A stretch of DNA of 64,000 bases, taken from NCBI GenBank assembly GCA_944322255.1, contig CALUOK010000003.1:62001-126000 (forward strand), in the 5' to 3' direction. This stretch comes from Candidatus Methanomethylophilaceae archaeon (GTDB taxonomy: Archaea > Thermoplasmatota > Thermoplasmata > Methanomassiliicoccales > Methanomethylophilaceae). Positions 1 to 64,000 of the stretch are shown piece by piece. Position 1 is the stretch's first letter, and every line of letters starts with the position of its first letter. The notes below the pieces were generated by a model. It was not told the origin of the DNA. It saw only the letters and a list, made by a program, of their open reading frames with translations, and ran no database searches. The position numbers and the translations under genes are program-made.

Positions 1-321
1 CGCCCCGACGACGATCATGATGTCCTCGTCGCGGGGGATCTTGGGCAGGGCCTCGTCGACCCTCTGGCCGTACATGGTGAGGTGCACGACCTTGCCGTCG
101 AAGTCCCTGATGGCCTCCTTCCAGCTGACGCCCGTCTTTATGGAGTAGTCCCCTCCGAACCTCTGCACGACGCTGCGGATGTTCTCCTCCAGCACGGGGT
201 CCTCCGTGTCCACGTAGATGCCTTTCGCTCCGAGGGCTCTGGAGGAGAGCGCCACGTGGGTGGTCACCCTCTTGTCCCTCTGCGGGCGATGGCCGATTCT
301 CATTATCCAGATATCGGGCAT
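1..321 (-). CDS. trm56: tRNA (cytidine-56-2'-O)-methyltransferase, 3' end cut by window
   Basis: Reading the complement from the ATG at 321 gives a protein beginning MPDIWIMRIGHRPQRDKR, followed by TTHVALSSRALGA. This is the characteristic N-terminus of archaeal Trm56, a SPOUT methyltransferase that 2'-O-methylates C56 in the T loop of tRNA. About 107 residues are visible and the C-terminal part, including the knot that binds SAM, lies outside the window. The start is 5 bases after the stop of the upstream winged-helix gene, so the two are probably one transcript. Family assignment rests on the conserved RxGHRxxRDKRxTTH motif, and the shadow frame on the plus strand can be ignored. Confidence 0.88.
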   Translation of the reverse strand, partial: MPDIWIMRIGHRPQRDKRVTTHVALSSRALGAKGIYVDTEDPVLEENIRSVVQRFGGDYSIKTGVSWKEAIRDFDGKVVHLTMYGQRVDEALPKIPRDEDIMIVVGA

Positions 322-326
322 CGCAA

Positions 327-833
327 TTACTCTTCGTGGATCAGTTCGATTCTGTGCCCGCGATAGTCCATCTTGACGGACCTGCGGACCAGGCTTTTGA
401 GCATCGTGGACGAGAGTCCCAGGGACTCCGCGATGTCTCCGGAGAACCTTCCGTCCTTCCCGACCTCGGCCAGGATCTTGGCTTCGATGTCCGCGTACTC
501 CTCGTCGCTCATCATCGCGGCCGTGAGGACATCGCTGATCTCGTACACGGGCCATTGCGCGTTGATGCTGAAAGACGTGTAGTAGGTGTGGTACGATTTC
601 TCGGGGTACCCGCCATCCTTGGACAGCCAGCGTGTCTCGACCAGTTTCATCTTCTCGAAGAAGATGATCGCATCCCTTCCCTCGGGACCGAACTTCTGCT
701 CGATCTCGTCCGCTGTTCTCCATTCCAAGGTCACCTCCTTCAAAACGTCTCTTTTGACGGGTGTATCAACGGACCTCAACATCGGCACGAGTTCCGACGG
801 CTCGTTGATGACCTTGATTCTATTCATGGTCAT
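327..833 (-). CDS. ArsR-like winged-helix transcriptional regulator
   Basis: A 168-residue protein. The N-terminal half (about residues 20-75) reads as a winged helix of the archaeal ArsR-like type: helix-rich, with a turn in TADEIEQKFGPEGRDAIIFF and a wing in LVETRWLSKDGGYPEKSYHT. The C-terminal half (about 105-165) looks like a second helix-turn-helix, with SGDIAESLGLSSTMLKSLVR. It lies immediately upstream of trm56, and a TATA-like TATATAC on the complement at 851-858 puts the transcription start at or beside the ATG codons at 833 and 827, so the mRNA is probably leaderless. DNA target unknown; the partnership with trm56 may be only transcriptional. Confidence 0.75.
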   Translation of the reverse strand: MTMNRIKVINEPSELVPMLRSVDTPVKRDVLKEVTLEWRTADEIEQKFGPEGRDAIIFFEKMKLVETRWLSKDGGYPEKSYHTYYTSFSINAQWPVYEISDVLTAAMMSDEEYADIEAKILAEVGKDGRFSGDIAESLGLSSTMLKSLVRRSVKMDYRGHRIELIHEE

Positions 834-850
834 ACTTCATACGTTCGAAA

Positions 851-860
851 GTATATAATG
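851..860 (-). promoter_or_regulatory. TATA box of the wHTH-trm56 operon
   Basis: Complement reads CATTATATAC. It is centred about 23-27 bases before the two candidate ATG codons (833, 827), the usual archaeal TATA distance for a leaderless transcript. Confidence 0.6.
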
Positions 861-1043
861 AATTTTTTAGCCAACATCGTTGCCAGTCCATAGAAGGAGG
901 ATGACTCATCGACAACCATATATGGGAATTTGTGTCCGGGTCCCGACAGCCCCCCGATGACCATTGGGAGACGGCCGCGGAAGCCTTAGCCAGAGGTTCC
1001 GACGGCGCGAACCTTTAATACAGACCTCCCTCATTCAACGTCA

Positions 1044-1211
1044 ATGAAAGCTGAGAAACAGCCCGAACTTAGGTGGCAGTGCCTTAACTGCTACAAGACC
1101 TACAAGGGCCCGGATGCCGAGCAGAAGGCTCTGGACTGCTGCGGTTCCATCGTCCAGGGATGGTGGGCAAACTACAACAAGTGGGGCAGACAGAAGTGGT
1201 ACGGCCGCTGA
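1044..1211 (+). CDS. small cysteine/tryptophan-rich zinc-binding-like protein (55 aa)
   Basis: The ATG at 1044 opens a 55-codon frame ending in TGA at 1209-1211. The product has a CLNC pair near residue 13 and a CC pair near residue 32, a likely four-cysteine metal site, and then a basic aromatic tail ending KWGRQKWYGR. A TATA-like TTTAATA at about 1014-1020 lies the expected 24-27 bases upstream, which supports a real leaderless gene. I do not recognise a named family; a small nucleic-acid-binding zinc finger is the simplest guess. A much longer overlapping frame from 1114 is an out-of-frame shadow. Confidence 0.6.
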   Translation: MKAEKQPELRWQCLNCYKTYKGPDAEQKALDCCGSIVQGWWANYNKWGRQKWYGR

Positions 1212-1285
1212 GCCGGCACCCTTCCCAAACCCTTACCTTTTCAATCGTTTATCGGAGATTACGCCTTCAGGAGGGATGACGTCGC

Positions 1286-1591
1286 ATGGCTGGGAACAGG
1301 GACCCCGTGGGATCGGTCAGCGAGGACATGGAGCTCCTGGAGAGGCACATCTCCATCCTGAAGACCGTCAAGGGCAACCAGCCGGTGGGCCTCATAAGGC
1401 TTTCCGAGATGACGGGCATCCCGAAGCACAGGGTGAGGTACTCCCTGAAGCTGCTGGAGCAGCAGGGCATCATCGTCGCCACCCCCGACGGCGCCACGGT
1501 GTCGGACAAGTACGACGGGTTCATGCGGGAGATCGCGGACTACATCGACGAGCTGTCCGTGAAGGTGGAGGAGCTCAGGGGGCTCCTTTGA
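1286..1591 (+). CDS. winged-helix transcriptional regulator with coiled-coil tail
   Basis: A 101-residue protein. Residues about 20-75 form a winged helix (LSEMTGIPKHRVRYSLKLLE is the recognition region, followed by a short wing QGIIVATPDGATV). The last 25 residues (FMREIADYIDELSVKVEELR) look like an amphipathic dimerisation helix. A GGAGG-like purine stretch at about 1268-1275 precedes the ATG. It converges on the nucleotidyltransferase gene that ends 3 bases after it. The exact family was not identified. Confidence 0.7.
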   Translation: MAGNRDPVGSVSEDMELLERHISILKTVKGNQPVGLIRLSEMTGIPKHRVRYSLKLLEQQGIIVATPDGATVSDKYDGFMREIADYIDELSVKVEELRGLL

Positions 1592-1593
1592 GA

Positions 1594-2292
1594 TCATTCC
1601 TTAGGCAACGTGTCCGGATCTATGCCCGAACGTTCGATCAATTCCTTCTCCCATGCGGCGAGATACTCGTCGGCCATCCTGTCGATGGTCTTGAGCACGG
1701 GGATCGAGACGCCCATGGTTTCGCTGAGGACGTTGAGCCTGTCCGCGATCCATGTGATCCACACATCGTTCCCTTCCGAGATCTGCACCATCACCTCGCT
1801 GAGGACGATGTCCCAATCCACCTGATTGAGCTCTATGAGACGGCCGCAGTCCTCGATGTCCCCATCCCTCTCCGTGATGCTCTTGAAAATCAGAATGTCG
1901 CTGCCCGAGCATGAGAAGAGCCTGAGATTTCCGTTCTGATAGCGCAGAGTTGCGCGGGACGCCATCCCTTCCATCAGCTTCAGTTTGCTGCACACCCTTG
2001 TGTCGAAGAGGTCTATCCTGAACCCATCCTTGCGCTCCAGCATGTCGGAGAGGTTCATGCGGGAATAGCCTGCGCCGGGACGTATGGATTCGAATCCCAG
2101 ACCCTTCAGGGAGTTGTGAACAGCATCGTATGCTTCGGATCCGAGCACCACCAGGTCTATGTCCTTTGTCGCAGCCTTGCTTCCCAGGAACATCATCGCC
2201 CCGCCTCCGATCATGTACAGGTCGACCTCAGAATCCATGCACCCTGCCAGTTCGTCCATGAGGCCGGCCATTCTGCAATCGGAGATCATCAT
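1594..2292 (-). CDS. nucleotidyltransferase-fold protein (DUF6036/AbiEii-like)
   Basis: A 232-residue protein with the minimal nucleotidyltransferase signature near the N-terminus: YMIGGGAMMFLGSKAATKDIDLVVL contains the GG motif and a D-x-D pair (about residues 41-45). The fold is shared by AbiEii/MenT toxins and by DUF6036 proteins. Its ATG overlaps the stop of the upstream winged-helix gene by 4 bases, so the two are translationally coupled. A two-gene regulator plus nucleotidyltransferase cassette suggests a toxin-antitoxin-like or phage-defence module, but a role in RNA modification cannot be excluded. No membrane segment is seen. Confidence 0.7.
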   Translation of the reverse strand: MMISDCRMAGLMDELAGCMDSEVDLYMIGGGAMMFLGSKAATKDIDLVVLGSEAYDAVHNSLKGLGFESIRPGAGYSRMNLSDMLERKDGFRIDLFDTRVCSKLKLMEGMASRATLRYQNGNLRLFSCSGSDILIFKSITERDGDIEDCGRLIELNQVDWDIVLSEVMVQISEGNDVWITWIADRLNVLSETMGVSIPVLKTIDRMADEYLAAWEKELIERSGIDPDTLPKE

Positions 2293-3140
2293 GCCACCCC
2301 GTCATTCAAACGCGCCTGCACGTCGGCCCATGTCGGCCAGTGAGGCACCCTCTCACCCGCCTCGATGCGTTCCAGAGTTGTAAGAAACCCGGAATCGGCG
2401 GCTATGAGCTCCTTGTTCTTGAGATAGAACAAGGTCAGTATGGTCCTCAACCTGATGTCGTCCTCCTTCTCGGAAACAGCATATGCGTCATTGAAGGCTT
2501 TACAGATGTCCACATCGACATCGGAAGTTGTGTAGTACACCGTATCTAGCCATACATCCATGCCGTAGTCCCCGAACACCGAGAACGCAGTCCTTCTGTC
2601 ATTGGATTCTCCGGAATATGCATACATCACTTCGTCCCTCGTGTTACGATATATCACAGCACCGCTGACGACACGTGGGTCTGCGACAGCACGCTGATCG
2701 GCTATGCTGTCCATCGCTTCCCTGAGTCCCGACCACATCCGGTCGTTGAGAACGTACTTCCCATCGACCTTTTTCACAGCGCCTGTGGAGATGGCCAGCT
2801 TGAGTCTTCTGAATACCGTCGCTCTGGACAGTCCCAGAATCGACATGATCTCTTCGACGTCATGCGGTTCCCTGAGTTCGATCAGCATGTCTATGCCTGA
2901 GTCGGCGAGCACATCTGCTCTCTTTTCTGAGGGGCGCATCAGAGATGCCAACCTTATCGTGTATGCATTCGAATTCATTTTGATATTCTGACTATCACAT
3001 AGTATTCCCTTGCATTTAAGACTTCGTATAATTCCATACACTCTGACACGGGTGATGCCCATTGCTTCTGACAGCGCCTCGACATCGACAACACCATTGG
3101 CAACGTGGTGAAGCAACACGAGTTCGGAACGGGAGAACAT
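2289..3140 (-). CDS. double winged-helix regulator coupled to nucleotidyltransferase
   Basis: A 283-residue protein with two helix-turn-helix units: residues about 5-60 (VDVEALSEAMGITRVRVYGI) and about 90-135 (HDVEEIMSILGLSRATVFRR). The C-terminal half has no motif I recognise and may be a sensor or toxin-neutralising domain. A TATA-like TATTTAAA on the complement lies about 24 bases before the ATG at 3140, in a strongly AT-rich leader. The base composition is lower in GC than in neighbouring genes, which hints at acquisition. The 4-base overlap with the nucleotidyltransferase argues for an antitoxin-like or autoregulatory role (inference). Confidence 0.7.
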   Translation of the reverse strand: MFSRSELVLLHHVANGVVDVEALSEAMGITRVRVYGIIRSLKCKGILCDSQNIKMNSNAYTIRLASLMRPSEKRADVLADSGIDMLIELREPHDVEEIMSILGLSRATVFRRLKLAISTGAVKKVDGKYVLNDRMWSGLREAMDSIADQRAVADPRVVSGAVIYRNTRDEVMYAYSGESNDRRTAFSVFGDYGMDVWLDTVYYTTSDVDVDICKAFNDAYAVSEKEDDIRLRTILTLFYLKNKELIAADSGFLTTLERIEAGERVPHWPTWADVQARLNDGVA

Positions 3141-3403
3141 GGTCTCATAATATTTTACTGATTTAAATAGTTTTTAATTTTTATAAGACTTTTTTCCTGA
3201 ATATCAGCAGACATCCCCTAGAACAGGCCCGACCCATACCGTCAGGAGCATGCACACCCAGGCATACGGGAGCTAGAAACCCTGCATCCGTACTAAAGAC
3301 AGACGTGCGTTATGTTACACTCTACCGGCCGTTGCATTTATGGCACTCACGATCATCCCCCACAGGTTCCCATAAACGGAACAGTCGGTACAGGAGGACA
3401 CCC

Positions 3404-4324
3404 ATGATACTCAATACAGGCGGGCGCACGGACACGGTCCAGTACTACACCGAATGGCTGCTGAACCGCTTCTCGGAAGGGTATGTCCTCTCCCGCAATC
3501 CCCTGTTCCCGAACAAGGTCACGCGCTACGAACTGACTCCGGACAAGGTGGACTGCGTGGTGTTCTGCTCCAAGGACTACCGCCCCATTCTGCCGAGGCT
3601 GCATGAGATCACGGACCGCTTCAACACCTACTTCCACTACACCATAACCGCCTACGGCAGGGATGTGGAACCGGGGGTCCCGTCGATAGATGATAGCATC
3701 GACACCTTGATCGAGCTCTCCGGGATCGTTGGCAGACAGCGCGTGGCCTGGAGGTACGACCCGGTCCTACTGACCGACAGGTACACGGTGGAGACACACA
3801 TGGAGACCTTCGAATCGATGGCTGAAAGGCTACATCCGCACATCGATCGTTGCATATTCAGCTTCGTGGAGATGTATCGGAAGCTGGAGCGCAATATGCC
3901 CGAGATCCTGCCGCTTAGTGACGAAGACAAAGACGACTTGGCGAGGGGACTGGGCGAGATCGCGAAGCACCACGACATCGCGATCCAGACCTGCGGGACG
4001 AACGGGGATTTCACCCGCTACGGCATCATGAAGTCGGGATGCATGACGCTGGACATCCTCGGCAGAGCCAACGGTGTGGAGTTCAGGGACCTGAAGCACA
4101 AGGGAATGCGCGAGGGATGCCACCGCATAGAGAGCCGCGACATCGGCGCGTACGACACCTGCCTGAACGGATGCAGATACTGCTACGCCAACACCAATCC
4201 CAACAAGGCTCACGAGAACGTGCTGCTCCACGACCCGAAATCCCCGCTCATCCTCGGGCATCTGAGACCCGAGGACACCGTCATACAGGGCGCGCAGAGA
4301 TCTTTCCTGAAGGTGAAGCCGTGA
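3404..4324 (+). CDS. DUF1848 family protein with CxxxCxxC cluster
   Basis: Start placed at ATG 3404 (MILNTGGRTDTVQYYTEW), because DUF1848 proteins begin with this kind of (S/G)RTD-x(2-4)-Y motif and an AGGAGG ribosome site stands at 3392-3398. A longer frame from 3305 has no family support. The product is 306 residues. A CLNGCRYCYAN motif near residues 253-262 gives C-x3-C-x2-C, the geometry of a radical-SAM-type iron-sulfur cluster. Biochemical function of DUF1848 is unknown to me. The stop overlaps the GTG start of the next radical SAM gene by 4 bases, so the two proteins are made together. Confidence 0.8.
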   Translation: MILNTGGRTDTVQYYTEWLLNRFSEGYVLSRNPLFPNKVTRYELTPDKVDCVVFCSKDYRPILPRLHEITDRFNTYFHYTITAYGRDVEPGVPSIDDSIDTLIELSGIVGRQRVAWRYDPVLLTDRYTVETHMETFESMAERLHPHIDRCIFSFVEMYRKLERNMPEILPLSDEDKDDLARGLGEIAKHHDIAIQTCGTNGDFTRYGIMKSGCMTLDILGRANGVEFRDLKHKGMREGCHRIESRDIGAYDTCLNGCRYCYANTNPNKAHENVLLHDPKSPLILGHLRPEDTVIQGAQRSFLKVKP

Positions 4325-5211
4325 CCGACCCGCTGATAAGACACATCGATACGAAGGGTGTGATCTCGAAGACCGACCTCCCGGTGTGCGACTACGCCGC
4401 GAACCCCTACGTCGGATGCACCCACGCCTGCAGGTACTGCTACGCATCGTTCATGAAGAGGTTCACCAACCACCCGGAACCGTGGGGGACGTTCCTGGAC
4501 GTGAAGCACTGGCCGGAGATCCGCGACCCGTCCAAGTACGCCGGGAAGGAGATCTTCATAGGCTCGGTCACCGACCCCTACAACCCCCAGGAGGCGGAGT
4601 TCGGACGCACCAGGGAACTCCTGGAGCAGCTGAGGGGAAGCGGTGCGAAGCTGAGCATCGCCACCAAGTCCGACCTGGTCATCAGGGACCTGGACCTCAT
4701 CAGGGAGTTCCCGGACGCTCGCGTGTCGTGGTCGATCAACACGCTGGACGAGTCCTTCCGTGCGGACATGGACTCCGCCGTCACCATAGTGAGGAGGCTT
4801 GAGGCGATGAGGAGGTTCCATGACGCAGGGGTACGCACCACCTGCTTCATCTCGCCGATATTCCCGGGGATCACCGACCCGAGGGAGATCATACTGAGGG
4901 CCCGCGACCGCTGCAACCTCGTGTGGCTTGAGAACCTCAACCTCAGAGGTTCGTTCAAAGCAGACATCATGGGCTACATATCCGAGAGACACCCCGACCT
5001 GGTGTCGCTCTACGACCGCATATACGGCGGAAGGGACATGAGCTACTGGAGCGACCTGGACACCGAGATGGCCGGGTTCTGCCGGGAGCAGGGGCTCGAA
5101 TACGTCACCAACGACGACAGCATGTCCAGGCCGTTCGACGACCCGCCGATCGTTGTAAACTACTTCTTCCACGAGAGAATCAGGAAGTCGTCGAAGAACG
5201 GAGGTGCCTGA
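4321..5211 (+). CDS. SPL-like radical SAM protein (COG1533)
   Basis: Start placed at GTG 4321, which overlaps the previous stop (GTGA). The ORF can be extended upstream only as a shadow of DUF1848. The 296-residue product has CTHACRYCYASF at residues 33-44, the C-x3-C-x2-C of radical SAM enzymes, and resembles the spore-photoproduct-lyase-like COG1533 group (ATKSDLVIRDLDL, TNDDSMSRPF near the C-terminus). COG1533 contains DNA-repair lyases and also enzymes of unknown substrate, so 'SPL-like' is a family name only. It ends one base before the ATG of fpg, giving a three-gene operon. Confidence 0.85.
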   Translation: MTDPLIRHIDTKGVISKTDLPVCDYAANPYVGCTHACRYCYASFMKRFTNHPEPWGTFLDVKHWPEIRDPSKYAGKEIFIGSVTDPYNPQEAEFGRTRELLEQLRGSGAKLSIATKSDLVIRDLDLIREFPDARVSWSINTLDESFRADMDSAVTIVRRLEAMRRFHDAGVRTTCFISPIFPGITDPREIILRARDRCNLVWLENLNLRGSFKADIMGYISERHPDLVSLYDRIYGGRDMSYWSDLDTEMAGFCREQGLEYVTNDDSMSRPFDDPPIVVNYFFHERIRKSSKNGGA

Positions 5212-6042
5212 ATGCCCGAGCTCCCGGAGATCGAGACCATGCGCAGGGCGATACGCCCAGGCGTCATGGGAAGAAGGATCACAGCGGTCGAGGTGAGACA
5301 GCCGAAGGTCGTGGCCGACCTCGATGCGACGGAGTTCGCGAACCGCCTGCTCGGCCGCACATTCACCGACCTGACCCGCCGCGGGAAGGCCATAGTTGCA
5401 TGGATGGACGACGGACAGAGGATGGTCATGCGCATGGGGATGACGGGATGCGTCGTCGTCGCCCCGCACGACCATCCGGAGGACAGGCACACCCACATCG
5501 TGATATCGTTGGACGACGGGGACGAGCTACGCTTCTCGGACATGCGCCGCTTCGGACGCTTCTGGCTGTTCCGCGCGGATGATGAGGACACGAGCGGGAT
5601 CCGGAATCTCGGCCCCGAACCCGACGACCCTGCCCTGACCGCGGAGTACCTGGAGGAACGCCTCGGCGGCTGCCGCCGCGCGATCAAGACCTGCCTCCTC
5701 GACCAGTCGGTCGTCACCGGCATCGGCAACATCTACTCGGACGAGATCCTCTTCGAATGCGGCATCGACCCCTCGTGCCAGGCATACCGGCTGGACCGGG
5801 CCGACTGGGAGAAACTCGCGGATGAGATCCCCCGCTGCATGAGGTTCTTCGTGGAGAACAACGAGATGAGCCCCGACGAGTGGTTGGAGTCGATGGGACG
5901 TGAGTACCGCAACACCCCTTACATCCGGATATACGGACACTCCGGCGAGCCATGCCCCGTCTGCGGGACAACCCTTGTCAGGAAGGTGGTCGGAGGCCGC
6001 AGCAGCGTGTCCTGCCCCATGTGCCAGAGGGAACACCGCTGA
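5212..6042 (+). CDS. mutM: formamidopyrimidine-DNA glycosylase (MutM/Fpg)
   Basis: A full-length 276-residue Fpg that removes 8-oxoguanine and ring-opened purines and nicks the abasic site. The N-terminal MPELPEIETMRR supplies the catalytic Pro2 and Glu3, the beta-hairpin lysine is in TRRGKAIVAW, the helix-two-turn-helix asparagine is in GIGNIYSDEILF, and a C-terminal C-x2-C...C-x2-C zinc finger (CPVC...CPMC) closes the protein. Fpg is mainly bacterial and patchy in archaea, so acquisition is likely (established distribution plus inference). It follows the radical SAM gene with no gap, so it shares its transcript. Confidence 0.96.
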   Translation: MPELPEIETMRRAIRPGVMGRRITAVEVRQPKVVADLDATEFANRLLGRTFTDLTRRGKAIVAWMDDGQRMVMRMGMTGCVVVAPHDHPEDRHTHIVISLDDGDELRFSDMRRFGRFWLFRADDEDTSGIRNLGPEPDDPALTAEYLEERLGGCRRAIKTCLLDQSVVTGIGNIYSDEILFECGIDPSCQAYRLDRADWEKLADEIPRCMRFFVENNEMSPDEWLESMGREYRNTPYIRIYGHSGEPCPVCGTTLVRKVVGGRSSVSCPMCQREHR

Positions 6043-6066
6043 CCGACCCCGGACCGGCGGATGCGG

Positions 6067-6642
6067 TTAGTCGATCCTGACGACCTTCACTCCGGCCGAT
6101 GCGGCGGCCTGGCGTATGGCGCCCTCCGAGTAGTCCTTCTTGACATACACCTCGATGAAGCCCTCGCGGAAAGCCACGTCCTTCACACCGAACTTGGAGA
6201 TGAGCGACCTGTAGACCAGGCCCTCATCGATCTCCCCCTCGTAGCGGACGGCGAAGTAGTCCATCCTCTCGATCTTAAAGATGACCGGCCTTGTGCCGTC
6301 GCTGCAGCAGGCGATCATGACCCTCTCATCGTCCATCCAGCCCTTCATAATGGGGGCGCCCTGGAGGCCGGCGTAGATGTACCTGGACACGGCGTCCCAG
6401 AGCTCGGAGCAGTGGGGAACGTTGGGTCCGCCAGCTATGCCGTCCACGGAGTGGTCGGATTTGACCAGGGTATTCAGGCCCATGCACCAGAAGCTGTCCC
6501 TGCCGTCGTAGCGCTCGAAGACGAACTCGTCCCCGACGTTGTAGCAGGGGCACGGGCCCGCCTCCGGGTCCGCGCAGTACTGCTCCTGGAGCTCAGGATA
6601 GACCTTCTTGTCGATGACCGTCAACTTGACCTTGTGCTGCAT
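6067..6642 (-). CDS. TIGR04076-family protein
   Basis: Start placed at ATG 6642 (MQHKVKLTVIDKKVYPELQE) because a TATA-like TATATCG on the complement lies at about 6660-6667 and the longer frame upstream only shadows the acetyltransferase gene. The 191-residue product has the TIGR04076 pattern: a short N-terminal strand, a YCADPEAGPCPCYNVGDEF cysteine/GDEF region (residues about 23-41), and CCSDGTRPVIFK near residue 110. The last 60 residues are extra. The family has no established function; some members sit near redox enzymes. Confidence 0.7.
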   Translation of the reverse strand: MQHKVKLTVIDKKVYPELQEQYCADPEAGPCPCYNVGDEFVFERYDGRDSFWCMGLNTLVKSDHSVDGIAGGPNVPHCSELWDAVSRYIYAGLQGAPIMKGWMDDERVMIACCSDGTRPVIFKIERMDYFAVRYEGEIDEGLVYRSLISKFGVKDVAFREGFIEVYVKKDYSEGAIRQAAASAGVKVVRID

Positions 6643-6719
6643 GGGACGGTGGATTGCGCGATATACAATAGATGTTCTGATGGGAACTTCGCGGGATCTC
6701 GGGTGATCTGCCCGAGCTC

Positions 6720-7139
6720 TCAGAGAACCTTCCTCATCATGATGTGCGGGCACCACTCGTCCAGGTACTCGTCGCCGTAGGCCTCGTACCCGCAGGACTC
6801 GTAGAACCCCCTGGCCCTCGTCTGCGCGGACAGGCGGACCTCGTGCCATCCCCTGGAGACGGCGACGGATTCGGCCTCACAGACCATCATCCTCCCGAGG
6901 CCCTCCCCGCGGCGGTTACTGTCCACAGCCAGGCGTCCGAGGCTACAGGAACGGCCGTCACCATCCGGGATCAGCCGGCACACGGCCACCGCGTCGTCCC
7001 CGTCGTACATGGTTATGTGCAGGGACACGGCATCATCCTGGTCGAACTCCACCACGAAACCCTGCTCCACCACGAAGACCTCCGTGCGTATGCGGACCTC
7101 GTCGTCGCAGAACTGGCGTGAAACCTCGAAGCGGAACAT
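6720..7139 (-). CDS. GNAT-family N-acetyltransferase
   Basis: A 139-residue single-domain GNAT protein. Motif A, the acetyl-CoA pyrophosphate loop, reads LAVDSNRRGEGLGRMMV (R-x-x-G-x-G-x variant) around residues 71-87, followed by the typical helix and an AQTRARGFYESCGYEAYG motif B near residue 106. The ElaA-like N-terminus (RTEVFVVEQGF) suggests a small-molecule or protein N-acetyltransferase. It lies 33 bases downstream of tRNA-Pro on the same strand. Substrate unknown. Confidence 0.85.
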   Translation of the reverse strand: MFRFEVSRQFCDDEVRIRTEVFVVEQGFVVEFDQDDAVSLHITMYDGDDAVAVCRLIPDGDGRSCSLGRLAVDSNRRGEGLGRMMVCEAESVAVSRGWHEVRLSAQTRARGFYESCGYEAYGDEYLDEWCPHIMMRKVL

Positions 7140-7172
7140 GGGACGACACTCTTATCGAAGGGATGCAGAAAG

Positions 7173-7245
7173 TGGGCCCGCCCAGATTTGAACTGGAGTT
7201 ACGTGCACCCCAAGCACGAAGGATACCAAGCTACCCCACGGGCCC
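7173..7245 (-). tRNA. tRNA-Pro (GGG)
   Basis: The complement folds as a 73-nt cloverleaf without encoded CCA: acceptor GGGCCCG/CGGGCCC with discriminator A, anticodon stem CGTGC/GCACG with loop TTGGGGT (anticodon GGG), and T arm CCAG-TTCAAAT-CTGG. No intron is visible. Confidence 0.95.
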
Positions 7246-7285
7246 GTGTAAGACGGGGGAAAGAGTTTTGGTTTAAAAAGTTGAC

Positions 7286-7310
7286 GCTGGGACAGGAGCA
7301 CTGTCCCAGC
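7286..7310 (-). terminator. hairpin terminator after rpoN
   Basis: A perfect 10-bp inverted repeat (GCTGGGACAG / CTGTCCCAGC) with a 5-nt loop starts 8 bases past the rpoN stop. On the complement it is followed within a few bases by an AACTTTTTAAACC T-run, which is how an intrinsic archaeal terminator would look. It separates the ribosomal operon from tRNA-Pro. Confidence 0.65.
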
Positions 7311-7317
7311 TGGATAT

Positions 7318-7509
7318 TCATCCGAGCGGAGCAATCTCTCCGATGAGGTCGGCGTGGGAAACGATCATCCTGCGGCAGCAGTACCTCTCGAATCCGAGGT
7401 CGTCGAGAACCGTTTTCGGATCCTCGCCCATGCTCACGCGTTTCACGTACTCGGGATACGCCGATCCGACGACCCTTCCGCAAGTGAAGCATCTCACAGG
7501 AATTATCAT
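7318..7509 (-). CDS. rpoN: DNA-directed RNA polymerase subunit N (Rpb10)
   Basis: A 63-residue RpoN, the zinc-bundle assembly subunit of archaeal RNA polymerase. Zinc ligands are visible: CFTCG at residues 7-11 and YCCRRM at about 43-48. Length and order (rps9 then rpoN) match the standard archaeal operon. The next expected genes, rpoK and rps2, are not here: a strong hairpin terminator follows instead, so the operon ends at rpoN in this genome. Confidence 0.97.
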
Positions 7510-7518
7510 ACCAGCACC

Positions 7519-7920
7519 TCAACGGTAGGACTTCTGCTTCTTCGCACGGGCACCGGGTCCGAGCGGGTTCTTGGGCAGCTTGCGCCTGTCGTCGTTGATG
7601 ATGAGGGTCCTGTCGTAGGCCCTGAAGATGGCCTCGAGCTCCTCATCCTTGTAGAACTCGACGAGTCCCCTGGCGATGGCGGTCCTGGCGGCAGCAGCCT
7701 GTCCCATGACGCCTCCGCCGTTGACGATGACGGCGATGTCGACCTTCTCAGCCCTCTCGGGAACGAGTCCCAGGGGCTCCTCGATCTTGAGCCTAGCCAG
7801 CTCGGGTGTGAAGACCTCGATGGGGATCTTGTTGATGGTCACCCTGCCGGTACCCTCCTTCACGGTGGCCCTGGCGATGGCGGTCTTCCTCTTTCCGCTT
7901 GTGTTCACGCACTCAACCAT
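7519..7920 (-). CDS. rps9: 30S ribosomal protein uS9
   Basis: A 133-residue uS9. It starts NTSGKRKTAIARATVKEG, has the GGGVMGQAAAARTAIARGL motif in the middle, and ends with the conserved KKQKSYR tail that reaches the ribosomal P-site tRNA. It sits between rpl13 (4-base gap) and rpoN (9-base gap). Confidence 0.98.
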   Translation of the reverse strand: MVECVNTSGKRKTAIARATVKEGTGRVTINKIPIEVFTPELARLKIEEPLGLVPERAEKVDIAVIVNGGGVMGQAAAARTAIARGLVEFYKDEELEAIFRAYDRTLIINDDRRKLPKNPLGPGARAKKQKSYR

Positions 7921-7924
7921 GGGA

Positions 7925-8350
7925 TCATCTCACGTTGGAACCCAGGAATTTGGATACGGCTCCCAGGGTCGTGTATTTGCCGGTGATCTTCCTGCAGGCC
8001 TCCTCGGGCCTCTCCTTCTCGCAGTCCTGGAACTGCTTGGGGGTGCCGACGAAGACGTGGAGTCTCCTGTAGGCGTCCCTTCCGGAGGTGGTGGTCCAAG
8101 GGATCATTCCCCTGACGCACCTCTTGAACAGGAGGTCCGCCCTGCGGGGGTAGAAGGGTCCCTTCCTCTTGGTGGTGTCTCCGCGGTCGACCTTCGCCTT
8201 GAAGTCGGCGAAGACGTTCTCTTTGACACCGGTGATGACGATGGCCTCGGCGTTGAGGACAACGATCTCCTCTCCATCCATGATCCTCTCGGCGACCACG
8301 CTGGCCAGCCTTCCGTGGATCAGGTTCCTTCCGTCGATAACAGTAACCAT
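7925..8350 (-). CDS. rpl13: 50S ribosomal protein uL13
   Basis: A 141-residue uL13 from ATG 8350 (MVTVIDGRNLIHGRLAS). A GTG 9 bases upstream is an in-frame alternative, but a strong GAGGTGAT ribosome-binding site 5-6 bases before the ATG decides for 8350. That site overlaps the stop of rpl18e, so translation is coupled. Family motifs include RGMIPW and the GR-x-A-x-R-RLHVFVGTP region. Confidence 0.97.
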   Translation of the reverse strand: MVTVIDGRNLIHGRLASVVAERIMDGEEIVVLNAEAIVITGVKENVFADFKAKVDRGDTTKRKGPFYPRRADLLFKRCVRGMIPWTTTSGRDAYRRLHVFVGTPKQFQDCEKERPEEACRKITGKYTTLGAVSKFLGSNVR

Positions 8351-8355
8351 CCAAA

Positions 8356-8715
8356 TCACCTCATGATCCTGACGCCGGTTCCCTTGGGGTTGGCCTCGGC
8401 CAGCTCCTCGAGTGTGAGCGTCTTTCCGCCTGCGGCTACGATGGCCTTGGCGGCGGCATCGGAGAAGTCGTACGCGGCGACTGTGATCTTCTTGCTGATG
8501 TTGCCTGCGGCGAGGACTTTGCCGGGGACGACGATGGTCTCCCCGTCCTGTGCGTACCTCTCCAGTTTGCTGAGATTCGCTTCGGCCCAGTTCCTCTTGG
8601 GTTTCTCGAGCCTAAGCGCGATGTCTCGCCAGATGGCAGCTTCTGTCTCCCTAGTCTTCGCCTTCAGCGTGTCGATGGTGGCGATGAGCTGGGGATTTGT
8701 CTTGCAGCTCTTCAT
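8356..8715 (-). CDS. rpl18e: 50S ribosomal protein eL18
   Basis: A 119-residue eL18 (rpl18e), first gene of the rpl18e-rpl13-rps9-rpoN operon. The SKLERYAQDGETIVVPGKVL and ITVAAYDFSDAAAKAI segments are diagnostic of the archaeal/eukaryal family. A TTTATAAA box on the complement at 8778-8785 gives a short leader of roughly 40 nt. Confidence 0.97.
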   Translation of the reverse strand: MKSCKTNPQLIATIDTLKAKTRETEAAIWRDIALRLEKPKRNWAEANLSKLERYAQDGETIVVPGKVLAAGNISKKITVAAYDFSDAAAKAIVAAGGKTLTLEELAEANPKGTGVRIMR

Positions 8716-9021
8716 ATTTCTGACTCTCCCGACATTTCGGTAAACGGTTTGGGTAAGGGCTCGCTATAGTGGACTTGTTTATAAAGGTATGCCACGCACG
8801 GACGCATGTTATTATAGAGAAAAGAGGAGCGCTCGGATCTGTCCTGAACGGCCCTGCCTCCGCTTCCGGCGTGCGACCGCCACACACGTATTAGGGGGTG
8901 CCGACGCATGTGCCAGACATCCGAAAAATGAACCGTTTTGACATCCGGCGGAACCTACTGCCTGTTCCGGAGGCGCGCCACAGACTACTAATAGACGGGC
9001 GCGATACCTCGCGTGATTATT
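8716..9021. promoter_or_regulatory. divergent intergenic region with rpl18e TATA box
   Basis: About 300 bases with no convincing gene. On the complement, TTTATAAA (8778-8785) is the rpl18e promoter. Toward the plus gene, a weak TATA-like ACTAATAGA (about 8985-8994) lies about 30 bases before the ATG at 9022. The middle (8800-8960) shows no repeat or hairpin I can support. Confidence 0.5.
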
Positions 9022-10068
9022 ATGATAAGGTTCGGTCCCGCGGGAATCCCTCTGTCATGCAAAGGTCGCACCCTTGAAGACGGCATCGAAGACGTCCACA
9101 ACCTCAGCCTGGGCGCCCTGGAGATCCAGTTCGTACGTCCCGGGTCCTTCACCAGGCCCCCCGAGGACGAGGAGATCGGCATGACCCTGAAGGACATCGA
9201 GGAGGACTTCGTCATCGAGATCCTCAGGGACGGGGAGTCCATCTGCGACCCCGACGAGCCCATCGATGAGGACGACGACCTCGTCTTCATGCCCTCCGGC
9301 GTGGCCGCCACCTACGGGGACCTGTACACCATCGGCGAGATGGCCAAGAGGCTGGACGTCAACATGTCCATCCACACCCCGTACTACATGGACCTCGGGT
9401 CCGACGACGAGTTGTCCAACGAGTGCATGAACAGCATCAGGTACGCCGGACTCATCATGAACGCCCTCGACGGCGACATAGTCGTCACCAGCCTCGGACT
9501 CTACGACGGGAAGCGCTCCGAGGAGGACATCGACAACTACATCTACAGCAACATCGCGGACCTCATGGACTGGTGGCAGGGCAACGGGCTCAAACCCAGG
9601 CTCGGCATCGAGATCACCGGCCAGCAGGACGTGTTCGGGTCCCTGGACCAGGTCCTGGACATCTGCGAGCAGATCGACGGCCTCACACCCGTCATCAACT
9701 TCTCCCATCTCCACTCCCGCACCAACGGCTCCCTGATTGACATGGACGACTTCCTCAACGTCCTCGAGATGGTGGAGCCCATGAGCAACGGGCAGATCCA
9801 CACCGCCTTCGCCGGGGTCGACTACATCGACGGGAACGAGAAGAGGCTGACCCCCATCAAGAAGGGCGACCTCAAGTTCGAGCCCCTGGCCGAGGCCCTG
9901 ATCGAGATGAAGCCCAACTGCACGGTCATATCCACATCCCCGCTCCTGGAGCACGACGCGGTCTACATGAGGGTCATCCACGAGAGGGTCCTCAGCAAGA
10001 AGGTCGCCAAGGACCTCAAGGAGAAGAGGAAGGCCGAGGCCAGCGCCGCGGCCGCCACCGGTGAGTGA
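9022..10068 (+). CDS. endonuclease IV-like TIM-barrel protein with acidic insertion
   Basis: A 348-residue protein from ATG 9022 (MIRFGPAGIPLSCKGRTLED), aligned by eye with the 40192-41001 protein, which starts MRFGPAGYPSAGKTPEG. Both are AP-endonuclease-2 type TIM barrels: SIHTPYYMDL (metal His), GIEITG, INFSHLHSRTNG and STSPLLEHDAV are the conserved strand ends. This copy carries an extra acidic stretch of about 50 residues (EDEEIGMTLKDIEEDFV... to ...MPSGVAATYGDL) between strands 2 and 3, and a basic-Ala tail. Whether it is a nuclease or a sugar isomerase is open. It overlaps the next gene by 8 bases. Confidence 0.75.
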   Translation: MIRFGPAGIPLSCKGRTLEDGIEDVHNLSLGALEIQFVRPGSFTRPPEDEEIGMTLKDIEEDFVIEILRDGESICDPDEPIDEDDDLVFMPSGVAATYGDLYTIGEMAKRLDVNMSIHTPYYMDLGSDDELSNECMNSIRYAGLIMNALDGDIVVTSLGLYDGKRSEEDIDNYIYSNIADLMDWWQGNGLKPRLGIEITGQQDVFGSLDQVLDICEQIDGLTPVINFSHLHSRTNGSLIDMDDFLNVLEMVEPMSNGQIHTAFAGVDYIDGNEKRLTPIKKGDLKFEPLAEALIEMKPNCTVISTSPLLEHDAVYMRVIHERVLSKKVAKDLKEKRKAEASAAAATGE

Positions 10069-10609
10069 GTTGGACGCCCCTTTCGAGACCATAATCGAGG
10101 GATGCCGCTCGGCGGTCGGATCCGCCGACCCGGCCTGCACCGAATCCCTCATCGAGGGCATCTTGGACAGCCGCAAGGTGTTCGTCTACGGATCCGGCAG
10201 GTCCGGACTCGTGGGGCAGCTCTTCGCGGTCCGCCTGGTCCAGCTGGGGCTCGACGTGCACTTCGTCGGCGAGATGACCACGCCCATAATCGGCAAGGAG
10301 GACCTGACCATCCTCATCTCGTACACCGGGAAGACGTCCTCCGTCGTTCAGACCGCCCAGATAGCCAGGAGGATCGGCTCCCGCGTGATCTGCATAACCG
10401 GCGCCGCCGGAAGCCCCCTCACGAAGGTGTCCGACACGTCGGTGGTCCTGGACGTACCCCGCAGCGACGACCTCGGGAAGGCTGCGCCGCTGGGCACGAT
10501 ATTCGAGAACTCCTCGCTGCTCTTCTTCGACTGCATCGTCAGCGAGCTCATGTCCCGCACCGGCAACACCGAGGAGGACATGAGGAACAGGCATGCGATC
10601 TGGGTTTGA
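10061..10609 (+). CDS. hxlB: 6-phospho-3-hexuloisomerase (SIS domain)
   Basis: A 182-residue single SIS-domain protein starting at GTG 10061, overlapping the previous gene. Motifs typical of the PHI family are present: FVYGSGRSGLVGQLFAVRL, VHFVGEMTTP, ISYTGKTSSVV and the C-terminal HAIWV. PHI interconverts hexulose-6-phosphate and fructose-6-phosphate; in many archaea the reverse ribulose monophosphate route supplies ribulose-5-phosphate (established). No hexulose-phosphate synthase of the usual type is in the window, which makes the coupled TIM-barrel gene upstream worth attention. Confidence 0.85.
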   Translation: MSELDAPFETIIEGCRSAVGSADPACTESLIEGILDSRKVFVYGSGRSGLVGQLFAVRLVQLGLDVHFVGEMTTPIIGKEDLTILISYTGKTSSVVQTAQIARRIGSRVICITGAAGSPLTKVSDTSVVLDVPRSDDLGKAAPLGTIFENSSLLFFDCIVSELMSRTGNTEEDMRNRHAIWV

Positions 10610-10610
10610 C

Positions 10611-10955
10611 TCACTCCGACATGACTGCCGAAGCCCTTCTGAGCGCCCCGTCCTCGGAGACGAACAGCGAGAACTCCCCGGCGTAGGGGTCCACGACCAC
10701 GAGGACCCCATATGGGAACGACTCCGTGAACGATGCGACCAGTCCCTCATCGGGTTCGGTCCCGCCGTCCTCCATCACGACGGACATGCCGACCCTCGTA
10801 CCCGAGCCGGTCAGCTCGTAGAACCTCCCGGCATCGTCGGACGCCGCCCTGCCCAGTATCGGTTCGGACATCGATCCGTCCTCCGCGGCGCATAAGATGG
10901 CTTCCACGGCGGCCGGACACAGGATCACGTCCGCTCCCTTCGCGAGTCTTCCCAT
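10611..10955 (-). CDS. MPN/JAB-like protein lacking the metal site (tentative)
   Basis: A 114-residue protein. Its layout resembles a compact MPN (JAB) domain: an opening strand-helix VILCPAAVEAILCAAE, a SEPILGR segment where the catalytic glutamate strand would be, and a terminal YGVLVVVDPYAGEFSLFVSE like the usual 'vVDP...g.i..f' end of JAB proteins. The His-x-His-Pro and Ser-x2-Asp metal ligands are not found (the region reads VGMSVVMEDGG...PDEG), so it would be inactive. It follows, 18 bases downstream, a ubiquitin-fold gene. The fold call is by eye only. Confidence 0.4.
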   Translation of the reverse strand: MGRLAKGADVILCPAAVEAILCAAEDGSMSEPILGRAASDDAGRFYELTGSGTRVGMSVVMEDGGTEPDEGLVASFTESFPYGVLVVVDPYAGEFSLFVSEDGALRRASAVMSE

Positions 10956-10973
10956 GGGCCCCGATTCCGCAGG

Positions 10974-11216
10974 TCATTTGAAAAACCCTTCGGGGTCCGG
11001 GATGACGTCCACCACGTCCCCGTCCGAGATGCTGGAGCCGACGGACTGCTCCGGATCCAGGAGGCTGTACCCGTTCCTGAGGATGAAGCCGTCGAACCCA
11101 AGCGCCTCCCTCACGGCGGCATCCACGTCCCCGATCTTGTCGTCCTCCCCGAACTCCATCCTGAGATTCGATCCGCGATTCCTGCAGAACAGTGTGAACC
11201 TTACCATTTCCATCAT
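10974..11216 (-). CDS. ubiquitin-like beta-grasp protein (80 aa)
   Basis: Eighty residues with the ubiquitin order of elements: strand VRFTLFCRNRG, strand LRMEFGEDDKIGDV, helix DAAVREALGF, then FILRNGYSLLDPEQSVGSSI and SDGDVVDVIPDP, which mimic ubiquitin's 'l.gr.L.d...l...i.dGd.i.v' segment. There is no C-terminal Gly-Gly (it ends PEGFFK), unlike SAMP modifiers, so conjugation is doubtful and a YukD/EsaB-like role is possible. Start may be any of three close ATGs (11216, 11213, 11207). It is divergent from the zinc-ribbon membrane protein and followed by the MPN-like gene. Confidence 0.65.
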   Translation of the reverse strand: MMEMVRFTLFCRNRGSNLRMEFGEDDKIGDVDAAVREALGFDGFILRNGYSLLDPEQSVGSSISDGDVVDVIPDPEGFFK

Positions 11217-11309
11217 CCTGCCGCACGATGTACGGCGTTTCTACACTGCTTCGGGAGATTAAAAGCGGACCAGCTACGCTTTAATAACTAGCAAGGTTAA
11301 TGGCGGGAC

Positions 11310-11513
11310 ATGGCGGGCATAAGATTGCCGGAGCACTCCCACTGCAAGTTCTGCGGAGACCCCATCCCGTTCGGGGAGGAGTACTGCGACGAGGAGTGCA
11401 GGAAGAACGAGGCGGCACGCGAAGCGGCCGAGAAACGCAGGGACATGATGTTCTACGTGTCCTCAGGGGTCGCCATCGTCGTGATCGTGGTGGCTGGACT
11501 GATCATCTACTGA
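11310..11513 (+). CDS. DUF2116-type zinc-ribbon protein with C-terminal membrane anchor
   Basis: A 67-residue protein: HSHCKFCGDPIPFGEEYCDE at residues about 10-28 followed by ECRKN gives a C-x2-C...C-x3-C zinc ribbon, then a charged helix, then a membrane segment FYVSSGVAIVVIVVAGLIIY at the extreme C-terminus. This is the architecture of the archaeal DUF2116 family (tail-anchored zinc ribbon). A TATA-like CTTTAATAAC lies at about 11279-11288. Its 3' end overlaps folP by 11 bases on the opposite strand. Confidence 0.8.
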   Translation: MAGIRLPEHSHCKFCGDPIPFGEEYCDEECRKNEAAREAAEKRRDMMFYVSSGVAIVVIVVAGLIIY

Positions 11514-12306
11514 GATTCCGATCGAGTGCGGCCGCGGTCGCGGCCACGTTGTGCACGCGGACCATGTCCGCACCCGACTCCGCCGCTCTTGATGCGGCAT
11601 CCGCCGACGCGACGTCGATGTCCGTGTCCGGATAGGCCCATGCCACCACCCTCTTGCGGGACGACGCCGAGAGAACCGGGAACCCGCAGGAGAAGTACGA
11701 GCTGTGGTCCAGGATCCACAGGTTCTGCTCCATGGACTTGCCGAACCCGATGCCGGGATCGAGTATTATCCTGTCACGCCTGACGCCCGCGTCCATCGCG
11801 GAAGAGGCGAGGTTCTCCAGAGACGAGCGGATGTCCTCGGCGAACCCGTCGCCCATCTCGCCCGCATGCACCGAGCCCATGCCGCCGGGCATGTGCATGA
11901 TCACGGCGTACACGCCGGACGAAGCGCAAACCTCCGCCATCCCGGGACCGCGGAGGCCGTTGACGTCGTTGATGATCTCGGCCCCCAGGGAGATGCACTC
12001 CTCGGCGACCTCCGCCTTCATCGTGTCCACGGACACTGGGATGTCCAGCTCGGAGGCCAGCCTCCTGACCACCGGCCTCAGCCTGCGGAGCTCCTCCTCT
12101 GCCGACACCGGTTCCGAACCCGGACGGGTGGACTCCGCCCCCACGTCTATGACCGACGCCCCCTGCCCGACCATCTCCACGGCATGGCGGACCGCCGTCT
12201 CCGGATCGGTCCACATCCCGCCGTCCGAGAACGAGTCGGGGGTGACGTTCAGTATGCCCATGATGAGGGGGCCCCCTCCCGGGGGCCTCCTCGGTGAGAA
12301 GTTCAT
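11503..12306 (-). CDS. folP: dihydropteroate synthase
   Basis: A 267-residue DHPS that condenses a pterin pyrophosphate with p-aminobenzoate or a related arylamine. Signature motifs in order: MGILNVTPDSFSDGG (residues about 16-30), GAESTRPGS, IINDVNG, MHMPGG, ILDPGIGFGKS and SRKRVVAW. All pterin-site residues I can recognise are intact. The loop after MHMPGG differs from bacterial enzymes (no MQ). In methanogens a DHPS homologue may serve a methanopterin-type pathway or folate; the sequence does not decide. It starts 9 bases after the upstream CCG protein's end. Confidence 0.93.
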   Translation of the reverse strand: MNFSPRRPPGGGPLIMGILNVTPDSFSDGGMWTDPETAVRHAVEMVGQGASVIDVGAESTRPGSEPVSAEEELRRLRPVVRRLASELDIPVSVDTMKAEVAEECISLGAEIINDVNGLRGPGMAEVCASSGVYAVIMHMPGGMGSVHAGEMGDGFAEDIRSSLENLASSAMDAGVRRDRIILDPGIGFGKSMEQNLWILDHSSYFSCGFPVLSASSRKRVVAWAYPDTDIDVASADAASRAAESGADMVRVHNVAATAAALDRNLSR

Positions 12307-12314
12307 AACGGGTT

Positions 12315-13409
12315 TCAGAGGAGCTCGTCGATGATCTCGACCAGGTCCCTGACCTGGATCTTCCTGTCGCCCTTGGCGGCGTCAAGGTTGTTGACGCAGA
12401 AGGGACAGGTGGTGATGACCATGTCGGCGAAGGACGCCTCGTCCAGCCTGGTGCCGGCGATGTCCTTGGCCTCCTCGGGGTAGGCGGACCTCACGCCTCC
12501 GCCGCCTCCGCAGCAGTGGCTGGTCTTCCTGTTGAAGTCCATCTCCTTGAACTCCAGGCCGGGGATCTTGGCGATGACCTCCCTCGGGGGCTCGTAGACT
12601 CCGCAGTGCCTTCCCAGGTGGCAGGGGTCGTGGTACGTGGCCACGCCAGACATGGGCTTGAGCTTCAGGTCCTGCTTGGCAAGGAACTCGGTGATGTGGA
12701 GGACCTCGAACGGGACGTCCACGTACTTGGGGTACTCGATCTTGAACATCCTGTAGCATCCGGCGCAGGAGAGCACGAGGGTCTCGACGCCCATGGCCTT
12801 GATGGCCTCGACGTTCTTCTGCATCAGCTTGGTGACGTCCTCCTGGGGCCATCCGACCCTCTGCATGACGGAGCCGCAGCAGGTCTCGTCGAGCGTCGTG
12901 TAGTCCACGCCCAGCTTCTCCAGGATGGACATGGTCGCCCTGGCGGTCTCCTTGGACCTGTAGGTCGCCGTGCATCCGGCGAAGTACCCGACCTTGGCAT
13001 TGTGGGGCTTCTTTCCGAGGGCCTCCTCCCTGGACGCCTTCTCGCCGAACGGGTTGCCGTCGTTCAGGATGTTCTCGCACATGGACTTGTGCTTGGGCAG
13101 GATGCAGCCGGCCTTCACCAGGTCGGCGCGGCACAGCTCGATGATGTCCACGATCTCGACCTTGGAGGGGCACCTGCGGACGCAGTCCGCACAGGTGGTG
13201 CAGGTGTACATGTTCCTGACAACGGACTCGTCCGGCTGGAGCTCGCCAGTGAGCAGCCCGTACGTGAGGACGATACGTCCCCTCGAGAGGGCGGAGTCCC
13301 ACCCGATCGATTTGAACGAGGGGCACACGCTCTTGCAGAAGCCGCACATGGTGCAGCAGTTGACGGCGTTCCTGACCGCCTCAAGCCTGTCTACGCTGAA
13401 TTCCGACAT
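12315..13409 (-). CDS. HdrD/GlcF-like iron-sulfur protein with two CCG domains
   Basis: A 364-residue protein. N-terminal ferredoxin-type clusters: CCTMCGFCKSVCP (residues about 18-30) and CTTCADCVRRCP (about 69-80). Two CCG domains follow: GCTATYR / ETCCGS / SCAGCYR and DPCHLGRHCG / HCCGGGGG / TCPFCVNN, which bind the noncubane [4Fe-4S] clusters used for disulfide or hydroxyacid chemistry. It follows the LarA-like gene by 3 bases, so the pair is co-transcribed. Either a heterodisulfide reductase subunit D or a hydroxyacid-oxidase iron-sulfur subunit fits; the context with LarA favours the second. Confidence 0.85.
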   Translation of the reverse strand: MSEFSVDRLEAVRNAVNCCTMCGFCKSVCPSFKSIGWDSALSRGRIVLTYGLLTGELQPDESVVRNMYTCTTCADCVRRCPSKVEIVDIIELCRADLVKAGCILPKHKSMCENILNDGNPFGEKASREEALGKKPHNAKVGYFAGCTATYRSKETARATMSILEKLGVDYTTLDETCCGSVMQRVGWPQEDVTKLMQKNVEAIKAMGVETLVLSCAGCYRMFKIEYPKYVDVPFEVLHITEFLAKQDLKLKPMSGVATYHDPCHLGRHCGVYEPPREVIAKIPGLEFKEMDFNRKTSHCCGGGGGVRSAYPEEAKDIAGTRLDEASFADMVITTCPFCVNNLDAAKGDRKIQVRDLVEIIDELL

Positions 13410-13412
13410 ATT

Positions 13413-14654
13413 TCATCCCAACCTCGGTATAGTTACGCTACCGTCCATGAGCACCATCACCCTGGCGCCGGGGTTCTCCCTGAGCGCCTCCGCGACGGCG
13501 TCCGCAACGGTCGGGAACGGGGTGATGTTCGCGTTCCTGAGGAGCTCCGGGTCGAGGTCGGTGACCGCCCAGATCGACGCCCATGTCGCTATCTCGGCCA
13601 TCTTGGCCGCCTTGTGGTAGCCGAGCTTGTACTCGGCCTTGAGGTTCTCGAGGACCTGCTTCGGATCCTTGGAACTGGAGAGCTGCGTCAGGAAGGTCGC
13701 ATGCCCTATACCCTCCCTGCACTTCGAAACCATGATGATCTTCCCGCCCTCCTTGAGCGCCCACTTCCCGTTGTCCAGCGCCTTCTGGGACTGGTACAGG
13801 TCCACGTCCATGGGGTAGGGCGCCACGGAGATGACGACGTCCGCCTTCTCGGGGATGGGGACGGAGAACACCTCGTTGGCCCATCCGACTGCCTTCTCGA
13901 ACGCGGGGTTCAGGGCGCCGGAAGCGACCTTGTAGATGTTCTGGTGCCTGTCCAGGACCATCTGGATAGAGAAGATCTCCTTGCCCTTCACGACCTCCAG
14001 CGCGTCCATCATGTCCTCGTGGACGGGGTTGCCCTCGAGGGCGAGGGACTGGGCCTCCATGCTCATGGCGAGCTTGTGGTTGGCCTCCACGGTCCTGTAG
14101 GATGCGACCCCGGGCAGGAAGGACTTCCTGCCGCCGGTGTATCCGGCGAAGTAGTGGGGCTCCACGGACGTGATGATGATCAGCCTGTCCGCGTCGACCG
14201 CGACCTTGTTGACCTCCATGGGGGTGCCGTTCTTCGAGTCTCCCAGGTAGACGCACTCGGAGTTCTTCGCATCGTGGCAGATGATGCGGTCCTTGAGCTC
14301 CTGGTAGTGGGACCCGAACACGAAGTCGTACTCCTCGGGGGTCATGTCCCTGTGGGTGCCTGTGGCGATGAGGTACCTGGCGGACCTGAGGTCCATCCTC
14401 TTCGAGAGGGCGTCCAAGACCTTCGCGGTGGGAGTGGGGCGGGTTCCGTCGTTGACGATGAAGACGATGTCCTCCCCTCCCTTGAGGAACTCCTCCATGG
14501 ATGCGTATCCGATCGGGTTGTCGATTGACTCGCCTATGACCTTGTCGGGGTCACCGCACTCCACGTCCTTGGGGTAGAACGTACCGATATAGTTCTGGTC
14601 GGGGATCTCCACTTTCTGGACCCCGTCCTTGCCGTACTTCACATCAACGATCAT
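13413..14654 (-). CDS. LarA-family (lactate racemase-like) protein
   Basis: Start placed at ATG 14654 (MIVDVKYGKDGVQKVEIPDQ); the longer frame is spurious. The 413-residue product has DUF2088/LarA features: VNDGTRPTPTAKVLDAL, ATGTHR with the first pincer-pathway histidine, EPHYFAGYTGGRKSFLPG with the second histidine and the cofactor lysine, and EANHKLA. LarA enzymes use a nickel-pincer nucleotide to racemise or epimerise 2-hydroxyacids; the cofactor genes larB, larC and larE are not in this window. A TATA-like TATTTAC on the complement at about 14683-14689 gives a leader of a few bases. Substrate unknown. Confidence 0.85.
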   Translation of the reverse strand: MIVDVKYGKDGVQKVEIPDQNYIGTFYPKDVECGDPDKVIGESIDNPIGYASMEEFLKGGEDIVFIVNDGTRPTPTAKVLDALSKRMDLRSARYLIATGTHRDMTPEEYDFVFGSHYQELKDRIICHDAKNSECVYLGDSKNGTPMEVNKVAVDADRLIIITSVEPHYFAGYTGGRKSFLPGVASYRTVEANHKLAMSMEAQSLALEGNPVHEDMMDALEVVKGKEIFSIQMVLDRHQNIYKVASGALNPAFEKAVGWANEVFSVPIPEKADVVISVAPYPMDVDLYQSQKALDNGKWALKEGGKIIMVSKCREGIGHATFLTQLSSSKDPKQVLENLKAEYKLGYHKAAKMAEIATWASIWAVTDLDPELLRNANITPFPTVADAVAEALRENPGARVMVLMDGSVTIPRLG

Positions 14655-14777
14655 ATGGACCGTGGGACTGATTGCCGAAGTAAATAAAAAAGATGTGCGT
14701 CCGCGCGCGTGAGGGGGTCTGGACGGGCACTTCGCGAATCCTTTGGTCCGGGACGTTCGATGTCTGGCGCAAAATCC

Positions 14778-14804
14778 GATATATATTCGCAAGTGTTACT
14801 TGCG
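14778..14804 (+). promoter_or_regulatory. TATA box plus perfect 17-bp palindromic operator
   Basis: GATATATATT (14778-14787) is directly followed by CGCAAGT-GTT-ACTTGCG (14788-14804), a perfect 7-bp inverted repeat with a 3-base centre. It lies over the expected transcription start, 3 bases before the ATG at 14808, an ideal place for a repressor. Confidence 0.75.
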
Positions 14805-14807
14805 GGT

Positions 14808-15152
14808 ATGATGACGGATTACCAGTCCCCTCTGTCGAACCGCTACGCGGTCGACATCCTCTCCCTCGTCTACGAGAGCGAGAAAATCATGGCCACCGAC
14901 ATGCTCAGGATCGCCAAGAACTACAAGACGGTCATCAAGACCGCGGACCAGCTCGTCGACCTGGGACTCATGACGATGCACCTGGAGGCGGGAAGGCGCC
15001 TGATGAAGATCTACGAGCTCACCCCCAAGGGGAAGGCCATTGCCAAGCGCATGGTCGAGTGCCGCGAGATATTCTACGGAAGGCTCGACTTCGAGGACGG
15101 CAGCGCCTCCGAGAAGTCCGAGAAGAAGTCCAAGAAGCGCTCCAAGTCCTGA
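14808..15152 (+). CDS. winged-helix regulator, probably autoregulated
   Basis: Start placed at ATG 14808 (or 14811) from the TATA box position; an upstream in-frame ATG at 14709 would precede the promoter. The 114-residue product has a winged helix at about 10-80 (MATDMLRIAKNYKTVIKTAD, wing LEAGRRLMKIYELTPKGKAI), then a lysine-rich tail KKSKKRSKS. It resembles archaeal PadR/HxlR-like single-domain regulators. The palindrome on its own start site suggests it represses itself. Target genes beyond itself are unknown; the LarA promoter diverges from it. Confidence 0.75.
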   Translation: MMTDYQSPLSNRYAVDILSLVYESEKIMATDMLRIAKNYKTVIKTADQLVDLGLMTMHLEAGRRLMKIYELTPKGKAIAKRMVECREIFYGRLDFEDGSASEKSEKKSKKRSKS

Positions 15153-15209
15153 ATTCACCTTTCCGCGGGGGTCCGCCCCCGCCACCATTCGGGAACCCGA
15201 CATAATCTT

Positions 15210-15218
15210 TTTATATAG
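15210..15218 (+). promoter_or_regulatory. TATA box of tRNA-Asn
   Basis: TTTATATAG ends 27 bases before the 5' end of tRNA-Asn, the standard archaeal distance. Confidence 0.6.
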
Positions 15219-15244
15219 GTCCCTCATTCGCCATTTTACAACAA

Positions 15245-15320
15245 GCCGCTGTAGCTCAGTAGGTAGAGCGTGTGACTGTTAATCACAAGGTCCTCGGTTC
15301 AAATCCGTGCGGCGGCGCCA
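15245..15320 (+). tRNA. tRNA-Asn (GTT), CCA encoded
   Basis: Acceptor GCCGCTG/CGGCGGC with discriminator G and encoded CCA; D arm TAGCTCAGTAGGTAGAGC; anticodon stem TGTGA/TCACA with loop CTGTTAA (anticodon GTT); T arm CTCGG-TTCAAAT-CCGTG with one T-T mismatch. No intron. Confidence 0.94.
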
Positions 15321-15374
15321 TTCTCACTTCTTCACGATAGTTTTTTAATCAACGTCCTTATAGGGGGCACCCAA

Positions 15375-15448
15375 GGGCTCTTAGCTTAGCTAGGTAGAGC
15401 GTCTGGCTCATAACCAGATGGCCGTCGGTTCAAATCCGGCAGGGCCCA
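15375..15448 (+). tRNA. tRNA with CAT anticodon (elongator Met or Ile2)
   Basis: A 74-nt cloverleaf without CCA: acceptor GGGCTCT/AGGGCCC plus A, anticodon stem TCTGG/CCAGA with loop CTCATAA. The G1-C72 pair excludes the typical archaeal initiator. Elongator Met and agmatidine-type Ile(CAT) cannot be separated by eye. A T-rich TTTTTTAAT about 28 bases upstream is the likely promoter. Confidence 0.9.
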
Positions 15449-15559
15449 CTCATCCAATCCAATGTTCTGATCACATCGCTCTCGTGCCGATCCATGATTT
15501 CTCGGCCGAAAGGCATCTCGGATCCATCCTCGAGAGCCGTACCGTCACATGGTGGCGAA

Positions 15560-16576
15560 TCATAGGTCACGGTAATGTGCCAGCGCCTGAAGGTTTGCAT
15601 CCGGGGTCAGGGGCGGCACACCGCATTCCGGGGTCACGGCGTCGAAGCCCGCATCGGCGGACCTCATGGCCTGCGACACGACATCCCCGGGCGAACCCAT
15701 CAGCAGAGTGTGTATCGGATGGACCGCCCCGAACATCCTGCAGCGTCCCTCGACCTCGCCTATGAACCATTCGGGATCCGCGGACGTCTCCAGGCTGAGA
15801 GCCGTCGCGCCCGTGCGTGCCAGGTCGCGGACCACCCCGCGCGTGTCCCCGCAGGTATGGATGGTGCTGTACCCGTCGATCGAGGATATCTGCCTGATCA
15901 GGTACGGCTCGGTCAGCTCGTGGTACATCTCTGGTGAGAATATGTCCAGGCTGGCACTGCCGATTATGGTGACGTTGTCCGCGGACTCCGACAGGGCCTT
16001 CGCATAGGCGCAGGCGTAGGGGTCCATCGCCTTCGACCATCCCACGACCACGTCGCGGTCCAGGAGGTACCCCATGAGCGCGTTCTCCGCTCCAAGGAGC
16101 TGGCTCGCTATCCCAGGGGCGTCGATCATGCCGGCGGTCACGAAGAGGTCCCTGTTCTCCCTGCGGATCCTGTCCGCCACGTCGGCCACCATCCTGCAGC
16201 GGCCACCGGAGACGAACTCCTCCGGATCCATGATGTCCTCGGGCGGTGTCGGAACGGTGAGGTCGCCGCGACGGTACGGGGATGTCCTGATGCTCGGCTG
16301 GGTGTCGCCTCTGCCCGGGAGCAGCTCCGCCCCGAGCCTCTCTGCCTCGACCGTTATGCAGTACGGCACCCTCGCGCATGCGAACCCGAAGCGCCTGGAC
16401 ATCTGCAGAGCCAGAAGGGCCATACCCTCCGGGTCGAAGCTCGCCTCCGGCCATCTGGCGCCGCATGCCTCCATCTGCCCCACCGTCCCGGTCTGGGTGA
16501 AGACCGCCGGCGGCGGGAGGTCACCTTTGGACTGTCCCTCGAAGGCGTCCTCGATCTCCCGTCTGGTGTTCCTCAT
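15560..16576 (-). CDS. MtaA/CmuA-type uroporphyrinogen decarboxylase-fold methyltransferase
   Basis: Start placed at ATG 16576 (MRNTRREIEDAFEGQ), which overlaps the upstream gene's stop by 4 bases. The 338-residue product has the URO-D TIM barrel of methylcobamide:coenzyme M methyltransferases. The zinc triad is visible: IHTCGDTRG gives His-x-Cys near residue 245 and TPECGVPPLTP gives the third Cys near the C-terminus. Such proteins move methyl groups between corrinoid proteins and CoM (established for MtaA/MtbA). No corrinoid protein or substrate-specific MtxB gene lies nearby, so its methyl donor is unknown. Confidence 0.85.
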   Translation of the reverse strand: MRNTRREIEDAFEGQSKGDLPPPAVFTQTGTVGQMEACGARWPEASFDPEGMALLALQMSRRFGFACARVPYCITVEAERLGAELLPGRGDTQPSIRTSPYRRGDLTVPTPPEDIMDPEEFVSGGRCRMVADVADRIRRENRDLFVTAGMIDAPGIASQLLGAENALMGYLLDRDVVVGWSKAMDPYACAYAKALSESADNVTIIGSASLDIFSPEMYHELTEPYLIRQISSIDGYSTIHTCGDTRGVVRDLARTGATALSLETSADPEWFIGEVEGRCRMFGAVHPIHTLLMGSPGDVVSQAMRSADAGFDAVTPECGVPPLTPDANLQALAHYRDL

Positions 16577-17778
16577 CGTGTCCCCTCCGACCCGCCGCCT
16601 TCCGTCAGGACGTACCTCGCTGAACGCGTGCTGCCCTCGGCCTTCTGGACCAGGCCGGCCTTCCTCATCGTCTGCAGGAGGTTCGTGGCCTTGACCCTGA
16701 GCTGCTCCTCCGTGAGCTCCTTGGAGTCCCTGGACGCCAGCACCTCGGCGACGTCGGACCTGGTCACGAATCCCTTCGCCCTTATGAGATCCAGGACGGC
16801 GTCCTGGGCGGTGCCCGCCGTGTAGGCGGATGCGACCTCCTGCCCGGCCCCCGACGCGATGCACGGGAGGTCCCCGATCATCTCGACCAGACCCCTGCGG
16901 GCCAGGGCCTTGACCCTGCGGTCCGGGACGTAACGGTTCTTGGCCAGGCGGTCCAGGTCCATTATAGTCTTCAGGTCCAGGTCGTCCCTGAGGTCAAGGA
17001 CCCTAGCGTAGGATCCTCCCCTCAGACCGGAGAAGCGGACGGCCACCCTGTCGCCCAGGATGTCGAAGTCGGGCATGGGGAACCTGCGGTAGGCCTGCGA
17101 TAGGTACATCGAACGTATCCCGCTCCCGACGGCTGGTATCACGCCGATCCCCGCCATGGCGTTGTAGAGGAACGCGTTCCTGGGCGGCGGCCCCACCGGC
17201 GGCCCCTTCACGAAGGACTCCGGAGGGCGCTCGGGGAACGACCCCATGCTGATCACCGTGACCGACTCGTTCTCCCTCTCCACTATGTCGACGGTGCCCC
17301 CGAGCCCGTAGTCCTGATGGACAACGGCGTTCCTCACGGCCTCCAGCAGCGTCGACGTGCGGTATGCACTGACAACAGCCTCCGACTCCCCCGAACCGGT
17401 CCTGCAGGACCAGTTGCGGACCATGGACACGGCCTGCGTGGATGCCAGGAGCGCCGGGCCGTCGAAGGTGCGGGAGTCCACCACGGCCCCGTCGGGGTCA
17501 ATCAGCCTCCACCTGATGCATACGGACTGGGGGATCATGCGGTCCCCCGCCTTGCCCATGAGGATCAGGGCGGCCACGGTGACCTTTCCGCGCTTGAAGA
17601 CCCCCGTCCTGGCCAGGAACGTGGGGTCGTCCCATCCGGACGCCTCGTCGGCACGGTCCGGAAAGCGCTCCGAGAACGCGGCCCTCGCCGCCCGTATCGC
17701 CCCGGGATCCAGGTTCCTGACGTCGGCTCCGTTGACCACGTTGCCTGTCCAGTCCTCGTAAAGCCTCGGGGCGCTCAT
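16573..17778 (-). CDS. Schlafen/RecG-like ATPase-domain DNA-binding protein
   Basis: Start placed at ATG 17778 (MSAPRLYEDWTGNVVNG). The 401-residue product resembles the AlbA_2 plus HATPase_c_4 regulators: LLEAVRNAVVHQDYGLGGTVDIV is the GHKL-type N-box with the N-x3-H-x-DY motif, SMGSFPERPPESF and GSGIRSMYL follow. The C-terminus ends in a winged helix (VTRSDVAEVLASRDSKELTEEQ). The N-terminal AlbA_2 half appears shortened or diverged. It overlaps the MtaA-like gene by 4 bases, so it may regulate that gene; this is inference. Confidence 0.65.
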   Translation of the reverse strand: MSAPRLYEDWTGNVVNGADVRNLDPGAIRAARAAFSERFPDRADEASGWDDPTFLARTGVFKRGKVTVAALILMGKAGDRMIPQSVCIRWRLIDPDGAVVDSRTFDGPALLASTQAVSMVRNWSCRTGSGESEAVVSAYRTSTLLEAVRNAVVHQDYGLGGTVDIVERENESVTVISMGSFPERPPESFVKGPPVGPPPRNAFLYNAMAGIGVIPAVGSGIRSMYLSQAYRRFPMPDFDILGDRVAVRFSGLRGGSYARVLDLRDDLDLKTIMDLDRLAKNRYVPDRRVKALARRGLVEMIGDLPCIASGAGQEVASAYTAGTAQDAVLDLIRAKGFVTRSDVAEVLASRDSKELTEEQLRVKATNLLQTMRKAGLVQKAEGSTRSARYVLTEGGGSEGTR

Positions 17779-17813
17779 AACACCGCATCTGCGTGCACGT
17801 ACATAATGGCCCG

Positions 17814-18497
17814 TCACCTCGTCAGGGCCCAGGCTATGCCCTTCGCCAGACGGACGTCCGCGTCGCGGAAGTGGTTGCCAGGGTTCGTCTCGAACACCGC
17901 CTCGACTCCCCGTGACCGGTAGACCTCCAGAAGGCGGCGGTCGCATGCCTCGACCTCCCTCAGGAACCTGTTGCGGGTCCTCGACTCGCGGTCCCCCACG
18001 GACAGGTAGACGCTGTCAGGCCTCCTCCTGAAAGGAGTCTCATCCACGAAGTCTACGAAGCCGGGGTACCAGACGGAACCGGATGCGGACACGCACGAGC
18101 AGAACAGGTCCGTCACATGGGGGGCATAGAGTGCGAACAGCCCGCCCATGGAGTAGCCGGCGATCACCCTCCTGGATGCGGAACCTAAAACCCCCTCCGC
18201 GAAGGGGACCACGGACTCGGCGATGAAACGGGCATACTCATCGGCACCCCCGGAGAAGTCGTCGTCCTCGGACACCATCGGCCCGTGGGGCCACGGCGAG
18301 AGGTCCGCGTCCCATCTGAGGTCCGACACGGACACGAGGTCGAACCCGGGACAGCCCAGGGACGCGCAGCTCCTAAGGACGCTCTCCCCAGCCTCCGAAT
18401 ACATGCTCACGTACACCGCGGGCGCATCCGAGAGACCGGACGGGTACACGGTGACCGTCCTGCCCTCCAGCGTCTCTCTGAGAACCTTCCCGACCAT
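17814..18497 (-). CDS. alpha/beta-hydrolase (esterase D / enterochelin esterase-like)
   Basis: A 227-residue serine hydrolase of the putative-esterase family. The nucleophile elbow is GYSMGG (residues about 113-118), the acid is in YLSVGDRESRTRN, and the histidine is in NPGNHFRDADV. There is no signal peptide, so it acts in the cytoplasm. Family members hydrolyse short acyl esters, S-formylglutathione or siderophore esters. A GTTAAATCC TATA-like box lies about 25 bases before the ATG. It is the first gene of a same-strand series with the ATPase and MtaA-like genes (36-base gap). Confidence 0.8.
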   Translation of the reverse strand: MVGKVLRETLEGRTVTVYPSGLSDAPAVYVSMYSEAGESVLRSCASLGCPGFDLVSVSDLRWDADLSPWPHGPMVSEDDDFSGGADEYARFIAESVVPFAEGVLGSASRRVIAGYSMGGLFALYAPHVTDLFCSCVSASGSVWYPGFVDFVDETPFRRRPDSVYLSVGDRESRTRNRFLREVEACDRRLLEVYRSRGVEAVFETNPGNHFRDADVRLAKGIAWALTR

Positions 18498-18695
18498 GCC
18501 ACCCCATGCCCCGGGACGGATTTAACGATGGCCCGCCGGACGGGGACGAATCTCATTCAATCTCATTTCGGACCCGCCCGGAACGACTGGCCCGGGCCGG
18601 CCATCCCTATAACGATTAAATATCCCCTGGATTTGGAAGTTACAGTATGAGCGACCCGTCGGAAGGTCGCACTACATGTCCGGAGGAACGGCAAC

Positions 18696-19916
18696 ATGGT
18701 AGAAATCAAAGTCAAGAAACCCGAGTTCATCAGACTCCCCCGCGTGCAGAAGGTCCTGACCGCCTGCCTGCAGTGCGGATACTGCATCGACGTGTGCGAG
18801 GCCCACAACCAGACCCCCTGGGAGTCCGTCACGCCCAGAGGAAAGATCTACTACATCAACCAGCTGGACAAGGTCGGCACCGGGGCCCTCGACGGGCTCC
18901 TGGGCAGAGAGGTCACCCTGAGCCCCGAGTTCGTTGACGCCATGTACAAGTGCACCGGATGCGGGAACTGCGAGGTCGTCTGCCACGCCCAGATCCACCT
19001 GGTCGACTTCTGGGAGGACATGAGGGCCTGGATCGTCGAGAACGGCGCCGGACCGCTCTCCGCCCACAAGGGAATGGCCTCCAAGGTCAACAAGTTCCAC
19101 AACCCCTATGGCGAGCCCCCGTCCAAGAGAGACGCCTGGTGGCCCGCCGAGGTCGAGAGGCACACCCCCGCCGACGTCATCTTCTTCGCCGGATGCACCG
19201 GATCCTACAGGATGCAGCCCATCGCCCAGGCCGGAGTCATCGTCCTGGACAGGGCCGGGGTCAAGATGAACTGCCTCGGAGAGAAGGAGTGGTGCTGCTC
19301 CTCGCCCCTGCTGAGGACCGGAACCAAGAACGAGTCCCTCGGATGCGCCGAGACCGTCGTCGAGAAGGCCGACGGAATGGGAGCCAAGGACATGGTCATG
19401 ACCTGCTCCGGATGCTACAAGACCGTCTCCACCGACTTCGGCAAGTACTACGCCAAGGTCGGACAGAACGTCTACCACTTCTCCCAGTACGTCGAGCAGC
19501 TGATCAACGACAGGAAGCTGCCCCTCAACAACGAGTTCAAGCACAAGGTCACCTACCACGACCCCTGCCACCTCGGAAGGCACTCCGGCGTCTACGACGC
19601 CCCCAGGAACGTCATCAAGAAAATCAAGGGAATCGAGTTCGTCGAGATGGAGAGGTCCAGGGAGAACTCCAGGTGCTGCGGTGCCGGAGGAGGATACAAG
19701 TCCCAGTTCAACGACTTCGCCACCGCCGTCGCGGTGGAGAGGATCCACGACGCCGAGGCCACCGGAGCCGAGATCCTGATCACCTGCTGCCCCTTCTGCG
19801 TGCTGAACCTCACCCAGGGTGCCAAGAAGGCCGGGTCCAAGATCAAGGTCATGGACCTGTCCCAGGTGCTCCTCGAGGTCACCGCGCCCAAGAAGGAAGA
19901 GCCCGCTTCCGAGTGA
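18696..19916 (+). CDS. hdrD: heterodisulfide reductase subunit D-like protein
   Basis: A 406-residue protein. Two ferredoxin-type motifs, CLQCGYCIDVCE and CTGCGNCEVVCH, precede two CCG domains: GCTGSYR / EWCCSSPL / TCSGCYK and DPCHLGRHSG / RCCGAGGG / CCPFCVLN. In methanogens HdrD carries the two noncubane clusters that reduce CoM-S-S-CoB; Methanomassiliicoccales pair HdrD with an Fpo-like complex (established for the order). No HdrE gene is adjacent. A GGAGG ribosome site at 18680-18684 and a TATA-like TTAAATAT at about 18617-18624 imply a leader of about 50 nt. The first motif reads CxxCxxxC, slightly shortened relative to a classical ferredoxin. Confidence 0.85.
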   Translation: MVEIKVKKPEFIRLPRVQKVLTACLQCGYCIDVCEAHNQTPWESVTPRGKIYYINQLDKVGTGALDGLLGREVTLSPEFVDAMYKCTGCGNCEVVCHAQIHLVDFWEDMRAWIVENGAGPLSAHKGMASKVNKFHNPYGEPPSKRDAWWPAEVERHTPADVIFFAGCTGSYRMQPIAQAGVIVLDRAGVKMNCLGEKEWCCSSPLLRTGTKNESLGCAETVVEKADGMGAKDMVMTCSGCYKTVSTDFGKYYAKVGQNVYHFSQYVEQLINDRKLPLNNEFKHKVTYHDPCHLGRHSGVYDAPRNVIKKIKGIEFVEMERSRENSRCCGAGGGYKSQFNDFATAVAVERIHDAEATGAEILITCCPFCVLNLTQGAKKAGSKIKVMDLSQVLLEVTAPKKEEPASE

Positions 19917-19956
19917 ACCTAACCGCCGGGGCCCCGCCCCGGCACCTTACCTTTTC

Positions 19957-22701
19957 ATGCCTTTTCCCGAACTCTGCCCCGAACTCGTCTCCGCTCTCGC
20001 GAAGAGGGGCATAACCGAGCCCACGCCCCCTCAGGCCGACGTCATCCCCAGGATCCTGAAGGGCGGCAACATACTCCTCGTGGCCCCCACCGGCATCGGA
20101 AAGACCGAGGCGGCGATGCTGCCCATCTTCGACACGATCTTCCGCACCAAGGGCAGCAGGTCCGGGTTCAGGTGCCTCTACATCACGCCGCTCCGCGCCC
20201 TCAACAGGGACATGCTCCGCAGGATGGAGGAGTACGGCAACGCGCTGAACATCACCGTCGGCGTCAGGCACGGCGACACCTCCCAGGCGGAGAGGAACCA
20301 CCAGTCCCAGAACCCGCCGGAGATCCTGATCACCACCCCGGAGACGCTCCAGGTCATGTTCACCGGGAAGCGCCTGCTCCAGCACCTGAAGAACGTGCAG
20401 TGGGTGGTCGTCGACGAGATCCACGAGCTGTCCAACACCGAGAGGGGCGCCCAGCTCAGCGTCGCCCTGGAGAGGCTGTGCCTCGTGGCCGGGAACTACC
20501 AGAGGATCGGCCTGTCGGCCACCGTCGGGAACGTGGACAGCGTCGCCAGGTTCCTGGTGGGCCCCAGGAGGGAGGTCACCGTCCGCAAGCACGACACCCA
20601 CCGCGACTTCGACATCGACGTGGAGAGCCCCGCTCCGGCCCAGGATCCCGCACTACTCGACAAGCTGCAGAGCGACCCGGACATCCTGGCCGTGATGATC
20701 AGGGCCAGGGAGATCATCGAGTCCGGCAGGTCGACCCTGTTCTTCGTGAACACCAGGGAGACCGCCGAATGGCTCGCCGCCCGCTACCACCTGTGGGACG
20801 AGTCCATATCCATCGACGTCCACCACGGGTCCCTGTCCAAGGAGAACCGCATGGACATGGAGGACCGCTTCAAGAAGGGGGAGATCAAGGCGCTGATATG
20901 CACGTCGTCCCTGGAGCTGGGAATCGACGTGGGTTCCACGGACATGGTGATCCAGTACAACTCCCCCAGGCAGGTGTCCCGCATGATCCAGAGGGCTGGC
21001 CGCGCCGGCCACAGGATCGGCGAGCACATCAGGGCCAAGATCATCGCCACCGCGCCGGACGAGGTCGCCGAGGCCCTGGTGATCGCCAGGAGGTGCGACT
21101 CCAAGGAGCTGGAGTTCTGGGAGGGCAGGCCGCGCCCGCTGTCCGTGGTGGCCAACCAGCTCATAGCCATGACCATGTCCGGGGGCGTGGACAGGGAGAC
21201 CGCGTTCAGGGTCTTCTCCAACGCGTACCCCTTCAGGGACATAACCAGGCAGGACATCGAGGACGTGCTGGAGCAGCTCAAGTCGATCAAGATGCTGTTC
21301 GACGACGGCGACGCCTTCCGCAGGTCACGCAAGGGCATGAACTACTTCTACGAGAACATCTCGATGATCCCCGACGAGCGCTCGTACATGATCAGGGACA
21401 TCGGCACCCGCGCCGTCATCGGCACCCTGGACGAGAGCTTCGTGGCCTCCTTCGCGGAGGAGTACGCCATGTTCATCGCCAAGGGCCGCACCTGGAGGAT
21501 CGTGGAGATGCGCGAGGACGAGATCCTGGTGGAGGAGGCCCGCGAGGTGGGCTCCGTTCCGAACTGGGTGGGCTCGGACATCCCGGTGCCCTACGAGGTG
21601 GCCATGGAGGTGGGCAGGATGCGCCGCCTCAGGAACCTTCGGGACTATCCGGGCGACGACGGCTGCAGGAGGGTCCTGGAGAAGTACTTCGCCGACCAGG
21701 ACGAGAGGTTCAAGATGCCCACCGACAGGCTCATGACCGTCGAGGTCGGGGACCGTCTGGCGATTATCAACGGGTGCTTCGGCAGCAGGGTGAACGAGAC
21801 CCTCGGGAAGATCTACGCCGCCCTCCTGACCGCCCGCCTGGGCGAGAGCGTGGGGATGACCGCGGACCCCTACAGGATGATCCTGGAGCTGCCCCGCAAC
21901 ATGAAGCGCGACGACATACTGCAGACTGTCATGTCCGTGAAGCCGGGGACCATCGAGGCCCTGGCCAGGATCACGATCCTGAACTCCTCCTTCCTGAGGT
22001 GGAGGTTCGTCTTCGTGGCCAAGAAGTTCGGGATCATCGAGAAGAACGCCGACCACCGCTTCATGAACTTCAGCAGGCTGTTCGAGATGCACCAGGGCAC
22101 CCCCGCGTACAGGGAGGCCGTCAACAAGGTGCTGTGGGAGGACCTGGACATCCCCAACACCGAGAAGGTGGTCTCGATGATCGCCGACGGGGAGATCAAG
22201 GTGGAGCTCGGAGGCATCTCCGCCATAGGGCTGGAGGGCATAGTCCGCTCCAAGGAGCTCATGCAGCCGGTCCGCGCCGACCACTCCATCCTCATGGCCC
22301 TGAAGAAGAGGCTGGAGGACGAGGTGCTGTTCGCATCCTGCCTGAACTGCGGCTCCCAGTGGAGGTTCAGGGTCGGGGACGCGCCCAAGAGGTTCAAGTG
22401 CCCCCAGTGCGGCGGCGTGATGATAGCGGTCCTGAAGGGGTACGAGAGGGAGAACATCGGACTGGTGAAGCTGACCGAGATGAACGCCCAGGAGAAGAAG
22501 GACCGCATGCGCCTGTCCAGGAACGCCAACCTAGTGAACGAGCACGGCAAGAGGGCGGTCATCGCGCTGGCCGGCAGGGGCATAGGCCCCGACGCGGCAT
22601 CGAGGATACTTCGCAGCATCCACGTGGACGAGGACGACTTCTACCGCGACATCATGAACGCGGAGATCCTCTACGCCAAGAACAAGCGGTTCTGGGACTG
22701 A
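19957..22701 (+). CDS. Lhr-type superfamily 2 helicase (aLhr2-like)
   Basis: Start placed at ATG 19957 (MPFPELCPELVSALAKRG); the longer frame shadows hdrD. The 914-residue helicase has Walker A APTGIGKT (residues 43-50), a DEIH box (about 153-156), SATVGN motif III, TLFFVNTRETAEWLA motif IV and QRAGRAGHR motif VI, followed by the Lhr winged-helix and domain 4 regions, and a C-terminal C-x2-C...C-x2-C zinc ribbon (CLNCG...CPQCG). Lhr proteins unwind or anneal nucleic acid in repair. A second, larger Lhr relative is in the same window at 42308-47683. Confidence 0.92.
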   Translation: MPFPELCPELVSALAKRGITEPTPPQADVIPRILKGGNILLVAPTGIGKTEAAMLPIFDTIFRTKGSRSGFRCLYITPLRALNRDMLRRMEEYGNALNITVGVRHGDTSQAERNHQSQNPPEILITTPETLQVMFTGKRLLQHLKNVQWVVVDEIHELSNTERGAQLSVALERLCLVAGNYQRIGLSATVGNVDSVARFLVGPRREVTVRKHDTHRDFDIDVESPAPAQDPALLDKLQSDPDILAVMIRAREIIESGRSTLFFVNTRETAEWLAARYHLWDESISIDVHHGSLSKENRMDMEDRFKKGEIKALICTSSLELGIDVGSTDMVIQYNSPRQVSRMIQRAGRAGHRIGEHIRAKIIATAPDEVAEALVIARRCDSKELEFWEGRPRPLSVVANQLIAMTMSGGVDRETAFRVFSNAYPFRDITRQDIEDVLEQLKSIKMLFDDGDAFRRSRKGMNYFYENISMIPDERSYMIRDIGTRAVIGTLDESFVASFAEEYAMFIAKGRTWRIVEMREDEILVEEAREVGSVPNWVGSDIPVPYEVAMEVGRMRRLRNLRDYPGDDGCRRVLEKYFADQDERFKMPTDRLMTVEVGDRLAIINGCFGSRVNETLGKIYAALLTARLGESVGMTADPYRMILELPRNMKRDDILQTVMSVKPGTIEALARITILNSSFLRWRFVFVAKKFGIIEKNADHRFMNFSRLFEMHQGTPAYREAVNKVLWEDLDIPNTEKVVSMIADGEIKVELGGISAIGLEGIVRSKELMQPVRADHSILMALKKRLEDEVLFASCLNCGSQWRFRVGDAPKRFKCPQCGGVMIAVLKGYERENIGLVKLTEMNAQEKKDRMRLSRNANLVNEHGKRAVIALAGRGIGPDAASRILRSIHVDEDDFYRDIMNAEILYAKNKRFWD

Positions 22702-22733
22702 GCTTTATATACCGTCACCCTCAATCCGTACAC

Positions 22734-23252
22734 ATGGACGAGACGGTTCTAGGCAGATGGGACAGGAGGGCCTTCGGGGAGAGCGCTCTGGCCGTTCTGC
22801 GCGTCGTCTTCGGGTTCATGATGGTCTGGGCGTTCCTGGACAAGCTGCTCGGACTCGGCATGCTCACCTCGCCGGAGGCCGCGGTGATCAACGGCGGCTC
22901 CCCCACGGAGTACTACCTGACAGAGCTCGTCTCCGGCGTGTTCGCCGACTTCTGGCACATCTTCGCGGGCAACCCCTTTGTGGACTTCCTGCTCATGGCC
23001 GGCCTCCTCCTGGTGGGCGTGGCCCTGGTCACCGGGATCGCATCGAAGCTTGCCACGATCGGCATGTGCGTCATGATGCTGATGATGTACACCCTTTCCG
23101 TACCGCCGTCGGACAACCCCTTGGTCGACTACCACATCGCGTACGTCCTGGGGATGGTCGCGGTGTACTGCCTCGGGGGGTTCGACAAGCTGAGCCTGAA
23201 CGGATGGTGGTCCGAACTGGACGTGGTCCGGAGGTTCCCCATCCTCGGATGA
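22734..23252 (+). CDS. DoxX-family membrane protein
   Basis: A 172-residue membrane protein from ATG 22734, preceded 22-28 bases upstream by TTTATATA (leaderless). Four hydrophobic stretches are visible, for example LRVVFGFMMVWAFLDKLLGL, FLLMAGLLLVGVALVTGIA and IAYVLGMVAVYCLGGFD, in the DoxX/DoxD (PF07681-like) layout. The role of these quinone- or thiosulfate-related proteins is uncertain outside a few cases. The downstream flavodoxin-ferredoxin gene starts 63 bases later, so a redox link is possible. Confidence 0.75.
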   Translation: MDETVLGRWDRRAFGESALAVLRVVFGFMMVWAFLDKLLGLGMLTSPEAAVINGGSPTEYYLTELVSGVFADFWHIFAGNPFVDFLLMAGLLLVGVALVTGIASKLATIGMCVMMLMMYTLSVPPSDNPLVDYHIAYVLGMVAVYCLGGFDKLSLNGWWSELDVVRRFPILG

Positions 23253-23315
23253 CCGATAGCTTGTTAATCCCCGGACACGGATGCCTTATCCGGAACATCG
23301 GAGGTGCCATCGGAC

Positions 23316-24098
23316 ATGCTATTCTACTTCTCGGCCACAGGCAACAGCAAGAGGACAGCGGAGATCATCGCGGAGAGGACCGGCGACAGACTGGTCTCCG
23401 TATCCGGGGCGCTCGCATCGGGAGCGTTCTCGTACGACGCCTCGGGCGACGAGAGGATCGGGTTCGTCATACCCACCTACTTCTACAACCCGCCGAAGGC
23501 CGTGCTCAGGTTCGTCGAGAACCTGGAGATCGAGGGGGCCGGGGGCAAGTACGCCTACGTCGTCCTCACCCTGGGGACCAGGACAGGCACCGCCGGCAGG
23601 TCCCTGGCCAAGGCGCTGGCGGAGAAGGGTGTGGATGTCGTCGCGCAGTTCTGCGTCAGGACACAGTACACGTACATACCGTCGCTGGAGATCCCCGGGG
23701 ACGACGAACTGAACACGATCCTGGACGAGGCGGACGCCGACTCGGAAAAGATCGCGGCACAGGTGGAGGCGTTCGAGAAGGGCGACTTCAACAGGTTCGC
23801 CGGAACCGTGGCGGCCGCTGTGTCCCCCAGCATGAAGGCGGCGTACGACAAGGCCTCGGCCACGAGCAACTTCACACTGTCCGGCACATGCGACGGATGC
23901 GGGCTGTGCGCGAAGGTCTGCCCGGACGGGATCATCGGGATCTGCGAAGGCAGACCGGTCTGGAACTCCGATTCGTGCACCCTCTGCCTGGCCTGCCTGC
24001 ACCGCTGTCCGAGGGCGGCGATCGACCTGGGAGAATCCACGGTCGGCAAGAGACGCTATGTGAACCCGCGCACCGGGATGCCTGACGGCCCCATCTGA
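23316..24098 (+). CDS. EFR1-type flavodoxin plus ferredoxin protein
   Basis: Start placed at ATG 23316, 9 bases after a GGAGGTG ribosome site; a GTG at 23304 is an alternative. The 260-residue product fuses a flavodoxin-like domain (FYFSATGNSKRTAEIIAERT loop for FMN phosphate) with two C-terminal [4Fe-4S] motifs, CDGCGLCAKVCP and CTLCLACLHRCP. EFR1-family proteins are soluble electron carriers. Partner enzymes are unknown; genes around it do not form a clear pathway. Confidence 0.87.
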   Translation: MLFYFSATGNSKRTAEIIAERTGDRLVSVSGALASGAFSYDASGDERIGFVIPTYFYNPPKAVLRFVENLEIEGAGGKYAYVVLTLGTRTGTAGRSLAKALAEKGVDVVAQFCVRTQYTYIPSLEIPGDDELNTILDEADADSEKIAAQVEAFEKGDFNRFAGTVAAAVSPSMKAAYDKASATSNFTLSGTCDGCGLCAKVCPDGIIGICEGRPVWNSDSCTLCLACLHRCPRAAIDLGESTVGKRRYVNPRTGMPDGPI

Positions 24099-24719
24099 TC
24101 AGACGACGCGGTTGGTGACCGACCCGACGCCTCCGATCTCGGCCCTGACCACATCGCCGGGACGTATCTCCGACACGCCCTCGGGGGTGCCCGTTATCAG
24201 GATGTCCCCGGGCTCCATGGTCATGAAACGGGAGACGTACGATATCAGGAACGGCACGCCGAAGATCATGTTGCGCGTGTTGCCCTGCTGCCTGACCTCC
24301 CCGTTGACCGTCAGCTTCAGGTCCAGGTCCTGCACGTCCGCCACATCGCCTATCGGGACTGGTTCGGACATCGGGCCGAAGGTGTCCATGCCCTTGCTGA
24401 GGTCCCATGTGTTACCGGTTCTGCGGGCCTCGGTCTGCATGTCCCTGGCGGAGACGTCGTTGAAGACCGCCACATGGGAGATGTAGGAGAGAGCATCGGC
24501 TTCGGAGACGCCCTTGCACCTCCTCCCGAAGATCACCGCCAGCTCCACCTCGTGCTGCACGTTGGTCACGCCCTCCGGGATCACGATGTCGTCGCCGTCC
24601 GAAATCAGACAGCTCGGGGGTTTGAGGAACACCGTGGGTTCCTTAGGGAGTTCGGATTCCAGCTCCTTGACGTGCGAACGGTAGTTCCAGCCTATGCAGA
24701 CGATCTTCGTGGGGACCAT
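24099..24719 (-). CDS. fumarylacetoacetate hydrolase family protein
   Basis: Start placed at ATG 24719 (MVPTKIVCIGWNYRSHVKEL), which fits the about 205-residue length of FAH-type enzymes; an ATG at 24749 is also in frame. The metal site is visible: QHEVELAVIFG carries the E-x-E pair and NDVSARDMQ the aspartate. These enzymes cleave or decarboxylate 3-keto/acyl-pyruvate-type acids (oxaloacetate decarboxylase, acylpyruvase). The C-terminus has ILITGTPEGV and GDVVRAEIGGVG. Substrate unknown. Confidence 0.85.
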   Translation of the reverse strand: MVPTKIVCIGWNYRSHVKELESELPKEPTVFLKPPSCLISDGDDIVIPEGVTNVQHEVELAVIFGRRCKGVSEADALSYISHVAVFNDVSARDMQTEARRTGNTWDLSKGMDTFGPMSEPVPIGDVADVQDLDLKLTVNGEVRQQGNTRNMIFGVPFLISYVSRFMTMEPGDILITGTPEGVSEIRPGDVVRAEIGGVGSVTNRVV

Positions 24720-24777
24720 ACACCCGTATCTGCGGAACCTGGTTATCATTCCTTTGCGCCTGACCTCGTCTGGCAGA

Positions 24778-24831
24778 TCAGTACAAGTGTCAGTACAAGT
24801 GTCAGTATGAGTATGAGTATGAGTATGAGCA
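24778..24831. repeat. 12-bp and 6-bp tandem repeats upstream of the FAH gene
   Basis: TCAGTACAAGTG occurs twice back to back (24778-24801), then a TCAGTA unit and TGAGTA copies in a 6-bp period to 24831. No gene lies here. The array could be a slippage-prone spacer or a binding array between the FAH gene and its promoter. Confidence 0.75.
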
Positions 24832-24936
24832 GGTCTGACAGTTGTCTCTACCGATCTGCATAAAATCAGATTATGTCGGAATACCTCTTCCCCGACAGAC
24901 CGAATGACAGCAGACAGAGGATATGCCTGAAGAAGA

Positions 24937-25623
24937 TCAGATGAAGCCGCCCTTGACGGTGAACTCCGGCTTCTTCTCCTCGACCTCGGGCTTCTTCAGG
25001 GTTATGCCGGACTTGCCGTAGTACCCCTGGCAGATGACGTAGACCTCGGACGAGGTGTCCCTGGACGCGTCGGGGGAGTGGACCTTGACGGACTGGAAGC
25101 GCTTCTTCAGCTCATCCATCAGGGAGTCGAACATGTCTCCCATGAAGACCTTCATGACCAGCTTCCCCTCCTTCTTCAGGATGCGGTCGCAGACGTCCAC
25201 CGCGTACATGCACAGGTTGATCGACCTGGCGTGGTCCATGGAGTAGTGGCCGGCGATGTTCGGGGCCATGTCGGACAGGACCACGTCCGCCTTGCCTCCG
25301 AACCTGTCCATGAGCTCGATCATGGTGGAGTCGTGGGTTATGTCGCCCATGAAGGTCTCGACGCCCTCGATGGGCTTGATGTACCTCAGGTCTACACCGA
25401 TGACCTTCCCGTTGGGCCATGTGCGCTCCTGCGCGACCTGGCACCATCCCCCCGGACATGCGCCGAGGTCGACGACCGCGTCCCCGGGCTTGAAGATCCC
25501 GAAGCGGTTGTCGATCTGGATCAGCTTGAAGGATGCCCTGGAGCGGTAGTTCAGCTTCTTGGCGAGCTTGTAGTAGTGCTCGTTCCTCCTCTCCGCGACC
25601 CAGCGGTCGTGCAGGTCTGCCAT
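24937..25623 (-). CDS. rlmE: 23S rRNA (uridine-2'-O)-methyltransferase RlmE/FtsJ
   Basis: A 228-residue FtsJ-family methyltransferase. The SAM-binding motif I is VVDLGACPGGWCQVA, the K-D-K-E tetrad can be traced (K in RSRASFKLIQ, D in VLSDMAPN, K in GKLVMKVF, E in SSEVYVI), and the length matches archaeal RlmE plus a short charged tail. CTATATAAG on the complement at 25646-25653 is 23-30 bases before the ATG, so the mRNA is probably leaderless. Confidence 0.93.
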   Translation of the reverse strand: MADLHDRWVAERRNEHYYKLAKKLNYRSRASFKLIQIDNRFGIFKPGDAVVDLGACPGGWCQVAQERTWPNGKVIGVDLRYIKPIEGVETFMGDITHDSTMIELMDRFGGKADVVLSDMAPNIAGHYSMDHARSINLCMYAVDVCDRILKKEGKLVMKVFMGDMFDSLMDELKKRFQSVKVHSPDASRDTSSEVYVICQGYYGKSGITLKKPEVEEKKPEFTVKGGFI

Positions 25624-25645
25624 AGGTGGCTGTTAGCTGTATCGC

Positions 25646-25653
25646 TTATATAG
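25646..25653 (-). promoter_or_regulatory. TATA box of rlmE
   Basis: Complement reads CTATATAA, about 23-30 bases upstream of the rlmE ATG at 25623. Confidence 0.6.
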
Positions 25654-25717
25654 GCTCTTCGAGAGACGAGGGTGACATAGATTGCACCGGCTTTACCAAG
25701 ACCCGTGCCACCCTGGC

Positions 25718-25765
25718 ATGTCAGGTTAATTGTCAGGATAAATGTCAGGTTAATTGTCAGGATAA
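25718..25765. repeat. 24-bp tandem duplication with 12-bp TGTCAGG repeats
   Basis: Two perfect 24-bp copies (25718-25741 and 25742-25765) each carry two TGTCAGG elements 12 bases apart, giving four in phase, then a reversed TCTGACAT at 25766-25773. They lie between the divergent rlmE and rarA genes, about 95 bases before the rarA start. An iteron-like protein-binding array is possible. Confidence 0.8.
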
Positions 25766-25858
25766 ATCTGACATCGAATGCATTGCAGTCTTCGCCACAA
25801 CGGGCGAGTCGATCCTGAATATGAGACATGATAAAAAGGGGCGATTCGATGGCCCCGC

Positions 25859-27190
25859 ATGGACCTGTTCGAGTTCACGCGCAAGGGGGTGCTGGAGAGG
25901 GACGCCCCGCTGGCCAGCCGCATGCGCCCTCGCAGCCTGGACGAGGTCGTCGGCCAGGAGCACATCATAGGCGACGACAAGCTGCTTTCCAGGGCGATCC
26001 GCGCGGACAGGATCGGGTCCCTGATCTTCTACGGGCCTCCGGGGACCGGGAAGACCACGCTGGCGCAGGTGATCGCCAACACCACCCACGCCCGCTTCGT
26101 GCAGATCAACGCCACCACCGCCGGCAAGAAGGACATGGAGGAGGCCATCCAGAAGGCGAAGGACGCCCTCGGGATGGAGGAGAAGCGCACCATCCTGTTC
26201 GTGGACGAGATCCACCGCTTCAACAAGGCCCAGCAGGACTACCTGCTGCCGTTCGTGGAGGACGGCACCGTCATCCTCATAGGCGCCACCACCGAGAACC
26301 CGTACTTCGAGGTCAACAGGGCGCTCGTGTCGAGATCCAGAATATTCGAGCTGAGGCCGCTGTCCAAGGAGGATGTCAGGACTCTCCTCGAGAGGGCGGT
26401 CGCGGACAGGGAGCGCGGCCTGGGCAGGATGGACGTGGACCTCGACGAAGACGCCGCGGACTTCCTGGCGGACATCTCCAACGGCGACGCCAGGGCGGCG
26501 CTGAACGCCCTGGAGATCGGGGCGCTGACCACGCCCCCGGGACCAGACGGCAGGATCCGCATAGACCTAGCCGTGGCGTCCGAATGCATCCAGCGCCGGG
26601 TGCTGAACTACGACCGTGACGGGGACAACCACTACGACACCGTGTCCGCCTTCATCAAGAGCATGCGCGGCTCCGACCCCGACGCCGCCGTCTACTATCT
26701 GGCCAGGATGCTTTACGCGGGCGAGGACGTGAAGTTCATCGCCAGGAGGATAATGATCTGCGCGTCGGAGGACGTGGGGAACGCCGACCCCCAGGCCCTT
26801 GTGGTCGCGGTGGCCGCGGCACAGGCCGTCGAGCGCATAGGGATGCCGGAGTCGCAGATCATCCTGACCCAGGCGGCGGCCTACGTGGCCTGCGCACCCA
26901 AGAGCAACTCCGCCTGCAACGCCATCTTCTCTGCGATGGAATCAGTGAAGACGGAACCAACCGGCGGGATACCGCCGTACCTCAAGGACGCCCACTACAG
27001 CGGGGCCAAGGACCTCGGTCGCGGCCTGACCTACAAGTACCCCCACGACTTCGAGAACCACTACGTTGACCAGCAGTACCTGCCGGACGAGCTTGTCGGA
27101 CGGAGATTCTACGAGATGTCCGACAACGGATACGAGAAGGGCATGAAGGCCTGGCTGAAGAGGATCGGGAAACTCAAAGACCGATCGTGA
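25859..27190 (+). CDS. rarA: RarA/MgsA AAA+ recombination factor
   Basis: A 443-residue AAA+ ATPase of the RarA/Mgs1/WRNIP1 family, which acts at stalled replication forks. Walker A GPPGTGKT at residues 59-66, Walker B FVDEIHRFNKAQQD, sensor GATTENPYFEVN, and the long C-terminal clamp and tetramerisation domain (NAIFSAMESVKTEPTGGIPPYLKDAHY). Length is that of the full bacterial protein. RarA is chiefly bacterial and eukaryotic, so horizontal acquisition is likely (inference). It starts at the ATG 25859, following the repeat array. Confidence 0.94.
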   Translation: MDLFEFTRKGVLERDAPLASRMRPRSLDEVVGQEHIIGDDKLLSRAIRADRIGSLIFYGPPGTGKTTLAQVIANTTHARFVQINATTAGKKDMEEAIQKAKDALGMEEKRTILFVDEIHRFNKAQQDYLLPFVEDGTVILIGATTENPYFEVNRALVSRSRIFELRPLSKEDVRTLLERAVADRERGLGRMDVDLDEDAADFLADISNGDARAALNALEIGALTTPPGPDGRIRIDLAVASECIQRRVLNYDRDGDNHYDTVSAFIKSMRGSDPDAAVYYLARMLYAGEDVKFIARRIMICASEDVGNADPQALVVAVAAAQAVERIGMPESQIILTQAAAYVACAPKSNSACNAIFSAMESVKTEPTGGIPPYLKDAHYSGAKDLGRGLTYKYPHDFENHYVDQQYLPDELVGRRFYEMSDNGYEKGMKAWLKRIGKLKDRS

Positions 27191-27211
27191 TCATCTTCTC
27201 GGAAAAATTGG

Positions 27212-27246
27212 CACATTACTTTCGTCAAAAGTAATGTGTGCTTTTT
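27212..27246 (+). terminator. rarA hairpin terminator
   Basis: A perfect 11-bp inverted repeat, CACATTACTTT (27212-27222) and AAAGTAATGTG (27228-27238), with a 5-nt loop, is followed by CTTTTTC at 27241-27247. It is 22 bases after the rarA stop. An alternative is an operator for the toxin-antitoxin genes. Confidence 0.55.
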
Positions 27247-27257
27247 CTAAGAAAATT

Positions 27258-27290
27258 TTATACTGCAAATTCTATACAAATGCAGTATAA
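27258..27290 (+). promoter_or_regulatory. inverted-repeat operator upstream of AbiE-type module
   Basis: TTATACTGCA (27258-27267) and TGCAGTATAA (27281-27290) form a perfect 10-bp inverted repeat, repeating on a 23-base step. AbiEi antitoxins are known to bind spaced inverted repeats in their own promoter. The TTTATATAA box lies just beyond, at about 27318-27327. Confidence 0.6.
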
Positions 27291-27355
27291 TAATTTTGAT
27301 AAAAATTTCATACTTCATTTTATATAATCGATATGCAATCATGATATGTGATACA

Positions 27356-27955
27356 ATGGTCAAAGTGTATTCCAAACATGACGTGTTCATAGGAGAGTTC
27401 GATGGGATATACTGCACAGAGGAACTCCTCAACAAGGGTGTTCCGTTCTCGACCATCCGCAGATACGTAGAGAAAGGAGACCTCATCAGAATCCAACATG
27501 GAATATATGTGACCAAGGACTGCATGGATGATGAATGGGTCACACTCCAGAAACGCTACAGAAAGGGAATATTCAGCGGATACACCGCGATGTATCTTCA
27601 GAACATGTCCGATCAGATTCCGACGGAGTTCTACATGACCTTCCCGCGTGGATACAACGCCAAGAGCTTCGATGAATGCGAATACAACGTTATCCCAAAA
27701 TTCGTGATCCCCAAATTCTATGAGTTGGGAATCACGGAGGTGGAAACGCCCTATGGAAACAAGGTCCGCACATACAACAGAGAGAGGACCCTGTGTGACA
27801 TAGTCCGGGGCGGGGGGATAGACCGTGACGTCATTAAACAGGCGATGAGGAACTACCTCCGCTCGGACGGTGTCGACATCCACAGATTGAGTTCATACGC
27901 CGAGATGCTGCATGTCAAACCCAAGATCCATCAGCTTGTGGAGGCGATGACATGA
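27356..27955 (+). CDS. abiEi: AbiEi-like antitoxin, type IV toxin-antitoxin
   Basis: Start placed at ATG 27356 (MVKVYSKHDVFIGEFDGIYC), about 29 bases after a TATA box; ATG 27341 is in frame too. The 199-residue product has an N-terminal winged helix (VPFSTIRRYVEKGDLIRIQHGIYVT) followed by the AbiEi core FSGYTAMYLQNMSDQIPTEFY and RERTLCDIVRGGG. AbiEi both represses the operon and neutralises the AbiEii toxin. The region is visibly richer in A+T than its surroundings. Its stop overlaps the toxin start by 4 bases. Confidence 0.85.
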   Translation: MVKVYSKHDVFIGEFDGIYCTEELLNKGVPFSTIRRYVEKGDLIRIQHGIYVTKDCMDDEWVTLQKRYRKGIFSGYTAMYLQNMSDQIPTEFYMTFPRGYNAKSFDECEYNVIPKFVIPKFYELGITEVETPYGNKVRTYNRERTLCDIVRGGGIDRDVIKQAMRNYLRSDGVDIHRLSSYAEMLHVKPKIHQLVEAMT

Positions 27956-28656
27956 GGATGCGAAATCCAGCGCAGATGAAGGGATTGGTGAAGAACGTCG
28001 CCGCGGGCCTTGGCGTACCGGCGAACGTCGCTCTTCACATGTACGTCATGGAGCGCTTCATAGACCGTATATCCAGATCGGATTACAAAGACAGGTTCGT
28101 CCTGAAGGGCGGATTCCTCCTCTACTCAATCAAGGGCATGGACAGGAGGACCACAGAGGATCTGGACATGACTTCCAAGACCCTGGACGTGACCGAAGAT
28201 GAACTCACCCCTGTGATCAGGAGAATCTGCGAGACCGATGCCGATGACGACTTCGTGATGGAGATTGTCAAGGTGGAGACTGTCGCAGAACTGCTAGAAC
28301 ACCCGGGGCTTCGCTACTTCATCGATGCCACATATGGAGTCAAAGAACGCTTCTACATCGACATCGTCCCGTCACCGCAGATCGTTCCAGAAGAGGTGAA
28401 CCACGACATCGTCCCGATGTTCGGTGATAAGCCAATCAGTATCATGGCATACAGATTGGAGACGGTCATCGCAGAGAAACTGCATGCCGCTCTCACGAGG
28501 GCCGACGAGAACACCCGCATGAGGGACTACTACGATTTCTACGTCCTCGATCACGACGGGGGCTTCGATGATGATGTTCTCACAAAGGCCACGGAATACG
28601 CCTTTGAGAGCAGAGGCACCGTCAACAGCCTGAATGACTGGGAGAACATCCTCTAA
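27952..28656 (+). CDS. abiEii: AbiEii-type nucleotidyltransferase toxin
   Basis: A 234-residue AbiEii. The four family motifs are intact: LKGGFLLYSIKGMDRRTTEDLDM (GG, then T-x-D-x-D at residues about 55-66), ISIMAYRLETVIAEKLHAAL (lysine motif III), and RMRDYYDFYVL (motif IV). AbiEii is a bacteriostatic nucleotidyltransferase (established). It follows the antitoxin with an ATGA overlap, so a functional module is expected. No transposase or attachment site is seen around it. Confidence 0.9.
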   Translation: MRMRNPAQMKGLVKNVAAGLGVPANVALHMYVMERFIDRISRSDYKDRFVLKGGFLLYSIKGMDRRTTEDLDMTSKTLDVTEDELTPVIRRICETDADDDFVMEIVKVETVAELLEHPGLRYFIDATYGVKERFYIDIVPSPQIVPEEVNHDIVPMFGDKPISIMAYRLETVIAEKLHAALTRADENTRMRDYYDFYVLDHDGGFDDDVLTKATEYAFESRGTVNSLNDWENIL

Positions 28657-28836
28657 CATATCCGTGGCAGCCACACCATGAACACGTTGTGGCTCGCGTA
28701 CCAGAAGGGACATGTGTACGCAGGCAGCATTCGTTCGAGGATGCCTGCGACAGTGCCGAACACCTCCTTACCACAATAGATTCGAGAAGAACCGTGAATC
28801 CTAAAAACGATGAAGCCCTTTGAAGGGTCGATCAAG

Positions 28837-29853
28837 ATGAGCGGTTGGACGTACGCCAAATCCGGAGTTAACATCGACCAGAAATCCGAGGCCATCGAGG
28901 CACTCGTCAGCGAGGTCAGCTACAAGAGACAGGGCATCGGGCAGGCCGTCCGCATGCCCGGGCTTTTCGCCAGCCTCATCGACTTCGGCGACAGGTACAT
29001 CACTATGGCCACCGACGGGGTCGGGTCCAAACTGCTCATCGCGGAGGAGCTCAACAAGTGGGACACCGTCGGCATAGACTGCATAGCGATGAACGTCAAC
29101 GACACCATCTGCGTCAACGCCGAGCCCACGTCCTTCGTGGACTACATCGCCATCGACAAGCCCAACTCGGAGATCACTGAGGAGATCGGAAAGGGCCTCC
29201 AGAAGGGTGCGGAGCTCTCCAACATGGAGATTGTCGGCGGGGAGATCGCCGTCCTCCCGGAGATCATCAACGGCGTGGACCTCTCCGGAACCTGCCTCGG
29301 CTACGTTGCGAAGGACAGGATCATCACCGGAGACAAGTGCCAGGAGGGCGACCTCATCATATCCCTCAGGTCCTCCGGGATCCACTCCAACGGCCTGACC
29401 CTGGCCAGGAAGGTCGTCGAGGCGAACAACATCGCCATGACCGACAGGGTCTCCGGCCTCCAGGGAAGCATCGGCGAGGAGCTGCTCACCCCCACCGAGA
29501 TCTACGTCAGGCAGGTCCTCGAGATCACCTCGAACCACACCGTCCACGGACTGGTGGACATCACCGGCGGCGGACTGAGGAACATCCTCAGGATGAGGAA
29601 GGGACTGAGGTACGTGATCAGCGACCCGGTGAAGCCCGCACCCATCTTCCAGAAGCTCCAGGAACTCGGCGAGATCGAGGACAGGGAGATCTACCAGACC
29701 CTCAACATGAGCATGGGGTTCACCATCATCGCGCCGGCCGATGACGCCGAGGAGATCGCCTCGAAGTACCCCAACGCCGACATCGTCGGCAGGGTCGAGA
29801 AGGGCGACGGCGTCCTGCTCGAGCCGGGCAACATCCTGTATGACCACTACTGA
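28837..29853 (+). CDS. purM: phosphoribosylformylglycinamidine cyclo-ligase
   Basis: Start placed at ATG 28837 (MSGWTYAKSGVNIDQKSEAI); ATG 28810 is an alternative but lies close to the TAAAAA promoter element. The 338-residue AIR synthetase has MATDGVGSKLLIA, GIDCIAMNVNDTICVNAEP, VGGEIAVLPE and the ITGGGLRNILR region. It makes aminoimidazole ribonucleotide in purine synthesis. It is followed at once by a small ORF and a kinase gene. Confidence 0.95.
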   Translation: MSGWTYAKSGVNIDQKSEAIEALVSEVSYKRQGIGQAVRMPGLFASLIDFGDRYITMATDGVGSKLLIAEELNKWDTVGIDCIAMNVNDTICVNAEPTSFVDYIAIDKPNSEITEEIGKGLQKGAELSNMEIVGGEIAVLPEIINGVDLSGTCLGYVAKDRIITGDKCQEGDLIISLRSSGIHSNGLTLARKVVEANNIAMTDRVSGLQGSIGEELLTPTEIYVRQVLEITSNHTVHGLVDITGGGLRNILRMRKGLRYVISDPVKPAPIFQKLQELGEIEDREIYQTLNMSMGFTIIAPADDAEEIASKYPNADIVGRVEKGDGVLLEPGNILYDHY

Positions 29854-30367
29854 CCGCGCGGACGGCTGCGATCCGCCGCTGGAACAGGGGCTCCCCCCGG
29901 ACATAGAGGTCGCGCTCCGGGAGTTCGTCGAGGGGGTTCGGAACCACTCCACCCTGCTGGACTGCCTGTGGGGGGAGCTGTATGGCGCCATCAACGCCAA
30001 CCAGTGGGCGGGAGTCATAACGCCAGAACGTGCGGATATGCTTCGGAGAAAGTACCTTTTCAACTACGGTGGGGACGATGGATCTGATCGATTTCAGCGA
30101 CTGCGAGAGGAACGACTACAGGGCCTACGGCGGTGCCAGCGGCAACAAGATCAACATAATCTACGAGGGACACGGATACATGCTGAAGTTCCCGCCCAAG
30201 CCCGGACCCATCTCGGACCTGAACTACGTCAACTCCTGCATGACCGAGTACATCGCCTGCCACGTCTTCGAATCCATGGGCATTCCCGCCCAGGAGACCC
30301 TGCTGGGGGTGTACACCGACAAGCACGGCAACAGGAGGAACGTGGTCGCCTGCAGGGACTTCGCTGA
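29840..30367 (+). CDS. small HipA-partner-like protein, frame runs into the kinase gene
   Basis: ATG 29840, inside the end of purM, opens a frame with a plausible small-protein core: STLLDCLWGELYGAINANQW and ITPERADMLRRKYLF (about residues 33-70). Such a short protein precedes HipA-like kinase genes in some genomes (from memory, unchecked). Its frame does not stop at the kinase start but stays open about 290 bases into it, where the translation is a shadow. Either a frameshift has removed the original stop, or only the first about 75 residues matter. A stop in another frame occurs at 30084-30086. Confidence 0.4.
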   Translation: MTTTDRADGCDPPLEQGLPPDIEVALREFVEGVRNHSTLLDCLWGELYGAINANQWAGVITPERADMLRRKYLFNYGGDDGSDRFQRLREERLQGLRRCQRQQDQHNLRGTRIHAEVPAQARTHLGPELRQLLHDRVHRLPRLRIHGHSRPGDPAGGVHRQARQQEERGRLQGLR

Positions 30368-30974
30368 GGGGAACAAGACCCTGGTGGAGTTCGCCCACCT
30401 CAAGAACACCTGCCTCGACAGCGACCTGGACGGCTACAACACCGACCTGGCGTCCATCCTCAGGGCCATCGACGAGCAGCGCCTGATCATGCCCGACAGG
30501 CTCAGGACGTTCTTCTGGAACCAGTTCGTCGGAGACGCCCTGCTGGCCAACTTCGACCGCCACAACGGGAACTGGGGGATCCTGGTGAACGAGAGGATAA
30601 GGCACGCCGACCTCGCTCCGGTCTACGACTGCGGGTCCTGCCTGTTCCCCCAGCTGGACGACAAAGGGATGGAGAGGGTGCTCTCCAAACCCTATGAGAT
30701 CGAGGACAGGGTGAAGCTCTTCCCCAAGTCCACCCTGATGATCAACAAGGCCAGGATAAACTACCGCGACTTCATCACGTCCACGGACGACTACGAGTGC
30801 GACGCGGCCGTGGCACGCCTTTACAGGCACATCGACATGGACCGCATCGAGGGGATACTGGACGAGACCCCCGGGATCACGGACCTGCAGAAGAGGTTCT
30901 ACCTCACCATGATCGGAGCCCGCAAGGAGGGCATCATAGACGTGGCGATGGACAAGATTGAGAACAGGGGATAA
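30078..30974 (+). CDS. HipA-like (CtkA-type) Ser/Thr kinase
   Basis: Start placed at ATG 30078 (MDLIDFSDCERNDYRAYGGA), after a GGTGGGGA purine stretch. The 298-residue product has a Gly-rich loop GGASGNKINIIYEGHGYMLK with the ATP lysine, then VGDALLANFDRHNGNWGILV, which holds the catalytic aspartate and D-R-x-N of HipA/CtkA kinases, and VYDCGSCLFPQ as the metal-binding D. The C-terminal helix bundle matches. HipA kinases act as toxins or in growth control by phosphorylating tRNA synthetases (known for HipA); substrate here unknown. Confidence 0.85.
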   Translation: MDLIDFSDCERNDYRAYGGASGNKINIIYEGHGYMLKFPPKPGPISDLNYVNSCMTEYIACHVFESMGIPAQETLLGVYTDKHGNRRNVVACRDFAEGNKTLVEFAHLKNTCLDSDLDGYNTDLASILRAIDEQRLIMPDRLRTFFWNQFVGDALLANFDRHNGNWGILVNERIRHADLAPVYDCGSCLFPQLDDKGMERVLSKPYEIEDRVKLFPKSTLMINKARINYRDFITSTDDYECDAAVARLYRHIDMDRIEGILDETPGITDLQKRFYLTMIGARKEGIIDVAMDKIENRG

Positions 30975-30998
30975 AGACGGGGTGCCCCGTCTGTTTTT

Positions 30999-31277
30999 TC
31001 ATCTCTGACCGTAGACGTAGATCAGATGCCAGCCGAACTGGGTCTGGACGATGGTCATGTCCCCGGGGTTGTACGAGAACGCGGCGTCCTCGAAGGGCTT
31101 CACCATCTGTCCGCGGCCGAACCAGCCGAGGTCCCCGCCGTTCCTGCCGGAGGGGCATTTGGAGTACTGGGCCGCGAGTGTGGCGAAGTTCTCCCCGGCG
31201 TAGACCCTCCTCTGGAGGTCCAGCGCCTGTTCGTACGAATCCACAAGGATGTGTGAGCAGCGTGCCTGTCTTACCAT
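30999..31277 (-). CDS. parvulin-type peptidyl-prolyl isomerase
   Basis: A 92-residue single parvulin domain, cytoplasmic (no signal peptide). Conserved residues: ARCSHILV, LAAQYSKCPSGRNGGDLGWFGRG, MVKPFEDAAF and TQFGWHLIYV. Parvulins isomerise X-Pro bonds in folding or regulation. Its 5' region holds an inverted repeat around the TATA-like box (31292-31322). Confidence 0.94.
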   Translation of the reverse strand: MVRQARCSHILVDSYEQALDLQRRVYAGENFATLAAQYSKCPSGRNGGDLGWFGRGQMVKPFEDAAFSYNPGDMTIVQTQFGWHLIYVYGQR

Positions 31278-31291
31278 GGATGACGCATCGG

Positions 31292-31322
31292 GACGCCGTT
31301 TTTATGGTTTATGGGCGGCGTC
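31292..31322 (-). promoter_or_regulatory. promoter with inverted repeat around the TATA element
   Basis: GACGCCG (31292-31298) and CGGCGTC (31316-31322) are perfect 7-bp inverse copies flanking an A/T-rich centre that includes ATAAAAA on the complement. The parvulin start is at 31277. A repressor site over the promoter is possible. Confidence 0.45.
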
Positions 31323-31449
31323 GGCACACCGACATCGGTGTTGGATGCAGGGGCGTGAACCGATGATGTCGGATAGAGACATGGATCCAGGTACCACTAC
31401 GGCGACGAACACCATCGGTCTCACAGGTGTCGCACCGGGAAGACGAGAA

Positions 31450-31995
31450 TCACCTGATCGATCCCAGCCTGGCGGCGAACGCCCCGCACACCGCACCCAG
31501 AGCCGTGGCGGTCTCGAGGGAGAAGCATCCCGGCGTTATGTCCAGGTTGTACCTCGGGATGGACGCGGCCGCCTTCGGCACCCCGTGGGGACCGATCCCG
31601 AACAGCAGGGTGATGCTCTGGCCGTGCTCGACCATGTCCACGGCTTCGGAGAGCGTGATCTGCTTCTTCGGTTCCGGCTTGCTCGTGGTGAGCACGACCT
31701 CCCCCAGCTGCGGCGGGAAGCCCTTGCCCGGATACGGGAAGCACTGGAAGCGTCCGGTCTCGGCCATCTCCAGGAAGTTCTTGCCGTGTCCGCCGATGCT
31801 CGTGGTGCCGGCCACCCACTCCGCGATCTCGCGGGGTGTGCGGGCGTCCTCGGGGATCGGGAAACCGAAGAGTGCCAGACCCATGTCGTAGGCCCTGGCG
31901 AGGTCCCCCGCGCGGGCTATGACCCTCCTGTGGGGCTCCCTGAAGTTCTGGTCGTAAGAGTTGTACAGTCCTATGGTGAGTCTTCCGCGTCCCAT
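31450..31995 (-). CDS. DUF531 archaeal protein
   Basis: A 181-residue DUF531 protein, a family confined to archaea. N-terminus LTIGLYNSYDQNFREPHRRV, internal GGHGKNFLEM and a C-terminal PGCFSLETATALGAVCGAFAARLG are recognisable. A SPOUT-like fold has been suggested for relatives but no activity is established to my knowledge. It starts 4 bases after the stop of an upstream 53-residue gene, so both are one unit. Confidence 0.85.
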   Translation of the reverse strand: MGRGRLTIGLYNSYDQNFREPHRRVIARAGDLARAYDMGLALFGFPIPEDARTPREIAEWVAGTTSIGGHGKNFLEMAETGRFQCFPYPGKGFPPQLGEVVLTTSKPEPKKQITLSEAVDMVEHGQSITLLFGIGPHGVPKAAASIPRYNLDITPGCFSLETATALGAVCGAFAARLGSIR

Positions 31996-31999
31996 TGGT

Positions 32000-32161
32000 T
32001 CACCCCTGTGTCCTACGACGGCCCACGATCGCGTACGCGTCGCCGTCCATGAATATCTCGTACTCCGGATGCTCGGACTGGAGCCTGGCGATCTCGCTCA
32101 TGACCTGCGACAGCGTGAGGTCGCATGTGCGGATGTCGATGAATACGCGGTCTGGCTCCAT
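32000..32161 (-). CDS. small 53-residue protein upstream of DUF531
   Basis: The complement from ATG 32161 reads MEPDRVFIDIRTCDLTLSQV and continues to a TGA at 32000-32002 (53 residues). The content is ordered: two short strands, a helix (LSQVMSEIARLQSE) and another strand pair (YEIFMDGDAYAIVGRRR), typical of a compact alpha/beta fold. It ends 4 bases before the DUF531 start, so co-translation is expected. I do not recognise a named family. The frame was checked by hand. Confidence 0.65.
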   Translation of the reverse strand: MEPDRVFIDIRTCDLTLSQVMSEIARLQSEHPEYEIFMDGDAYAIVGRRRTQG

Positions 32162-32199
32162 GAAGGGTCATCCCGATGAGTTGATGATAGGAGAAGAGA

Positions 32200-32275
32200 T
32201 GGTGCCGTGAGCCGGGCTCGAACCAGCGACTTCAAGATCTTCAGTCTTGCACTCTCCCAACTGAGTTACCACGGC
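32200..32275 (-). tRNA. tRNA-Phe (GAA), CCA encoded
   Basis: Complement: acceptor GCCGTGG/TCACGGC (one G-T pair), discriminator A and encoded CCA; D arm AACTCAGTTGGGAGAGT; anticodon stem CAAGA/TCTTG with loop CTGAAGA (anticodon GAA); T arm GCTGG-TTCGAGC-CCGGC. 76 nt, no intron. Confidence 0.96.
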
Positions 32276-32348
32276 GTAATTCCCCCCTATGAGCGTCCCC
32301 GTTATAAAGTTTGTGACGGTGCCGGCCGGTTGCCGGCGACCGTCTGGG

Positions 32349-36759
<4,411 letters not shown>

Positions 36760-36760
36760 T

Positions 36761-36797
36761 TATATATACACGCGCACACGCGCGCGTACACGCGCAT
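36761..36797 (-). promoter_or_regulatory. 37-bp alternating purine-pyrimidine tract carrying the gyrB TATA box
   Basis: The plus strand from 36761 to 36797 alternates pyrimidine and purine without a single break: TATATATACA, then CGCGCACACG, CGCGCGTACA and CGCGCAT. The TATATATA end lies 29-36 bases before the gyrB ATG at 36732 and fits its TATA box (the complement also reads TATATATAA). CG/CA-rich strictly alternating DNA is the classic B-to-Z transition sequence under negative supercoiling. Confidence 0.85.
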
Positions 36798-36992
36798 TAA
36801 GAAGAACCTCGATCGATCGACCACCGAACCGTCTGCTCTCAGGCCGGTCTCCCGAGAACAGGATCGGCCTGCCTGGAACCGCACTGACGTTTCATCGCCA
36901 TCTGGCCCGCGCATGGTCCGATCGACGCGGGGAACTGCGGAGGAACGGCGTTCCGCCTCGGTCAAGTATTAAGCCTGGCTCGGGAGATACGG

Positions 36993-38303
36993 ATGCGATC
37001 CGCAATGAGCACCATAATGGAGACGGCCCGCAGGGGAGAGATCACCCCGATGATGAAGAAGATCGCCGAGAAGGAGAACGTCAGTCCCGAGTTCATCCGC
37101 AACGGGATAGCCTCGGGACGCATCTGCGCCCCTTGCAACCCGGCGCACGACCCCGAGCCGGCGGCGATCGGCAAGGGCCTTTCCGTCAAGATCAACGTGA
37201 ACCTGGGAACGTCCAGGGACATCGTGGACCTGGACGCCGAGCTCCAGAAGCTGCAGGTCGCCCTGAAGTACGGCGCGGACGCCGTCATGGACCTCAGCAC
37301 CGGCGGCGACATCGACGCCATAAGGGCAAGACTCCTGAAGGAGTGTCCCGTCATGATGGGCTCCGTCCCGATCTACCAGACCGGCCTCACGGCCGCCAGG
37401 AGGAACGCCGTCGTGGAGATGACCGAGGACGACATCTTCAACGGCATCGAGAAGCACGCCAAGGACGGTATGGACTTCATGACCGTCCACTGCGGCATCA
37501 CCAGGGAGAGCGTCGGATGGCTCGAGAAGTGCCAGAGGATCACCGACGTCGTCTCCAGGGGAGGGTCGTTCCTGACCGCGTGGATCCTCCACAACGGGGA
37601 GGAGAACCCCCTCTACAAGAACTACGACTACCTGCTGGAGATGGCCAGGAAGTACGAGTTCACGCTGTCCCTCGGAGACGGGTTCAGACCCGGATGCATC
37701 GACGACGCGTCCGACCAGGCGCAGATCACCGAGCTCATGACCCTTGGTCACCTCGTCAGGAGGGCCCGCGAGGCCGGAGTGCAGACGATGGTCGAGGGCC
37801 CCGGACACGTCCCGCTGGACCAGGTCCCCATGAACATGCAGATCCAGAAGCGCATGTGCGACCACGCGCCCTTCTACGTCCTGGGCCCGCTGGTCACGGA
37901 CATCGCACCAGGATACGACCACATCGTCGGAGCCATCGGAGGCGCCGTCGCGGCGCAGAACGGGGCGGACTTCCTCTGCTACCTCACACCCGCGGAGCAC
38001 CTCTCGCTGCCCGACGTGGACGATGTGAGGGAGGGCGTCATCGCCTCGAAGATCGCCGCGCACGTCGGTGACCTCTGCAGGGGCATCGGCAGAGACCGCG
38101 ACACCCGGATGGCCAAGGCCAGGAAGGCCCTGGACTGGGAGACCATGTTCGACACCTGCATCGACGAGGAGAAGGCCCGCAGGTACAGGTGCAGGGGCTG
38201 CACCGAGGAGAGCGAGGGGTGCTCCATGTGCGGCGACGTCTGCGCCATCAAGATCGTCAACACCTACATGAGCAAGGGCGACGACGGGAAGCACGACTGC
38301 TGA
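36993..38303 (+). CDS. thiC: phosphomethylpyrimidine synthase ThiC
   Basis: A 436-residue ThiC that builds the HMP moiety of thiamine from aminoimidazole ribotide. Conserved parts: NVNLGTSRDIVDLD, ADAVMDLSTGGDID, DFMTVHCGITRE, GDGFRPGCIDDASD, EGPGHVPLDQV and APGYDHI. The cluster motif near the C-terminus reads CSMCGDVCAIK, i.e. C-x2-C-x3-C. The start may be ATG 36993 or 37005; a TATA-like AAGTATTAA at about 36965-36973 favours a leaderless mRNA. No TPP riboswitch is evident in the short leader. Confidence 0.96.
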   Translation: MRSAMSTIMETARRGEITPMMKKIAEKENVSPEFIRNGIASGRICAPCNPAHDPEPAAIGKGLSVKINVNLGTSRDIVDLDAELQKLQVALKYGADAVMDLSTGGDIDAIRARLLKECPVMMGSVPIYQTGLTAARRNAVVEMTEDDIFNGIEKHAKDGMDFMTVHCGITRESVGWLEKCQRITDVVSRGGSFLTAWILHNGEENPLYKNYDYLLEMARKYEFTLSLGDGFRPGCIDDASDQAQITELMTLGHLVRRAREAGVQTMVEGPGHVPLDQVPMNMQIQKRMCDHAPFYVLGPLVTDIAPGYDHIVGAIGGAVAAQNGADFLCYLTPAEHLSLPDVDDVREGVIASKIAAHVGDLCRGIGRDRDTRMAKARKALDWETMFDTCIDEEKARRYRCRGCTEESEGCSMCGDVCAIKIVNTYMSKGDDGKHDC

Positions 38304-38317
38304 CAGAGCTCTTGGAT

Positions 38318-38336
38318 GCGGGTTCCCCTCACCCGC
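38318..38336 (+). terminator. hairpin after thiC
   Basis: GCGGGT (38318-38323) and ACCCGC (38331-38336) with a pyrimidine loop lie 14 bases after the thiC stop. There is no long T-run, so termination is only possible. Confidence 0.35.
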
Positions 38337-38506
38337 CCTCGTCCACGGTCGACGCATGGTAGTTACGATGTGTGTGAGCCGTGCGCTTGTGACGATCCGG
38401 GGATAACGATGGAAACTGCCACCCCTCGGCACTCCTGTGATACGACATCACGTTCCGCTTCAACCCGCGGCGGTTCTGCATCCGCCCCATGGACTACCTG
38501 CCCGCA

Positions 38507-38962
38507 TCATCCGAGCTCTGTCGTCCAGTTCAGTTCCTGGATCGTGTTGTCTGTCCTCCTGATCTCCGCCGAGAGCGCATCCGCCTGACGTCTGATCTCG
38601 CGCACGTCCACCGTGCTGTGGACGGCGATCTCGTTCCGGGAGTACCTGTCGACCCTGTTGCTGGCACTGTTGAGGAGGTCCCTCAGGATGCTTTCCTTCT
38701 GGATCAGGACGTCCCGCCTGGCGATGAGCTGGGTCAGGGTCCTCCCCTCGGCATCGACCGTGCTGCAGTTGGTCGTGTTGATCCTCCATATGAGCTCCTC
38801 CAGCTGACCGGAGACCTCCTCGAGCTCTGCGAGAAGCTCCTCGGGATCCTCGCTCGGAGAATCCCCCTCCTGCACCTTCGAGTTGACCATCAGCCTGTTC
38901 CTCAGCCTGCTCATGCGCGTGTTGAGGTCGGCCCTGAGCTTCAATGCCTCTGCGAGCTTCAT
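38507..38962 (-). CDS. DIP1984-family coiled-coil protein
   Basis: Start placed at ATG 38962 (MKLAEALKLRADLNTRMSRL); an upstream TTG extension is unsupported. The 151-residue product matches DIP1984 proteins: the opening helix, the EELLAELEEVSGQLEELIWRIN heptad stretch, NCSTVDAEGRTLTQLIARRD, and DVREIRRQADALSAEIRRTD. It is an almost all-helical, probably oligomeric cytoplasmic protein of unknown function. Confidence 0.85.
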   Translation of the reverse strand: MKLAEALKLRADLNTRMSRLRNRLMVNSKVQEGDSPSEDPEELLAELEEVSGQLEELIWRINTTNCSTVDAEGRTLTQLIARRDVLIQKESILRDLLNSASNRVDRYSRNEIAVHSTVDVREIRRQADALSAEIRRTDNTIQELNWTTELG

Positions 38963-39072
38963 GTGACGTCCGATGAAGGGGATGGATATGAAGGACGGGG
39001 ACGAGAATTCGGACAGTGCACAACGGATGACGGACCGACCGAGTGAAAACAACGAGTGAACGATGAAGATGA

Positions 39073-39147
39073 TGGAGCCACTGGAGGGGATCGAACCCCC
39101 GGCCTACGGTTTACGAAACCGCCGCTCTACCGCTGAGCCACAGTGGC
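39073..39147 (-). tRNA. tRNA-Thr (CGT), CCA encoded
   Basis: Complement: acceptor GCCACTG/CAGTGGC, discriminator T, CCA encoded; anticodon stem GCGGT/ACCGT with loop TTCGTAA (anticodon CGT); T arm GGGGG-TTCGATC-CCCTC. 75 nt, no intron. Confidence 0.94.
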
Positions 39148-39211
39148 AATAGGGATGGGGAACGAGTCCCCATATTTAATAGATTTATCGCTCGAATCGA
39201 CTGAACGACAA

Positions 39212-40159
39212 TCAGCGGGCCATACGGTCGATGACGAGATTGTACACTCCGTCGTCGTACGAGAGGAGGGATCCGTTCTCCAGGCACACGTAATCCTCAC
39301 CGAGGGTCCAGATGAACATGCCTGTGAGGAACGTGCGGTAGGACGTGTAGGCCATGCCGTTCTCGACGTACACATCCCTGGTGGAACCGTCGATGGTCAT
39401 CGTCCCCTGAGCCAGGCTGGTGGGCAGTTCGGAGGTGAGGAACGAGATCGCTGTGTCCTGATACATCACGGTGGCCGTGACCTCGCCGTCGATGACGACC
39501 GCGTTGAACAAACCAGCCGAACCATCGGCACTGGTGTAGCAACCGAACAGCACGGTCTCCTCCGCGTCGCTTTTCACGAACCCGGTGAGGTCGAGATCGA
39601 AGTTACCGGTGACGATTGTCCCCTTTGCGATGTGGAAGGCGTTGCTGTCCACGGCGAATGCCGCACGGTCGCCGGGATAGGTGAAACCTGTGCCGTCCAC
39701 CATGCCCCATCCGGTCTCGACCTGGAACCCCGTCAGGTCGACCCTGTCATCCGGCAGGTCGGCCGAGGCGTCCTTGGACATGGCCATGTAGATGATGCCG
39801 TTGAGGTCCGGCTCGTCGTATACGGAGATCAGATACAGCGTCCCGTCCTCCAGGTACAGCTGGTTGGCCACACCGGATGACACCGACACGGCCTCGTGTT
39901 CGGAGATCAGGATGTACTCCACCGTGTCGACCCCGTCCGTCAGGATGACGGACCCGCCGGCCACAGTGGCCTCCAGCTGCTCCGGGGCAGTGATCTCCGC
40001 GGATATCCCGGAGTCGTAGGTGTAGACGGGATACCACACACCGTCGAACGTGTCGTCCACCTCGGGCGACTCGTCACCGTACTGGACCCACGAGAACAGC
40101 AGGCAGACCGCGATGATGACGGCTGCGACAGCCATCAGCTTGACGTTCTTGACGTTCAT
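39212..40159 (-). CDS. membrane-anchored extracellular beta-rich protein
   Basis: Start placed at ATG 40159 (MNVKNVKLMAVAAVIIAVCL), about 25 bases after a palindromic GGATATATCC TATA element. The 315-residue product has an N-terminal hydrophobic segment (residues about 8-25) serving as signal anchor, then an acidic, beta-strand-rich extracellular part (many D/E/T/S/G, few Lys) without a motif I recognise. Probably an exported or lipid-facing surface protein. No partner gene is evident. Confidence 0.6.
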   Translation of the reverse strand: MNVKNVKLMAVAAVIIAVCLLFSWVQYGDESPEVDDTFDGVWYPVYTYDSGISAEITAPEQLEATVAGGSVILTDGVDTVEYILISEHEAVSVSSGVANQLYLEDGTLYLISVYDEPDLNGIIYMAMSKDASADLPDDRVDLTGFQVETGWGMVDGTGFTYPGDRAAFAVDSNAFHIAKGTIVTGNFDLDLTGFVKSDAEETVLFGCYTSADGSAGLFNAVVIDGEVTATVMYQDTAISFLTSELPTSLAQGTMTIDGSTRDVYVENGMAYTSYRTFLTGMFIWTLGEDYVCLENGSLLSYDDGVYNLVIDRMAR

Positions 40160-40191
40160 GGAACGGAATCGCGATGCGGATATATCCGAGT

Positions 40192-41001
40192 TCAGGCGCG
40201 GTACTGCGGGAACATGTCCCTGAAGACCACCGCGTCCTTCTCTATCAGGGGGGACTCGCAGATGAACGTGCACTCCTGCTTCGAGTCCTGGAGGACGTTG
40301 GCGAGGAGCTGCAGGTCGGGATCCCTCGCCTCCAGGGGCAGGTGGGAGATCTCACCCTTGTCGCCGTACTTTATGCAGCTGATGTGGAAGTGGGCGATGT
40401 CGCCGGCCAGGGAGAAGAACTGGTCCGTGAGCTCCCTCATGTCCTGCTCGGTCTTCAGGAACCCGTGCCCCCTGGCGTGCACGTGCGCCACATCCAGAAC
40501 CGGGCGGACGCCGTCGACGCTCTCCATGACCTTCCCGATCTCGTCCAGGGTGCCGAACTGGCCCAGCTTCCCCATGGTCTCCACACCCAGGATGACGTCC
40601 CTGATCCCCTCGTCGTCGAGCATGTCCTTGCACTTCGAGAGCCCGGCGACCACGTTGGGCAGGGCGGTCTCCGGCGACTTTCCGTAGGATGCGGCGTGGA
40701 TGACGATGATGTACGCGCCGAGGTTGTGGGCGGCCCTGGCGGTGTCCATGACCCATCCGATGCTCTTCTCACGGGTCTCGTCCGAGTCGGAGTTGAAGCT
40801 GATGAAGTATGGGGCGTGGCAGCTCAGCCTGATGTCCAGGGCCTTCGCCTTCGCACCGACCTCCTGCGCCCTCTCGGGCTTGATCCTGGCGCCGCGGACG
40901 AACTCCACCTCGAGGGCGTCCAGGCCGAGGCTCCTAGTGTACTCCAACGAACCCTCCGGGGTCTTCCCCGCCGAGGGGTATCCTGCAGGACCGAATCTCA
41001 T
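40192..41001 (-). CDS. nfo: endonuclease IV-family TIM-barrel protein
   Basis: A 269-residue AP-endonuclease-2 family protein (Nfo-like). Metal-site strands are visible: SCHAPYFISF, IVIHAASYGK, GVETMGKLGQFG, PVLDVAHVHARGHG, HFHISCIKYGDKG and CESPLIEKDA. The trinuclear zinc positions (His, His, Glu, His, Asp, His, Glu) look intact, so apurinic-site cleavage is likely. Paralogue of the 9022-10068 protein, which carries an acidic insertion. With Ogg and Fpg in the same window, base-excision repair genes are well represented. Confidence 0.85.
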   Translation of the reverse strand: MRFGPAGYPSAGKTPEGSLEYTRSLGLDALEVEFVRGARIKPERAQEVGAKAKALDIRLSCHAPYFISFNSDSDETREKSIGWVMDTARAAHNLGAYIIVIHAASYGKSPETALPNVVAGLSKCKDMLDDEGIRDVILGVETMGKLGQFGTLDEIGKVMESVDGVRPVLDVAHVHARGHGFLKTEQDMRELTDQFFSLAGDIAHFHISCIKYGDKGEISHLPLEARDPDLQLLANVLQDSKQECTFICESPLIEKDAVVFRDMFPQYRA

Positions 41002-41078
41002 GGCTGACCGTAGCCCGAACCCCGATTAAAGACCTATGGAGCGCAGCCGCTACATACGTGGACGCGGATGACGGAGGC

Positions 41079-41876
41079 ATGAGGCTCGAACTCGATGTGT
41101 CGCTGGATCCCACGCTCGGATGCGGACAGGCGCACCGCTGGAGGAAGGAGGGCGACGTCTGGACCGGGGTGATCGGCAGGGACGTCGTGAGGATGAGGCA
41201 GACGGAGTTCGGGGCCGAGGTGGAGGGGTGCTCCGACCTCTCCCGTCTGAGGTCGTACTTCAGGGCGGAGGACGACCTGGAGGCCATCGTGGGAGAGATC
41301 TCCGAGAGGGACCCCTATGTGGCGTCGCTGTCCGCCCACTGCCCGGGGCTCCGCATACTGAGACAGGACCGGTGGGAGTGCCTGGCGACGTACCTCCTGG
41401 CCACCAACGCCAACGTGGCCCGTATAGGCAAGATGGTGGAGTCCGTCTGCACCCTCTTCGGGGACGATCTGGGCGGGAGGCACGCGTTCCCCACACCGTC
41501 CCAGATTCTCGACCGGGCGGACAGGGTCTGCGAGTGCAGGCTGGGCTTCAGGGAGCAGAGGTTCGTCGAGCTGGCACAGCGCGTGGAAGACGGCGACGTC
41601 GACCCGGACGCCATCGCGGAGCTTGACTACGACGGATGCGTGGAGGCCCTCATGGACGTGAACGGGGTCGGCCCCAAGGTGGCCGACTGCGTGGCGCTCT
41701 TCGCTTACGGGCACCTGGAGGCGTTCCCGGTGGACGCCAGGATACAGAGGTCTATGGAGGAGCTGTACGGCGTGAAGGGATCGTACAAGGTGGTCTCCGG
41801 CTACGGGCGTGAGAAGTTCGGCAGGTACGCCGGATACGCCCAGGAGTTCCTGTACCACAGGGAGTTCATCGACTGA
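41079..41876 (+). CDS. ogg: 8-oxoguanine DNA glycosylase (OGG/HhH-GPD)
   Basis: Start placed at ATG 41079 (MRLELDVSLDPTLGCGQAHR); a GTG at 41058 is in frame. The 265-residue product has the OGG1 N-terminal GQxxRW-type motif, and the hairpin-helix-hairpin LMDVNGVGPKVADCVALFAYGHLEAFPVDARI holding the catalytic lysine and aspartate. It removes 8-oxoG paired with C. A TATA-like GATTAAAG lies at about 41023-41030. Confidence 0.9.
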   Translation: MRLELDVSLDPTLGCGQAHRWRKEGDVWTGVIGRDVVRMRQTEFGAEVEGCSDLSRLRSYFRAEDDLEAIVGEISERDPYVASLSAHCPGLRILRQDRWECLATYLLATNANVARIGKMVESVCTLFGDDLGGRHAFPTPSQILDRADRVCECRLGFREQRFVELAQRVEDGDVDPDAIAELDYDGCVEALMDVNGVGPKVADCVALFAYGHLEAFPVDARIQRSMEELYGVKGSYKVVSGYGREKFGRYAGYAQEFLYHREFID

Positions 41877-41881
41877 CCGGG

Positions 41882-42253
41882 TCAGGCGTCCGCGCCGCAG
41901 TTGGGCGGGGTGACGCCTGTCTGGGCCTTGTAGATCACGGCGAGGAGCCCGGACTTCTTGACGACGCAGCAGAGCCTGCACATCTCGTTGGAGAAGTCGC
42001 TCTTGTCCTCGGCGATCCTGGCGGCGGAGATCTTGACCTCCTCCTGGAACTGCGGGTAGAGGGGGCTCTCGTCGACGACGGCGTTGCCGCCCCTCTTCTT
42101 CTTGAGATACTGCGAGATGGCGGCGTCGGTGACCCCGAACCTGCGGGCGACCTCGGCCTGGGTCATCCCATGGGTGTAGACGAGCTCTTTCGAAACCTCT
42201 CTGCGGATCATCGGCAGAACGTACCATACAACAATCTCGCACGGTATCTTCAT
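41882..42253 (-). CDS. HTH regulator with C-terminal cysteine cluster (COG2522-like)
   Basis: Start placed at ATG 42253 (MKIPCEIVVWYVLPMIRREV), about 25 bases after GTTAAATAG. The 123-residue product has an XRE-like HTH at about 35-55 (GMTQAEVARRFGVTDAAISQ), then a cysteine cluster MCRLCCVVKKSG plus a terminal PPNCGADA that could hold an iron-sulfur cluster or zinc. It resembles the archaeal COG2522 predicted regulators. It ends near the OGG stop, converging on it. Confidence 0.75.
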   Translation of the reverse strand: MKIPCEIVVWYVLPMIRREVSKELVYTHGMTQAEVARRFGVTDAAISQYLKKKRGGNAVVDESPLYPQFQEEVKISAARIAEDKSDFSNEMCRLCCVVKKSGLLAVIYKAQTGVTPPNCGADA

Positions 42254-42307
42254 GTTCCAGCCTAGACAATCCAACTATTTAACGGCGTTGTCGACGTCCG
42301 AGACGGC

Positions 42308-45300
42308 TCAGGCCCCGGTGTTGACCTTGAGGTAGAACTCGGACACGTCCCAGTCCTCGTCGTCGCGCTGTCTCTGGGTCTCCAGGCTGACGCCCACGGA
42401 CTGCGCCGCCTCCTTGAGGATCCTTGCGGCCCTGTCGGACCCCTGGAACTCCTCCACCTTGGCGCCGGAGGCGCAGACCTTGCCCTTGAAGCTCCCCACG
42501 ATGCGGGTGCCGCTGAACACGACGGAGCTGGATCCCGCGCCGGTCTCTGCCTTGATCAGGCCGCGGAGGTAGATGTGGAGATTGTCCTGAGAGTTCAGCA
42601 CGAAGTTGTCCAGGAACCGGGGCGGCCTCGTCCCGACGTCCTCCGACAGCATCCAGTACAGGGTCGGGTCGTCCCTGACGAAGAATCCCTTCCTCAGGAA
42701 GCCCTCGTCCTCGAGCTCCCTCAGCATGCCCCTGGTCACCGCCATCCTGCCCCCGACGAACTGGGACAGGGTCTCGGCCGAGAACATCCCGAAATCGCGG
42801 AAGTGGCCGCGGACGATCTCCTTCTGCGCCTCGTGCCTGTCGATGCCCTCGTCGGGCACGATGCAGTAGCGGCCGTCGCCGTCCTGGTAGAGGACGGAGT
42901 TCTTGGACAGCTCAGACAGGATCTCCGACGTCCTCTCCGGGGAGTAGACGGAGTCGGCGACTATCTCCTTCTTCGTGGCCGGCTGCTTCCTGGATATGAG
43001 CTTGAGGAGCTCCTTGGCGTGCCTGCCCGGCACATAGCCCTTCTCGGCCCTGTACAGCGCGGCCATCCTCATGTTGGTGTAGCCGACGTACGGAGGGGAC
43101 AGGCACATTTTCACCAGTCTCCCGCGCTCCATCTGCTTCTTCATGGTCGTCCTCTCGGACACGCGGGCCATGAGTTCCTGGTCCCCGCGCACGTACCCTC
43201 TGGACTCCACCGCCGCGGACACCGTCTGGTACCTGTCGTTCCTGGGGATCCTCTGCTTCGAGAACACGTACCCGAGCATGTCCTGCTCGGTCATCGTCCA
43301 GGGTTCGAACCTGCCCTTGGCGTAGAACCCGTTCACGAGATGGTAGTCGCGGCCGGTGAGGGTCGCGGACATTGCGTCGTCCAGGTCGGCGGCGTCGGTG
43401 TTGAGTATCTCGCGTATGCGGACGATGTCGGTGCCCTTCATCCTGAAGAATCCCATCATGACGTCGATGGCGTCCAGGGCCTCCGGGAGCAGGTCAGGGG
43501 AGTCCAGGTCCATGGCGCGGACCTCGATGCATCCGGACATCTCCCACAGCTCCAGCGCCCCCACCACGGAGTCGCCGCGGACCAGCGGGTAGATCCACTT
43601 GTCGCCGTAGCGCGACGAGATCTCCGCCCACTTGGACCCCAGGTCCGGGTCGTACAGGGACAGCACCCTGACGGGGAACTCCTGCTCCGGCACCTTCTCG
43701 AGTGCCGGCAGTTCATCGGACATGACCAGCATCGGGACCTGCCCCTCGCCGACGGATATGGTCACGGCGCCCTCCTCTGCGGCATAGCGCTCGATGTCGT
43801 CCAGCGGGATGTCCACCAGGTACCTCATGGATGCCACCGGGATCGGCCCGTAGGCCCTGACCGCCCTGCGTACCAGGTCCCTGGCGGGCTCCCCCTCCGG
43901 GGTCCTGGGGGTGTAGACGGCGTAGGTGTTCTCCGTGCCCCAGTCCTCCCTCTCGTCGAAATCGCGGATGACCAGCAGGGAGCGGTCCAGACGCATGATG
44001 GACTGCTTGACGTCGTCCTTGTCCATGCCCGTGGCCGCCACCAGCTGCCTCATGGTGGCGCGGCCCATGCCGTCGATCATGTTCAGGACCTTCCGGTCCG
44101 TGTCGGTTATCTCCTCGTGCCTCAGCGCGGCGTAGCGGTCGCCCTCCTCCCTGAGGACGAACCTGACCCTGCCCCTGACGAACCTGCCCAGGAGGATCTC
44201 CCCGGACTCCCTCATGGAGTACCATTCAGACAGGTCGAAGCCGTCCACCCTCGAGTAGACGTCCAGCTCGCTGCCGGCGGACCCGTAGAAGTCGAAGAAC
44301 TCCCTGATGCTGCCGAACCTCTCGCCCTTGGTGAGGCGGTAGCGCTCGACGGTCTCGTAGTCGTAGACGTTGTCACGTCCCGCCTTGAGCCTCATATGGT
44401 CGATCTTCAGCATGTACTGGTCGTCCTCGGAGATCAGGAACCTGCCGCGGGCCACCTCCTCGGCGGCGACAAGCGACTCCAGGGACGTCCTGGCATCCTC
44501 GTCGGATATGGACAGGGCGAAGGCCACCTCCTGCACGGTGGCGGGGGCGAAGCACTCCAGGTAGCGGAGGACGATCCTGTCCACCGCCTTCCTCCGGTCC
44601 ACCTCAGGGTACTCGACCCTGGAGAAGAACCACCTGTTGTTGCCGGTGACGTCCGTCCTGGTGATCAGATACATGGACTCCAGCTTCCTCACCGACCTGA
44701 ACGTCACGTCCTCGCTTATCTCCAGGTCGTTGGTAATGTCGCTCATGGGCGTGTTCTGACCGATGCGCTCGTAGACCGCTCTGTCGGTGTCGGTCAGGTC
44801 CCTCTGCCTGCGGGTGGCAGCGGCGTAGTACGGGATCTCCTCGACCGTCATGATGTGGGGCTCGTCCAGGAACACAGTCCCGACGACGCCCTCCTTGATA
44901 AGCTCCCTCACCCACCCGTCCACGGTCTTCTTGTCCTCGTCGGTGTAGGCGTACACGTTACGGCCCCTCTCGCGCATTGCCTGCAGCGGGCCGGTGGCCG
45001 AGAGCAGCTTGGGGATGTCGGACTTCGACATCACCCTGGGAGGCTTCTGGGCGAAGTACGGGACCACCTGGTCCTCCGTGAACTCGAACTCGCTGACCGA
45101 GTCGCCCAGCGCACGGTACAGCACCTTCCTGTGAAGCTCCCTGAGAAGCGCGGACCTGTCCTCCATGAGGACGATGTCCGAGAAGCCGGACAGGATGGCG
45201 GAGTGCGCGAACGGAGAGGGGGTACCGGTGTAGTGGATGATCCCCAGGCCCATCCTGCCGGAGTCTATCATGTCCAGGACCAGCCTGGCGTTCTTGATGT

Positions 45301-47683
45301 CCATGTCGTCCTCGAGAACCTCGCGGTAGGTCTCCTCGATGACAGGGACGCGCTCCATGTCCCCCAGCATCTCCAGCAGGTACGTGGAGCGGATCTGCTG
45401 CCTGTTGACCGAAATCGGCCTCCCCATGTAGTTCCTGAGGATCATGAAGCTGCGGGCGGCGGTGTGCCTGAACCTGAGCTTGAATATCTCGGAGTCCTTG
45501 ATCGACTTGCGGAGGACCTGCTCCAGCTCCGATCCCCTTATCAGCCCCGGGATCAGGGACATGTCGAACCTTCTGGGGCACCCCAGCATGAAGCTGTCGT
45601 CGGATATGGTGACGGACACGTTCGCGCCGATCATGCCGGTCATCCTGTAGGCGTAGGCCCTGGACAGGGCGTCGTTGACCCTGCGTCCGAACGGGAAGTG
45701 GAACACCAGCTTCTGGTTGCCGGAGGGGTCGATGTACTCCTCGACGGCGAGACGGTCGCAGTCCGGGATGAAACCGGCGACGGCCTCCTGCTCCCTGAAG
45801 TACGACAGTATGCTGCGCGCGGACCCCTCGTCCACGTCGAAGTCGTTGACGAGCTCTGAGATCGCCTGGCCGTCGGGCTCCGTGATCCTGGCGGCCATCT
45901 CCCTCCTGAACTCGGCTATGTCCATGGACAGATCGAAGCTCCTCGGCAGCATCTCGCCGGCCCAGGACGGGACGGTGGGCTTCCTGCCGTTGGCCTCCTT
46001 GACGTAGGCGGTCATCCCCTTGGAGCGGACGAACTCGAAGGACCTGCCCCCCAGGACGAAGACGTCCCTGGGGGAGAGCCTCTCCACGAACTTCTCCGAC
46101 AGCTCCCCCGCGGTGGACCCGTGGTTGGTGACGACGCGGTAGTTGGCCTCCTCGGGGATGGTGCCGATGTTCATGAAGTAGATCATGCGGGAGCCCTTCT
46201 TCTTGCCGAACTGCCCGTCCTCCTCGTCGTACCAGATCTTGGAGTAGACCCCTTCGAAGTCGTCCTTGCTCCCCAGGTACCTGAGAACGTCCAGGAAGCT
46301 CTCCTCGGAGAGGTTGCGGTAGCAGTACGAGCCCTTGACCAGCTCGTACGCCTCCTTGACGTCCCACCTGCTGTCCAGGCTCATGCCGACCACGGTCTGG
46401 GACAGGACGTCCAGGCAGTTCTCCGGGATCCCGACCCTGTCGATGTCGCCACGGTGGGCGGCCCTGCACATCACGGCGCACTCCACCAGGTCGTCGGGGT
46501 CGAACACGAGCAGCCTGCCCTTGGCCACCTTGCCGAAGCTGTGCCCGCTCCTTCCGATCCTCTGGAGCCCCTTGGCGACGGACTTCGGCGAGCCGATCTG
46601 GCACACCAGGTCGACGGACCCGATGTCGATGCCCAGCTCCAGCGACGTGGATGAGACCACGCACTTGATCTCCCCGCGCTTCAGGCGCTCCTCCACGTCC
46701 AGCCTGATCTCCTTGCCCAGGGAGCTGTGGTGGACCTCGATGTTGTCGAGCCCGCGCTCCTTCAGCTTGTATACGACGCTCTCCGCCCCGGACCTGGTGT
46801 TGGTGAAGACCAGCGTGGTCTCGTGCTGGTCGATCAGGTCCTTGAGGGTGTCGTACATCATCGAGTTGACGATGTCGGACGACAGAGTGGTCATGTCCTC
46901 GGTGGGACAGATGACCTTCAGGTCCAGCTGCTTCTTGGAGCCCGACTCTATGAGCACCACGTCGCGCACCTGCCCGTCCGGCCCGCATCCGACCAGATAC
47001 CCCGCGATGGCCTCGATCGGGGCCAGCGTCGCCGACAGCCCGATCCTGACGAAGTCCGTCTCGCAGTGGTGCCTGAGCCTCTCGAGCGTGAGCGAGAGGA
47101 ACGCCCCCCTCTTGGAATCGCAGATGTCGTGGATCTCGTCCAGGATCACCCACTCGACCTTCTTGAACGCCTCCTTGAACTTGGGTGCGGCGAGGATGAG
47201 CGCGAGGCTCTCGGGGGTGGTGATGAGGATGTGCGGGGGATGGCGGACCATCTTCTGCCTCTCGTTCTGGGGGGTGTCCCCGGAGCGGACGGCGACCCTG
47301 ATGTCCGGGATGTCCATGCCGTGGGCGGCAGCCACCTCCCTCATCTCCGCCAGCGGCGTGTTGAGGTTGCGGTTGACGTCGTTGGCCAGCGCCTTGAGCG
47401 GCGAGACGTAGATGCAGTAGACCCTCTCCTCCAGGGTGCCCTCGCGTGAGTAGCGTGTGAGTTCGTTGATGATGCTGGTGAACGCCGTCAGGGTCTTCCC
47501 GGAACCTGTCGGGGACGAGACCAGGACGTTCCTCCTCTGGTGGATGACGGGGATGGCCTTGGCCTGGGGGATGGTCAGATCGTCGAACCTCTCGTTGAAC
47601 CAGGTCGATATGAGGGGCTCCATGAGACCCATGACCTCATCCTTGGTGTACGTCTTATCCACTTTCTCCAGCACGAGAATCAC
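42308..47683 (-). CDS. giant Lhr-type helicase (1791 aa)
   Basis: Starts at GTG 47683, about 30 bases after a GCTTAAATCG TATA-like box. The N-terminal SF2 core has Walker A SPTGSGKT (residues 57-64), DEIH (about 182-185), SATLAP, TLVFTNTRSGAES and QRIGRSGHS. The Lhr winged helix, beta-barrel and domain 4 follow, then a long tail (about residues 1000-1791) holding several further wHTH-like units, for example PMSDITNDLEISEDVTFRSV and TKKEIVADSVYSPERTSEIL, and a C-terminal part like the Lhr-HTH/AlkZ tail. At 1791 residues it is roughly twice the usual archaeal Lhr. Confidence 0.9.
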   Translation of the reverse strand: MILVLEKVDKTYTKDEVMGLMEPLISTWFNERFDDLTIPQAKAIPVIHQRRNVLVSSPTGSGKTLTAFTSIINELTRYSREGTLEERVYCIYVSPLKALANDVNRNLNTPLAEMREVAAAHGMDIPDIRVAVRSGDTPQNERQKMVRHPPHILITTPESLALILAAPKFKEAFKKVEWVILDEIHDICDSKRGAFLSLTLERLRHHCETDFVRIGLSATLAPIEAIAGYLVGCGPDGQVRDVVLIESGSKKQLDLKVICPTEDMTTLSSDIVNSMMYDTLKDLIDQHETTLVFTNTRSGAESVVYKLKERGLDNIEVHHSSLGKEIRLDVEERLKRGEIKCVVSSTSLELGIDIGSVDLVCQIGSPKSVAKGLQRIGRSGHSFGKVAKGRLLVFDPDDLVECAVMCRAAHRGDIDRVGIPENCLDVLSQTVVGMSLDSRWDVKEAYELVKGSYCYRNLSEESFLDVLRYLGSKDDFEGVYSKIWYDEEDGQFGKKKGSRMIYFMNIGTIPEEANYRVVTNHGSTAGELSEKFVERLSPRDVFVLGGRSFEFVRSKGMTAYVKEANGRKPTVPSWAGEMLPRSFDLSMDIAEFRREMAARITEPDGQAISELVNDFDVDEGSARSILSYFREQEAVAGFIPDCDRLAVEEYIDPSGNQKLVFHFPFGRRVNDALSRAYAYRMTGMIGANVSVTISDDSFMLGCPRRFDMSLIPGLIRGSELEQVLRKSIKDSEIFKLRFRHTAARSFMILRNYMGRPISVNRQQIRSTYLLEMLGDMERVPVIEETYREVLEDDMDIKNARLVLDMIDSGRMGLGIIHYTGTPSPFAHSAILSGFSDIVLMEDRSALLRELHRKVLYRALGDSVSEFEFTEDQVVPYFAQKPPRVMSKSDIPKLLSATGPLQAMRERGRNVYAYTDEDKKTVDGWVRELIKEGVVGTVFLDEPHIMTVEEIPYYAAATRRQRDLTDTDRAVYERIGQNTPMSDITNDLEISEDVTFRSVRKLESMYLITRTDVTGNNRWFFSRVEYPEVDRRKAVDRIVLRYLECFAPATVQEVAFALSISDEDARTSLESLVAAEEVARGRFLISEDDQYMLKIDHMRLKAGRDNVYDYETVERYRLTKGERFGSIREFFDFYGSAGSELDVYSRVDGFDLSEWYSMRESGEILLGRFVRGRVRFVLREEGDRYAALRHEEITDTDRKVLNMIDGMGRATMRQLVAATGMDKDDVKQSIMRLDRSLLVIRDFDEREDWGTENTYAVYTPRTPEGEPARDLVRRAVRAYGPIPVASMRYLVDIPLDDIERYAAEEGAVTISVGEGQVPMLVMSDELPALEKVPEQEFPVRVLSLYDPDLGSKWAEISSRYGDKWIYPLVRGDSVVGALELWEMSGCIEVRAMDLDSPDLLPEALDAIDVMMGFFRMKGTDIVRIREILNTDAADLDDAMSATLTGRDYHLVNGFYAKGRFEPWTMTEQDMLGYVFSKQRIPRNDRYQTVSAAVESRGYVRGDQELMARVSERTTMKKQMERGRLVKMCLSPPYVGYTNMRMAALYRAEKGYVPGRHAKELLKLISRKQPATKKEIVADSVYSPERTSEILSELSKNSVLYQDGDGRYCIVPDEGIDRHEAQKEIVRGHFRDFGMFSAETLSQFVGGRMAVTRGMLRELEDEGFLRKGFFVRDDPTLYWMLSEDVGTRPPRFLDNFVLNSQDNLHIYLRGLIKAETGAGSSSVVFSGTRIVGSFKGKVCASGAKVEEFQGSDRAARILKEAAQSVGVSLETQRQRDDEDWDVSEFYLKVNTGA

Positions 47684-47807
47684 CAGACGGAAACCTCATG
47701 AACGGGTCCGATTTAAGCATTATGCGCCGTTCCGCGATTCGGACCCATCCAACACGTCCGAGCGCCCCTTCACACCTATTATAAGCCGAGGACCGGATTC
47801 GGGTTGC

Positions 47808-48737
47808 ATGTCCGGGCATGTCAAGGCCATCCTTCTGATCGTGTCGGCACTGGCGGTCCTGGTCGCGCCTCTGACGGCGGTCGGCCTGGACGCGGCACCG
47901 TCCCAGGGCTCCGGCGAGCCCGCGGCGGGGGAGATCACGGTCTACGGATACGTCACCAACCTCTCCGACCAGGAGGAGAACACGCCGCTCCAGAACGTCA
48001 CAGTGACCCTGTACTCCGGAGCCGGCAACCGCATCGTGGAGGTCGGAGACCCCTGCAGCACGGACGAGACCGGCAGATTCTCGTTCACGTTCGACTACAC
48101 CCCCGGCGTCCCCTACTACCTGACGTTCGAGTACCCGGGATACGCCGTCAGGTCGCTTCCGGACCTGAACATGAGCATGGAGTCCGACGGGTACATCAGC
48201 TTCCAGCTGCGCACCGACATGGCGGACTCCGACGGCGACTACGCCCTCACGGACACCGCCAACAGCATGCACGCCATCGTGATGGCCATCACCACCAGCT
48301 ACGTCTACGGGACGGTGCAGGGCGTGCTGGACGAGGAGGAGTTCGCACTCGGCGGCGCCACGGTCACGATCGTGTCCGAGAACGGGCAGAGCTACTCTGC
48401 GCAGACGAACGGCTCCGGATACTTCTCCATCGAATGCCCCTATGGGACGTACGTCATGACCGTGGAGTGCAGCGGCTTCCAGACATCAGAGAAGATGGAC
48501 GTGGAGTCCGGACTGAACGCACCCTACCGCGTGACGCTGCAGCAGAACACCTCGGACGTCTTCATGGGGATGGATTCCGCCCACTCCCTGATGCTCGTGG
48601 CGATAACGATCCTCGTCCTGCTGCTGCTCATCGTCTTCGGCATACGCGCCAGGTCCATGAGGACCGGCTCCGAATCCGTTCTGGTGAACGACCTCGAGGA
48701 CCTCGGCAAGGACGAGGACGAGATCAGGCGTCCCTGA
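47808..48737 (+). CDS. surface protein with carboxypeptidase-regulatory-like repeats
   Basis: Start placed at ATG 47808 (MSGHVKAILLIVSALAVLVA), about 27 bases after CTATTATAAG. The 309-residue product has a signal peptide, two beta-sandwich domains of the carboxypeptidase-regulatory type (EITVYGYVTNLSDQEENTPL..., and SYVYGTVQGVLDEEEFALGG...), and a C-terminal membrane segment LMLVAITILVLLLLIVFGI followed by a short charged tail. This is the layout of an archaeal cell-surface protein. Its 3' end overlaps the fumarase beta gene by 14 bases (convergent). Confidence 0.8.
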   Translation: MSGHVKAILLIVSALAVLVAPLTAVGLDAAPSQGSGEPAAGEITVYGYVTNLSDQEENTPLQNVTVTLYSGAGNRIVEVGDPCSTDETGRFSFTFDYTPGVPYYLTFEYPGYAVRSLPDLNMSMESDGYISFQLRTDMADSDGDYALTDTANSMHAIVMAITTSYVYGTVQGVLDEEEFALGGATVTIVSENGQSYSAQTNGSGYFSIECPYGTYVMTVECSGFQTSEKMDVESGLNAPYRVTLQQNTSDVFMGMDSAHSLMLVAITILVLLLLIVFGIRARSMRTGSESVLVNDLEDLGKDEDEIRRP

Positions 48738-49293
48738 CCAGGGACTCGCTGACCCTGTCGTAGAGGCTGTTGCCCTCGGCGTCTATGGCCACTATGAGGG
48801 GGCCGAACCTCTTCGCCTCGAACCTCCACATGGCCTCGGCCATCCCCAGATCCTCCCACTCGCATCCGACGCACCTGTCGAGGCCCTCGGCCAGCGAGAC
48901 CGCGGCACCGCCGGTGGCGGCCAGGTAGACGCAGCCGTAGTCCCTCATGGCCTCGGCAGTCTCCCTCGACATCCCGCCCTTCCCGACTATCGCCCTTATG
49001 TTGAACGTGGGGATCATCTCGGGCTCGAGCTTGTTCATCCTGGCGGACGTGGTCGGTCCCGCCGCGACGACCGTCCACGAGCCGTCGTCCCTCTGCCTCA
49101 TGATGGGTCCGCAATGGAAGATCACCGAACCCTGGAGGCATTCCGGCACGTCCCTCCCCTCCTCGGAGTACTCGAGGGCGCGGATGTGCATCTCGTCGCG
49201 CCCGGTGACGATGGGTCCGGACAGGTACACGGTCTCGCCCAGCTTCAGGGACCTGACGTCCTCCTCCGAGAGCGGGGTCTGCAGGGTCCTCAC
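48724..49293 (-). CDS. fumB: class I fumarase beta (C-terminal) subunit
   Basis: Start placed at GTG 49293, overlapping the alpha subunit stop (GTGA). The 189-residue product has LKLGETVYLSGPIVTGRDEMH, VIFHCGPIMR, GPTTSARMNKLEP and ATGGAAVSLAEG, the hallmarks of the fumarase/tartrate dehydratase C-terminal subunit. Together with the alpha subunit it interconverts fumarate and malate in the incomplete TCA pathway of methanogens. Confidence 0.93.
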   Translation of the reverse strand: MRTLQTPLSEEDVRSLKLGETVYLSGPIVTGRDEMHIRALEYSEEGRDVPECLQGSVIFHCGPIMRQRDDGSWTVVAAGPTTSARMNKLEPEMIPTFNIRAIVGKGGMSRETAEAMRDYGCVYLAATGGAAVSLAEGLDRCVGCEWEDLGMAEAMWRFEAKRFGPLIVAIDAEGNSLYDRVSESLVRDA

Positions 49294-50165
49294 AGCCTCA
49301 CCCCCTGGGAGTACTCGACCCCGTGGTCGGTGATCCTGGCCGACGCGCGGCGCGTGGCCCAGCATCCGATGTTGACGGCCACCGGGAGGCTGGCGGTGTG
49401 GCAAGAGCACTTCCTGACCTTGACCCCGAGGACCGTGGTCGAACCGCCGAGGCCCATCGGCCCCAGGCCGGATCCGTTGAGGGACACGAACAGGTCCTCC
49501 TCCATCTTCCTGAGAGCCGGGTCGGAGTTCTCCTCGTCGAGGGGGACCAGCAGGGTCTCCTTGGCCATCTCGACGCACCTGTCCGAGGTCCCGCCTATGC
49601 CGATGCCCACGATGGACGGGGGGCACGGGCGCCCGCCGGCGTCCAGGACGGCGTCGATGACGAACCTCCTAATCCCCTCGACCCCGTCTGCGGGGTTCAG
49701 CATGGCCAGACGGGTCATGTTCTCCGAACCGGCACCCTTCGGCAGGACCGTGATCTCCGTGAAATCGTCGTCCGTGGGGATGTAGTGGATGATCGGCATG
49801 CCCTCGCCCAGGTTGTCACCGTGGTTCTCCCTTGTGAGGGGGTCGACGGTGTTGGGCCTCAGAGGGATGGCCTTTGTGGCCCTCTCCACGCCCCTGGCGA
49901 TCTCCCCGGCGATGGACGAGTCGAAACGTCCCCTGACGTAGAACACGGGGATGCCGGTGTCCTGGCACATGGGAAGGCCCAGGTGCTCGGCCTTCTTGAC
50001 GTTCTCCATGATCGCACCGAGCTGCGTGTACGCGACCTCGTTTGTCTCCCATCCGGCGGCGGCCTCCAGGGCCCAGCCCACATCGGCGGGGAGTTTCGTG
50101 TTCGCTAGACGCAGGAGATTGACGACTATGTCCTCCACGGGCTCGGAAAGCTTGATCACGGTCAT
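49290..50165 (-). CDS. fumA: class I fumarase alpha (N-terminal) subunit
   Basis: Start placed at ATG 50165 (MTVIKLSEPVEDIVVNLLRL), about 24-30 bases after TATATAA (50189-50195 on the complement). The 291-residue product binds the [4Fe-4S] cluster through cysteines in GLPMCQDTGIPVFYV, GTSDRCVEMAKETLLV and KCSCHTASLPVAVN. It overlaps the beta subunit start. The larger upstream frame is a shadow of NMD3. Confidence 0.94.
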   Translation of the reverse strand: MTVIKLSEPVEDIVVNLLRLANTKLPADVGWALEAAAGWETNEVAYTQLGAIMENVKKAEHLGLPMCQDTGIPVFYVRGRFDSSIAGEIARGVERATKAIPLRPNTVDPLTRENHGDNLGEGMPIIHYIPTDDDFTEITVLPKGAGSENMTRLAMLNPADGVEGIRRFVIDAVLDAGGRPCPPSIVGIGIGGTSDRCVEMAKETLLVPLDEENSDPALRKMEEDLFVSLNGSGLGPMGLGGSTTVLGVKVRKCSCHTASLPVAVNIGCWATRRASARITDHGVEYSQGVRL

Positions 50166-50188
50166 TGCCCGCTGGAGGGGAATACCCC

Positions 50189-50195
50189 TATATAA
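50189..50195 (-). promoter_or_regulatory. TATA box of fumAB
   Basis: Complement carries TTATATA, 24-30 bases before the fumA ATG at 50165. Confidence 0.55.
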
Positions 50196-50209
50196 GGTTG
50201 GGAAGGGGC

Positions 50210-51238
50210 TCAGGGTACCAGGTACAGGACCTCGTCGATGGAGACGACCTTCACGGTGTCGCCGATCTCCGCACCCTCCGGGACCCTCAGGTCCACCGTC
50301 GAGTAGTTGTCGGGATGGAGGACCTGTATCTCCGAGCCGGACCTGCTGACGACGGTCGCGTCCTTCAGGTCCTCGGCGCTCTCGTACACCTTGATCCCGG
50401 TCATGTCGGCCCTGCGGACGGACCTCTCCCTGAAGTCGTTGAGGTCCACCACCCTGCCGCCGTTGCCGTTCACCCTGGTGAGCTTGCAGTAGTGGCCCTG
50501 GAACGTCACCACGTCGCCGACGTGGTAGTCCGGGAGCCTGACCAGGTACGTTATCCTGTACATGTCCTGCCCGTCGGTGGTCTGGCCCACCAGCTTCGGC
50601 GACTCCTTGGTCTCCGCGCAGTAGAAGTCGGCCAGCTCGCGGGTGAGGCTCTTGCCCAGCGACATCGACGACAGGTACACGTCCACGCCTCCGGTGACCA
50701 GCTCCATCTTGGTGATGAAGAGCGACCTGTTCGTGGCCGCCTGCCTGGCGACGGAGTTCTCCACCATCGCCAGCGCCTCCTCCCTGTCCTCGGGGGACAG
50801 CTTCCCGGATCCGGTCCTGATCTGCAGTATGGCCTCGTAGTAGCTGCCGAGCTGCCTGGAGCATCTCCTGCACACGGTGTTCTTCACCCTGACGATGGTG
50901 GTCGCCGAGTCCTCGGCCTCGTACCCCATCACGTCGCAGGTGGTGTGGACTGTGACGGAGTAGACATAGGGGTCCTGCTCCACCGCCTCCGTGGAGACGG
51001 CCACGGGGACCGCGTCCCTGATTACCGATAGGGCGTCGGCCGCGGCGTCCTGGACGGCGACCATCCTGTCCCTCTTCACCCACCTGTCCCCGAACTCGTA
51101 CTCGCCACAGTTGGTGCAGACCTTCAGGTCCACGTGGTGCGGCATGGAGGTCAGCTTCCTCCCTCCCAGCCAGCAGTCTATGCAGAGGCCGTCCAGGGAC
51201 TCCTCGCAGTCCCTGCCGCACTTGACGCAGAAGCTCAA
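50210..51238 (-). CDS. nmd3: NMD3-family ribosome export/assembly protein
   Basis: Start placed at TTG 51238 (xSFCVKCGRDCEESLDGLCI), whose codon overlaps the preceding stop. The 342-residue product has the two NMD3 C-x2-C zinc pairs (CVKCGRDC...CIDCW and VCTNCGEYEFGDRW) and the long NMD3 body including CRRCSRQLGSYYEAILQIR. Archaeal NMD3 binds the large ribosomal subunit. It closes the wHTH-MCM-DUF424 operon. Confidence 0.9.
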   Translation of the reverse strand: MSFCVKCGRDCEESLDGLCIDCWLGGRKLTSMPHHVDLKVCTNCGEYEFGDRWVKRDRMVAVQDAAADALSVIRDAVPVAVSTEAVEQDPYVYSVTVHTTCDVMGYEAEDSATTIVRVKNTVCRRCSRQLGSYYEAILQIRTGSGKLSPEDREEALAMVENSVARQAATNRSLFITKMELVTGGVDVYLSSMSLGKSLTRELADFYCAETKESPKLVGQTTDGQDMYRITYLVRLPDYHVGDVVTFQGHYCKLTRVNGNGGRVVDLNDFRERSVRRADMTGIKVYESAEDLKDATVVSRSGSEIQVLHPDNYSTVDLRVPEGAEIGDTVKVVSIDEVLYLVP

Positions 51239-51525
51239 AGGAGCACCACCTGGGCGTGTTTGACGCCGCCGATCTCCATGACGCACTCTGGGGAGACCTT
51301 CCCCTCGGCTATGGCCAGGGACACGACCTCCTCCCCGACCAAGTTCATGATGGTGACGGACTTCATCCTCTCGACGAAGGCCTCCGGCGGTATGGACTCG
51401 CCCTTGTAGAACGATTCGCTGACCCTTATCCTGGCCCCTCCGCCCTCGAAGGTCATGCCGATGATGTCCTCGTCGCATGCGGCGAGGATCCTCTCGTTCC
51501 CGTGCGTGTGGATTCTGACGAACAT
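51235..51525 (-). CDS. DUF424 archaeal protein
   Basis: Start placed at ATG 51525 (MFVRIHTHGNERILAACDED), preceded by a GGTGTGAT ribosome site. The 96-residue product matches DUF424, a conserved archaeal family of unknown biochemical role, with GGARIRVSESFYKGESIPPE and MNLVGEEVVSLAI. It is fused in transcription with MCM and NMD3; DUF424 commonly neighbours translation or RNA-binding genes. Confidence 0.85.
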   Translation of the reverse strand: MFVRIHTHGNERILAACDEDIIGMTFEGGGARIRVSESFYKGESIPPEAFVERMKSVTIMNLVGEEVVSLAIAEGKVSPECVMEIGGVKHAQVVLL

Positions 51526-51529
51526 TTCA

Positions 51530-53623
51530 TCACACCTTCTTGTAGAGACTACCAACCTTGTAGAACTCGCCGGCGTCGTGGAGCTGCTTGATCGCCCTGC
51601 GGATCTCTGTCTCGGGGATGCCCTGGGACTCGCCGTGCTGCACGAACTCCTCCTCCGAGAGCCCGTCGCCTCCGTAGTCCCTCATGATCTCCCTGACGAT
51701 ATCCATCTTGTTCCTGTCCTTGGAGCTGATGCCCGTGGCGATCTTGTCTATGTCGAAACCGCCGTCGTCGTTGCCGGCGATCCTGCGGAGGTAGTCCTCC
51801 ACCAGGTCGACCGCGCGGTTGGCGTCGACGTCTGTGACCACCGAGCTCAGGCGCATCTTGGCCGAGGCCTCGGACAGACGCACGAACGCCTCCAGCTGCC
51901 TCGCCGTTATGGGGACCGACGAGCCGTCCCCGCCCATGGTCCTGATCCTGAGGTAGCTCCTCTCGATGATATCCTTGGCCTCCTCGGTCATGACGGGCGT
52001 CATCCTCTTGGAGTACGCCACGTACTTCCTCAGGATCTCCACGTCGTACACCGGGCGGATGTTGTCGGTGTTCTCCAGAATGCGCTTGGGGTCGACGCCG
52101 TCGATGTGGGTGCCCTCGGGCATCATCCTGACCTGCCCGCGCTGGTGGGCCTTGAGGATGTGCTCGGTGATGGCGGTGTCCTTCTTCTTGTCCGGCTTGT
52201 CCGTCAGAACGAAGATCAGGTCGAAACGGGACATTAGCGCCGGCGGGAGGTCGATCTGGTCGGCGATGGGCGAGTCCTCCTCGAACCTGCCGTACTTGGG
52301 GTTCGCGGCTGCCAGCATGGAGCATCTGCACTGGAGCGTGGCGGTTATACCGGCCTTGGCCACCGAGATCCTCTGGGACTCCATGGCCTCGTGCAGGGAC
52401 GAACGGTCCTGGTCGGTCATCTTGTCGAGCTCGTCGATGCATGCCAGACCCTTGTCCGCCAGGACGAGCGCGCCCGCCTCCAGGGTCCATCTCCCGTCGC
52501 CGAAGTCATCCCTGACGGCCGCCGCGGTCAGTCCCGCTGCGGAGGCGGACTTCCCGGACGCGTAGATCCCTCTGGGCGCGAGCATGCTCATGTACCTGAG
52601 GAGCTGCGACTTGGCGACTCCGGGGTCCCCCATGAGCAGGATGTGCATGTCGCCCCTCATCACGGTGCCGTCGTCCATCTCCTTGTGGCAGCCCCCAAAG
52701 AGCTGGAGGGCGATGGCCTTCTTGACGGAGTCCAGACCGTAGATGGAGGGGGATATGGATCTGACTATGTTGTCGAAGAGGTCGGGGTCCTTGGACATGC
52801 GCAGAATCTCCCTCTCGTCCTCGTCAGTGATCTGGATCTCGTCGTACTCGTGCTGCTCGAACTCCACCGAGACCACGTCGAGATAGGTCTCGAACACTGT
52901 GGACTTGTCCCTGTCCGACTTCTCCACGGACCTGAGGACGCCATTGAGCGTGATCCTGTTGCCTGCGGTGACCTCTCCGGCTATGTCGTCCTCGACGTAC
53001 CCGGTGATCCTCTCGGGCTGGGCGCCTCCCCTGAGACCCTCGGGGCTCTCCTGGATCTCGATCTTCTGGGTGTCTATGAACACGGACGCCTTGTCGTCCA
53101 GGATGAAGCGGGTGGCCTGCTTGTTGCAGCTCCCCTCAGGGTTGGAGCACATCATGGGCTCCTTCAGAAGCATCCCGGGCTGCGGGACCCACATCTCCGT
53201 GCCGCACCTGGCGCATCTGAACAGCGCCATAGTCATGCGCGGCTTGACGGTGGTGACCTTCCTGGCCAGCCCCTCCACGGCCAGCAGCCTCCCCAGATGG
53301 TCGGCGCGGAGGTTGCGGATGTCGACCTTCGCATCCCTGGGCAGGTTGAATATCCTCACGTTGATGGCCTCGCCGGGGCGGCTTATGTTGGGGACGAGGG
53401 ACATGACCGTCTTCTTCGCTATCTCGAAGCACTTGTCCGGGTTGTCTATGACGTACATGGCGAAATCCACGTTGTACGTGTTGATGTCCGCGTAATCCAC
53501 CATCAGACTCTTCTTCTGCGGGAAGTTGTCCGCTATGCAGGAGATCATGATGCGGTACTTGTCCCTGGAGAACACATCGTTCCAGGCCGCCTGGATCTCG
53601 CTCTCCTGGAAGTTCACGGCCAC
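51530..53623 (-). CDS. mcm: MCM replicative helicase
   Basis: Start placed at GTG 53623 (xAVNFQESEIQAAWNDVFSR), 5 bases after an AGGGAGGTG ribosome site that overlaps the preceding stop. The 697-residue MCM has the N-terminal oligomerisation and zinc domain (CARCGTEMW...CSNPEGSC), Walker A GDPGVAKSQ, Walker B ACIDELDKM, sensor AAANPKYGRF, arginine finger MSRFDLIF and a C-terminal winged helix. No intein is present. Confidence 0.97.
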   Translation of the reverse strand: MAVNFQESEIQAAWNDVFSRDKYRIMISCIADNFPQKKSLMVDYADINTYNVDFAMYVIDNPDKCFEIAKKTVMSLVPNISRPGEAINVRIFNLPRDAKVDIRNLRADHLGRLLAVEGLARKVTTVKPRMTMALFRCARCGTEMWVPQPGMLLKEPMMCSNPEGSCNKQATRFILDDKASVFIDTQKIEIQESPEGLRGGAQPERITGYVEDDIAGEVTAGNRITLNGVLRSVEKSDRDKSTVFETYLDVVSVEFEQHEYDEIQITDEDEREILRMSKDPDLFDNIVRSISPSIYGLDSVKKAIALQLFGGCHKEMDDGTVMRGDMHILLMGDPGVAKSQLLRYMSMLAPRGIYASGKSASAAGLTAAAVRDDFGDGRWTLEAGALVLADKGLACIDELDKMTDQDRSSLHEAMESQRISVAKAGITATLQCRCSMLAAANPKYGRFEEDSPIADQIDLPPALMSRFDLIFVLTDKPDKKKDTAITEHILKAHQRGQVRMMPEGTHIDGVDPKRILENTDNIRPVYDVEILRKYVAYSKRMTPVMTEEAKDIIERSYLRIRTMGGDGSSVPITARQLEAFVRLSEASAKMRLSSVVTDVDANRAVDLVEDYLRRIAGNDDGGFDIDKIATGISSKDRNKMDIVREIMRDYGGDGLSEEEFVQHGESQGIPETEIRRAIKQLHDAGEFYKVGSLYKKV

Positions 53624-53625
53624 GG

Positions 53626-53859
53626 TCACACCTCCCTGGAGCGGCACTCGTCGTCCGCCCACCAGACCCATCCGCCGCGGTCCATGGAGATCTCCCCCTT
53701 GATGAATCCGGCCTTCCTGAACTTCATGAGGGTCTTCGCCAGGTCGTCGGGGCACCTGTACTTGAAGAGGTCCTCCAGCCTGTCCGTCGCCTCCAGGGTG
53801 GTGAGGCGGTCGGTACCGAGCGCGTCCCATATCATCGGAAGAAGGTCGTCTGAGGTCAT
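53626..53859 (-). CDS. small wHTH-like protein upstream of MCM
   Basis: The TATA-like TTTATATGG on the complement at about 53882-53890 points to ATG 53859 (MTSDDLLPMIWDALGTDRLT) as a leaderless start; ATG 53871 and 53874 are also in frame. About 77 residues, with a winged-helix pattern DRLTTLEATDRLEDLFKYRC and a hydrophobic GFIKGEISMDRGGWVWW. It overlaps the MCM ribosome site. Possibly a replication partner, but unrecognised. Confidence 0.6.
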   Translation of the reverse strand: MTSDDLLPMIWDALGTDRLTTLEATDRLEDLFKYRCPDDLAKTLMKFRKAGFIKGEISMDRGGWVWWADDECRSREV

Positions 53860-54093
53860 CTCCCAACCCATCACCGTCGACCATATAAAGGTCCCTCTTC
53901 GAGTCGAATGATGACGCCGGGGGCCCCCGCGACGGGGATTTAGGTGCGACTCACGGAGATTACTCGCTGAGACACTGCGCCGGAACGGGCGGACGGCAAG
54001 TGCCAGACACCTGGGAACGCGCGGCCTCCGGGATAAGGGGCGCCGAACTCCTGGGGCCGATTTTTAATCATCCCTAAACGCCGTTTAATCACT

Positions 54094-54103
54094 TTTTTAT
54101 ATG
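54094..54103 (+). promoter_or_regulatory. TATA box of the ferredoxin
   Basis: TTTTTATATG ends 33 bases before the ferredoxin ATG at 54136, leaving a leader of about 10 nt. Confidence 0.55.
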
Positions 54104-54135
54104 CCTTCGTCGGTCCGATTACAGAGGCAACCAAA

Positions 54136-54300
54136 ATGGTTACAGTTAACGCTTCCGAGTGTGTCGCATGCGGTGCATGCGTCGACGTCTGCCCCCAGAA
54201 CGCCATCACCTGCGATGACATCGCCGTCATCGATGCAGGCAAATGCGTGGACTGCGGCGCTTGCATCGACGAGTGCCCCTCCAGCGCCATCTCCGAGTGA
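54136..54300 (+). CDS. 2[4Fe-4S] ferredoxin
   Basis: The ATG 54136 opens a 54-residue protein, [20 protein letters not shown] and then [12 protein letters not shown], i.e. two full C-x2-C-x2-C-x3-C motifs. It is a soluble low-potential ferredoxin. The gene is single, followed by a GC-rich hairpin. Confidence 0.96.
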
Positions 54301-54313
54301 AATCGGAACCAAA

Positions 54314-54329
54314 GCCGCCGCAAGGCGGC
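54314..54329 (+). terminator. GCAA-tetraloop hairpin after the ferredoxin
   Basis: GCCGCC-GCAA-GGCGGC, a perfect 6-bp stem with a GNRA tetraloop, starts 13 bases after the ferredoxin stop. A T-rich stretch (GGTTTTCTTC) follows about 20 bases later. Confidence 0.5.
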
Positions 54330-54389
54330 GAAACCCATTCCCATCCAGGTTTTCTTCGACCAACTCTTGGGATTCTGAGAATAGCTCCC

Positions 54390-54917
54390 TCATTCCGCAT
54401 CCTTGCTTCCGATGACGGAATCGATGTAATCCTGCTGGATCCTCACCACCTCGGTGCTGTCCTTCGCCTTGGAGTAGTCCTCAAGCATCGAGCCGTTGAG
54501 CCTCATGAACTCGGGAGCCCAGTTGAACCTGCCCATGAACGTCTCGGCCTGCTCCCTCTGCCCCAGGATGATCAGCGCCGCCATGACTGCCTCGGCGCTG
54601 TTGAGCTCCATGGGCCTGCCCCAGTTTATCGGATTGGAGGCGAGGAGGTACGGCAGCGCCCGCTCCTCCACCTTTCTCAGCCGGGGGAACTCGTCGATGT
54701 TGGTCCATGTGAGGTCCATCACCACCAGTCCCTTGTGGGCGTGGCCGATGTCCGCGGGCGAGAGCGCCCTGTCGGAGAAGGGGGACAGCACGATGGAGCC
54801 CGCCGGGATCGCCCCGAGGGTCTTGGCCTCCCTGCCCAGGCCGAACTTCAGCATCCGCTTGGCCGTGCACTTCTTCGGATCGCACTGGCACTTGTCGTAG
54901 ATGATCACCGGGATCAT
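54390..54917 (-). CDS. tsr3: 16S/18S rRNA aminocarboxypropyltransferase Tsr3
   Basis: A 175-residue Tsr3 (DUF367). N-terminal IIYDKCQCDPKKCTAKRML, SIVLSPFSDRALSPADI, DLTWTNIDEFP and ALPYLLASNPINWGRPMEL are conserved. Tsr3 transfers the 3-amino-3-carboxypropyl group to the hypermodified rRNA pseudouridine in the small subunit. Start overlaps the phosphatase-like gene stop by 4 bases. Confidence 0.93.
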   Translation of the reverse strand: MIPVIIYDKCQCDPKKCTAKRMLKFGLGREAKTLGAIPAGSIVLSPFSDRALSPADIGHAHKGLVVMDLTWTNIDEFPRLRKVEERALPYLLASNPINWGRPMELNSAEAVMAALIILGQREQAETFMGRFNWAPEFMRLNGSMLEDYSKAKDSTEVVRIQQDYIDSVIGSKDAE

Positions 54918-55396
54918 GCGGATACCATCGAGGCCAGCTTCTCGGGGTCGGCCATGTTCTCCTTGACCCAGTCCCTGACCTCCTCCATGGAGCGGACGTA
55001 CTCTTGGTAGAGCTCAAGGTCGTCCGTGGCCGCGTAGTCCATCCTGGACCTCATCGGCGCCAGGATCTGCCTGCCCTTCCACTCCGGGTTGCCGGAGAGC
55101 TGGTCGAAGGCCTCCTTCTCGGTGTAGACGATGAAGTCGTACGTCTTGTCCTTGGGGAGGTAGTCCTCGTTCTCGAAGTCCTTGGAAACCTGCCTCCTCA
55201 TGTCCTCGCCGTTCTGGTACATGGCGGAGATGAGCTCGCAGTCGATGATGTCCGGCTCGGGACCGGCGCTGAACGCCTCGTACCTGTCGGAATAGAACTT
55301 GGTGGTGAAGTACTCGGCCATCTGGGATGCGAAGTCGTTCTTCTGGTCGATGAAGAGCACGCGCACCCTGTTCTCCTTCTTCTTGAAAATGGACAT
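54914..55396 (-). CDS. LMW-phosphatase/arsenate-reductase-fold protein lacking the active site
   Basis: A 160-residue protein. The N-terminal strand-loop-helix of low-molecular-weight phosphatases is kept (RVRVLFIDQKNDFASQMAEY, then FSAGPEPDII), but the expected C-x5-R-S loop (as in CTGNSCRS) is replaced by IDQKNDFAS: both the nucleophilic Cys and the phosphate-binding Arg are gone. The rest of the fold is plausible (TYDFIVYTEKEAF). A regulatory or scaffold pseudo-phosphatase is likely. It precedes tsr3 with overlap, and an 11-bp inverted repeat stands upstream (55457-55484). Confidence 0.7.
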   Translation of the reverse strand: MSIFKKKENRVRVLFIDQKNDFASQMAEYFTTKFYSDRYEAFSAGPEPDIIDCELISAMYQNGEDMRRQVSKDFENEDYLPKDKTYDFIVYTEKEAFDQLSGNPEWKGRQILAPMRSRMDYAATDDLELYQEYVRSMEEVRDWVKENMADPEKLASMVSA

Positions 55397-55456
55397 CTCT
55401 GGGACCTCTGGTTGGTGGATGACACCCGCATATATACAACCACTTGGAAGGGGCGA

Positions 55457-55484
55457 CGATACTTGAACGTTGCTTCAAGTATCG
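55457..55484. promoter_or_regulatory. perfect 11-bp inverted repeat between divergent genes
   Basis: CGATACTTGAA (55457-55467) and TTCAAGTATCG (55474-55484) around a 6-base centre. It lies between the TATATATA element of the phosphatase-like gene (about 55428-55437) and priL, where a repressor could bind. Confidence 0.65.
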
Positions 55485-55570
55485 GGCACAGGCGGCGGAC
55501 TTCCGGCCACGGTCTAGTCCCGATAGACAACAGGGTGTTGTTTTTGAATGCCGACCGCATACGGAGGCGC

Positions 55571-56644
55571 ATGGACACAGGGCGCGCGGCGAAGTTCCCC
55601 TTTCTGAGGGAGTCGGCTGAGTTCGCTGAGCAGAACAACGCGGACCTCGAATCCCTGATCACGTCGCCGTCCTTCGAACCCGCCCGCAAACGCGGCGTGG
55701 AGAGGATCCTGAACGCCCTGGAGAGCTCCGAGGTGTCCTACACCCCCCTGATGAACGACTACGACAGGCTGATCGAGGTCATGTCCTACCCCTACGCCAG
55801 GATGGTCGTGTCCATGGTGGGCGACCGCTTCCTCACCAAGAGGTACGCCCTGGCCGAGGCGGTCAGGATGAACAAGATCCTCAGCGGGGAGGACCGGGAG
55901 ACGCTGCTGGTGGTGTCGGAGGAGCTGGGAGTCACCTCGACCGTGGACTCCGACGGGATCATCCGCATGAAGTTCCCGGACTACCTCAGGCTGGCGAACA
56001 GGCTGAAGAGCGTGGACTGGAAGCTCATCAACTCCGACATCCACGCAGGTCTGGTGTACCTGCCCCAGGAGAAGTTCAGTCGTCTGATGCAGAACGCCCT
56101 GCAGGACAAGATCGAGTCGGAGCTCCCCCTGATGACGCCGGACGAGTTCAAGAGATACCTGCGGGGCTCCGTTGACTGCGTGTCCATGGCCCTGGAGGAG
56201 ACCAAGAGGAAGTACAGCCCCACCGGCGGGGAGGGGATGAAGAACGAGTTCCTGCCGCCGTGCCTGGTGAGGATCCTGGACATGTCCAGACAGGGCATGA
56301 ACCTGCCCCACAGCGCCAGGTTCGCGCTGGTTACGTTCCTGCACGCCCTGGGCCTGGACTACGACGGCATCATCCGGGTGTTCTCGGAGTCGCCGGACTT
56401 CGACGAGTCCATAGCCGGGTACCAGATCAAGCACATCACCGGCGAGCTGAACGGCACCGAGGGCTACAGCCCGCCGGAATGCAAGACGATGAAGACCAAC
56501 GGGATCTGCTACAACCCGGACTCCCTGTGCGAGCAGGAGTGGATGAACCACCCGCTCACGTACTACAGGGTCAAGTCCAAGGGCAGAAAGGATGGACAGG
56601 AAGAGCAGCAGGAGCCCAGGATTCAATCCAAAACAGACCAATGA
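55571..56644 (+). CDS. priL: DNA primase large subunit PriL
   Basis: Start placed at ATG 55571, preceded by GGAGG at 55563-55567. The 357-residue PriL has an N-terminal helical domain, then the [4Fe-4S] domain with PPCLVRI, SPPECKTMKTNGICYNPDSL and LCEQEWMNHPLTYY giving four cysteines. PriL regulates primase PriS. The last residues are encoded within a 23-bp repeat array. A long upstream frame is a shadow of other genes. Confidence 0.93.
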   Translation: MDTGRAAKFPFLRESAEFAEQNNADLESLITSPSFEPARKRGVERILNALESSEVSYTPLMNDYDRLIEVMSYPYARMVVSMVGDRFLTKRYALAEAVRMNKILSGEDRETLLVVSEELGVTSTVDSDGIIRMKFPDYLRLANRLKSVDWKLINSDIHAGLVYLPQEKFSRLMQNALQDKIESELPLMTPDEFKRYLRGSVDCVSMALEETKRKYSPTGGEGMKNEFLPPCLVRILDMSRQGMNLPHSARFALVTFLHALGLDYDGIIRVFSESPDFDESIAGYQIKHITGELNGTEGYSPPECKTMKTNGICYNPDSLCEQEWMNHPLTYYRVKSKGRKDGQEEQQEPRIQSKTDQ

Positions 56645-56718
56645 AATGGTCCAAAATCGACCAATGGAAATGCCGAAAATAGACCAATGAAATGGTCCGA
56701 AACAGGCCAACGTAATAG
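56628..56718. repeat. four 23-bp tandem units at the end of priL
   Basis: Units at 56628-56650, 56651-56673, 56674-56696 and a degenerate 56697-56718. Consensus is CCAAAATAGACCAATGAAAT plus GGT, each with an internal inverted GACCA...TGGTC. The first unit overlaps the priL stop codon. A 23-base period does not keep the reading frame. Confidence 0.8.
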
Positions 56719-56963
56719 AAGGGATGTTGGACCATCGTGTGTTTCCGATACACAACCGTGATGGTCCAACCATGCGATCAGTCTGGCTGACCGTTTACCG
56801 CTTCGCGGAGGGGCCGCATTCACTACCACAGCATGTTGATGACAGTTCTCCTGTCGCGACCCATGACCAGACTGCATTCTGACAGTGATGGTCGCAACAG
56901 GCTACGCGTACACCCGCCCTGACGGCGTGCATGTGATTCCGTAGGACGCCTGGGGGAGTGACT
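56645..56963. other. gene-free region after priL, with repeats
   Basis: About 320 bases, no convincing gene in any frame. It holds most of the 23-bp repeats, then an 11-bp inverted repeat GTTGGACCATC / GATGGTCCAAC (56726-56736 and 56760-56770). The stretch from 56771 to 56963 shows nothing else I can support. Confidence 0.6.
56726..56770. repeat. 11-bp inverted repeat with 23-base loop
   Basis: GTTGGACCATC and GATGGTCCAAC are perfect inverse copies; the loop itself carries GTGT...ACAC. It echoes the TGGACCA/TGGTCCA core of the neighbouring 23-bp repeats, so they may bind the same protein or fold in RNA. It could terminate priL. Confidence 0.65.
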
Positions 56964-57647
56964 TCACTCCTCCCCGTCCTTCCCCTCCCCGGAGTCGGGG
57001 TACATCTTGCCCAGGTTCCTCCAGGTTATGATGGCCCTCTGGATGGCGGTGGCGTTACCGACCACGGCGAACCACAGCATCATGATCTCGAGCCAGGAGA
57101 TCTGCAGCCCTGCGATGTCCAGGTATGTCACGTCGAAGCAGACGATGGAGATGAACTGGATCAGCGGGAACAGCGTGGACAGGACGACCCTGTCGGCCCT
57201 TCCCAGAAGCCCCGCGTACAGACGTGGGGCGCCGATGGCCTGTGCCTGGGTGCCCATGTAGGATGTGAGCAGCACGCCCACCAGGGCCAGCATGCCCAGG
57301 TACGGGTCGCACCAGGTGGCGCAGAACGCGATTCCGCCGATCATGAACACGTCGGCGTACCTGTCGAAGACGTGGTCCAGGTAGTCCCCCTTCGGACTGG
57401 CCTTGCCGGAGAGCTTGGCCACCTTGCCGTCGAGAGCGTCGAAGTAGCCGGACACGATGACCATCACGGCCCCGACCACCAGCAGCCAGTCGCAGCCCTC
57501 GCGGCCGCTGAAGTAGAATATCACACCGCACACGAGCGCCAGGATCAGTCCGATCCAGGAGATCGTGTTGGGATTCACGTTGATGAGCTTCCTTGCAACC
57601 GGGGTCAGTGCGAAATCGACCCTCGCCCTCTGTCCGTCTAGAACCAT
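56964..57647 (-). CDS. CDP-alcohol phosphatidyltransferase (archaetidylinositol-phosphate synthase type)
   Basis: A 227-residue integral membrane enzyme. The CDP-alcohol motif is DALDGKVAKLSG...GDYLDHVFDRYAD (residues about 70-99) with Lys in place of the usual Arg. About six membrane segments are visible. By family it would join inositol-1-phosphate to CDP-archaeol in ether-lipid head-group synthesis; the exact alcohol is inference. The last gene of a five-gene operon. Confidence 0.8.
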   Translation of the reverse strand: MVLDGQRARVDFALTPVARKLINVNPNTISWIGLILALVCGVIFYFSGREGCDWLLVVGAVMVIVSGYFDALDGKVAKLSGKASPKGDYLDHVFDRYADVFMIGGIAFCATWCDPYLGMLALVGVLLTSYMGTQAQAIGAPRLYAGLLGRADRVVLSTLFPLIQFISIVCFDVTYLDIAGLQISWLEIMMLWFAVVGNATAIQRAIITWRNLGKMYPDSGEGKDGEE

Positions 57648-58171
57648 CTGTCCATCTCCGCAGACCAGTCGGTCTTTCCTGGGAGGTAATCCCCGCCCAT
57701 CCCTTTTACGATTTGCTCCACCGCATCGGCGGAATCGGCCACGGAACAGGACGTGCAGTCCACCTCGAACACCGGGATGTCGGATTCCGTGGCCTCGCAG
57801 AGGATCACGTCGAGGACCTCGGCCTGGACGTTCTCCCTCACCTTGTCGGGGCCGTAGCCCCGGGCCTCGAGACGCCCCGTGAGCACGTCCGGCGCGCAGC
57901 GGAGCACGATGATGCCGTGGGAGTCCATGAAATGGGACAGATGACTGTCCAGGATCACCAGGTCATCGGAGGCCCTGAACGGTTCCAGGGCGTCGTTCAG
58001 AAGATCCAGGTCCACCTCGTGGGTGTCCCTGGCCTCGTCGAGATCGCCCATCAGGCCGTGCTCGATTATGAAACGCTTCCCGTCGACTACGTCGTACCCG
58101 CGGGAGCGGAGCTCCTCCGACACGGAGGACTTCCCCGTGCCGGGGGTGCCGGTCAGGGCGAACAGAGTCAT
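57638..58171 (-). CDS. adenylate kinase AK6/Fap7-type P-loop kinase
   Basis: Start placed at ATG 58171 (MTLFALTGTPGTGKSSVSEE), overlapping the preceding stop by 4 bases. The 177-residue kinase has Walker A GTPGTGKS and the AK6 motif VILDSHLSHF (L-x-SHL), and matches the archaeal Fap7/AK6 family linked to 20S rRNA processing and small-subunit assembly. Its 3' end overlaps the lipid gene start by 10 bases. Confidence 0.85.
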   Translation of the reverse strand: MTLFALTGTPGTGKSSVSEELRSRGYDVVDGKRFIIEHGLMGDLDEARDTHEVDLDLLNDALEPFRASDDLVILDSHLSHFMDSHGIIVLRCAPDVLTGRLEARGYGPDKVRENVQAEVLDVILCEATESDIPVFEVDCTSCSVADSADAVEQIVKGMGGDYLPGKTDWSAEMDRWF

Positions 58172-59103
58172 GAGATCATGCCCATGTAGGGCTCCGCCCT
58201 CTCGACCACCGCGTCCCACGACGGGACGTTGGTGAGCGCGCCGACCTCGGCCACCACGAACGACGACACGGCGGAGGCGAGGACCAGCGCCTCGGGGACG
58301 TCGTACCCCCTGTAGAGGGCGGTGTAGAACCCGGCGCGGTAGTTGTCCCCTGCGCCGGTGACGTCCACGACCCTGTCGGCCCTGACTACCGGGATCGTGA
58401 GGACCTCGTCCCCGACCCTGGCGCGGCTGCCCTCGGCTCCGACCGTCTCCACCACCAGGGATGGGGCGGCGTCGAGCACGTCCTCTATTCCAAGGTACCT
58501 GCGGATGGTCTCCGCCTCCAGCTCGTTGCAGAACAGGGCGTCTGCCATGGGCAGCGCCCTGGAGACCAGGTCGGCGTTCCACACGCGGTGGACCTCCTGC
58601 GCCGGGTCGAGCGCGATGTCCGGTCCGTCCCTCAGCTCCTCCATCAGCGAGATGTAGTACGAGGGCTGGCCGGTGCAGAAGTGCGCCTTCCTGGACCTGG
58701 ACGCCATGCCCGTGAGCCTGACGCCCAGGGAGTCGGCGTGACCCTGTGGCCCCTGGTAGAAGAAGACCCTGGTGTTGAGCTCGCTGTCGTTGATGATCAC
58801 GCAGGTGGAGGTCTCCTCCCCGTCCAGGGTGACGACCTCGTCCATGATGAGCCCCGAATCCCTCATGAAGTCCATGTACTTCCCGGGGAAGTCGGGACCG
58901 ATGAACGCACAGAGCGCCGTAGGGCACCCCAGCTTCGCCGCGGAAACGGCGATGTTCGGGCCGGTGCCGCCGAGGGTGGTCTTCTTGGACAGCGCGTCGG
59001 CGGTGATCCCCGGCTTCAGGAACTGGTCTATCCCGATGATCTGGTCCACCGTGACGTGGCCGTACACCGACAGGAAGGGGTCGCTCAGGTTCCTTCCTCC
59101 CAT
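58168..59103 (-). CDS. PfkB-family sugar/nucleoside kinase
   Basis: A 311-residue ribokinase-like protein. N-terminal GGTGPNIAVSAAKLG (substrate), central VVETVGAEGSRARVGDEV, and the ATP/anion-hole motif VVDVTGAGDNYRAGFYTAL with catalytic Asp. Nucleoside kinase or a sugar kinase is possible. It overlaps ahcY by 19 bases and the AK6-type gene by 4, and may link adenosine released by AhcY to the nucleotide pool. Confidence 0.85.
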   Translation of the reverse strand: MGGRNLSDPFLSVYGHVTVDQIIGIDQFLKPGITADALSKKTTLGGTGPNIAVSAAKLGCPTALCAFIGPDFPGKYMDFMRDSGLIMDEVVTLDGEETSTCVIINDSELNTRVFFYQGPQGHADSLGVRLTGMASRSRKAHFCTGQPSYYISLMEELRDGPDIALDPAQEVHRVWNADLVSRALPMADALFCNELEAETIRRYLGIEDVLDAAPSLVVETVGAEGSRARVGDEVLTIPVVRADRVVDVTGAGDNYRAGFYTALYRGYDVPEALVLASAVSSFVVAEVGALTNVPSWDAVVERAEPYMGMIS

Positions 59104-60323
59104 CCGGTGACGTATTTGATCTGCGCGTCGGTGAGGGTGTCGATGGACACTCCCATGGACCTGAGCTTGATGTTGGCTATCTCCATGTCGATCTCGTTCG
59201 GGACGGCGTAGACCTCGTTCCCCATCTCCTGGTAGTGGCGGGTCATGTGGACGATTCCCAGCGCCTGGGTGGAGAAGCTCATGTCCATGATCTCGGCGGG
59301 GTGGCCCTGTCCGGCGGCCAGGTTCATGAGCCTGCCCTCGGCGATGAGGTACAGCGACCTGCCGTCCTTCATCCTGTACTCATCGATGAAGTCGCGGACC
59401 CTGACCTTGGATGCGGCCATGGAGTCCAGGGCTGCCTTGTTGATCTCGTTGTCGAAGTGGCCGACGTTGCCCATGATGCAGCCGTTCTTCATGACGGCGA
59501 TGTGCTCGTCCCTGATGATGTCCTTGCACCCGGTGACGGTGATGATGATGTCGGCGACCTTTACCGCCTCGAGCATGGGCATGACCTCGTACCCGTCCAT
59601 CTTGGCCTCGATGGCCTTGATCGGGTCGACCTCGGTGACGATGACGGACGCCCCGAGACCCTTGGCCCTCATGGCGACGCCCTTTCCGCACCATCCGTAC
59701 CCCGCGACGACCAGCCTCTTGCCGGCGACGATGAGGTTGGTGGCGTTCATCCAGCCGTCGAAGGCGGACTGTCCGGTGCCGTACCTGTTGTCGAACAGGA
59801 ACTTCATCTTGGCGTCGTTGACGTCCAGGACCGGGAACTGCAGGACCCTGTCCTTGGCCATCGCCCTGAGACGGACGACACCGGTGGTGGTCTCCTCGTT
59901 GGCGGCCTTGACGTTGGGGAGGGCGTCCTTCCTGGTGGTGTGCACCATCGATATGAGGTCTGCCCCGTCGTCGATGATGAAGTCGGGCTTCATGTCCAGG
60001 ACAGCGTTGAGGTTGGCGTAGTACTCCTCGGAGGACTCCCACTTCTTCGCGTAGACGTTCAGCCCGTACTCCTCCCTGAGGGCGGCGGCGACGGAGTCGT
60101 CCGTCGAGAGGGGGTTGCAGCTTGCAAGGCGTATCTCGGCGCCCGCGTCGGCGAGCGTGACCGCGAGCATCCCCGTCTTGGCCTCCGTGTGGAGCGCCAT
60201 GCCGATCTTGAGGCCGGCCAGGGGCTGCTCGTCGATGAAGCGTTTGCGGATGTCCATGAGGACGGGCATGTGGGACTCGACCCAGTGCAGCCTCAGGGAA
60301 CCTGTCTTTACGAGTTCGTCCAT
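59085..60323 (-). CDS. ahcY: S-adenosylhomocysteine (or S-inosylhomocysteine) hydrolase
   Basis: A 412-residue AhcY. Conserved parts: ALHTEAKTGMLAVTLADAGA, IDDGADLISMVH, NNE-ETTTGVVRLR type region and NAD-binding VVAGYGWCGKGVAMRAKGLG, plus NVGHFDNEI. In several methanogens this family acts on S-inosylhomocysteine. It starts one base after the ppc gene stop and overlaps the kinase gene. Confidence 0.93.
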   Translation of the reverse strand: MDELVKTGSLRLHWVESHMPVLMDIRKRFIDEQPLAGLKIGMALHTEAKTGMLAVTLADAGAEIRLASCNPLSTDDSVAAALREEYGLNVYAKKWESSEEYYANLNAVLDMKPDFIIDDGADLISMVHTTRKDALPNVKAANEETTTGVVRLRAMAKDRVLQFPVLDVNDAKMKFLFDNRYGTGQSAFDGWMNATNLIVAGKRLVVAGYGWCGKGVAMRAKGLGASVIVTEVDPIKAIEAKMDGYEVMPMLEAVKVADIIITVTGCKDIIRDEHIAVMKNGCIMGNVGHFDNEINKAALDSMAASKVRVRDFIDEYRMKDGRSLYLIAEGRLMNLAAGQGHPAEIMDMSFSTQALGIVHMTRHYQEMGNEVYAVPNEIDMEIANIKLRSMGVSIDTLTDAQIKYVTGWEEGT

Positions 60324-61082
60324 TCAATCATCTCCTCCGTCCAGACCCGCGCGGAGCGAATCGCAGATGCACTCCACCGTCCGGCGGCGGTTTTCCGAGT
60401 TGGAGAAACCGTCCAACGTCTTTAATATTGTTTCACGGTCGCCGCGCATCTCCTCGACGAAACGGGAGATGTTCTCCAGTGCTCTGGACATCTCGTCGCA
60501 GATGGGGACGGTGGCTGCCTTTGAGGTGCGGGAGAGAGGGTTCAGATCGATGGATATAACTGCCTTGCCCATGGCCACCAGGGCCTCGGCGCGGTCGCCG
60601 TCCTCGATGGGAACCAGGATGACGTCGCTGCTGTAGATCCCCTCGGACGTGCACAGCGCGCGGTCGTGCTCCAGCCCGGCGATCCTGCTGTCCGGGTCCC
60701 TTCCGAGCACGTGCTCGGCGCCCTTGGACTCCAGGTACGATATCAGGCCCTCCATGCGCTCCGGGGTGCGGTGGAACAGGTTGACCTCCATCTTAGCAGG
60801 GACCCTGCGGGCGAGCCCGATGAGCCCCTCCGGATCCAGCGCGGCGGCGTTGCCGTTCACGCAGAGGACCGGATTCTCGGCGTTCAGCAGGTACGCGGCG
60901 GCGGCCCTCTCGGCCTCCAGGGCGGCGTCCGTGCTCCTCTCCCCCATCAGGTAGTCGTACGCCTCGCCCCTGCCGTGGGAGATCAGGCCGGTGGGTGTGA
61001 CCAGGCCCCTCTGGACCATCTCGGCCAGACGCTCCCTGGTCATGAGCGATTTGTATCTCGGATGACTCTTAGGAATTTCCAC
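60324..61082 (-). CDS. 4-phosphopantoate--beta-alanine ligase (archaeal)
   Basis: A 252-residue DUF137 protein, archaeal phosphopantothenate synthetase. The start IPKSHPRYKSLMTRERLAEM, LISHGRGEAYDYLMGERS, PVLCVNGNAAALDPEGL and DLNPLSRTSKAATVPICDE are conserved. It makes 4'-phosphopantothenate for CoA. First gene of the ahcY/pfkB/AK6/lipid operon, with a GATATACGG TATA-like element about 25 bases upstream. Confidence 0.92.
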   Translation of the reverse strand: MEIPKSHPRYKSLMTRERLAEMVQRGLVTPTGLISHGRGEAYDYLMGERSTDAALEAERAAAAYLLNAENPVLCVNGNAAALDPEGLIGLARRVPAKMEVNLFHRTPERMEGLISYLESKGAEHVLGRDPDSRIAGLEHDRALCTSEGIYSSDVILVPIEDGDRAEALVAMGKAVISIDLNPLSRTSKAATVPICDEMSRALENISRFVEEMRGDRETILKTLDGFSNSENRRRTVECICDSLRAGLDGGDD

Positions 61083-61159
61083 GTCCCGCTGATTGCGCTC
61101 ATCCCGTATATCTCGTTCGCGTGCGCGCCTGTTAAGTACGGGATGCCGATGACTCGGAC

Positions 61160-61891
61160 ATGCCTGACATCCGCATAGTAGTCGTCGGTCCGAAATTCGA
61201 GGGGAACGTGGGAGCCATCGCCCGTTCGATGGCGAACTTCGACATAAGCGAGCTCTACCTGGTCAACCCGTGCGAGCTCGGGGACGACGCCTACCGCAGG
61301 GCGAAGCACGGATCGTCCCTCCTGGACAATGTCCACATCGTGGACACCCTGGAGGAGGCCCTGGAGGGGTGCTTCCTGGTCGTGGGGACCAGCGGCGTGA
61401 CCACCAAGGGGGACAGGAACTACACCCGCATCCCGGTGCCGGCCCGCGAGTTCGCGGAGCACTGCCGCGGCTACCCCGAGAAGATCGCGGTCCTGTTCGG
61501 ACGCGAGGACATCGGGCTGCTCCAGGACGAGCTGAACCTCTGCGACGTCCTCATCACCGTGCCCACCGGCGAGGAGTACCCCATCCTGAACCTGTCCCAC
61601 GCGGCGACCATCGTCATGTACGAGTTCTACCAGGCGGAGCACACGCCCCGCAGGTCCGAGCTGGCGGACAGGCACGAGAAGGAGCTCATGTTCGAGTTCT
61701 TCGGCGACGTCATGGAGGGCATCGAGTACCCGCCGGCCAGGAGGGAGATGACCACCGTCATGTTCAGGCGCATGATGGGGCGCGCGCTCCCCACGAAGTA
61801 CGAGTACAACACCATCATGGGCGTGTTCGGCGACGCCGCCAAGATCATCAGGTACGGCAAGCCTTGGGAGAAGAAGAAGGATCAGAGCTGA
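61160..61891 (+). CDS. trmJ: TrmJ-type tRNA 2'-O-methyltransferase
   Basis: A 243-residue SPOUT methyltransferase: VVVGPKFEGNVGAIARSMANF, VGTSGVT, AVLFGREDIGL and TVPTGEEYPILNLSHAATI are TrmJ signatures. It methylates the 2'-OH at C32 of tRNA. A TATA-like TTAAGTA lies about 22-28 bases before the ATG 61160. Its stop overlaps the FtsZ-like gene stop by 10 bases. Confidence 0.92.
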   Translation: MPDIRIVVVGPKFEGNVGAIARSMANFDISELYLVNPCELGDDAYRRAKHGSSLLDNVHIVDTLEEALEGCFLVVGTSGVTTKGDRNYTRIPVPAREFAEHCRGYPEKIAVLFGREDIGLLQDELNLCDVLITVPTGEEYPILNLSHAATIVMYEFYQAEHTPRRSELADRHEKELMFEFFGDVMEGIEYPPARREMTTVMFRRMMGRALPTKYEYNTIMGVFGDAAKIIRYGKPWEKKKDQS

Positions 61892-62697
61892 ACCGGCAGG
61901 AAGACCAGGACCTTGGTGTCCTCCCTGTCGTCCCTCTTCACTATGTCCGGGATTATCCCGGTCATGTCCACCACGGTGCTGTAGATCGATTCGATCTGCG
62001 CCGTCCCGAAACCGGAGCTGACCATGACGATCATCTTCCCGTAGTCGGGACTGGTCTGGAACATCGTGGACCCGGTCGCCCTCTCCACGGCCTTGGACGG
62101 GTCCATGTCGCTGGTGTACGCGAACGTGTACACCTTCTTGGGGAAGGTGCTGAAGAAGGGCCCTTCCATCGAATGTGCCAGATTGTCCACCGCGAACACT
62201 ATTGAGCGCGACGCCATGCGCAGGATGTGGACGAACTTCACATCGGGGTAGTTCCGGTTCAGGGACTCCATGTCCAGGATGAAGACACGGTCCGAGTACT
62301 CGAGGACCTGGGGCAGCGCCGAGAGTGCCCTCTCGCGGCGCTCCTTCTCGAAGACCATCGGCAGGCCGACTACGGAGACCACCCTGCAACCGCATTCGCG
62401 GGCCATCTCGGATATGCCCAGGGGGATCCCGATGCCGGACCCGCCGCCCAGGATCGAGAACAGGACGACCACGCGCATCCCCCTGAGCCTCTCCAGGATC
62501 GCGTCGCGGTTGTCCAGTGCGAGACTGTAGGCCAGGTACTGGTCCCCGTACGCGCCCGGCATGTCCTCCGGGACCAGGGATATGGTGCTGCTGCTGTTCG
62601 AGTTCATCATGACGGTCGGGATGTCCGGGGACTCAGTGGCATCGGAGAGAACGGCGCGGGCACCCCCTCCGCAGACGAAGAGGGTCACATCTCCCAT
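61882..62697 (-). CDS. divergent tubulin/FtsZ-fold protein
   Basis: A 271-residue protein. GTPase-loop region reads LGGGSGIGIPLGISEMAREC, close to the FtsZ signature GGGTGTG, followed by VVGLPMVFEKERRERALSAL as in FtsZ helix H5 region and a C-terminal KMIVMVSSGFGTAQIESIYSTVV like the FtsZ C-domain start. No canonical T7 catalytic N-x-D-x2-D is found (the matching place reads AVDNLAHSM), so GTP hydrolysis may be lost. Co-transcribed with a ribbon-helix-helix protein; distinct from canonical FtsZ. Confidence 0.7.
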   Translation of the reverse strand: MGDVTLFVCGGGARAVLSDATESPDIPTVMMNSNSSSTISLVPEDMPGAYGDQYLAYSLALDNRDAILERLRGMRVVVLFSILGGGSGIGIPLGISEMARECGCRVVSVVGLPMVFEKERRERALSALPQVLEYSDRVFILDMESLNRNYPDVKFVHILRMASRSIVFAVDNLAHSMEGPFFSTFPKKVYTFAYTSDMDPSKAVERATGSTMFQTSPDYGKMIVMVSSGFGTAQIESIYSTVVDMTGIIPDIVKRDDREDTKVLVFLPVQL

Positions 62698-62984
62698 GGG
62701 CGATCTCCCTGGTTCGACCTCTGGCGGACGTAGTCGCGGGCGGCGCTCCTGACCGCGCTGTCCAGAGACGAGCCGTCTATCGTGAGGTCCTCGATGCTGA
62801 GGGCGTCGTCGCCGTGCTCAGGCGCGGGCCTGACCCCCTGTGCCAGACGCTCCGAGGCGTATCCGTCCAGGACGGTGCGGACCGCATCGGACAGGGAGTG
62901 GAACTCGCCGTCGTCGACCAGCGCGCGCAGAACACCGACGGTCTCGGAGGACAACCTCACGATTACCTTCTGATCCGAAACCAT
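62685..62984 (-). CDS. ribbon-helix-helix DNA-binding protein
   Basis: A 99-residue RHH protein: KVIVRLSSETVGVLRALVDD and SLSDAVRTVLDGY form a CopG/MetJ fold, with an acidic tail. It overlaps the FtsZ-like start by 13 bases; a TATATC element lies about 18-22 bases before the ATG. Such regulators can act as ParD-like partners or as centromere-binding proteins for filament-forming proteins. Confidence 0.75.
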   Translation of the reverse strand: MVSDQKVIVRLSSETVGVLRALVDDGEFHSLSDAVRTVLDGYASERLAQGVRPAPEHGDDALSIEDLTIDGSSLDSAVRSAARDYVRQRSNQGDRPWEM

Positions 62985-63054
62985 CTGAAAACCGTCCCGA
63001 TATAGGAAAAAGGATTGGGTAAAAGGTTTGTGTTGTCAGCTTAAGACCAACCGT

Positions 63055-63369
63055 TCATCCGAACAGAGCGGAGAGACCGGCAGCGGCCTCCTCCTCACTG
63101 ACAGCTTCCTCCTCGGGCTCCTCAGCGGCTGCGGCAGGGGCGTCTGCGGCGGCGGCTGCGGCGGGGGCTGCGGCGGCGGCAGGCGCGGCAGAGATAGCGG
63201 CGCTTGCGATGGCCTCCTTGATGTCAACTCCCTCGAGAGAAGCGACCAGTGCTTTGATCTTAGCTGCGTCAGCCTCGACTCCGGCGGCGGTGAGGATAGC
63301 GTTGATAGCGTCCTCGGTGATGTCTTTGCCGGCAGAGTAGAGCACCATAGCGCTGTAGATATACTCCAT
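63055..63369 (-). CDS. rpl12: ribosomal stalk protein P1 (aL12)
   Basis: A 104-residue aL12/P1: [30 protein letters not shown], an Ala-rich hinge and the conserved acidic C-terminus [13 protein letters not shown] that recruits translation factors. A GGAG ribosome site precedes the ATG 63369. Confidence 0.96.
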
Positions 63370-63388
63370 CTGATTCAACTCCTTTAAT

Positions 63389-64000
63389 TTAGCCGAATAA
63401 TGCACTAAGGCCAGCGGCTGCTTCTTCCTCGCTGACCTCTTCTTCTTCCTCTTCGACGGTCTCCTGAGCAGGGGCGGCCTCGGCGGCGGGGGCTGCAACG
63501 GTGGCTGCAGCGGCGGCGGAGCTGAGCCTCGCCGCGATCTCGTCGCTGGTGTATCCGCTTGCGGATGCGAGGGCCAGCATCTGGGCGTCGGCCTTCGCCA
63601 GGAGGATGTCGATGTTCTCTTTGGTCGGTATCGCGGCCTCAACAGAGAGGTTCATAGTCTCCCTGAACGCCTTGGCGATGAGCGGGACGATTGTCTCCTT
63701 AGTCGGGAACGCAATCGAGACACCGAGTGCCAGAGCGTTGTATGCGGCCGTAGCGAACATAGTAGAGTAGTAGTCCTCCGGGATGTCCAGGACATCCTTG
63801 CTGTAGATCACTCCGTCCTCGTAGGCGGCCCTGAGGTCCATTCCTACGACCATGGGGAGAATCTCGAGCTTGGGCAGCATCGCCGCGACGGGTCCGGGGA
63901 TCGGCTCCCCCTCCTTCACGAGCGTTGTGTCCTTCTTGACTACAATCTTCCCTGCCTCGATGGCGGCAGGGAGCCCAATTTTCTGAAGTTCACCGATAAT
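63389..64000 (-). CDS. rplP0: ribosomal stalk base protein uL10 (P0), 5' end outside window
   Basis: The frame is open to the window edge (about 203 residues visible). Reading upstream gives [20 protein letters not shown], then [20 protein letters not shown], the P0 insertion domain, and the C-terminal acidic stalk motif [13 protein letters not shown] shared with P1. rpl12 follows 19 bases downstream. Confidence 0.95.

Follow-up and report, generated by a model that had tools for sequence, protein, structure and literature searches.

The window considered here is a stretch of 64,000 nucleotides from a Candidatus Methanomethylophilaceae archaeon (contig CALUOK010000003.1), in which two short, intact open reading frames lie side by side on the minus strand. 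The first (10974..11216) encodes a ubiquitin-like protein (Ubl) of 80 residues as called, lacking a terminal Gly-Gly, and the second (10611..10955) encodes a 114-residue protein with a predicted MPN fold and no metal ligands, referred to below as pseudo-JAMM, from which the segment of about 28 residues preceding the HSH motif is also missing. The 18 bases that separate them (10956..10973, minus strand) mark the site of an E2 gene in sister genera, and the leader region of the Ubl gene (11217..11309, minus strand) marks the site of an E1 (ThiF) gene, which in those genera sits between the Ubl gene and a gene for a DUF2116 protein. In the window, the pair is divergent from this small DUF2116 gene (11310..11513, plus strand), a syntenic neighbor encoding a tail-anchored treble-clef protein, and convergent with a gene for an HxlB-like SIS-domain protein (10061..10609, plus strand), which serves as a marker of synteny and in trees. 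Beside the latter lies a gene for a xylose-isomerase-like TIM-barrel protein (9013..10068, plus strand), a further marker that was used to fetch named relatives. Elsewhere in the window, an open reading frame of 260 codons (6067-6849, minus strand) has no Pfam match at an E-value of 5.

The comparison covers 60 genomes, of which 31 belong to the genus of the window (its own genome included) and 29 to other genera of the same order. The relatives fetched by the neighboring gene comprise the MAG UBA71 together with MAGs from ruminants, deer, and other gut sources, labeled as Methanomethylophilaceae or Methanomassiliicoccaceae; the genus, presumably GTDB UBA71, consists mostly of gut-dwelling methanogens.

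Single-sequence searches of Pfam, NCBIfam, and PADLOC return no significant match for either the Ubl or the pseudo-JAMM of the window. As a family, the genus Ubls align with the order-wide Ubl family with an hhalign probability of 99.3 (E = 3.6e-20), and the order-wide family matches polyubiquitin (PDB 4ksl) weakly (E = 1.8e-4) and scores under the gathering threshold against the Pfam ubiquitin family (E = 2.7e-4). In a structure predicted for both genes as one read-through protein, the Ubl half adopts a beta-grasp with the strand and helix order of ubiquitin, and its Foldseek matches are ubiquitin, NEDD8, and SUMO (TM-scores mostly 0.64-0.70 by target length, E = 0.006 or weaker). These results support the assignment of the protein as a ubiquitin-like beta-grasp protein on the basis of its predicted fold. 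Conservation within the genus points to M4, at position 11207, as the probable start, giving 77 residues. At the other end, the protein terminates in PEGFFK, so that its tail reads PDP-EGFFK in place of PDPEGG. Gly-Gly in register is absent from every genus Ubl, and the PDP is mostly retained; past it, the tails vary freely in length and sequence, with no conserved C-terminus. Having neither a C-terminal Gly-Gly nor a cognate E1 or E2, the window Ubl does not qualify as a conjugatable modifier.

The kinship of the pseudo-JAMM with JAMM proteins is visible only through a genus profile, intermediate forms, and structure: a canonical JAMM profile at E = 0.01 does not find the genus proteins, and the genus profile aligns with canonical JAMMs with an hhalign probability of 92.3 (E = 5.6e-7). 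Applied to loci outside the genus, the profile built from genus sequences alone gives 43 matches in 32 of the 50 loci having a JAMM match, all on the JAMM, and no match off JAMM positions among 10,859 open reading frames. The AlphaFold model (pLDDT 94.1, pTM 0.87) superposes on CSN5 and Rpn11 with Z-scores of 12-13 (top Z 12.8, over 105 of the 114 residues, rmsd 2.7), and Foldseek and VIA-align matches include Rpn11, CSN5, and BRCC36. The alignment underlying this model included canonical JAMMs and intermediates among its 37 rows, which could bias it toward the MPN fold; a genus-only alignment, used for the read-through model, gave the same order of MPN elements, with block means of at least 90 in that half. 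That fused model has a pTM of 0.57 and shows no confident interface between its halves. When Ubl-only, JAMM-only, and fused rows were mixed, MAFFT superposed the two families, and that alignment was left out of folding.

All 28 genus proteins lack both metal histidines, whereas 17 of 17 canonical relatives have the two, and the motif E-Xn-H-S/T-H-X7-S-X2-D of JAMM/MPN+ metalloproteases is absent from the genus proteins. The former active site is occupied by the motif EGGTEP, which is common in the genus and not invariant. The model thus depicts an MPN fold without a metal site, as in MPN-minus subunits. On these two proteins the initial annotation, made by eye, holds up throughout: both frames are intact at the stated positions, one product has a predicted ubiquitin fold and no Gly-Gly, and the other has a predicted MPN fold and no metal histidines. 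Elsewhere in the genome of the window, a generic Prok-JAB domain protein gives a partial match (contig C5, 84225-84380; profile positions 60-113).

A search with the window Ubl finds a match in 47 of the 60 genomes and in 29 of the 31 within the genus. The pseudo-JAMM is found in 28 of the 31 by direct search, and likewise with the genus profile, including all 17 genus genomes with completeness of at least 90% and contamination of at most 5%; the same searches give no match among the 29 genomes of other genera. In two genus genomes (G011 and G015), neither the Ubl, the pseudo-JAMM, nor a close HxlB was found, and in a third (G028) the Ubl is accompanied by no recognizable pseudo-JAMM frame (E = 0.018). 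The partner lies at the same locus in 28 of the 29 Ubl-bearing genus genomes, overlapping or within 79 bases in 27 of them. The gene order, namely folP and DUF2116 (where present), Ubl, pseudo-JAMM, SIS gene, and TIM-barrel gene, is the old order, with no space left for E1 or E2. The only insertion seen between the two genes in the genus is one of 1 kb at locus L146 (G027), where a gene resembling phospholipase D or cardiolipin synthase (named by eye) occupies about 3816-5270. In G026 (L145; L168:2641-3333), both proteins are encoded in one uninterrupted frame, possibly a natural fusion. At several genus loci (L027, L061/L154, L133/L225, L139/L179, L144/L192, L145/L168, L146/L150, and L147), the pseudo-JAMM frame is not closed by a stop codon where it normally would be and continues into the antisense of hxlB.

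The DUF2116 zinc ribbon had been suggested to belong to the same system as the pair, a suggestion that does not survive the comparison. The zinc ribbon is missing from four genus members that carry the pair (G017, G018, G026, and G030), while G040 and G052 encode it and lack the Ubl; it is therefore a mere neighbor.

In sister genera, the same site holds a complete conjugation cassette. All 18 out-group loci compared carry E1 (ThiF), Ubl, E2, and JAMM in that order, and in the loci checked their neighbors are again the SIS gene and the TIM-barrel gene. The E2 cysteine, the HSH-S-D motif of the JAMM, and the PDPEGG end of the Ubl are invariant in 16-row out-group alignments. One out-group set matches ThiF, UQ_con, and JAB in Pfam, with the ubiquitin family just under threshold, and the best PDB matches are Rpn11 for the JAMM (1e-26) and a ubiquitin-conjugating enzyme for the E2 (2e-12). 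Profiles built for the E2, the cognate E1, and the canonical JAMM all give the same count, with matches in 25 of the 29 out-group genomes and in none of the 31 genus genomes. All 31 do have ThiF-type matches, but these are distant paralogs only (best E-values from 1e-13 to 1e-30); a generic Prok-JAB protein is encoded elsewhere in 29 of the 31. An archaeal Ub-E1-E2-JAMM cassette is therefore present in the 18 compared out-group loci and absent from the window and its genus. In G031, G040, and G052, E1, E2, JAMM, and Ubl have all been lost. An E2 is found by profile search in 77 of 200 genomes of the class, which indicates that the cassette is old. Synteny and profile searches show that the window pair is the remnant of an E1-Ubl-E2-JAMM operon, which most of the Methanomassiliicoccales still have intact. 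The initial annotation had compared the pair with conjugation/deconjugation systems, and such an origin is demonstrated by the syntenic complete cassettes, just as the expected joint conservation is seen within the genus, where 28 of 31 genomes hold the pseudo-JAMM and 29 of 31 the Ubl beside the same neighbors. In another family of the class, the E2 domain of one E2-profile frame (L119, G064, 3908-4627) is preceded by a Ubl-like stretch, and its active-site region is altered (GGDIHCEY); the frame is possibly a Ubl-E2 fusion.

Intermediate states in relatives trace the steps by which parts were lost. Eight loci (L163, L191 in G076, L193, L198, L206, L207, L221, and L105 in G110) combine a JAMM without HxH with an E2 that retains its cysteine; at seven of them the Ubl can be seen as well, each time with Gly-Gly at its end. 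Further reduced loci hold a degraded E1 and a Ubl without Gly-Gly but no E2 (L210), E1 or its remnant and a dead JAMM without Ubl or E2 (L203 and G187), or only a Ubl without Gly-Gly in register and a dead JAMM (G139). A lone Ubl cut before PDPEGG stands beside hxlB in G049 (L101, 4011-4259), without E1, E2, or JAMM, and represents an independent loss that spared the Ubl. At two loci (L130 in G187, 5982-6662, and L210, 7274-7936), the E1 frame is open although its nucleotide-binding motif GAGALGN is unrecognizable.

A tree of the TIM-barrel and HxlB markers groups the window genus with a support of 95 and a UBA593-like clade with 100, and places L163 among Methanoplasma-type loci with active JAMMs (support 99), which means that the JAMM was inactivated at least twice. 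A single inactivation shared by the window genus and the UBA593-like lineage was considered, but the branching of these two relative to the Methanoplasma group has a support of 21, and a shared event is not shown.

The state of the Ubl tail is associated with that of the JAMM. The comparison covers 67 non-genus loci that have an E2 and whose Ubl tails are distinct. In all 7 whose JAMM is dead, no residue follows the Gly-Gly of the Ubl, which is true of 20 of the 60 with an active JAMM (Fisher p = 0.001, a value that overstates the association because the seven come from two lineages only). The other 40 Ubls with an active JAMM carry 1 to 10 extra residues past Gly-Gly, and the near relatives of L163 (L042, L108, L110, L111, and L164) have one extra residue each. 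The coincidence of a dead JAMM with a mature Ubl end fits a JAMM that was once needed for Ubl maturation.

Both genes of the pair are coding and under purifying selection. Substitution rates were compared for 35 genus pairs with HxlB identity above 72%, and among the closest 14 of these 35, dN/dS could be computed in 12 for the Ubl, giving 0.06-0.36 and one value of 0.73, and in 11 for the pseudo-JAMM, giving 0.10-0.38, as compared with 0-0.23 for the TIM-barrel gene and 0-0.18 for hxlB; in most pairs, the Ubl and pseudo-JAMM evolve faster than these neighbors. Of 14 tests on 7 pairs, each with 300 neutral simulations, 13 gave an observed value reached by at most 2 of the 300, the exception being the Ubl of G004-G021, which is indistinguishable from neutral.

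These data bear on whether the pair is a functionless relic in slow decay under weakened constraint, kept because its loss is recent or neutral. The divergence relative to the neighbors, the near-neutral Ubl pair, the run-on pseudo-JAMM frames, the unrecognizable partner in G028, and the loss of all four cassette genes in G031, G040, and G052 are what such decay would produce. Nevertheless, it is an unlikely account, as the pseudo-JAMM frame stays open in 28 of 31 genomes and the Ubl frame in 29 of 31 even where synonymous sites are near saturation, pN/pS lies well under neutral in 13 of 14 tests, a new motif, EGGTEP, has arisen where the active site was, and the predicted pseudo-JAMM fold is well formed. 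The retention of a dead protease and a Ubl adjacent under selection points instead to a function without enzymes.

Two further accounts grant the proteins a function and differ in its nature. Each protein may have been recruited separately to an unrelated role, their adjacency being inherited synteny. Outside the genus, the partners have indeed been lost singly, leaving a pseudo-JAMM without a Ubl in G187 and L203 and a Ubl without a JAMM in G049, which speaks against their being retained together; within the genus, however, all but one of the 29 genomes with a Ubl still encode the partner alongside it, and one reading frame holds both in G026, so that separate recruitment seems rather improbable. 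The Ubl with its non-Gly-Gly end could also still be conjugated or loaded with sulfur by a generic MoeB/ThiF-type E1, the E2 being unknown or absent. Although ThiF-family paralogs in all 31 genus genomes and the generic Prok-JAB protein in 29 would supply candidate enzymes, this is highly improbable given tails that vary freely past PDP, with no conserved C-terminus and no Gly-Gly in register, and searches that find no E2 in the 31 genus genomes.

The preferred reading, which we regard as likely, is that a conjugation cassette has decayed, with the Ubl and pseudo-JAMM surviving as a non-catalytic, probably non-covalent pair. The JAMM lost its metal site and the preceding segment, a state seen in living relatives that still have E1, E2, and a Ubl ending exactly in Gly-Gly. 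Its peptidase activity may have served Ubl maturation and would have become dispensable once the gene encoded the mature end. The genus of the window has lost E1, E2, and the Gly-Gly, so that the Ubl would no longer be conjugable by known chemistry. The pseudo-JAMM may still have the surface with which the old enzyme bound the Ubl, and the pair would act as a non-covalent binding or scaffold module without covalent transfer; adjacency and purifying selection would then most likely reflect continued binding of the Ubl by the pseudo-JAMM. On balance, the pair would most plausibly serve in binding or regulation. A fuller version, offered tentatively and at somewhat less than an even chance, is that a conjugation cassette became a non-enzymatic protein pair, with the JAMM inactivated at least twice (in the window genus and UBA593-like lineages, and in L163) by losing the metal site and, with it, the preceding segment. 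The inactivated protein would have served first as a non-catalytic partner beside a complete E1-E2-Ubl(GG) set and later, in the genus of the window, as the partner of a non-conjugable Ubl, steps to which the same reserve applies.

Non-catalytic uses of the MPN fold are known in eukaryotes, in which the MPN-minus subunits Rpn8, CSN6, eIF3f/h, and KIAA0157 employ it for binding or scaffolding and are joined to an active MPN-plus partner within large complexes. Several MPN-minus subunits occur in entries among the structural matches of the pseudo-JAMM. Unlike these eukaryotic pairs, no canonical JAMM of the same family is left in the genomes of the window's genus. The desampylases HvJAMM1 and PfJAMM1 and their SAMP proteins are, like the window pair, archaeal JAMM-Ubl pairs, and the PfJAMM1-SAMP2 complex (5lda) is among the structural matches. 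These enzymes are catalytic and act with SAMPs that end in Gly-Gly, whereas the window JAMM lacks the metal site and the window Ubl lacks Gly-Gly.

A Ub-E1-E2-RING operon with an Rpn11-like JAMM is described in Caldiarchaeum subterraneum, where this JAMM is demonstrated to cleave a C-terminal extension to expose Gly-Gly (PMC5654768; PMC6043591). That operon and the sister-genus cassette share Ubl-GG, E1, E2, and an Rpn11-like JAMM, although no RING gene was noticed between E1 and JAMM in the cassettes of the order; the genus of the window lacks E1, E2, Gly-Gly, and the metal site. The tail association fits a maturation role such as that shown for Caldiarchaeum Rpn11 (PMC5654768; PMC6043591). 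Also in print are archaeal "JAMM-3" proteins and the JAMMs of Ub-E1-E2 operons (PMC6043591), and Methanomassiliicoccus luminyensis has a published Rpn11-like JAMM, WP_019177758 (PMC4453063). These are of the active type, unlike the window protein without metal ligands, and very likely represent the active ancestral type, given the shared order and Rpn11 as the best solved relative (1e-26). The intact cassette of the order is already of a known kind and may be listed in the survey of archaeal clusters (PMC5654768). In the open-access literature searched, no description was found of the decayed retained pair, the intermediates, or the tail association.

Together, these loci form a natural series within one archaeal family, which starts with a complete, eukaryote-like ubiquitin cassette and ends with a Ubl and a dead JAMM without conjugation enzymes. 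The series isolates the question of which roles ubiquitin-like proteins and MPN domains have without chemistry, ties the loss of the JAMM to a Ubl gene already encoding the mature end, and offers short protein pairs suited to immediate in vitro testing. If the proposed reading is true, the pair would be a prokaryotic counterpart of the eukaryotic MPN-minus scaffolds and binding-only ubiquitin domains.
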